Under the pieces are notes generated by a model. That model saw only the letters and a list, made by a program, of their open reading frames with translations, was not told the origin of the DNA and did no database searches. A stretch of DNA of 27,221 nucleotides from IMG/VR virus record IMGVR_UViG_3300033149_003269, positions 1 to 27,221 of that record; one strand, written 5' to 3'. Made by a program: the position numbers and the translations under genes. Source of the stretch: a virus. This document shows positions 1 through 27,221 of the stretch, piece after piece (the stretch's first letter is position 1; each line of letters opens with the position of its first letter).

Positions 1-349
1 CCGTTCCTATTACTTCACCTGTATATGTATTTTCTGTCCAATTCTCGAAAGAGCCATCTGTTAGTAAATTATCCCCCGTCACCCTGTGAGCATTGATGTT
101 GTTAGAAATCTTTAGGTTTTCTCTTATTCTCTCTGATTTGATTTTGCCGTAGAGTTGAGTAGTATCAAGGTCAAAATTCGTTCGGATTAGAGAGATAATC
201 GCTTTATTTTTATTAACCGTGAATTCCAGATTACCACCGTTCACAGTAGGGGTTACCTGCTCGAAGTTTTTACCATTGAAAAGAAACCAATTATCAGTTT
301 CGGACCCAGGGACTATTATCTTCGAATTCTCGTTAAGTCGCCATTTCAT
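1..349 (-). CDS. Partial probable tail fibre / receptor-binding beta protein (N-terminal part)
   Basis: An open frame runs from an ATG at 349 off the left edge, giving 116 visible codons. The start is supported by AGGGTGA a few bases upstream. The visible protein begins MKWRLNENSKII and is rich in beta-forming residues, Asn, Thr and Gly. Near the cut end is NLLTDGSFENW, a pattern often seen where a carbohydrate-binding-module-like beta sandwich begins in phage and bacterial surface proteins. It is the next gene after the internal virion proteins and a small beta protein, where T7-like phages place the tail fibre. The call rests on this position plus the beta-rich composition. The receptor-binding part is outside the window, so the identity is not certain. 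Confidence 0.5.
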   Translation of the reverse strand, partial: MKWRLNENSKIIVPGSETDNWFLFNGKNFEQVTPTVNGGNLEFTVNKNKAIISLIRTNFDLDTTQLYGKIKSERIRENLKISNNINAHRVTGDNLLTDGSFENWTENTYTGEVIGT

Positions 350-361
350 AGGCTCACCCTT

Positions 362-700
362 TTAATCTTTTGTTACCAATCTTATTTCCACATCATAATT
401 GGGTGAAGTTCCTGATAGCGTGCAATACACACGGTAATACCTGCCTGTAACATCACAAGAAGCGGATAAGTAATCCGTGCCACTTGTAGCAGTCAATTCT
501 ATACCCGTATCCACCCAATTAGAACCGTCAGCACTCTTTTGTATCTTACAGGTAATGGATTCATCTGTATAACTACCGTTGAATTTTGTCTTAATAACCC
601 AATCCGCCGTTACCTGATTAGCCAAATCCCTCGTTTTACCAGCAAAGCTACTGGTTTTACCTGTATAGGATTCAACAGTCCACTCAATGTAGTTTGCCAT
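362..700 (-). CDS. Small beta-rich virion-associated protein, unknown function
   Basis: 112 aa. The start ATG has a strong GAGGAGG site that overlaps the stop of the giant gene upstream, so the two are translationally linked. The sequence is dominated by alternating polar/hydrophobic strands (SADGSNWVDTG, YYRVYCTLSG, YDVEIRLVTKD) and ends in a strand, as expected of a compact beta sandwich. The closely spaced SADGSNW and YYRVY elements resemble small decoration or fibre-associated domains of phages, but no family is recognised with confidence. It sits between the gp16-position protein and the probable tail fibre, with 12 nt between its stop and the next start, so a role in fibre attachment or as a minor tail component is an inference from position only. 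Confidence 0.7.
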   Translation of the reverse strand: MANYIEWTVESYTGKTSSFAGKTRDLANQVTADWVIKTKFNGSYTDESITCKIQKSADGSNWVDTGIELTATSGTDYLSASCDVTGRYYRVYCTLSGTSPNYDVEIRLVTKD

Positions 701-715
701 TTTACCTACCTCCTC

Positions 716-3700
716 TTATTTTGCCATAAATTTCTTGAATTGTTCAAGGAGCGAGGGTTCATTCGGTGCATTACCCTGCTCCCACATTTTGATATACAAA
801 TCTGTGTATGGTGTATGTCCCACACCTGTTCTGTAAGCTCTCTCCAAACTGCTTGTCCCCAATCTATCCTCATAACGGGATACATAATTTAAGAATCTCC
901 TGAAGATAGCACCTTCGTTAATTTTACCGTTTATATCATACACATCACCAATAAAGAACCAATGTCTCAATGCCCATTCTTTTATTTTAGGATCAATAAA
1001 GAAACTTCTGTAAATCTCATATGCTTTCTCCATTTCTTTTTTCATCTTTTCTGGGTTAGAAGTATGGTATGCATTATACAAGTGTCTCCGCACCAAACCC
1101 GTGATTTTCTGATACTCATTATCGTATTTACGTTTCTCCTGAATTTTAATGCCCATCTCTTTTATGCGTCTTGTAGGCATTAACACATTGATAGTCCAAT
1201 GCCACCAGGGTATATCATCGCCATAAACATCCACAAGATAAGAACTGTGTCTTGCAGCACGATACAATTTTAACCACTGCACCACCGTCGGTATATCATA
1301 ATACTTACGTTTGAGTGTATCCCATTGTGCCTCCAGATTAATCACATCGCCGTGCATAGCAAACCAACCTGCTTTACCCCAATCGTGAATAAAAGCCCAT
1401 AATTGGTGCATCCAGGAAGGTAACTGTTTACGCTTTAATCGGCGTATTATACCCCAATGAGGCATAATGTGTTCTGTAATATCTACTCCAATTAACCAGC
1501 CCAAGAAGGCAATAAACAATCCCACAAACAATTCATACAATAATGATCCCCACAAACCTTTACGAGCAAGATACCCCATATGGTCAAAAATGAATGCCGT
1601 TGGCCACTTAACAAAAGCAGTAGCCTTATGCATAATGGAGCCTGCCCTTGTGGTTTGCCACATACCCCTTGCCGCCACAAGATATAACCATTGTGTAATT
1701 GCCAGCATTTGCATTGCCATTCGCTCAATTTCTTCCTGTGTCCAACCATTGGCTTTACCATATTCATAAACTGCTGCCACTACCCCCATACGGTTAAATA
1801 AATCGACTTTCTTCCATGCCTTATAGGGAACACCAAATTTAGCAGCTATCCTACGCAATCTACCCGTTTCAGTAGGCAATTCATAAAGCCCTGGTTGCTC
1901 CACGCCACCTACTTTAATAAGCTGACGGAATTTCGGGTCTTGTAAATACTTACTCATATTTGCCCAACCACCAAAGAAATAACGGGAACCCATAACAGAA
2001 ATTGTCAGGAATGATTGGAATATGTTCTTAACCATTGGTCTAAAGTTTAAAAGCAGTGTGGCATCATAATATCCTGTGCGTATCAAGTTCATCACATTAC
2101 CTATATCGTGTCCATGAAAGAGTTTTTGTAATTCTTCTCTACCCAAATCTCTACCCAACACACTACTTACCATATACTGTTTAATCAAATCACCTTCACC
2201 CTTATCCAGCACACCGCCAATTTTCGCCATACCTATTACAAACGGAGCAGCAGGAGCATACGCAATAGCCCGTGCCACACTCACGGCATAATGTTTAAGA
2301 GAATTACTCCAGCTCAAATCAAAACCCGGTATGTTGCGGGCTTCTCTCATCATACCCACCGATAGTGGGACATTCTCTCTCATCTTTTGCAGTACCGTAT
2401 AGAGTGATGGATACTTATCTTTTAACCATTTCTCGGTATGTTTATCGTGGATCCTATGGTAGTATTGTTCCTGAAAGAACTCATCGGGCAATTTAAACTT
2501 GTCTTGCAATAATTTAGCATATTTGTCATAAAACCTGCGAATCTCTTTAACACATTCGTGAGCCTTGCGGTCAAGTTCTGGATTTTCACCTTTATCTAAT
2601 ACACTCTCATTTAAAGTGCCATTAAGAACAAATGGGATTAAAGCACTGTGTGGCAATTGTCTAATCCTACTCATATCTTTAGGGATATGCTCGGCATATC
2701 TACCATTCCATCTGACATCAAATAAATCCCATACTTTCATCTGTTCTTTGCGTCCTTTTTTGCCACTGGGGAAATCAAGTCCCTGATATTTCTTGATTAT
2801 TGTATGAGCCTCTTCTATCATATCATTCAATAACCATTCATATACGGTCTCTGCCGTTGCCACAATCCAGAACGGGGTATAATACAATGGGGCAGAATTA
2901 AGAATGGTGCTGGTTTGGGATATATACGGTTTATTCCAGTTCTCTGAAAATAGATAATTAGCATACAACGGGTGAATACCTATTCTGCGTAGTTTGGTGG
3001 GTATATAATTCTTAATAGAAGAAATAATGGCTATGGCTTCCTCATAAGTTAACGGCTCTATCTTTGCCCTGCGTGCCTTACGGGTATCTCTTAATATTTC
3101 CCAATCAGCACCAAGAAATTCTTTAATCCATTGCTTAATGTGTTCACCATCGTATTGAGAATTCTTAATCAGATTATCAATCATACGCTTCTGGGAAGCC
3201 TCTGCTCGCCTTGAGCCAAACCGTTTAGGATACCCCATATCCTTGAAATACTGTGTCTGCTCATCGTAGGTCATATCATAAATATCCAGAACTTTCTCCA
3301 CACCAACAGGAAAATCGGCGAGTATTTTTCTCAATTCATCATTGCTAACTTTCAATCCCAATTCTCTTTTAAAACGCTGAAAGATAGAATTTGGTAAACT
3401 CTTGAGCGTAAATCTCAATCCTTGTCTAAACAATTCAGCGTCAATTGCACCTTTACGCATTTTAAAGGGAGAATCCTTGACTTCATTGATAATATCCTCG
3501 TGTCCGTTAACAATACGATTGGCTTTCTCTAAATCGGTTAATTTAAACTCTTGCCTGCCCTTTGGTAATTCGCCCCATACCTGTTTCACATCATCATAAC
3601 TGTAATGCAATCCCTCTCTCTGTGATGTAGGATAAATACCACCAACCTTAGCAGTCTCAAAATAATCAGCTATCAAACGATAACCTTTCTTTGCTTGATG

Positions 3701-6700
3701 TCCCGTAAGTTCAAACTTAACCACCTTGCCATTGTTGGTAATAGCAATCTTATCTATGTTTAATCCCTTGAGAATATCGTGAAGATGTAAGACAAAATCG
3801 GGTTGTTTTTTGACCTGCGGTTTGGACTTTATAGTGGATTTTAATTGAGATAAGAAATTCTTATAATAATTGTATGTTTCCTGACGAATTTTATCCGCAG
3901 TTTTAACAACAGCAGGATGATTCCATAAATAACGAAGAACTGCATTATTAATTGCTAATGCTGACATTTGAGACTTATTAGGGTATCCCTCTAATGCCAT
4001 TTGTTTTATATCTTCCCAAGTCTTCCCCTTGAATTCAGGAACATATTGACTCACCCATTTTGCTAAATCCACAGCCCCCATATATTCTACCCTTGCAGCA
4101 TCTATAAATTTTTCAGGAACATTTAAATCATAGAGAGTTTTGTCTGTAATCTTGTAAATTTGTTCAATCAAATTATCAAAATCTTTTTGAGTAAATTTGG
4201 GTTTCTGTGATTCTTTAACCTGTTGTGTTACCAATTTCTTAACTGCTTTATTAAATTTATCTATATCTTCTACCTCAAATATCGCTTCATTATCACGAGT
4301 TTCTACTAATTTAAATCCCTGATTTTGTAATGTTTGGATTTGTTCGGGTGATAAACCTATTTGAGTAACTCTGGTGGGTTTAAATTCTTGAACAGATTCT
4401 TGAACCCTACCCTCTTTAACCTGTTTTACAAACTGTTTGAATTCCTCTGGATTTTCCACTTCAAATGTAAATGCTTTTTTAGTCTGGTCAGCTTTGATTA
4501 ATTGATACCCTGCATTCTCAATCTGGCGTATTTGGGCAAGGCTTAAATTCCTAATGGTTACTCTCCTTCTTTGCGGTACTCCAGCAGTTTTCCTCTTTCC
4601 ACGCTGTTGTCCTCGTACACCAAGCTCACCTGCTTCCCGAATACTAACGCCAGCTTCAGGTTCTCTGGGAACGGTGGGAACTCCACCACCTTCCCGTTCT
4701 CCAGCTCTACCTTCATATATGCGACCTTCCCGTTCATAAATTGCCTCCAGATTTTTTTGTAAATTATCTATATTGCTATGGTTTATTATATTAACTATTT
4801 TATCAAGTTTTGTCAAGTCCCCAATTCCAACTACAAGTTTGGGAACAAGTTTTCCACGAGTTCTAAACTTATTTTTGTAAAGATTAATCAATTCGTCAGC
4901 ACGACTTAAAGCTTCCTTACCTCTACCTTCTGCGGGCATAATGAAAGCCGTGAAACTTACTGGTAGGGTTTTACCGTCAGGCAATACTATTTCGGTATCC
5001 TCATCCAATAATGTTTTTAATTCTTCAGGACTATATTTGGTGGAAGTTATTACAAACTCATCTCCACCAGTCCTGAATATATAAACATCAGGGATGGATT
5101 TAGCTAACTGCACGAATTGATACAGGTATTCATCACCCACATTATGCTGATAATTATCATTAATATATTTCAAGCCATTCATATCTACCATACCGATGGA
5201 CTTAATATCGGAACGCTTGAGAGCTTCATCAAGAAGCTTGTTATTGCCCACATAGTCAATTTCACCCTCACCATTCCTGACTTCTCTAAAGTAAGTTCCT
5301 GTTGCATCTTCAATGTGTGCGAGTGCTTCTTCATCACCAGCAGAGGCTCTTTCTATGGTTTTTTGATAAACCTGTTGTTTGTTTTCAGGTATAAATTCTT
5401 TATATTGACTTAACAAATTGGTAAAGTTTTGTATCACCGATGAAGATACGGGGGTAGTAGGTGTGGGTGCGGGGACTGGTATTGGTGCTTCTACGGGAAC
5501 AGTAGGAGCAGGGGCTTCTGTTGGCACAGGTTGCACTTCTGGTACAGGAGTTTCTGATGGTGTAATAGTTTGTACTTCCTGTGCCTGTGTGGTTTGTAGA
5601 GCAGTCTGCACGGCATCATTGATAGCTTGTCTGAATGTTTTAATGTTTACAAATTTGTTAGCTATGCGTTTATATAATTGTGCTTGCACATTGGGATCAC
5701 TCAAAAATTCTGCAAGGTTTCTGGTCTCCAATCTAATATATTGGTTTAATGATTGTCCAGCTTTAGTAGGACGAGGATAACGAATGGTATATTGTTTCCA
5801 TATTTGTTCTCCAGTTGCCTTCATTAAATCATCAGCAATCTGTAAGGCATCTTGCATGGATAAATCGGGCTTCTGTTCTCTCAATACTTTAGCCAAATAC
5901 TGACGGGCAAAATCTCTCCTTAACTTTGGCTGTTGCCTTAACCCAAAATAAGTTAGTCCAAAATTCAATAAACCAAATTGTGTAGCTCTCTTATCATCTA
6001 ACCCCAACCCTTTTGCGTAAGCATAACCCGTAATAAATGAACCGATATAATGCGGTAATCTTGTTTCAATTTCAGTAATTTCTGGCAAGCGTAAAGTCTT
6101 ACCCAATCTCACCTGTTCTTTAACTGTTTCCTGTGTAAATCTCAATGCGGGAGAAGACAGTATCAAACCATTCATTGCACCAAAGGCAGCATCAAGAGCT
6201 GTATTGCGGGTCAATTCTTTGGTAATAAATTCTTTTTTAGCTTTCTCTGGTAATGTATCATAAACTTTAGCATATTCGGATAACCTAAACGCTTTACCAA
6301 GAGCCACCATATCAGCGGCATTATTTATCACATTGGTCAGAATACGAGCCACTTCAGGATTTTTAAACAGTCTCACCATACGAGTAGGTGATAATCCTTT
6401 TGATACTAAAGTAGAGGGAGCAATACCATTATTCAAGCCTGCCATTAATAAGACCAATCTACCTGCTGTTCCAGCCACATCACCCGCTACGGTTTGGGCT
6501 TTATATAATGGGTCTTGTTTTAATTCAGGATACAGTTTTTCCATTACCTGCTTATTCCTACGAGCCTCACCTAAAATGGGGTCAAAGTAATCTGCAAGCG
6601 TCCACCAGAAGCCTGCTTTATACTGTTTCACACGGTCTTTCGGAACCTTAACCGCTACCCGCTTCATACTGGTTTCCTTAATCTTTTCACTAATCTTCTG

Positions 6701-7261
6701 GGCTTCCTGCTTGGTAGTGGGACGAGTAGGATACATTTCGGCAGGTTTAATAAACTCTGGGAATTGCTTTTGCAATGTCTCAATAGTAATTAACGGTTTT
6801 TCAGGAATTTCTCCTTTTTGTAATTTGAGTAAATCTTCATAAGTTACAAATACTTCTTTAGGTGATTGAAGGAATTGCTGTCTCAATGTGGTATCTGTTG
6901 GCTGGGCAACCTGTGGAGTGGTCTCTACGGGAGTGGGTATTGGTGGTGTGATTTCTTCTGCCACTTGATATGCTTCCTCTGGGGTCATAGTAGTAGGTGG
7001 TTTGGGTATGAATTTATCCTTATACTGGTCATAATAGGTTTTAACTTTTACTGCCACCGGGTGATCATCAGGCAATTTCTTTAATATATTATCAACATCT
7101 TCGCCTTCTAATTGTCTGGTAATCGCCTGTGCGGTATAAATCTGAGCGATCAAATTCCATTTTAAGTTCTGCGGGATACGATTGTCTTGCAATACTCTAT
7201 TGGGGTCAATACCCGCCAGAATCTTTAATTCTTCAGGTTTTGCTTTCTCAAGGTAATTCAC
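716..7261 (-). CDS. Giant internal virion protein (gp16 position) with embedded GGDEF domain
   Basis: 2181 aa, starting at a GTG whose GTGA overlaps the previous stop, with GGGGG upstream. Visible layout: helical N-terminus; Pro-rich linker at ~86-123; helical region to ~555; Pro/Thr/Val linker at ~558-608; GGDEF domain ~640-803; Gly/Arg/Glu linker ~843-900; two copies of a ~55-60 aa module (~900-956 and ~964-1018); then a long, mostly helical C-terminal half with a strongly hydrophobic stretch at ~1906-1926. The position after two smaller internal-protein-like genes and before the fibre is that of T7 gp16, the 1318-aa core protein ejected into the cell and used to build the DNA conduit. The combination of giant size, linkers and an enzyme domain also fits the polyvalent-protein concept for proteins injected with phage DNA. 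No transglycosylase or protease motif was recognised. Ejection and conduit roles are inference; the GGDEF domain is seen directly. Confidence 0.85.
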   Translation of the reverse strand: MNYLEKAKPEELKILAGIDPNRVLQDNRIPQNLKWNLIAQIYTAQAITRQLEGEDVDNILKKLPDDHPVAVKVKTYYDQYKDKFIPKPPTTMTPEEAYQVAEEITPPIPTPVETTPQVAQPTDTTLRQQFLQSPKEVFVTYEDLLKLQKGEIPEKPLITIETLQKQFPEFIKPAEMYPTRPTTKQEAQKISEKIKETSMKRVAVKVPKDRVKQYKAGFWWTLADYFDPILGEARRNKQVMEKLYPELKQDPLYKAQTVAGDVAGTAGRLVLLMAGLNNGIAPSTLVSKGLSPTRMVRLFKNPEVARILTNVINNAADMVALGKAFRLSEYAKVYDTLPEKAKKEFITKELTRNTALDAAFGAMNGLILSSPALRFTQETVKEQVRLGKTLRLPEITEIETRLPHYIGSFITGYAYAKGLGLDDKRATQFGLLNFGLTYFGLRQQPKLRRDFARQYLAKVLREQKPDLSMQDALQIADDLMKATGEQIWKQYTIRYPRPTKAGQSLNQYIRLETRNLAEFLSDPNVQAQLYKRIANKFVNIKTFRQAINDAVQTALQTTQAQEVQTITPSETPVPEVQPVPTEAPAPTVPVEAPIPVPAPTPTTPVSSSVIQNFTNLLSQYKEFIPENKQQVYQKTIERASAGDEEALAHIEDATGTYFREVRNGEGEIDYVGNNKLLDEALKRSDIKSIGMVDMNGLKYINDNYQHNVGDEYLYQFVQLAKSIPDVYIFRTGGDEFVITSTKYSPEELKTLLDEDTEIVLPDGKTLPVSFTAFIMPAEGRGKEALSRADELINLYKNKFRTRGKLVPKLVVGIGDLTKLDKIVNIINHSNIDNLQKNLEAIYEREGRIYEGRAGEREGGGVPTVPREPEAGVSIREAGELGVRGQQRGKRKTAGVPQRRRVTIRNLSLAQIRQIENAGYQLIKADQTKKAFTFEVENPEEFKQFVKQVKEGRVQESVQEFKPTRVTQIGLSPEQIQTLQNQGFKLVETRDNEAIFEVEDIDKFNKAVKKLVTQQVKESQKPKFTQKDFDNLIEQIYKITDKTLYDLNVPEKFIDAARVEYMGAVDLAKWVSQYVPEFKGKTWEDIKQMALEGYPNKSQMSALAINNAVLRYLWNHPAVVKTADKIRQETYNYYKNFLSQLKSTIKSKPQVKKQPDFVLHLHDILKGLNIDKIAITNNGKVVKFELTGHQAKKGYRLIADYFETAKVGGIYPTSQREGLHYSYDDVKQVWGELPKGRQEFKLTDLEKANRIVNGHEDIINEVKDSPFKMRKGAIDAELFRQGLRFTLKSLPNSIFQRFKRELGLKVSNDELRKILADFPVGVEKVLDIYDMTYDEQTQYFKDMGYPKRFGSRRAEASQKRMIDNLIKNSQYDGEHIKQWIKEFLGADWEILRDTRKARRAKIEPLTYEEAIAIISSIKNYIPTKLRRIGIHPLYANYLFSENWNKPYISQTSTILNSAPLYYTPFWIVATAETVYEWLLNDMIEEAHTIIKKYQGLDFPSGKKGRKEQMKVWDLFDVRWNGRYAEHIPKDMSRIRQLPHSALIPFVLNGTLNESVLDKGENPELDRKAHECVKEIRRFYDKYAKLLQDKFKLPDEFFQEQYYHRIHDKHTEKWLKDKYPSLYTVLQKMRENVPLSVGMMREARNIPGFDLSWSNSLKHYAVSVARAIAYAPAAPFVIGMAKIGGVLDKGEGDLIKQYMVSSVLGRDLGREELQKLFHGHDIGNVMNLIRTGYYDATLLLNFRPMVKNIFQSFLTISVMGSRYFFGGWANMSKYLQDPKFRQLIKVGGVEQPGLYELPTETGRLRRIAAKFGVPYKAWKKVDLFNRMGVVAAVYEYGKANGWTQEEIERMAMQMLAITQWLYLVAARGMWQTTRAGSIMHKATAFVKWPTAFIFDHMGYLARKGLWGSLLYELFVGLFIAFLGWLIGVDITEHIMPHWGIIRRLKRKQLPSWMHQLWAFIHDWGKAGWFAMHGDVINLEAQWDTLKRKYYDIPTVVQWLKLYRAARHSSYLVDVYGDDIPWWHWTINVLMPTRRIKEMGIKIQEKRKYDNEYQKITGLVRRHLYNAYHTSNPEKMKKEMEKAYEIYRSFFIDPKIKEWALRHWFFIGDVYDINGKINEGAIFRRFLNYVSRYEDRLGTSSLERAYRTGVGHTPYTDLYIKMWEQGNAPNEPSLLEQFKKFMAK
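4208..4564 (-). repeat. Tandem duplication of a ~55-60 aa module in the giant protein
   Basis: Residues ~900-956 and ~964-1018 of the giant protein align without large gaps: RVTIRNLSLAQIRQIENAGY against RVTQIGLSPEQIQTLQNQGF, then FTFEVENPEEFKQFVKQV against AIFEVEDIDKFNKAVKKL. Each unit reads as strand - helix (LS-xQI) - strand - EVE/D strand - helix, so each is probably a small alpha/beta domain. The DNA copies have diverged and the repeat is only evident as protein. The pair lies directly after the Gly/Arg linker and the nested ORF. The function is unknown; a protein- or nucleic-acid-binding spacer is possible. Confidence 0.75.
4558..4737 (-). CDS. Candidate nested (overprinted) small gene within the giant gene
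   Basis: A 59-codon frame, offset from the giant frame, starts at an ATG at 4737 preceded by TGGAGG with six bases of spacing and ends at TAA (4558-4560). The product begins MNGKVAYMKVELENGK and ends KLLEYRKEGE. It reads like a small beta barrel: a hairpin around ENGK, then strands VSLVYEDNS and ERGKLLEY resembling SH3- or Sm-like strand pairs. In the giant frame the same bases give a low-complexity linker (EREGRIYEGRAGEREGGG). Counted G+C is 94 of 180 bases in 4561-4740, against 13 of 60 just beyond 4740 and 24 of 60 just below 4561. Caution: the region is also free of stops in plus-strand frames, and the ORF's G-rich third positions coincide with first positions of the giant frame, so an accidental ORF remains possible. 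Confidence 0.45.
   Translation of the reverse strand: MNGKVAYMKVELENGKVVEFPPFPENLKLALVFGKQVSLVYEDNSVERGKLLEYRKEGE
4853..5344 (-). other. GGDEF (diguanylate cyclase-type) domain inside the giant protein
   Basis: Residues ~640-803. The start has an EDATGTYF segment comparable to the usual D-LTG-NR entry motif. Then comes VDMNGLKYINDNYQHNVGDEYL, read in pieces: metal-binding D693 in VDMNGLK, guanine-contacting N701 in IND and D710 in VGDEYL; the normal Gly of NxYGH is Gln705. The signature RTGGDEFV places G732 G733 D734 E735 F736, a full active-site loop. Downstream, LPVSF and ALSRADELINLYKNKF match the closing strand and the L-rAD-aly-AK helix of the fold. Positions 723-726 read IPDV, so the RxxD product-inhibition site is absent. 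Known GGDEF enzymes make cyclic di-GMP from two GTP as dimers; some homologues make other cyclic dinucleotides or only bind GTP, so the exact product is open. Confidence 0.9.
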
Positions 7262-8184
7262 TTATTACCCCCTGATAACCAGCTGGCTAATCCCTCTACG
7301 GTAGAAGGTAAAGTATCAGATGCGGTGTTAGTTGGCGTAGGTGCTTCAAACGGTTTCAAGCCTGCTTGCGGTGCATAAGTGTTAATAGCATCTACAAGAT
7401 ACTGAATCTGAGCATTCACCAAATCCATCAATTCCTTAGGAGAAGCTTGATTAACATCAATGCCATACTTTTGGGCAATACCAGACATAGCGGCTCTCAG
7501 GCGAGGATCATTGGGATTTTGAGAGAGCTTGCGAGCCAAATCTACCCATTGTCTTAAATCATCAATTAATTTAGAGACATTATTCAAAGCATTTTTCTGT
7601 ATTGTAGTAGTTAATTGAGGATTTCTTCTGCGGGATTCTGCTAAAGCCTTATAGCTTTCAGCTTGTGATTTAATTCTCTCTATCTCCGCTTGTGTTTTGG
7701 GTTGTTTAAGTTTGTATTCCTCTTGAAGCAATTGTTTTTGCAACTTAAACTGTTCTTGGAGTTTTTGTAATTCTCTCTGGAATTGTTTTTCATCTTCTTC
7801 AGCTTTCTGCCGTAATGCATCCGCTATCATCTTCTGTTTCTGAAGTTCAGCCATCTTCTGCATTATGGTTTGAGTGAGTGCTTGAGTAGGTTGAGACATA
7901 CCCGCCATAGCCTGTGCAGAAACCGTATAAGGATTCAAACCCGCTTTCCTTGCTTGTATGGAAGCTATTAGTCCCGAAATTACGGGTGCAAGCATAGAAC
8001 CCCATACTAAATAAGGAGTAGCTTTCCCATATGTAAACTCAGCAACATCGCGAGGTGTAACCGTAACATCTGGCACTTGTGGAGTAGAAATATTAATAGG
8101 CAATTGATTAGAAACCCCTTGTCGTCTCAAAGCACGCTGAACAATATTGTTTATAATAGCATTGACATCATAAGTTGCCATCAT
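7258..8184 (-). CDS. Internal virion protein (gp15 position), coiled coil
   Basis: 308 aa. It starts at the first of two consecutive ATGs, after AGGAGGGGG; the second ATG is equally possible. Residues ~55-80 hold a hydrophobic, Gly/Ala-containing stretch (YLVWGSMLAPVISGLIASI) that could associate with membrane. From ~105 to ~190 the sequence is Lys/Gln/Glu-rich with regular hydrophobic spacing (FQRELQKLQEQFKLQKQLLQ), a clear coiled coil. The C-terminus is Pro/Thr-rich then ends GLASWLSGGNK. The gene overlaps the giant gene by 4 nt. In T7-like phages the three genes before the fibre encode internal core proteins that are ejected ahead of DNA; this one is in the middle (gp15) slot, but is much shorter than T7 gp15 (747 aa), so homology is not claimed. 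Confidence 0.65.
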   Translation of the reverse strand: MMATYDVNAIINNIVQRALRRQGVSNQLPINISTPQVPDVTVTPRDVAEFTYGKATPYLVWGSMLAPVISGLIASIQARKAGLNPYTVSAQAMAGMSQPTQALTQTIMQKMAELQKQKMIADALRQKAEEDEKQFQRELQKLQEQFKLQKQLLQEEYKLKQPKTQAEIERIKSQAESYKALAESRRRNPQLTTTIQKNALNNVSKLIDDLRQWVDLARKLSQNPNDPRLRAAMSGIAQKYGIDVNQASPKELMDLVNAQIQYLVDAINTYAPQAGLKPFEAPTPTNTASDTLPSTVEGLASWLSGGNK

Positions 8185-8191
8185 CCCCCTC

Positions 8192-8770
8192 CTACAATAT
8201 CAAAGGCAAAACAGTCGATAATGCGCTTAATAGATTACCAACCGACTGCCACCATTGACCAAGTCCTGCTTCAGCTTGCTGTCTTGCCGCCTGCTCCAGA
8301 TTGTATTGCTGTAATGTCAATTGTCGTTCAGCTCCAATGGTTGAAGGTAGTAAACTTAAAGCACTACTAAATAAAGACCCCTGCAATTTAGCTAACGCAT
8401 TTGCTATATCAGAAGCCGTCATAGCCGCAACATCACGAGCTACTTGTTTAGATAATCCGCCTTGCAAGATACCCTGTGCCGCCATTTTAGACATAGCTCT
8501 ATTCAAAAGATTTTGTCCTGCCGCTTGTGCCTGTCTCTGGATTGATTCAGCTAAAGCCTGATAACCTGCGGGCAATTGTCCCTGTGAAATTTGATTAAGT
8601 AAATTTAAGTAATTATTCCATTCTTGACTTCTAATGCTGGCAATATCTGGCGGTTGAATCGTATTGGTAGATGGTGTTAATTTAACAAATTGTTTGGCTA
8701 ATTGTTCTCTACCCAATTGCGTCAAGCCCAGAGCTGGTGAAAAAGCTCCTAATATTTTCCAAATATCCAT
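8192..8770 (-). CDS. Internal virion protein (gp14 position), Ala/Gln-rich
   Basis: 192 aa, start supported by AAGGAGGG. It is strongly Ala/Gln/Leu/Ser-rich (ESIQRQAQAAGQNLLNRAM, LEQAARQQAEAGLG), helical throughout, with no Cys. It ends in a hydrophobic segment (LLSALSTVLPLIL). Length and composition resemble T7 gp14 (196 aa) and the small DNA-ejection proteins of P22-like phages, which leave the virion and insert in the outer or inner membrane during DNA entry. There are 7 nt between its stop and the start of the 308-aa gene. The family is assigned by composition, size and position, not by a diagnostic motif. Confidence 0.6.
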   Translation of the reverse strand: MDIWKILGAFSPALGLTQLGREQLAKQFVKLTPSTNTIQPPDIASIRSQEWNNYLNLLNQISQGQLPAGYQALAESIQRQAQAAGQNLLNRAMSKMAAQGILQGGLSKQVARDVAAMTASDIANALAKLQGSLFSSALSLLPSTIGAERQLTLQQYNLEQAARQQAEAGLGQWWQSVGNLLSALSTVLPLIL

Positions 8771-8771
8771 T

Positions 8772-9215
8772 TTATCCCTCCTTGTTTCTTAAAATCCTAT
8801 ACACATACTTGATAGCAACTTCCCGTAATTTGTCAAAACCCTTAATCATCACAGTAATAATCTCGCCAATCGCATTGATGTTCATTTTATAATTCCCCTC
8901 CGACAGTTCGGCATAACCACCCAAAGTATTCTGTTCATTAACAACCGATACTGTCGGAGACCCCGTATAACTTAAATAAACCTGATTAGCCACTTTTTTA
9001 ATAACCCTATCTTCACCAATAAAGTCCACAAATACTTTACTTTCAGGGGTAGAACCATCATAATCTGTGCTACCCGTAAACACCTGAACCAATCGGTAAC
9101 TATTCTGTGGTGTAGTAAGTAATTTCTGGTTATCTGCATCGTAGTGTATAGCTACCGTATCCAAATCATGATATTCCCATCTTTTTTTATCCAAATCAAA
9201 CATCAATAACGCCAT
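8772..9215 (-). CDS. Small beta-rich tail-associated protein, unknown function
   Basis: 147 aa. The start has GGAGGTGAGGC just upstream and overlaps the end of the long nozzle-like gene by 13 nt, so it is probably translated with it. The first ~110 residues are beta-rich (KRWEYHDLDTVAIHYDADN, SYRLVQVFTG, VFVDFIGEDRVIKK). The last ~35 residues form a charged helix (IKGFDKLREVAIKYVYRILR). No family is recognised. It lies between the nozzle-like protein and the first internal virion protein, the same slot as the small T7 gp13, so a role in tail completion or in anchoring internal proteins is possible by position only. Confidence 0.65.
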   Translation of the reverse strand: MALLMFDLDKKRWEYHDLDTVAIHYDADNQKLLTTPQNSYRLVQVFTGSTDYDGSTPESKVFVDFIGEDRVIKKVANQVYLSYTGSPTVSVVNEQNTLGGYAELSEGNYKMNINAIGEIITVMIKGFDKLREVAIKYVYRILRNKEG

Positions 9216-12200
9216 GCCTCACCTCCACCGTAAGTAATGGGTGTAATAAAATGATACCCGTACAAATTGCCTACCGAATTATCATTCCATGTGGTTATCT
9301 GCTTCCATGTGGCATTAGAAGTATCATATTTATAAATATACCAATTAGAATCTGCATCATATCCCAATACCCAAATATCTTCATCATAATCAACTCCTAC
9401 TAATTTTATAGTATTCAATGTAGCAGGCACCGAAATAGTCTTCTTCAAACCACCATCTGCAAGCGAACGGAAGACGATATTGCTATTAGTATCTATATAA
9501 TACAGAGCGTTATTACTTATACCACAAATACCATAATCAAAATCTGAAACAGTCTGTATCCATGCAGTTGTACCATTAGATGCTTTTACTTTACATAATT
9601 TGTCATCACCAGAATCATAAATATAGAAATACCCCTTATAGAACATTACTCTTCGCACATTAGTAACGGGCAGAGTATATTCTGTATTGGTTTGTAAATC
9701 CACCAGAATATCAGTATCACCACTAATAAAATAACGCTCATTATGCAACCAAACAATACTGGGAGTTGTGCCAGAAAAACCAGCATAAGAGCCAACATTA
9801 ACTTCTTTTTCCAATACACCCGTTGTTTTATTAATTCCTTTTAACTTATTGTTACCATCATACACAGGATACCATAAATATTGACCATCTAAAAATACAG
9901 AGCTTGAATTTGCATTTCCAATACCTGCCCGATACGACCATAACAAATTACCATTGTAATCAAATTTGGCTATATCATTGGTGGTTGTAGAACCACTTCT
10001 ACTTCCTACTACATAAACCCCAGTCTCATCACTTGTTATAACTTTAGGACTGTCTATATCAGCATCGTTCAAATTCAATCTGGTAATCAAGCTATCGGTT
10101 TGTGTATTGTAAATAGTTAATTTGTAATTATTATATTCAGGGAAATAGACCCTAAAGAATCCAGGCTCTGGCAATGTAGATTCGGATAACCGATTACGAC
10201 ATGATAACACATAAAATTGTCCATATTCATCATTGTAAAAAGCACCAAACACTTCATCATTGTCCAAATCAGATAAAAGATTTTCCAATCCAATACCAAG
10301 CGGATATACAGCATAACCATTGAAAATAAATGCATTATCCCTATTCGCAAAGTAAATACCTTTCTCATTTGCCTTAACTGAATAAGGGAATATTTTACCT
10401 GCATTACCAGTTACTTTCTCTAATATTAATCCCAATGCCTCACGAGTGCCACTGGCATCAGGTGAAAAAGAAGGAAACTCTTTACGCAGTATCCAAATTT
10501 CACCATTCTCCTTAAAGATATATAAATTTCTACGCCATGATTTTAACGCCACAATGGGCGATCTGTCTCCAACTTCTAAATACCAATAAGTGGTGTCAAA
10601 GACTGATACATCTACATCTGACCAGTAAATCTTATTGTCTTGTGCCAACACTAACCTACCATAATGATATTCGCCCACATACGAATGGGGGGCGGAATCT
10701 GATGGTGGCAATAAGCCATTAGTAGATACAATATCGCCACTGGATGCGAAAGAGGAAATGGTCAAAATCTGTCCAGGCACAACCGCTGTGATTTCAGTTG
10801 CCATTCGCCATTCACCATCAGTATCATCCCAAATAATACCATAAAAATACAAATCGCCATCTTCTGGCACAAAAATATCAGCAGGTATCAATACTTTAAA
10901 ATCACCCGCAGTTGGGTCAACTGTTATCGCACTCGTCCAATCACCATAAATTGCATAAGTAGGGCTATTTGCCGTTCCTTCTATCACCCATACCAATCGC
11001 ATCCTGAAACTTTTATTATTGGAACCTGTCGGTGCCGTTCTCCATACTGATGGTTGTTCTTCTAAAGAAAGCGGCAAAACACCATAAGTTTGATGATATA
11101 ACAATGGGCGTTGGTCTTTTCTCAACAAAACCATACCTTTATGGGTAGACACAAAATCGCCACAAGAAATGGAATCATAATAATGATACAATACATTCAA
11201 ATTGCCATTGTAATCCTGTTTAATAACTTCTTTATCCAGATGCTGTAAAATTTCATCTTCATAAGCAACAATATTGAGTGTATTGATAGTCTCATAACTT
11301 GTGGGCAATGTAATAGTAGATGTATAAGTTACCGTAGTGGTATCATAATCATACTTATCCACTGTAAGGTCAAATAACAGAACATATAAATCTTTATTCA
11401 CTCTATCGGCAGTTATCTTTTCAGCACCGGTATTTGTCAATGTAACATTGGTTTCGCTTGCAGATGAACCATCCCAGCTTACTACCCGTATCGATTCCCC
11501 ATTGTTGGTATCTGTTCCTAATACATAGATATAATCCACGCTACCCGTAGGATTCTCTCCCCAAATAATATCAGTAGCTGAGAAATTGGAATAAGTAATA
11601 ATACTTGTAGTACTCCAAGAAGAACCATCATAAGTTACCAAATACAGATTATCCTGTGTGGTAACCCAGAAATAAGTAGTGGTACCAGATTGATAAGCAT
11701 CCACACTTCTTACACCACTGATACCCAATGTAGTCCATGATTCAAAAGCATACGAAGGCTCGCTTGCATCCCAGATAAATAGATTATCATCTGTCCAGAA
11801 TACTGCCTGTGAACTATATTCACTATTGGCTTTATCCCATACTTGTCTTACATCCTTAATAGTGCTGCCTACTAAATATCTATTGCCCGATACCAAATAA
11901 TATACTGTCTTTGTGTCAACATTACCCAAGAAATCTCGTGAACCACCCACTATATTCATAAACGGATATTCACGCCATCCATAATCATATAGAGAGAATG
12001 TGCTACCGTCATATTTAACTATTTTCCTGTTATCAGGATCAACAATATACAATGCCGTACCATCGTGGTCAATTCTGGTAACATCGGCAATGCTTGTATT
12101 TGCATATCTTGTATAACTTGCATCGGATACATAAGTAGAACCTGTCCTTTTTTCTAATGCGTCGTCAGGCGTAATCCTGACATTTTTAATAAATCTTATA

Positions 12201-12283
12201 GCTTTATCAGGTACACGCTCCGCATCTACAATTATTAGACCATCAGCAAAACTGCGTTTAGAAGCCAATTGCCATTTTTTCAT
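9203..12283 (-). CDS. Tail nozzle-like protein (gp12 position) with beta-propeller repeats
   Basis: 1026 aa; ATG overlaps the preceding stop (ATGA) and has GGGGA upstream. The N-terminus (DKAIRFIKNVRITPDDALEK, RTGST) resembles the start of podophage nozzle proteins, where an early segment describes parameters and an RxG motif. Residues ~570-665 contain the block common to such proteins: SPIVALKSWRRNLYIFKENG, then GKIFPYSVKANEKGIYFANR, then FIFNGYAVYPLG. Regions ~60-380 and ~720-1026 are made of short beta units; the C-terminal part has PQQ/propeller-like elements (FDYNGNLLWSY, INKTTGVLEKEV, KASNGTTAWIQ). T7 gp12 is 794 aa, so this protein is longer, mainly because of the C-terminal units. The position directly after the adaptors supports the nozzle call. 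I see no catalytic motif. Confidence 0.7.
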   Translation of the reverse strand: MKKWQLASKRSFADGLIIVDAERVPDKAIRFIKNVRITPDDALEKRTGSTYVSDASYTRYANTSIADVTRIDHDGTALYIVDPDNRKIVKYDGSTFSLYDYGWREYPFMNIVGGSRDFLGNVDTKTVYYLVSGNRYLVGSTIKDVRQVWDKANSEYSSQAVFWTDDNLFIWDASEPSYAFESWTTLGISGVRSVDAYQSGTTTYFWVTTQDNLYLVTYDGSSWSTTSIITYSNFSATDIIWGENPTGSVDYIYVLGTDTNNGESIRVVSWDGSSASETNVTLTNTGAEKITADRVNKDLYVLLFDLTVDKYDYDTTTVTYTSTITLPTSYETINTLNIVAYEDEILQHLDKEVIKQDYNGNLNVLYHYYDSISCGDFVSTHKGMVLLRKDQRPLLYHQTYGVLPLSLEEQPSVWRTAPTGSNNKSFRMRLVWVIEGTANSPTYAIYGDWTSAITVDPTAGDFKVLIPADIFVPEDGDLYFYGIIWDDTDGEWRMATEITAVVPGQILTISSFASSGDIVSTNGLLPPSDSAPHSYVGEYHYGRLVLAQDNKIYWSDVDVSVFDTTYWYLEVGDRSPIVALKSWRRNLYIFKENGEIWILRKEFPSFSPDASGTREALGLILEKVTGNAGKIFPYSVKANEKGIYFANRDNAFIFNGYAVYPLGIGLENLLSDLDNDEVFGAFYNDEYGQFYVLSCRNRLSESTLPEPGFFRVYFPEYNNYKLTIYNTQTDSLITRLNLNDADIDSPKVITSDETGVYVVGSRSGSTTTNDIAKFDYNGNLLWSYRAGIGNANSSSVFLDGQYLWYPVYDGNNKLKGINKTTGVLEKEVNVGSYAGFSGTTPSIVWLHNERYFISGDTDILVDLQTNTEYTLPVTNVRRVMFYKGYFYIYDSGDDKLCKVKASNGTTAWIQTVSDFDYGICGISNNALYYIDTNSNIVFRSLADGGLKKTISVPATLNTIKLVGVDYDEDIWVLGYDADSNWYIYKYDTSNATWKQITTWNDNSVGNLYGYHFITPITYGGGEAWRY

Positions 12284-12531
12284 AGACTTATCCCCGTTTC
12301 TGTTTCTATTTCATTTAATACCCAGTTAATCTGTTCCAAATCCCATTTGGTAATATATGGTAATCCCAAATCCAGCATTTCGTTCAAAATCATCAAAAGA
12401 TAATTAAACTGAACCACCTTATCCTCATCGGGAGCATTCTCATCAATAGGGAAATACCCCATATCCTGATGCATCAATATTCTATCCAAGTAGTTATTTA
12501 TCATACCGACATCAAGCTCTTTTAACTTCAT
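12280..12531 (-). CDS. Small hypothetical protein between adaptor and nozzle genes
   Basis: 83 aa when started at the ATG at 12531 (MKLKELDVGMINNYLD), which lies inside the end of the upstream adaptor-like gene (20-nt overlap) with GGGGA about nine bases upstream. A longer version from a GTG at 12597 would overlap the neighbour by 86 nt and add a very basic N-terminus that looks like out-of-frame sequence, so the short form is preferred. The protein is acidic and probably all-helical with a hydrophobic core (FNYLLMILNEMLDLGLP). Its stop overlaps the next start by 4 nt. No family is recognised; position suggests a connector or chaperone for tail assembly. Confidence 0.6.
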   Translation of the reverse strand: MKLKELDVGMINNYLDRILMHQDMGYFPIDENAPDEDKVVQFNYLLMILNEMLDLGLPYITKWDLEQINWVLNEIETETGISL

Positions 12532-13201
12532 TGACAGGTATCCCCGCTTTTTCAAGAGCCAGATTGTAATATTCCTGTGCCTTTTCTTCAAAGCCACTTT
12601 CTGCCCTCTTGACTATCAAATAGCAGGCATAATATTTGAGTGCCTCAAGCAATAGTTCTGGCAATTCAGGTGTAGAAGTGATATCAGAAGTCCCACTCCA
12701 CTCGGTAGGTTTCTTGAGATAATAGAGATAAACATCGTCTTTGGTAAGTGTAGATTGTATGGGTGGATAAATCTTACAGGAAGGATTATCATCGGAACGG
12801 AATAGCACGATATAGGGATTATAAACCGTTGGGCAACGATACGGACTGGAATACAATGTGCGGGCTTCGGATTCAGTAATTAAAGAAAATGACACCTGAT
12901 TGTTTCTCGCCTGTGTATCAGCTGTTACAGTATAGTCTCTCCACGCACCCAGATATTCAAGAAAATCGCTGGGCAATGTTACCGTATCTTCGTTTGGATT
13001 GGAAATATCCAGAATTTTACTCTCTTTGGATAAATAAGCGAGTATCAGGTCTTTGTGGATCCCCATTAAACCCAAACGGGCAACCTCTTTCTGTGCCTCA
13101 TTGATAGCATCAACAATTTCCTGTTCACTAATCCTCTCGTAGGTATCAGCACTTATATTCAATTCCTGTAAAATATCCTGATAGATTGCATAAAAAGTCA
13201 T
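12512..13201 (-). CDS. Head-tail adaptor-like protein (gp11 type), second copy
   Basis: 229 aa, ATG preceded by AGGAGAG and one base after the previous stop. Layout: N-terminal helices with an EQEIVDAINEAQKEVARLG segment, a central beta region (VTLPSDFLEYLGAW ... YNPYIVLF ... CKIYPP ... VYLYYLKKPTEWSG), then a C-terminal helix pair beginning at LPELLLEALKYYACYLIVKR. The motif order 'hydrophobic strand - IYPP - YYxKP - LPxxLxEALxYYA' is typical of podophage adaptor proteins (T7 gp11-type) that sit under the portal and receive the nozzle. The preceding gene has the same layout, so the phage appears to have two such proteins. Confidence 0.65.
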   Translation of the reverse strand: MTFYAIYQDILQELNISADTYERISEQEIVDAINEAQKEVARLGLMGIHKDLILAYLSKESKILDISNPNEDTVTLPSDFLEYLGAWRDYTVTADTQARNNQVSFSLITESEARTLYSSPYRCPTVYNPYIVLFRSDDNPSCKIYPPIQSTLTKDDVYLYYLKKPTEWSGTSDITSTPELPELLLEALKYYACYLIVKRAESGFEEKAQEYYNLALEKAGIPVNEVKRA

Positions 13202-13202
13202 C

Positions 13203-13952
13203 TCACTCTCCTATCTTTTTCCAGAAAGATTCAAAAGCACTTCTCATTTTGGGTTTATCAGCACTCTGATTAAGCTGTGAAATCACGGATTGACGAGCCA
13301 GATTGAGTTTGGTAAGCAAATCGGTTTTCAATTTTGTATCATTGTAATCAGCTAAATCATAGGCTACCTTGTAAGCGAGTATTGGTACATAAAAGTAAGG
13401 TATCACTATATGCTGTGAGTAATCGGTATCACCTATCTCACTAATTTCGTCCTCCACATAGAACAGATTTTCATAGAGAATATCACCAGCGGCGGTAGGA
13501 TTATCACCAGAGGAATCAGTAAACGATTCAAGAAGTGGCGGGAATTTAGAATAATGGTGTATCACAAGTGTGCCACTATCCTCTGGAGTTGGCCACAGAT
13601 ATAAATAATTCCTGTCTAACCAGTAATAAGTTGGTATCCCCGTTTTTATTGTTCTGGCATCTTGAACATATGTAACCCTATCAAGCTTATACTGTGTCTG
13701 ATCTTTCACCCAGTAAATTTCAATTATGTTTCCAATCCAGTATTTATGGTCTTTGTCCTGAAGTTCTATATCATCATCGTTGGCATTCACGGAAATCTCA
13801 AGTTTCTTGTAAAGAAAATGTTTGTTCGTGTTATAGATGATTCCCCTGAACCAATCCAGATTGTGATTGATATACATCAGGATTTTTGGATAAGGCAAAC
13901 GGGGATTATGTGTCTCCTCTCTTACCCAATCACATAAAGTTTTCAGTTTCAT
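13203..13952 (-). CDS. Head-tail adaptor-like protein (gp11 type), first copy
   Basis: 249 aa. The ATG overlaps the previous stop (ATGA) with AGAGAGG upstream. N-terminal helices (LPYPKILMYINHNLDWFRG) are followed by a beta domain with KYWIGNIIEIYWVKDQ, GIPTYYWLDRNYLYLWPTP and TLVIHHYSKFPPL, then a helical C-terminus starting at IPYFYVPILAYKVAYDLA. The 'GIPTYYWLDRNYLYLWPTP' block, i.e. GxPxxY then strand and PxP, is a hallmark I associate with phage adaptor proteins. It shares domain order with the following 229-aa product, though they are not close in sequence. Probably one of the two forms the dodecameric ring below the portal; which one does so cannot be said from sequence alone. Confidence 0.65.
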   Translation of the reverse strand: MKLKTLCDWVREETHNPRLPYPKILMYINHNLDWFRGIIYNTNKHFLYKKLEISVNANDDDIELQDKDHKYWIGNIIEIYWVKDQTQYKLDRVTYVQDARTIKTGIPTYYWLDRNYLYLWPTPEDSGTLVIHHYSKFPPLLESFTDSSGDNPTAAGDILYENLFYVEDEISEIGDTDYSQHIVIPYFYVPILAYKVAYDLADYNDTKLKTDLLTKLNLARQSVISQLNQSADKPKMRSAFESFWKKIGE

Positions 13953-14341
13953 ATCACATACAACCTCTCTTTAAGTTCACTCTTGACTACCCAATCTACA
14001 AAATCTTCTTCTTCTCTTTCCCTCCGTCTGCGGGCTTCATATTCGGCTTCATCTATTAGCCTGCCAATACCTCTGTCCTTCATCACAGAGCTATCATACC
14101 ACGCCTTTTGCAATTGAGCCTGAACATACATATAGCCAGGTTTCTCATCTCTGGATAACCGCATAAACGGTGTTAGATGGGTATCACTTACAAAAGCTAT
14201 GTGCCAAGTTCTCCAAGCACGGTCATATACCAGATACCAGCGTGGATGATACCTATGAAGCAAGCGTATCCAATCCTTATCCAAATCTATTATGAATCGG
14301 GAGGGGTGCGGAGACCCCTCCCAGACTCTATAATTAATCAT
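13949..14341 (-). CDS. Hypothetical protein following the capsid gene
   Basis: 130 aa. The ATG shares one base with the stop of the capsid gene (TGATG), so it is expressed with it. The N-terminal half is rich in Trp, His, Arg and Tyr (RLLHRYHPRWYLVYDRAWR, TWHIAFVSD); the C-terminal half is a highly charged helix (IDEAEYEARRRREREEEDF). The N-terminal pattern around 'HPRWYLVYDRAWRTWHI' resembles small phage proteins found near capsid genes, but I cannot name a family. No Cys and no membrane segment are seen. A capsid-connected or assembly role is inferred from gene order only. Confidence 0.7.
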   Translation of the reverse strand: MINYRVWEGSPHPSRFIIDLDKDWIRLLHRYHPRWYLVYDRAWRTWHIAFVSDTHLTPFMRLSRDEKPGYMYVQAQLQKAWYDSSVMKDRGIGRLIDEAEYEARRRREREEEDFVDWVVKSELKERLYVI

Positions 14342-15612
14342 CAGCTGAAGTCGAAGTCGTTTGCCATCTTGATTATCTTACCTTGTACGGGCGGGAGCGA
14401 GCAGGCGAACTGACCTGTGTAGGTGAGGACAGCTCTCAGCACCTGTGGAGTGGAGAGGGAATCGGGATGCAGTATCTCACCACCGAGTTTCATCCATTCG
14501 GGTTTCTTGGCGTATTTGAACTCAAGATAATCGAAGTGAGGCAGATAGAGAACACCAGGAGGAACAAGGGGATCGTAGTAAACATCTACACCATCAACTG
14601 TGATGTAGAAATTCCCGTAGTCGAGGTCTTTCTTAGTAGCGGAGCTTATCTGATAGGTTACGGAGTCAATTATGTCAGCTTCGAGTTTTTCGAGCTGTTT
14701 CCTTGTGGTGAAGGCAACATTGTATTTGGTCACATCCACATCGTAGGGAAGGTTCTCTATTTCATAGAGCAGGTCTCTTATCTTCTGAACTGTAAGGTTA
14801 GCACTTCCACCAGCATCCACAACGGTTCCATTCCAGAAAGCATTGGAAGAAGAATCTATGTTATGGAGTGTTCTGCTTGTGCTGGCTATGAATCCGAAGG
14901 AGTTTACAGTTTTGCCATACATACCCTGGGCATAAATATTTACATCAGCACTTGCGGTAATAGAAATGTTAGAGCCTATGGCGGCAAGTGTTACGGTCTT
15001 TCTATCGCTGTTAATTCCAGTTACAATAGCGGTTCCCTTCTTTGTGGAACCCTCGTAGAGGTCAACCACCATACCTATTCTGAGGAACCAAGCACCATAG
15101 GAAGGGGTAGAACCAGTAGGTGTAGCATTGAGAGCTATTGAAGTTCCACTTGTGGATATTGTGGTTCCAGAACCACCATCAGTATAGGTAGCAAGCACAT
15201 TATTGGTAGCAGGCAGATACCAATGGAACTTAATGTGTTTTACAAGATTTTCGGATACATCGGTATAGAGCTTGGCGGCAAGAGCCTTAATGGATTCAGG
15301 GCTGGCACTTCTGTCTATCGCTTTCTTTGTGATTTTCTGGAAGGCTATGATGTCCACCATGGAGTCATAGGGCTGTATCATTGATGGAGTGCTGGAATAT
15401 CCTATCTGGTCAGTCAGCGAGTCCATATCGTACCCCTGGAAGCCACCACCCTTTGCATACTCAACAGTCACATAGAATTTCTCATTGTCCTTCTTCTGGA
15501 CGATACCAGAGAAGAACTTGTTGTCCTTCTTGAATTTCACTTCTACCATATCAGGTAGCTTTTTCAGAAGAACATCAAGATAATTCGCCATTTGAATGAC
15601 TGTGTTAGCCAT
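14341..15612 (-). CDS. Major capsid protein, HK97-like fold inferred
   Basis: 423 aa, with a strong AAAAGGAGG site upstream. It follows portal and scaffold, as a podophage capsid gene should. Sequence pattern: N-terminal arm with IQPYDSMVDIIAFQKITKKA and a long helix ending in KHIKFHWYLPATN (~100-137); a beta-rich inserted segment at ~140-232 (TTISTSGTSIALN, AWFLRIGMVVDLYEG, KTVTLAAIGSNISI); then VQKIRDLLYEIENLPYD helix, TRKQLEKLE, and GVDVYYDPLVPPGVLYLP near the C-terminus. The insertion and the 'DxYxDPLVPPGVLYL' end pattern are commonly seen in HK97-fold coat proteins. No protease gene is visible nearby, so maturation probably depends on the separate scaffold. The HK97 fold is an inference from pattern and position. 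Confidence 0.85.
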   Translation of the reverse strand: MANTVIQMANYLDVLLKKLPDMVEVKFKKDNKFFSGIVQKKDNEKFYVTVEYAKGGGFQGYDMDSLTDQIGYSSTPSMIQPYDSMVDIIAFQKITKKAIDRSASPESIKALAAKLYTDVSENLVKHIKFHWYLPATNNVLATYTDGGSGTTISTSGTSIALNATPTGSTPSYGAWFLRIGMVVDLYEGSTKKGTAIVTGINSDRKTVTLAAIGSNISITASADVNIYAQGMYGKTVNSFGFIASTSRTLHNIDSSSNAFWNGTVVDAGGSANLTVQKIRDLLYEIENLPYDVDVTKYNVAFTTRKQLEKLEADIIDSVTYQISSATKKDLDYGNFYITVDGVDVYYDPLVPPGVLYLPHFDYLEFKYAKKPEWMKLGGEILHPDSLSTPQVLRAVLTYTGQFACSLPPVQGKIIKMANDFDFS

Positions 15613-15633
15613 TTTAATTTACCTCCTTTTGTT

Positions 15634-16779
15634 TTAATCTAAGAATTTAATTAAGTCTTCAGGTTTCTCCTTACCCGTCAACTTTACGGGTTGCTGAGGT
15701 TGTCCAACTCCACCCTGTCCCGTTGAAGCTTCCATATTCCCTTTCTTCACTTTCTCTATGTATTCTTCCACCGCCTGCTTTTTCGCCTGCTCTATGAAAT
15801 CGGGATATTTCTGCACTATCTGTTTAAATACCTGTTCTGCTTTCTGCTTATCATTTAACATAGCAGGGAATTTCTTCTCCACCACCTTATTCAAAGCCTC
15901 ATCTATCGTCTTCACTATCTCATCCCAGATGAGTGGCAACTGATCTTCAGTTATCTCCTTTCCAGCGGCTTGTGCGGCGGCTCTCACGGCAGTCTCCAAA
16001 TTGGCAAGAAACAGAGTCCCTATCTGTCTATCCCCAGTAGCTTCATTGAGCAATCTAATAGGTTCAGCTTCAAGATATTCCTGCAACTTGAACTGCATAA
16101 GTTCTGATTTGGCTCTCTGTAATTCTCTTTCCACCTCGTCTTTCTTGCGCTTTGCTTCTTTTAGAACATCCTGATAGATACGATTAAGGGTAGCCGCATC
16201 ACCGTATTCCAGATTCTCAAGGTCTTCTTCAGTAAGTGTAATACCGTATTCGCTTGCCAGCTTCTGCACTTCATCTTTACCCATCTGAATACGGGTAGCA
16301 ATATCCAATAGCTTATCTCCGATTTCCGCTTTCTTTTTCTCCAATTCCTGTATCTTCATCTCCGCCTGCTTCTTCAACATTGCCGCTTGCTGAAACTTCT
16401 CATCGCTCGCCAATCCTTTCTGCACCAATTCCTGCATATCCTTGAATTCACGGACAGGGTGTCCATCAACCTCAAACACAACCCTACCATCACTATACCG
16501 TTTTACTACCCCCTCCCTACCATATACCTTTGCGGGAAACTCCTCTACAATTTCTGGGGTAGAGGGTTTTTCTTCACCCTCGCCCTCCTTTTGTTCTTCT
16601 TCGGGAGTTTCCTCGCCTTCGGAGGGAGTTTCTTCGGTCTGTGTGGCTTGTTCTTCTTTCACTTCTTCCTCTGGCTTCATCCCTTCTTTAGGGGTAGAAG
16701 CCTCATCCTCTACCACTTCATCAAGGGCAGAGATTAAATCTTCAGGTGAATAATCTTTCTTTTCCTTGTCATCAGCCAT
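15634..16779 (-). CDS. Capsid scaffolding protein
   Basis: 381 aa, GAGGAGG site upstream; 21 nt separate it from the capsid gene. The N-terminal ~85 residues are extremely acidic and Glu/Thr/Pro-rich (EEETPEEEQKEGEGEEKPS split by short turns); residues ~125-245 form a long Lys/Glu coiled coil (QQAAMLKKQAEMKIQELEKK); a helical region follows and a Gly/Gln-rich hinge (GQGGVGQPQQP) precedes the last helix. Position between portal and capsid and this composition are typical of scaffolds, which fill the procapsid and leave before packaging. PEDLIxxLD occurs at residues 12-20 and again as the very last nine residues (373-381), possibly a duplicated docking motif. Confidence 0.85.
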   Translation of the reverse strand: MADDKEKKDYSPEDLISALDEVVEDEASTPKEGMKPEEEVKEEQATQTEETPSEGEETPEEEQKEGEGEEKPSTPEIVEEFPAKVYGREGVVKRYSDGRVVFEVDGHPVREFKDMQELVQKGLASDEKFQQAAMLKKQAEMKIQELEKKKAEIGDKLLDIATRIQMGKDEVQKLASEYGITLTEEDLENLEYGDAATLNRIYQDVLKEAKRKKDEVERELQRAKSELMQFKLQEYLEAEPIRLLNEATGDRQIGTLFLANLETAVRAAAQAAGKEITEDQLPLIWDEIVKTIDEALNKVVEKKFPAMLNDKQKAEQVFKQIVQKYPDFIEQAKKQAVEEYIEKVKKGNMEASTGQGGVGQPQQPVKLTGKEKPEDLIKFLD

Positions 16780-16781
16780 AA

Positions 16782-17051
16782 TTATTTCCTCCTCTTGCTT
16801 TTAGCTTTTGGCTTTTCTTTTACCACTTCATCCTTCACTTCCTCTACGGGTTCGGATTCGTAGTCTATACTAACCCTATCAAACCCAAATACAAACTCAT
16901 ATTTACCTGGTCTTGAAGATACCACACTTATGAGTTCGCAGATGTTAAAGCCATTAGCTTGCATAAAGTTTTCAGCTTTCTCATGCACGCTTTTCCACAT
17001 ATCTTCAGTAATCTCTCTACCTACTTCCAGAAAAGATTTATAGACTCCCAT
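16782..17051 (-). CDS. Small hypothetical protein with basic tail
   Basis: 89 aa with an AAGGAGG site upstream. The first ~60 residues look like a small alpha/beta domain (MWKSVHEKAENFMQANGFN, then KYEFVFGFDRVSIDY). The last ~25 residues are charged, first acidic (EPVEEVKDEVVKEK) then strongly basic (KAKSKRRK). It is two bases from the scaffold start. No family is recognised. Along with the two basic proteins upstream it forms a trio of small genes between portal and scaffold that are likely co-expressed with virion assembly proteins. Confidence 0.7.
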   Translation of the reverse strand: MGVYKSFLEVGREITEDMWKSVHEKAENFMQANGFNICELISVVSSRPGKYEFVFGFDRVSIDYESEPVEEVKDEVVKEKPKAKSKRRK

Positions 17052-17054
17052 AAC

Positions 17055-17264
17055 CTACCTCCTTTTTCTTAATTCCCTGAGTGTGAGGGCAAGTCTGGCT
17101 CTTCTTCCTATCTTACCCCCTTTCTTTGCCATTTCCTTAAGCCAAGACACCTTAATATTGCCCTGTTTTGTAATAGCACCAGCTCTTTTTGCAGCAGCTC
17201 TCAATGCTCCCGGCTTTTGAATAGCTTGTTGGATCCACCTCTTATTTTTCCTTTTTCTTGCCAT
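17055..17264 (-). CDS. Very basic small protein (KPGALR motif)
   Basis: 69 aa from the ATG at 17264 (MARKRKNKRW). AGGAGG lies about ten bases upstream of that ATG; a GTG three codons earlier is only three bases from the site, so the ATG is preferred. The protein is packed with Lys and Arg and has the segments IQQAIQKPGALRAAAKRAG and then GGKIGRRARLALTLRELRKR. The 'QKPGALRAxAKRAGA ... RARLALTLR' pattern is one I know from small proteins of phages and some large eukaryotic viruses, whose role is not firmly established. A DNA-binding or capsid-internal role is an inference from charge and from its place between portal and scaffold. Confidence 0.7.
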   Translation of the reverse strand: MARKRKNKRWIQQAIQKPGALRAAAKRAGAITKQGNIKVSWLKEMAKKGGKIGRRARLALTLRELRKRR

Positions 17265-17283
17265 CCTTTCCACCCCCTCCTGT

Positions 17284-17514
17284 TTATAAATTCAAGGGGA
17301 GTTTGCGTCCGTAATATTTCTTTGACGCGTTTCTCCCCTTCTTTGTAAGTTTCAATGTCCCCTTGCGTAGATAACCCTTTTCTTGTGCGGTATCTACTGC
17401 TATTGCAATAGCTTGAGATTTGGTTATTTTCTTACCTCTTTTACGATATTGCTGTATAATTCTACCAGCGTACCATTCCACGATTTTCGGGATTTTACCA
17501 CCTCTACCTGGCAT
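17284..17514 (-). CDS. Basic small protein downstream of the portal gene
   Basis: 76 aa. The ATG overlaps the end of the portal gene by 11 nt and has GGGAGG upstream. The sequence is strongly basic: GKIPKIVEWYAGRIIQQYRK, ITKSQAIAIAVDTAQEKGYL, then LKLTKKGRNASKKYYGRK. The central SQAIAIAVDTAQEKGYL and the GTLKLTKKGR strand-turn resemble a small domain seen in other phage proteins with 'A-AIA---(q)-gyl--gt-kLT-KGR', unassigned as far as I know. Probably a DNA-contacting or packaging-associated accessory protein, by charge and location only. Confidence 0.7.
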   Translation of the reverse strand: MPGRGGKIPKIVEWYAGRIIQQYRKRGKKITKSQAIAIAVDTAQEKGYLRKGTLKLTKKGRNASKKYYGRKLPLNL

Positions 17515-19513
17515 TTTCTAAACCTCCCATTTCTGGGTTGGGATTCTGTTGCATTTTGGGTTGCACATAAGGTGCTATCTGTTTCTGTAATACACTCTGC
17601 AACATATTGCCAGGTTGACTAAACACGCCCCCCATCATCTGCATATGCATTTCTACCATTGAGGTTATAAATATCCTCGCCCAAGCTGGATACTCCAGAT
17701 ATTCAGGACTTTTTACTATCTCATAATGAACCTCAAGGTGCATCTTGTGGTCGTCCCACGGTTTGGGTTCTATCTTATCAAGAATCTCTTTGAGTTTAGC
17801 CATTTCATCTTTGTGAGCTTCAAGCCAAGCTTCTACTATTTCAGGTTCTGCACCAATAATATCCTCAAAACCATCAAGTTTAAGTTTCAAAAGTTCTTCT
17901 TTGATTATCTTATTTTCAGCTTTAGCCATTTTTTCGTCTCTTGATCTATCAACTACCAGATATCCGATACCAGCTTTGCGATAAAATTCTTCCACAATTT
18001 TCTTTGCCTCATAATCCTTAGGGTCTTTGGCGAGTCTCTGGAGGGCGTCCTGTAAAGCAAGTTCTGTCATTTGCTGTTTGGTGTAGGGAAGTTCAGTGCC
18101 TAATTTAACAACAATGTCTGCTTGTGTTATCTTCTCCTTCTTGAATTCAAGAATAATAGGTTCGTCATCATCGCCAAGATAACGCATAATTCTCTGTTTA
18201 TCCCAATAACCATAAACATCCTTCTGGACATCATAGATAATCAGCTCTGCCACTTTTCTGAACATGTATTCCAGCGGTTTGGCATTCGGGGTTTTAATGT
18301 ATTCAGAATACAGTTTTGACAATTCTCTTGCCTTACCGCTTGCACTTGCAGGTGCTCTACCGTAATCAATTTCGTGTATGGTTAGGCTATCCTGATATTC
18401 CCTGCGAAGCAGTTCGTAAATTGCCTGCCACGATTGTGGAATACCGGGACCAGGTTGCAATTTGGGTATCTGATTTTGACCTACAAGTGTGGGGTCATAG
18501 AAGATAAACGAACCTGGCTCTATCTTTACATCGTCGGGTATCGAACCCTCTGGGGCAAGTCCTATGAGATTGCCCGCCAGCATCATATTATGGAGCATCA
18601 AACTCCAGATAATGTTTTGCACGCTCTGCAATACCCTACCAATATCAATCGGTGTCCTGCCAATGTAAGAACCCGGTACTTTAAAATAAGAAGCATAGAC
18701 AACGGGCAAGTGTTCGCCATAGGGATTATCACCCTCATAGAGAATATTACCAGAATAATCAAACTTGATTAACTTGCCCTTATCACCCTGACCTCTGGCT
18801 CTGCGGTAATACTCGATTATAACAATGGTCTCTTTATCGTCTCTGTTCTTAACAAAGCGGTCAAATGTGTAAGGATAATCAGAAACCTCAATGTTGGGAT
18901 ACCATTCCTTTGCCACATCTCTGTTAAGTGTCCTGATGAGGAAACAGTCTATCTGGTCATCGTAATCCTCTATGTGCGGGTCAAACATAAACTCGAATGG
19001 TGTCAGTGGTCTCAAAACATACTTCAACCTGCGAAGAGGCTTACCGTCAGCGCTGGGTATATCGTACTCATAACCCAGCTCGTACCCCTTGAAAAGACCA
19101 ACTGTACCGAATAATACATATTTCAACAGCAAATCGTAAAGCTTGTGGTCAAAAAGCCCCTGTTCCCAGAACAACGCCTCAACAAACCTCTGCGTGTATT
19201 CGGCTTTTTCTTTATCCTCATCGCTTACGGTTCTGGGTATTGCAGTAATGTAGGGTGGTCTGGACATAAAAGAAGCCACGAGAACATGGGCATCATTGGG
19301 TATCCTGTTGGCTTTCACCCTGAATGGGAACAGTTCGTTAATATCCTCATCTTCTGCTAAATCCTCTACATTACCAGTAGAATCTATGCTCACCCACATC
19401 TGATTATTGTAAAACAGGTAATTGCGTTTCCATTTCGGGAATTTATCCCTTATGGCTTCCTCAATCTTTTTAAATCTTTCGTAATACGGATTGCTTTCTA
19501 CTTTCTTTGCCAT
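17504..19513 (-). CDS. Portal protein
   Basis: 669 aa with CTGGAGGAG upstream. The portal is the dodecameric ring at the packaging vertex. Visible support: N-terminal ...VKANRIPNDAHVLVASFMSR (~67-85), then a helix followed by KYVLFGTVGLFKGYE (~131-145) and RPLTPFEFMFDPHIED (~168-183), which is the 'V-P-eF-DP' wing pattern of podophage portals; YIGRTPIDIGRVLQSVQNII (~283-302) starts the long stem helix region; SASGKARELSKLYSEYIK is the usual C-terminal domain entry. The last ~40 residues are Met/Gln/Pro-rich (QPGNMLQ, QKQIAPYVQPKMQQNPNPE) and could form the barrel or a flexible tail. It is flanked by terL upstream and scaffold/capsid downstream, as expected. Confidence 0.9.
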   Translation of the reverse strand: MAKKVESNPYYERFKKIEEAIRDKFPKWKRNYLFYNNQMWVSIDSTGNVEDLAEDEDINELFPFRVKANRIPNDAHVLVASFMSRPPYITAIPRTVSDEDKEKAEYTQRFVEALFWEQGLFDHKLYDLLLKYVLFGTVGLFKGYELGYEYDIPSADGKPLRRLKYVLRPLTPFEFMFDPHIEDYDDQIDCFLIRTLNRDVAKEWYPNIEVSDYPYTFDRFVKNRDDKETIVIIEYYRRARGQGDKGKLIKFDYSGNILYEGDNPYGEHLPVVYASYFKVPGSYIGRTPIDIGRVLQSVQNIIWSLMLHNMMLAGNLIGLAPEGSIPDDVKIEPGSFIFYDPTLVGQNQIPKLQPGPGIPQSWQAIYELLRREYQDSLTIHEIDYGRAPASASGKARELSKLYSEYIKTPNAKPLEYMFRKVAELIIYDVQKDVYGYWDKQRIMRYLGDDDEPIILEFKKEKITQADIVVKLGTELPYTKQQMTELALQDALQRLAKDPKDYEAKKIVEEFYRKAGIGYLVVDRSRDEKMAKAENKIIKEELLKLKLDGFEDIIGAEPEIVEAWLEAHKDEMAKLKEILDKIEPKPWDDHKMHLEVHYEIVKSPEYLEYPAWARIFITSMVEMHMQMMGGVFSQPGNMLQSVLQKQIAPYVQPKMQQNPNPEMGGLENAR

Positions 19514-19517
19514 TTAT

Positions 19518-19736
19518 TCACTCCTCCAGCATGCCTTTAAGTTTATTCATAGCCTTTTTAATTCTTGGATTGTGCTTCACTTTAACCTTTTTATCCAGAG
19601 GCACGGGCTTATCGTTAAGCAATAACACCATATCCCGTAAATACTTAACTATGCGAATCATACCGTAAACAACAGCAAACACGATTAAAGCTATCAAGAA
19701 TAATTCAACCAAAACCAGCACCTCAACCAACGACAT
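19518..19736 (-). CDS. Small single-pass membrane protein (holin-like candidate)
   Basis: 72 aa from the ATG at 19736, chosen because AAAAGGAGG lies right before it; a longer frame from 19793 has no such site and overlaps terL further. The gene overlaps the terL stop by 14 nt and ends 4 nt before the portal gene. Residues ~4-28 are one hydrophobic helix (VEVLVLVELFLIALIVFAVV), followed by a charged cytoplasmic-type tail with many Lys (KKVKVKHNPRIKKAMNKLK). Small single-pass proteins with a charged tail can be holins, spanin partners or membrane anchors; placement between terL and portal is not diagnostic. No signal peptidase site or lipobox is seen. Confidence 0.75.
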   Translation of the reverse strand: MSLVEVLVLVELFLIALIVFAVVYGMIRIVKYLRDMVLLLNDKPVPLDKKVKVKHNPRIKKAMNKLKGMLEE

Positions 19737-21330
19737 AACGCCTCCTTTTGGGTTTAATACCCATAATTTCATTGTATCTTTCCACATATTCACGCCAGCT
19801 CATGGGCTTGCTGGCATCAAAATTTTCTTTCTTGTCTTTCTTATTGCGTTTTTCTGTTTTTATCCGATCTCTTTCCTCGGTAGCGATTATATATCGAATA
19901 GCGTCCCAGGTATGTTCTTTACCGTGTTTTGCCCCCAATTTTGACCATTCGTAAGCCTGTGTAATAACATTTTTGCAATTTTCGGTAATAAATAGCTGGT
20001 CATGGGCAAACAAATTATTTAAAATGCTTACTCCTGTCATCAATCTTTGATAAACGGCACGGAATTTGATTGCAATACCTAAATCATTCAAAGCCTTTTC
20101 CAAATCTTTCATATTCTGCCTATTATCATCAGAACGCATACCACCCGTTGGGTCACAATAAGCCTCTTTAAATTGCTCCGGGAAATTGATTTTCTTTTGC
20201 AAAATCCTCGTAATAGAAGCAATAGTCTGTGCATGTCTAACATTGTCCAAGCCCGGTTGCTGATATTCAAAAACCACAAACCATTTGCCATTTTCCGGGT
20301 TTCTCACTACCCACACGGCAGCAAATGGTTCATCCACACCAAAGTCAACACCAAGATAGGCTTCCCAGCCATCGGGTATCTTGAAACGCTTGACAATATG
20401 TTTTTCATCATCAAATTGGTAAAGCACTCTATTTCCCATATCCAGCCACTCACCAAAAAACCGCATTCTGAATAGGATGGGATCCCAATCATCCTGTGCC
20501 TTTATAACTTCATCAAAATCATAAGTAGGATTTAAAAATGAAGGGAACATAATGGTCAAAATGTTCGGATCCCCATTTCTCTTTTCCCACACACGCCTTA
20601 CTACATTACGGGCTTGTAAAACATTGGGAGGCAACCAACCATACTCTTCGTAAACTTCCATTGCCTTATCCATATCAACATCAAATTTCAAAATCCTACC
20701 TCGCTTCACTATCTGTGTCTTCACCCAATTAGGACGATACGGAGTAGTAGTCATCAATAGTTTCCCCTTATTCCTTCTTAATCTATCCACCATTACCCTA
20801 TAAGCTTTTTCATCGATAACAGTAGGTGGATCATCAAACCCAATCTCATCACACCATACAAAATGTGCGTGTATCCCTTCAATAGCATGAGGTTGTGCTG
20901 CATTGCGGAAATAAAATGTGGTTCCCCTATAAGGTTCTTCAGTAACCGTAAAACAATATTTAGGTTGCCCTCGCCAATCACCTAATCCAAATATATCGCG
21001 AAACCAGTACCTAAATTCTTCACCGATGATACCCTCAAGTCTCTTATAATCAGGCCCCATAATTATCATCTTACCCGGCACACCATACTGCCTGTGAACC
21101 ACATCCATCATGAAATAAGACAGCAAAATCCCAAATGCAGTTTTACCACCACCTGTTCCCGCACTTAACAAAATCTGATTCGGCACCACCTCATACTCCG
21201 CAGGGTCATAATTACCCCACACCCATAATTTCAAAACCTCTTCCTGTGCCACATGCGGGTTAATCTGCAAATACCCATTACTATCCACCCAGAATAATTC
21301 ACGCCTCATATCAAGTGAAGTTTTTAACAT
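19723..21330 (-). CDS. terL: Terminase large subunit (packaging ATPase and nuclease)
   Basis: 535 aa. The N-terminal ATPase has Walker A SAGTGGGKTA (56-65), Walker B HFVWCDE (156-162, with catalytic E162) and coupling motif LLMTTTP (191-197). The C-terminal RNase H-like nuclease has acidic D329 (YLGVDFG), D393 (YCDPTG) and D476 (HTWDAIRY), all present. The enzyme docks on the portal, pumps DNA into the capsid and cuts it. The start at 21330 has no visible Shine-Dalgarno site, nor does the next ATG (21309). A promoter -10 box lies only 10 bases upstream of the first ATG, so the message may be leaderless. The C-terminal ~50 residues are basic and charged (RNKKDKKENFD, KPKRRRYVVG), beyond the nuclease core. 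The probable small subunit is encoded 2.3 kb upstream on the same strand, beyond a plus-strand cassette. Confidence 0.95.
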   Translation of the reverse strand: MLKTSLDMRRELFWVDSNGYLQINPHVAQEEVLKLWVWGNYDPAEYEVVPNQILLSAGTGGGKTAFGILLSYFMMDVVHRQYGVPGKMIIMGPDYKRLEGIIGEEFRYWFRDIFGLGDWRGQPKYCFTVTEEPYRGTTFYFRNAAQPHAIEGIHAHFVWCDEIGFDDPPTVIDEKAYRVMVDRLRRNKGKLLMTTTPYRPNWVKTQIVKRGRILKFDVDMDKAMEVYEEYGWLPPNVLQARNVVRRVWEKRNGDPNILTIMFPSFLNPTYDFDEVIKAQDDWDPILFRMRFFGEWLDMGNRVLYQFDDEKHIVKRFKIPDGWEAYLGVDFGVDEPFAAVWVVRNPENGKWFVVFEYQQPGLDNVRHAQTIASITRILQKKINFPEQFKEAYCDPTGGMRSDDNRQNMKDLEKALNDLGIAIKFRAVYQRLMTGVSILNNLFAHDQLFITENCKNVITQAYEWSKLGAKHGKEHTWDAIRYIIATEERDRIKTEKRNKKDKKENFDASKPMSWREYVERYNEIMGIKPKRRRYVVG

Positions 21331-21340
21331 ACTGTCTATA

Positions 21341-21368
21341 TTAATACCCGCAAAATCCCAACTGTCAA
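21341..21368 (-). promoter_or_regulatory. Candidate sigma70 promoter for the terL-virion operon
   Basis: On the minus strand TTGACA (21363-21368) matches the -35 consensus exactly, and TATTAA (21341-21346) stands 16 bases downstream as -10. The expected start site is near 21334, leaving about four bases before the terL ATG. The GATA array begins 20 bases upstream of the -35 box, where an activator or repressor could contact polymerase. Confidence 0.6.
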
Positions 21369-21388
21369 ATTCCAGAAGATACCATATT

Positions 21389-21421
21389 GATATGCTATTG
21401 ATACGCTATCGATAGGTTATC
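21389..21421. repeat. Array of three 11-bp GATA-N3-TATC units (iteron/operator-like)
   Basis: Three contiguous 11-mers in perfect register: GATATGCTATT (21389-21399), GATACGCTATC (21400-21410), GATAGGTTATC (21411-21421). A fourth GATA starts at 21422. Each unit is itself a dyad, GATA and TATC around three bases; the first has TATT instead of TATC. The 11-bp period puts all units on nearly the same DNA face. It could be an operator for the terL promoter or initiator-binding iterons. Confidence 0.7.
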
Positions 21422-21427
21422 GATATT

Positions 21428-21463
21428 AAGAATAAGAATTAGAATAAGAAAGAGAATAATAAT
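21428..21463. repeat. Purine-rich hexamer tract next to the GATA array
   Basis: Six hexamers in register: AAGAAT, AAGAAT, TAGAAT, AAGAAA, GAGAAT, AATAAT, followed by an AT-rich TATATATAT run near 21467-21475. Such an easily melted, strand-biased tract beside repeats is typical of a DNA-unwinding element, but could also be an UP-like element for nearby promoters. Confidence 0.6.
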
Positions 21464-21682
21464 TAATATATATATGCAATTTTTCTGCCAAAATTATAGT
21501 TAACGGAAGCGAAGTTATACCAACGGATTCCTCACTTTAACTATGTTCACAGAGTAAAAATTTGGTGGTAATTAATAAAACAATATTTACATATATCGCT
21601 TGTGAAAAATGTAACTTTTAAAACATTAATACCCCTTATTCCAAATTACTCTCATTGGCCAATAAATTATACCTGTTTTTGT

Positions 21683-21711
21683 TTGACTTGCCCGATATGG
21701 CGAAATATACC
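21683..21711 (+). promoter_or_regulatory. Possible plus-strand promoter inside the intergenic region
   Basis: TTGACT (21683-21688), 17 bases, TATACC (21706-21711). The match is moderate. A transcript from here would have a leader of nearly 600 nt before the first plus-strand gene or would be a non-coding RNA. Confidence 0.3.
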
Positions 21712-21991
21712 CCAAAATATAAGAAATTTTACATATAGCTATACCCCTTGCTGGTTAATAAGCAAAGAAATGGTTTAATGTCTCCCCATTGTTAGGGAAT
21801 AAATACCTAAAAATTAGGGCTTAAACACACAAAAGTGATTGAATGGTTTAATAGTGTTGGTGTGAGAGAAGGGTTTGGACGGTTTTTCGGGCGGGATTGC
21901 GATTGATAATTGACTCCGATTTCACCCCGGTGGGGGTTAATACTTCTCTACTCTCGCAATAATTTGAGAGGGGCATAGTTTTTGCAAGGGA

Positions 21992-22011
21992 AACATAATC
22001 AATGTTATGTT
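21992..22011. repeat. Inverted repeat AACATAA-N6-TTATGTT
   Basis: AACATAA at 21992-21998 and TTATGTT at 22005-22011 with a 6-base spacer TCAATG. A perfect 7-bp dyad in AT-rich DNA, possibly a repressor half-site pair for the plus-strand cassette; no protein in the window can be linked to it. Confidence 0.3.
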
Positions 22012-22239
22012 AACTTGACCATTTTCACCCTAAATTGGACTCCAAAACGGTTGAGACACAACAAAAATACGGTTTTGAGGGTTGTTTCTGGTAAAATTGG
22101 TGTTAAAACGGGCTTAAAATTGGGTTTTTAGGTGGTGGGCATGACCCCATCCATCATTTTGGTTTACCATTCATTTAATTATTGTGGTATTTATTGGTCT
22201 TGGTTTGTATTTTAATGGCGTATATCTTGTAATTACTAC

Positions 22240-22268
22240 TTGAAATTTTATTTTAAATCCCTTATATT
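22240..22268 (+). promoter_or_regulatory. Sigma70-type promoter for the plus-strand cassette
   Basis: TTGAAA (22240-22245), 17-base spacer, TATATT (22263-22268). The expected start is near 22275, with AGGAGG at 22282-22287 and ATG at 22295. This is the best-formed promoter seen in the window and implies early transcription by host polymerase. Confidence 0.7.
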
Positions 22269-22294
22269 ATAACCATAACAAAGGAGGTTTTGCG

Positions 22295-22507
22295 ATGTAC
22301 ACAATTAAAACGGGTCATACTTTATACCGGTTTAGTGATTATTGCAAGGCATTAGAGAAATTTAAAAAACTGTGGAAGCAGAGAAAAGAGGCGACCTTAT
22401 GGAAGGATAATGAACTGATTGGGGCGATCTATCGAGTAGAAAAACAAATAAAAGGGAAATATAATTATTATATCGATTTAGACAAATTACAGGAGGTCTC
22501 AAAATGA
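22295..22507 (+). CDS. Small hypothetical protein, first gene of plus-strand cassette
   Basis: 70 aa, AGGAGG seven bases before the ATG and a good promoter just upstream. It is basic and Tyr/Lys-rich (YRFSDYCKALEKFKKLWKQ, KGKYNYYIDLDKLQEVSK), with a likely helix followed by a short strand pair. No family is recognised. As the first gene behind a host-type promoter, transcribed against both neighbouring blocks, it may be an early host-interaction gene; this is inference from layout. Its stop overlaps the next ATG (ATGA). Confidence 0.7.
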   Translation: MYTIKTGHTLYRFSDYCKALEKFKKLWKQRKEATLWKDNELIGAIYRVEKQIKGKYNYYIDLDKLQEVSK

Positions 22508-22734
22508 GGTATAATCACAAATTGATACAAAAGGCAATAGAACATCCGGGACGGGAATTCTTCTCCCGGCCAATCCGTTCAGGTGAGAGTACGAGGGTAT
22601 ATATAGGAGTTGATATAAATGGCGATGGATTCGCTGAAGTTGTAGAAATCTGGAAAGCTACATATTATTACGGCGGTAATGGTAAAAGGCGGTTGGATTA
22701 CGAGCCTCTAGACATTTTAGAAGTGGGAGAATAA
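22504..22734 (+). CDS. Small hypothetical protein with an EF-hand/dockerin-like loop
   Basis: 76 aa, start in the ATGA overlap with the previous gene and GGAGGT a few bases upstream. Residues 37-48 are DINGDGFAEVVE. This has acidic or amide ligands at loop positions 1, 3, 5 and 12 and Gly at 6, as in a canonical calcium-binding EF-hand loop; it equally matches the D-NGDG-A/xDxV turn of FG-GAP-type units. The flanks are beta-like (STRVYIGV before, VEIWKATYYYGG after), so it is not a helix-loop-helix EF-hand. The rest is unknown. Metal binding is a hypothesis only. Confidence 0.7.
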   Translation: MRYNHKLIQKAIEHPGREFFSRPIRSGESTRVYIGVDINGDGFAEVVEIWKATYYYGGNGKRRLDYEPLDILEVGE

Positions 22735-22736
22735 AA

Positions 22737-22847
22737 ATGAAGCACATATTTAAACATATAATAAACGCAATAATGTTGAGATACTTATTTGTTAAACTCA
22801 CAATTCAGACTTACAAATCAATTAAGAAATATAAACAGGAGGTTTAG
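22737..22847 (+). CDS. Possible very small basic protein (36 aa)
   Basis: ATG at 22737, two bases after the previous stop, with GGGAG at 22725-22729 seven bases upstream, and a stop at 22845-22847 just before the next ATG (22849). The product starts MKHIFKHIINAIMLRYLFVK and ends in a basic Lys/Tyr tail; it could form an amphipathic, membrane-seeking helix. The tidy spacing to both neighbours favours a real gene. Its last codons contain the AGGAGG site of the next gene. Too short to judge by composition. Confidence 0.45.
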   Translation: MKHIFKHIINAIMLRYLFVKLTIQTYKSIKKYKQEV

Positions 22848-22848
22848 A

Positions 22849-23271
22849 ATGTTAACTGCCATAAAACAATTAAAAGAGTGGACAGTGCAGGATAAAAAAC
22901 TTAAAGTTATGTTTCAACGCTTGGACACTTTAAAAGCAGACTACGACACTAAAATTAAGCTAATCGAAGCACAGTTACAAAAAGAATTCCCCAATTGGCA
23001 AAAGAGAGTTAAGGCGGGCGATGAGGAATATTTAAATCGTTTTGTAGATCGTGACATGGAATTACATGCACAATTTGGTTTAGAACGGTTAGAAATGGAA
23101 ATAATAGAATTGGAACGGGCAATTGTAGATTATGGACTTAATATTATGATTCAGAGAGGAAAAGAGCTTGGCAAACCTACTGAACCATTGGAACAGCTAA
23201 AAGCAGAATTAAAACGGCTCCCATTCTTTCGTGAAGTTGCACTTAAAATATTACGCAAAAGCTTACAATAA
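22849..23271 (+). CDS. Coiled-coil hypothetical protein
   Basis: 140 aa from the ATG at 22849, chosen because AGGAGG (22837-22842) lies directly before it; a frame open further upstream has no such site. The protein is almost entirely helical and highly charged (QDKKLKVMFQRLDTLKADYD, LERLEMEIIELERAIVDYG), consistent with a helical bundle or coiled coil dimer. No Cys is present. No family recognised. It is in the middle of the plus-strand cassette. Confidence 0.7.
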   Translation: MLTAIKQLKEWTVQDKKLKVMFQRLDTLKADYDTKIKLIEAQLQKEFPNWQKRVKAGDEEYLNRFVDRDMELHAQFGLERLEMEIIELERAIVDYGLNIMIQRGKELGKPTEPLEQLKAELKRLPFFREVALKILRKSLQ

Positions 23272-23277
23272 TAATCC

Positions 23278-23296
23278 GCCCCGCCTTGTGCGGGGC
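23278..23296 (+). other. GC-rich hairpin without T-run in the plus-strand cassette
   Basis: GCCCCGC (23278-23284), loop CTTGT, GCGGGGC (23290-23296), a perfect 7-bp GC stem. It is followed by TGTCTTAATAAAA, not a T-run, so full termination is unlikely. It may stabilise the mRNA end, pause polymerase or block translation read-through between the two genes. Confidence 0.5.
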
Positions 23297-23321
23297 TGTC
23301 TTAATAAAAAGGAGGTATAAA

Positions 23322-23567
23322 ATGCAAGTATTAAGACACTACACAAGAGAAGAAATCAAAACCCTCATAAAAGAGGGCAAAGCAATAGAAGTCAATAGGG
23401 TCAGCGGTGTGGTCTGGGTTCGCAAGTCTTCCCGCCGTGTGTATGTCTGTACATATAATCCTAATTGGGGAGTATATACCAATTGCTATATTGCTCCAAT
23501 TAAGCCGAGTGTGTGGGAAGCATGGCAAAAACAATATTGGTTAGAAGGAGGTGAAAGGATAAACTAA
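23322..23567 (+). CDS. Small aromatic-rich hypothetical protein
   Basis: 81 aa from the ATG at 23322, preceded by AAAAAGGAGG; an in-frame extension upstream would run through the hairpin and is not supported. N-terminal helix (YTREEIKTLIKEGKAIEV), then beta strands rich in Trp, Tyr and Val (GVVWVRKSSRRVYVCTYN, GVYTNCYI), then a Trp-rich end (VWEAWQKQYWLEGG). Looks like a compact alpha/beta fold. It is the last gene before the terminator. No family recognised. Confidence 0.7.
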   Translation: MQVLRHYTREEIKTLIKEGKAIEVNRVSGVVWVRKSSRRVYVCTYNPNWGVYTNCYIAPIKPSVWEAWQKQYWLEGGERIN

Positions 23568-23587
23568 ACCAAATTATGTTAAACTTG

Positions 23588-23617
23588 GGGCGGGGATCTT
23601 CTCCCCGCCCTTTTTTT
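23588..23617 (+). terminator. Intrinsic terminator of the plus-strand cassette
   Basis: GGGCGGGGA (23588-23596), loop TCTTC, TCCCCGCCC (23602-23610), then seven T (23611-23617). A textbook Rho-independent terminator placed 20 bases after the last plus-strand stop. On the other strand the hairpin is not followed by a T-run, so it is mainly unidirectional, though it lies at the end of the converging minus-strand gene. Confidence 0.9.
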
Positions 23618-24122
23618 ATTTTTCCTCCTCTACTTGTGGCGGTGGTGTTAAAACCACGCCCCTAAATTTCTTTTCTTTCTTGTCCTCCTCCGCTTTCCTT
23701 TTAACCAACCCCAGTATTTTAGCGTATATCTCCGCAGCCTTAACCTTATGCTCCCACGCTGGACAGTACTCAACGATTTCCTCAAGCTTTTGTTTTAACC
23801 ACGTGGCCGTTCCCCGCTTGGCATGTAAAACCGGTTTCAATTTTGTTAAAGCAAGTTGCACTTTTTTAGCCTTCAATCGTGAATGTGCAGCAGACCATAG
23901 ATTTTTCTCTTTTCCTTGAAACCCAAGCGTTTTTAATGTTAAAACGGCATCGTGGGTAAGCAAAAACCCAATGGCAAATTTTATGTGCTGTTCCTTAACT
24001 TTTGCCTCCTTCAGTTCATAGATTAACACGGGGTCAAGCTTATTATACCAATCAAGAATCGCCTTATGTAATCCTTGCGGTGTTGTTAAATCGGGTGCAG
24101 GTTTGGGTGGTAGTTTGGGCAT
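23616..24122 (-). CDS. terS: Probable terminase small subunit
   Basis: 168 aa, AAAGGAGG upstream. The N-terminus is Pro-rich; residues ~46-100 follow the terminase small-subunit helix-turn-helix pattern: HIKFAIGFLLTHDAVLTLKT then LGFQGK then SRLKAKKVQLALTKL, matching F-xx-YL-(n)-A-xA-xx-aGY ... rL-xx-kVq-al. Residues ~108-140 have LKQKLEEIVEYCPAWEHKVK and AAEIYAKILGL, close to the V-xxLxxia ... vkAlelLgkxlGl segment of these proteins. A basic, Pro-containing tail follows. The small subunit recognises the packaging site and feeds DNA to terL. Here it is expressed with the replication genes and separated from terL by about 2.3 kb including an opposing cassette, which is unusual. The call is by pattern, not by exact motif. 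Confidence 0.65.
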   Translation of the reverse strand: MPKLPPKPAPDLTTPQGLHKAILDWYNKLDPVLIYELKEAKVKEQHIKFAIGFLLTHDAVLTLKTLGFQGKEKNLWSAAHSRLKAKKVQLALTKLKPVLHAKRGTATWLKQKLEEIVEYCPAWEHKVKAAEIYAKILGLVKRKAEEDKKEKKFRGVVLTPPPQVEEEK

Positions 24123-24140
24123 AAGACAACCTCCTTTATG

Positions 24141-25418
24141 TTAAAATGGCAGAATTTCAGGCTCCTCTGCGTGGTTAACAAACTGCATACAAGGAGCCCT
24201 AAAGGTTAATTCAAACACTCCTTTTCTACCGTTGCGGTGCTTTGCCACCTTGAACTTACGGGTTTGGATCTCTGCCGTATCGTTTATCTCATTATCTTTC
24301 CACAGGAATATTACCACATCGCTTGCCTGTTCAATATTACCCGATTCCCGCAAATCTGATAATTTGGGTTCAGGTGAAGTTCTTTCCTCCACCTTGCGGC
24401 TTAGCTGTGCCGTTGCTACAACGGGTATGTTTAATTCCTTCGCCATCTCTTTTAATTGCTGGGTTATATAGCTCACTTCCCGTTCCCTGGATTCCTTTTT
24501 TGCGTGCAGTAATTGAAGGTAATCCACGAAAACAATCTGTATGTCTTCTTGCCGTTTTAACCGCCTCATAAATGCCCGCAGTTTGGATATGTGCCAGCTT
24601 CCACTATCATCTATCCACAAGTTATTGTGCTGCTCAAAAAACTTGATGGCATTCTGCAAATCCTGCAAATCATCATTCTTTACACCACGCTCTAACTTGT
24701 AAAACGCCACACCTGATTTAATGGATAACAATCGCTTCATTACCTCATCTTCGGTCATCTCCAGACTGAAAAGTGCAATCCTGTATTGGGTTATCATATT
24801 CGCTATCAAACTCATTACAAAAGCGGTTTTGCCTATGCTTGGACGCCCGCCAATGGTTATTAACTGTCCGGGCTTGAACCCGTGCAGTAGACTATCTAAA
24901 TCATAGAATCCCGTTTCTAAGCCCCTACCCGTAGATTTACCATTGGCTATCAATTCCAATTCCTCATGTACTTCTTTAACTACATCCTGCACATTACGAA
25001 CACCCGTGAGATTAACATTGCTCAAACGGTAAATCTGGTGTTCTAAATCATATAACACATCTTGAATATTGGAAGCACTATCCGTTAATTGTGAAGCGGT
25101 TTCCTGCAATATCCTCATCAATCTACGCTTTTGACTCTCATTTTTTAATAATTGGAAATGATGTTCGGCTAAATGCGGAGAAATAACAGAATCCACACAA
25201 TTAGCCAAATAAGTCTCTACCCCCCTATGGTTCAGGTGTCTAATTATGTTAATGGGTTCAACTTTCTCGCCTTTGTAATATAAGTCCCTGATAGTCTTGA
25301 AGATTTTGCGGTTGAGCAATTCCTGAAAGTCATCGGGGGTTAATTGTTCTATGGCTAACAGTAAATTGTCTTCACTTAACAGGATTTCACCAATGATTTC
25401 CTGTTCGAGGGTGGTCAT
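24141..25418 (-). CDS. dnaB: Replicative DNA helicase, DnaB family
   Basis: 425 aa, AAAGGAGG upstream. N-terminal helical domain (TLEQEIIGEILLSEDNL) and linker, then a RecA-like motor: Walker A GGRPSIGKTA (190-199), SLEMTEDEV with Glu220, Walker B IVFVDYLQLL (~295-304), ATAQLSRKVEER (~335-346), DLRESGNIEQASDVV (~355-369) and KHRNGRKGVFEL (~393-404), the last including basic residues that act across subunit borders. All landmarks expected for a hexameric 5'-3' helicase of DnaB type are present. Length is slightly short of E. coli DnaB (471 aa). It is the core of the phage replisome. The DnaD-like gene two genes upstream is a likely loader or initiator. Confidence 0.95.
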   Translation of the reverse strand: MTTLEQEIIGEILLSEDNLLLAIEQLTPDDFQELLNRKIFKTIRDLYYKGEKVEPINIIRHLNHRGVETYLANCVDSVISPHLAEHHFQLLKNESQKRRLMRILQETASQLTDSASNIQDVLYDLEHQIYRLSNVNLTGVRNVQDVVKEVHEELELIANGKSTGRGLETGFYDLDSLLHGFKPGQLITIGGRPSIGKTAFVMSLIANMITQYRIALFSLEMTEDEVMKRLLSIKSGVAFYKLERGVKNDDLQDLQNAIKFFEQHNNLWIDDSGSWHISKLRAFMRRLKRQEDIQIVFVDYLQLLHAKKESREREVSYITQQLKEMAKELNIPVVATAQLSRKVEERTSPEPKLSDLRESGNIEQASDVVIFLWKDNEINDTAEIQTRKFKVAKHRNGRKGVFELTFRAPCMQFVNHAEEPEILPF

Positions 25419-25428
25419 ATAACCTCCT

Positions 25429-25824
25429 TTATTTTACCCATTGTTTCTTTGTTGGGTCCCAAAAGTGATTATGTATAGTCAGCATTACAAACTCCAGCCA
25501 TAGCTCTTGGAAAGTATCATAATAATCATCAGAGAGAGCATAAGTCTCAAATTTAATAATCAATTCGTATAAGTCAATTTTTAAAGTTTGAAGGGCATAA
25601 TCTTGTAATTGGTCAACTGTGGGTAGCCAGACCATTTCATTGTCCATCCCTAAAAATTCAGTAATGCATAAATAAATCTTGTCATAGCAATGCACCAATA
25701 ACTTGGGATCATATATTAACAAGTCATCGGGTATCCATACATAGTCACCGATAGACAGGCTTGACTTTTGTAAAAAGGGCTGTGCTGCTTGACACATTTC
25801 TATATATTCTTCTGTAAATTTCAT
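25429..25824 (-). CDS. Conserved phage hypothetical protein
   Basis: 131 aa, GGAGG upstream; its stop lies 10 nt before the helicase start. Acidic, Trp/Tyr-rich. The part MVWLPTVDQLQDYAL and the end LWLEFVMLTIHNHFWDPTKK QWVK-like pattern (read in two pieces) agree with a family I know from many siphophages and other phages near replication or packaging genes, with 'LPTQDxLQ ... LWLxFVMxExxxxxWdgexW' structure. Its role is not known to me. Likely translated with the helicase. Confidence 0.75.
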   Translation of the reverse strand: MKFTEEYIEMCQAAQPFLQKSSLSIGDYVWIPDDLLIYDPKLLVHCYDKIYLCITEFLGMDNEMVWLPTVDQLQDYALQTLKIDLYELIIKFETYALSDDYYDTFQELWLEFVMLTIHNHFWDPTKKQWVK

Positions 25825-25881
25825 TATTAATCCTCCAAACTTATTAATCTGTTTTTAAATCCTAAATCGGTTCTGTAATAT

Positions 25882-26436
25882 TCATAATCCTGAAGTGTTT
25901 TTCCACTCATCATACCAATCCCTTACCTCTTTTATACCTTTTTTATAATACAACATTGCATTTAAGGTTATGTATTGTCTCGGAGTAATCTGTTTGAGTG
26001 CCTCAAAGTAATCCTCTTTGGTCTTGATTTTGTCCACGAGGTCAGATAACCGAGTATTATTAATATATAGTTTGAAGAATTCCTCCACGATTTCAGGCGG
26101 TGCTTTCATTACCTGTTCCATAATCTTCTTGTTGGCGGTGGGGCTGTTACGGTAATACTGATTCTTGAGAAAGTTTTTGATAAACAGATGATGGTCACGG
26201 TAAAGTATCTTACCATCTTTCTCAAATCGCTTGAGTGCCTTTCTAACAAATTCTATGTCCAATCGCAATTCAAGTGCTATGTATTCAGGCAGAATGTAAT
26301 AAATCCCTGATACACTAATCTTATCATTGGTAAATAGGTAAATATAACACAATGCCAACCGGTAATCCTCTGCAAGCAGTTGCCCCACATATTCATTCCA
26401 TTGCCACATTCGGGTTCTAACAGTTACATACTCCAT
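25882..26436 (-). CDS. DnaD-like / winged-helix replication protein
   Basis: 184 aa, GAGGAGG upstream. The N-terminal half reads as a winged helix: RTRMWQWNEYVGQLLAEDYR, LALCYIYLFTNDKISVSGIY, then a recognition-helix region LRLDIEFVRKALKRFEKDG and wing KILYRDHHLFIKNFLKNQ. This is the R-MW ... YLYLxTNDxxxxsGIYxI ... fxKDgxIxYd-xxxxIkNF-Kxq pattern of phage replication initiators and helicase loaders related to DnaD. The C-terminal ~80 residues are helical. It sits 2 genes upstream of dnaB, where phages often place the loader. A 57-nt gap separates it from the next gene. Origin binding is inferred, not visible. Confidence 0.75.
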   Translation of the reverse strand: MEYVTVRTRMWQWNEYVGQLLAEDYRLALCYIYLFTNDKISVSGIYYILPEYIALELRLDIEFVRKALKRFEKDGKILYRDHHLFIKNFLKNQYYRNSPTANKKIMEQVMKAPPEIVEEFFKLYINNTRLSDLVDKIKTKEDYFEALKQITPRQYITLNAMLYYKKGIKEVRDWYDEWKNTSGL

Positions 26437-26438
26437 AT

Positions 26439-26870
26439 TTATTTAACCTCCTCTAATAAATAAATTTCCCCACACCAATAGGCGTCCATATTTAAAGTAT
26501 TGGTAATAATATATTTCACATCAAGGCACTTAACTTTATAAAGTTTTACGGGCGTATTGAGTGCTGTATGCACCCTGTAATAGCGTTCTGCAAATGATTT
26601 CAATGTCCATATCCAGAATCCAGCAGGCAAGATAATCTCATTGTAGTACTCATCAAATAGGGTATAGGTTGGTGATAGCTGTCTGTATTCGTTAATCTTT
26701 AACCACTTTCGAACAGGGAATACAGGGTCATAGTAGGTAAAGAACTGTATTGTGCCGTGTAATCCCTTATCGCTTACCCTAAACACACCATAACCCGTGG
26801 TTTCGGAGTAATCCACACTTGTTAGGTTTTTAACAAGATTAAAGTTACGGTCTATGTCTTGGATTCGCAT
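26439..26870 (-). CDS. Hypothetical protein in the replication module
   Basis: 143 aa, starting at an ATG at 26870 that overlaps the end of the upstream gene by 19 nt; only a weak GGA is present before it. The sequence is beta-rich and aromatic (YGVFRVSDKGLHGTIQFFTY, ILPAGFWIWTLKSFAERYYR, VKLYKVKCLDVKYIIT) and ends in YWCGEIYLLEEVK. No nuclease, polymerase or SSB motif was recognised, although small beta-rich proteins in this position can bind single-stranded DNA. The gene ends 2 nt before the DnaD-like gene. Confidence 0.6.
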   Translation of the reverse strand: MRIQDIDRNFNLVKNLTSVDYSETTGYGVFRVSDKGLHGTIQFFTYYDPVFPVRKWLKINEYRQLSPTYTLFDEYYNEIILPAGFWIWTLKSFAERYYRVHTALNTPVKLYKVKCLDVKYIITNTLNMDAYWCGEIYLLEEVK

Positions 26871-27221
26871 AATAGTTCGTTCCAGATTGGATTATTAATA
26901 TGTGCCTTGCGTTGTGGTCTAAACACCAATGGGTGGGGATTCTGCTTGCCGATTTTGATAACATCTTCAATAGTCCAGCCTTGTGTCTTAAAGCGTTCAA
27001 CATCTTCATAAAAGAACCAGAAACGGTAATAAAGCCTGCCACTGTCTCGATGTGCTTTAACTCTATAAGGGATCAATGCCAATAATCCCTGTAAAAATTC
27101 AACATTATGCTTCACCGGATATTCCCAACCAAGTTCTTCTGCAACTTCATAGGGGCTGTAATAGTATCGTCTGATAACTTCTGTTTTATGAAAATGATTG
27201 ATTAACCAGTCAAAATCTTTG
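26852..27221 (-). CDS. Partial gene, MerR/excisionase-type HTH protein candidate
   Basis: The frame is open to the right edge with 122 codons visible, so the real start is outside the window; an apparent GTG start at 27115 is an internal Val. Around residues ~16-75 of the visible part: YYYSPYEVAEELGWEY, then FLQGLLALIPYRVKAH and GRLYYRFWFFYEDVERFK, which matches the S-xEVAexLG ... Ip ... yRf-xxdVexF layout of helix-turn-helix domains of MerR/excisionase type. The end (IEDVIKIGKQNPHPL) is unassigned. It may be a regulator or an origin-binding protein of this module. The HTH call is moderate. Confidence 0.55.
   Translation of the reverse strand, partial: KDFDWLINHFHKTEVIRRYYYSPYEVAEELGWEYPVKHNVEFLQGLLALIPYRVKAHRDSGRLYYRFWFFYEDVERFKTQGWTIEDVIKIGKQNPHPLVFRPQRKAHINNPIWNELLCESKT

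Follow-up and report, generated by a model that had tools for sequence, protein, structure and literature searches.

Does a phage send a working diguanylate cyclase into its host inside a giant virion protein? The question arises from a linear viral contig of 27,221 bases, hereafter the window (the whole stretch of DNA analyzed; IMG/VR record IMGVR_UViG_3300033149_003269), in which an earlier note had pointed to a complete GGDEF motif series inside a 2181-aa reading frame and had placed the protein where T7-like phages encode gp16, which is ejected into the cell. That frame is present on the minus strand (Table 1). Its GTG start shares bases with the stop of the 308-aa gene before it (GTGA), and a purine-rich GGGGG stretch lies upstream. 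Here, we show that residues ~660–807 are a genuine, intact-looking GGDEF domain. The earlier note had proposed a profile search and a structure prediction, and the assignment holds in both: Pfam PF00990 matches the protein significantly (34.1 bits against a cut-off of 23.8; E = 2.9e-8), and the AlphaFold model matches diguanylate cyclase structures including PleD. A six-frame GGDEF search at the DNA level gave 38.9 bits (E = 1.2e-11) over profile positions 23–155 of 161. A profile built from 80 viral-contig relatives with the window left out scored the giant protein at 75.3 bits (5e-22), whereas 2000 shuffled versions peaked at 6.7, so the match is not due to chance. The best solved relative by sequence search is E. 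coli DosC (3e-8). All residue numbers given previously are exact (D693, N701, D710, GGDEF 732–736, RAD 787–789); the domain limits, placed at 4853–5344 (residues 640–803), are shifted by the profile and the model to those in Table 1.

Table 1. Features of the window, with the evidence for each
Feature	Position	Strand	Evidence
Giant protein, 2181 aa	716..7261	(-)	ORF list and start-region sequence
Sole strongly hydrophobic stretch (residues 1902-1928), which may be a membrane segment	1478..1558	(-)	Hydropathy scan
Glycine/arginine/glutamate-rich linker after GGDEF, residues 843-900	4562..4735	(-)	Composition scan
GGDEF (diguanylate cyclase) domain, residues ~660-807	4841..5284	(-)	Pfam, profile envelope 660-807, AF2, Foldseek
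RAD helix SRADELINLYKNKFRTR	4856..4906	(-)	K796/R800 or K798/R802 in place of PleD K442/R446
GGDEF hairpin, residues 732-736	5054..5068	(-)	Alignment and AF2 model
Substrate and metal loop DMNGLKYINDNYQHNVGD (D693, K698, N701, D710)	5132..5185	(-)	Alignments
Proline-rich linker before GGDEF, residues 559-609	5435..5587	(-)	Composition scan
308-aa protein just upstream of giant gene	7258..8184	(-)	Weak tape-measure/coiled-coil-like: phrog_339 E=0.005, phrog_7086 E=3.6e-5
Two adjacent SU10-type adaptors, 229 and 249 aa	12512..13952	(-)	Pfam PF24175 2.2e-17, 9.4e-9
Major capsid protein	14341..15612	(-)	phrog_9953 1.7e-6
Portal protein, P22/SU10 type	17504..19513	(-)	Pfam PF16510 1e-9
Large terminase	19723..21330	(-)	phrog_2 9.8e-38; PF17289

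The predicted fold is that of a diguanylate cyclase. AlphaFold2, run on residues 615–840 with 58 relatives in the alignment, returned a mean pLDDT of 81.5 and a pTM of 0.77, with most of the core above pLDDT 90. Foldseek placed DosC first against the PDB (4zvf, the GTP-alpha-S form; TM 0.73 of target, rmsd 2.8, E = 1.5e-8), followed by PleD, SiaD, WspR, and DgcR, and GGDEF-domain proteins make up the 50 best PDB matches listed (top E about 1e-8). The best matches in a viral library were gp350 of Bacillus phage G and the diguanylate cyclase of Bacillus phage SP-15. The active site is described by comparison with PleD, whose corresponding residues are D327, N335, D344, E370, E371, K442, and R446. 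In the alignment D693 corresponds to D327, N701 to N335, D710 to D344, and D734/E735 to E370/E371, the spacing from D327 through N335 to D344 is unchanged, and the main catalytic, metal, guanine, and phosphate positions are kept; which Lys/Arg pair of the RAD helix is equivalent to that of PleD hinges on a 2-residue gap. That these positions are retained despite the high divergence of the domain points to selection for function. A cGAMP-type product was set aside for this domain because it has both of the guanine-contact residues, N701 and D710; a serine/asparagine base choice has been described in this polymerase class (PMC12657218).

Two familiar GGDEF signatures are degenerate or absent. 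The N-terminal DxLTGLxNR pattern reads IDYVG-NNK in the window domain, with the Asn kept, and is also unmatched in 6 of the 16 giant-protein relatives described below; the pattern is common in GGDEF domains, is associated with signal transmission, and is not essential for catalysis. The RxxD product-inhibition site is lacking, with I723 and V726 at the positions of PleD R359 and D362. The earlier note was right about the absence, which is nothing special: only 25 of the 80 bacterial rows compared match RxxD (as does 1 of the 16 giant-protein domains), so its loss is common and gives no sign of special design.

The position of the gene bears on where the protein goes. The minus-strand genes run from a DnaD-like loader and a DnaB helicase through terminase, portal, a 381-aa ORF in the scaffold position between portal and capsid, capsid, and two SU10-type adaptors to proteins of 1026, 147, 192, and 308 aa and, last, the giant protein. 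The giant gene therefore lies in the virion gene block, as had been claimed. Its place behind the terminase, portal, capsid, and adaptor genes would fit a short-tailed phage whose giant protein is kept inside the virion or ejected from it, and we consider such an internal or ejected role likely. The parallel with T7 gp16 found no backing in a gp16-type Pfam or PHROG match, and the P22/SU10-like portal and SU10-like adaptors give no support for calling the phage T7-like. Searches of IMG/VR with the giant protein, its C-terminal part, the domain, the terminase, and the capsid as queries returned no close relative of the phage, and the portal had no match among recorded phages. The DnaD-type loader together with a GC content of 39% hints at a Bacillota host.

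Several observations concern the window at large. BLASTP detects no similarity between the two adjacent adaptor genes, although both match the SU10 adaptor family. Between the terminase and the replication genes lie ~2.3 kb (21331–23600) holding only small plus-strand ORFs (70, 76, 160, and 93 aa) that run opposite to all main genes; an Rfam scan of this interval matched no family, and Rfam and tRNA scans of the whole window gave no matches. Outside the GGDEF domain, the giant protein matched no known family in Pfam or PHROGs, with no recognizable gp16, transglycosylase, or LPD domain in either and no second domain of any kind by Pfam (LPD, PBECR, ART, MPTase, SNF2, or other). Its C-terminal 694 aa had no match among recorded phages, and an AlphaFold2 model of residues 1480–2181 made without relatives was helical and carried no confidence (pLDDT 41). 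Residues 901–951 and 965–1010 (window 4232–4561) resemble two copies of a ~48-aa unit with the pattern LSxxQIxxxxxxGxxLxx...FEVExxxxFxxxVK; BLASTP between the two copies gave no alignment.

Other environmental viruses show the embedded-GGDEF arrangement as well. A scan of IMG/VR for matches to alignment A1, which is not a census, kept 80 loci, 16 of them in ORFs of 1451–3757 aa (L011, L014/L016, L024, L035, L036, L038, L043, L046, L049, L057, L058, L064, L073, L081, and L083). Because L014 and L016 are identical and L038, L043, and L073 are mutual relatives, these amount to 13 distinct proteins. Thus, besides the window protein, at least 13 different giant proteins have a GGDEF domain within them, and some share other regions with each other. 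In a Pfam scan of six giants, all exceeded the GGDEF cut-off and five carried other recognized domains, mostly of polyvalent type (LPD38, PBECR5, InPase, Eco57I, helicase, LPD22, ddrB-ParB, ART-PolyVal, LPD1, and LPD5 across the five); in L083, GGDEF is the sole domain recognized. Genes neighboring the giants include those for virion structural, tail, endolysin-type, and tail-spike proteins, and several giant genes follow virion or tail genes; that of L024 has an endolysin/transglycosylase-like gene on one side and a tail spike gene on the other. By hhalign, the window protein has no similarity to the other giants outside GGDEF, a comparison of little power with mostly single-sequence profiles. 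That GGDEF occurs in giant proteins so unlike one another elsewhere suggests selection for the activity.

Within the alignment, the equivalents of D693, K698, N701, D734, and E735 are invariant in all 16 giant-protein domains, and that of D710 is Asp in 12 and Asn in 4. The domains with Asn at the PleD D344 position (L046, L058, L083, and the second domain of L081) may differ in product specificity. The L081 protein has two GGDEF domains ~300 aa apart (L081:6990-8399), the second with GN for GD; this arrangement could allow the two to pair within one chain.

The window domain may belong to one old phage family or may have been captured separately. In a tree restricted to viral rows, it clusters with the domains of the giant proteins and YuA (split 96/81) and has the longest end branch (3.07). 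Adding the closest bacterial cyclases moves it to the bacterial side, beside them (SH-aLRT 83), where its nearest neighbor is a cyclase from Erysipelotrichaceae (47% identity over 76 aa). It also lacks the C-terminal KxxRxxxGxRxxRGExPP tail of the phage clade, in place of which stands KNKFRTRGKLVPK. The bacterial placement and the missing tail favor a GGDEF captured separately from a bacterial diguanylate cyclase, outside the giant/YuA phage clade; the viral-only grouping speaks against this, as does an AU test that does not reject a single clade of window and giants (p = 0.65). We give separate capture slightly less than an even chance, and it is compatible with any functional reading. A shortened C-terminal half ending KxxRxxxGxRxxRGxxPP is found in the free-standing YuA gp44-type domains (L007:5875-6342 and L008:5923-6378) and in many giant-protein GGDEFs, and judged by its sequence this shared half possibly marks a phage-specific GGDEF subfamily.

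A search of bacterial genomes with alignment A3 returned ordinary bacterial cyclases only. Faecal records labeled "Bacteriophage sp." also matched the domain, and the four that we opened (MT838099, MT836492, MT836119, and MT836213; L002-L005, all from human faeces) are pieces of bacterial chromosome bearing ordinary GGDEF or GGDEF-EAL proteins next to PTS, DnaE, acetyl-CoA hydrolase-like, and other host genes. Since they look like chromosome fragments, they served only as bacterial comparison rows, with the caveat that three of them seeded alignment A1. Such records are a trap for phage-based counts of GGDEF domains.

What, then, might the domain do? We lean, with modest confidence, toward a catalytically competent GGDEF that a probably short-tailed phage carries, as a cassette between linkers, in a giant protein of its virion module and delivers with the DNA. 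Virion packaging, ejection, dimerization, catalysis, product, and biological effect are the steps that we infer around the domain, fold, residue conservation, and gene position computed here. Several copies of the giant protein would be packaged in the particle and reach the cell together with the DNA. Diguanylate cyclases act as dimers, and here two GGDEF domains, each with GTP, would pair to make c-di-GMP; the cassette would be free to fold and pair because it is flanked by linkers on both sides. D693 with D734/E735 would serve metals and catalysis, N701 with D710 would hold guanine, and the helix Lys/Arg would contact phosphate. Without RxxD, product inhibition by that route would not operate. 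As infection begins, the c-di-GMP made could shift what c-di-GMP controls in the host (its surface, motility, or stress state), or it could engage cyclic-nucleotide sensors. Against a delivered cyclase stands the remainder of the giant protein, which matches no known ejection protein; an active enzyme would also have to dimerize inside so large a chain, whose sequence offers no recognizable sensor or dimerization domain, and the DxLT signature linked to signal transmission is degenerate. The amount made may also be small, because only a few copies of an ejected protein would enter the cell. A handful of molecules working at about 0.1–1 per second yields tens to a few hundred c-di-GMP per minute, corresponding to at most a few hundred nM in a bacterial cell, an output that would not matter unless the signal is local or host phosphodiesterase activity is weak.

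This low-copy limit would not apply if an active cyclase acted late, the giant protein being made with the structural genes and raising c-di-GMP in the producing cell (e.g., for surface or lysis functions) with little role at entry. Genes of the structural block are normally transcribed late, which would give far more copies than a virion delivers, and YuA-type phages carry a related free-standing domain outside the virion genes, so that entry is not needed for the cyclase idea. A purely late cytoplasmic role would not, however, need fusion to a giant virion-block protein, an arrangement that recurs in unrelated giants, and we regard late action as unlikely. Catalysis itself might be absent, since some GGDEF domains act as GTP sensors and sequence likeness does not prove activity; the domain would then bind GTP or c-di-GMP as a nucleotide sensor or structural module. 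The great divergence of the domain, the want of a clear DxLT signature and of a recognized dimerization element, and the variation among related giants, 4 of 16 with Asn for D344 and some with an altered GGDEF motif (SGDEF, HGDEY), agree with such a role. Degenerate GGDEFs, however, usually lose catalytic positions including the acidic residues of the motif, whereas the catalytic positions examined are intact in the window domain, both of those acidic residues included, which makes a noncatalytic role decidedly unlikely. If the phage were long-tailed and the ORF its tape-measure or another tail protein, the protein would never reach the cytoplasm and its cyclase would be cut off from host GTP. 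This is highly improbable given the SU10-type adaptors and P22/SU10-type portal, the lack of a recognized tail-tube or tail-terminator gene before the giant ORF, the multi-linker architecture, and the intracellular enzyme domains (helicase, methylase, ART) of related giants, even though the 308-aa neighbor weakly matches tape-measure proteins, a 112-aa protein weakly matches a major tail protein, and the contig is cut at its left end, where an ORF runs off and any downstream tail genes lie outside view.

If the delivered cyclase is the correct reading, its meaning would extend beyond this phage. The tools that phages are known to use against nucleotide signaling mostly break down host signals or sequester them; a virion protein making a second messenger would be the opposite move, ahead of phage gene expression. 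We also entertain, as a tentative idea on the doubtful side, that a lineage outside the known polyvalent families independently put a working cyclase into an ejected virion protein, so that a c-di-GMP enzyme arrives before the phage expresses its genes. Were this true, repeated independent capture would make c-di-GMP control at entry a general need of some phages. The window protein and the at least 13 distinct giants, mostly with near-invariant active sites, provide concrete constructs for a simple enzyme assay. The general hypothesis of an injected GGDEF that interferes with nucleotide signals is already published (Iyer et al. 2017; PMC5512222), and in the open-access literature we found no direct test of an injected GGDEF enzyme in the time since.

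Comparison with known systems places the window protein more precisely. Like T7 gp16, it is long and encoded near the end of the structural block; it has no sequence or domain homology (Pfam, PHROGs) to that protein, which combines a lytic transglycosylase with a long helical body. The domain shares fold, active-site residues, and spacing with the cyclases PleD and DosC and differs from them in being embedded in a giant phage protein, in its degenerate DxLT and missing RxxD, and in having no recognized sensor or dimerization domain. Phage G gp350 (254 aa) and the SP-15 cyclase (183 aa) are likewise phage-encoded GGDEF folds; unlike the embedded window domain, they are small and free-standing, and the neighborhood of gp350 has no annotated virion genes. 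YuA and Vojvodinavirus (YuA gp44) also encode a GGDEF-family domain with the same core residues, in their case as a separate protein of ~155 aa outside the virion block, with VSGDEF/IAGDEF variants, a shorter C-terminal half, and a RAARGxxPP-type tail. Lysogens of LK3, a member of the YuA-like group, form more biofilm (hyperbiofilm), with the enzyme not proven as the cause (PMC8471281). There is also a parallel in design with the polyvalent proteins of phages and prophages, in which GGDEF domains were reported as "not very widespread" and were proposed to interfere with host nucleotide responses (Iyer et al. 2017; PMC5512222): here, too, a giant protein in a virion gene block has an internal GGDEF for which the same role is proposed. 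Polyvalent proteins have at least two recognized domains, often including LPD, whereas by Pfam the window protein shows GGDEF only. It is thus a new, divergent example of the GGDEF-bearing giant phage proteins, and one without a second known domain.
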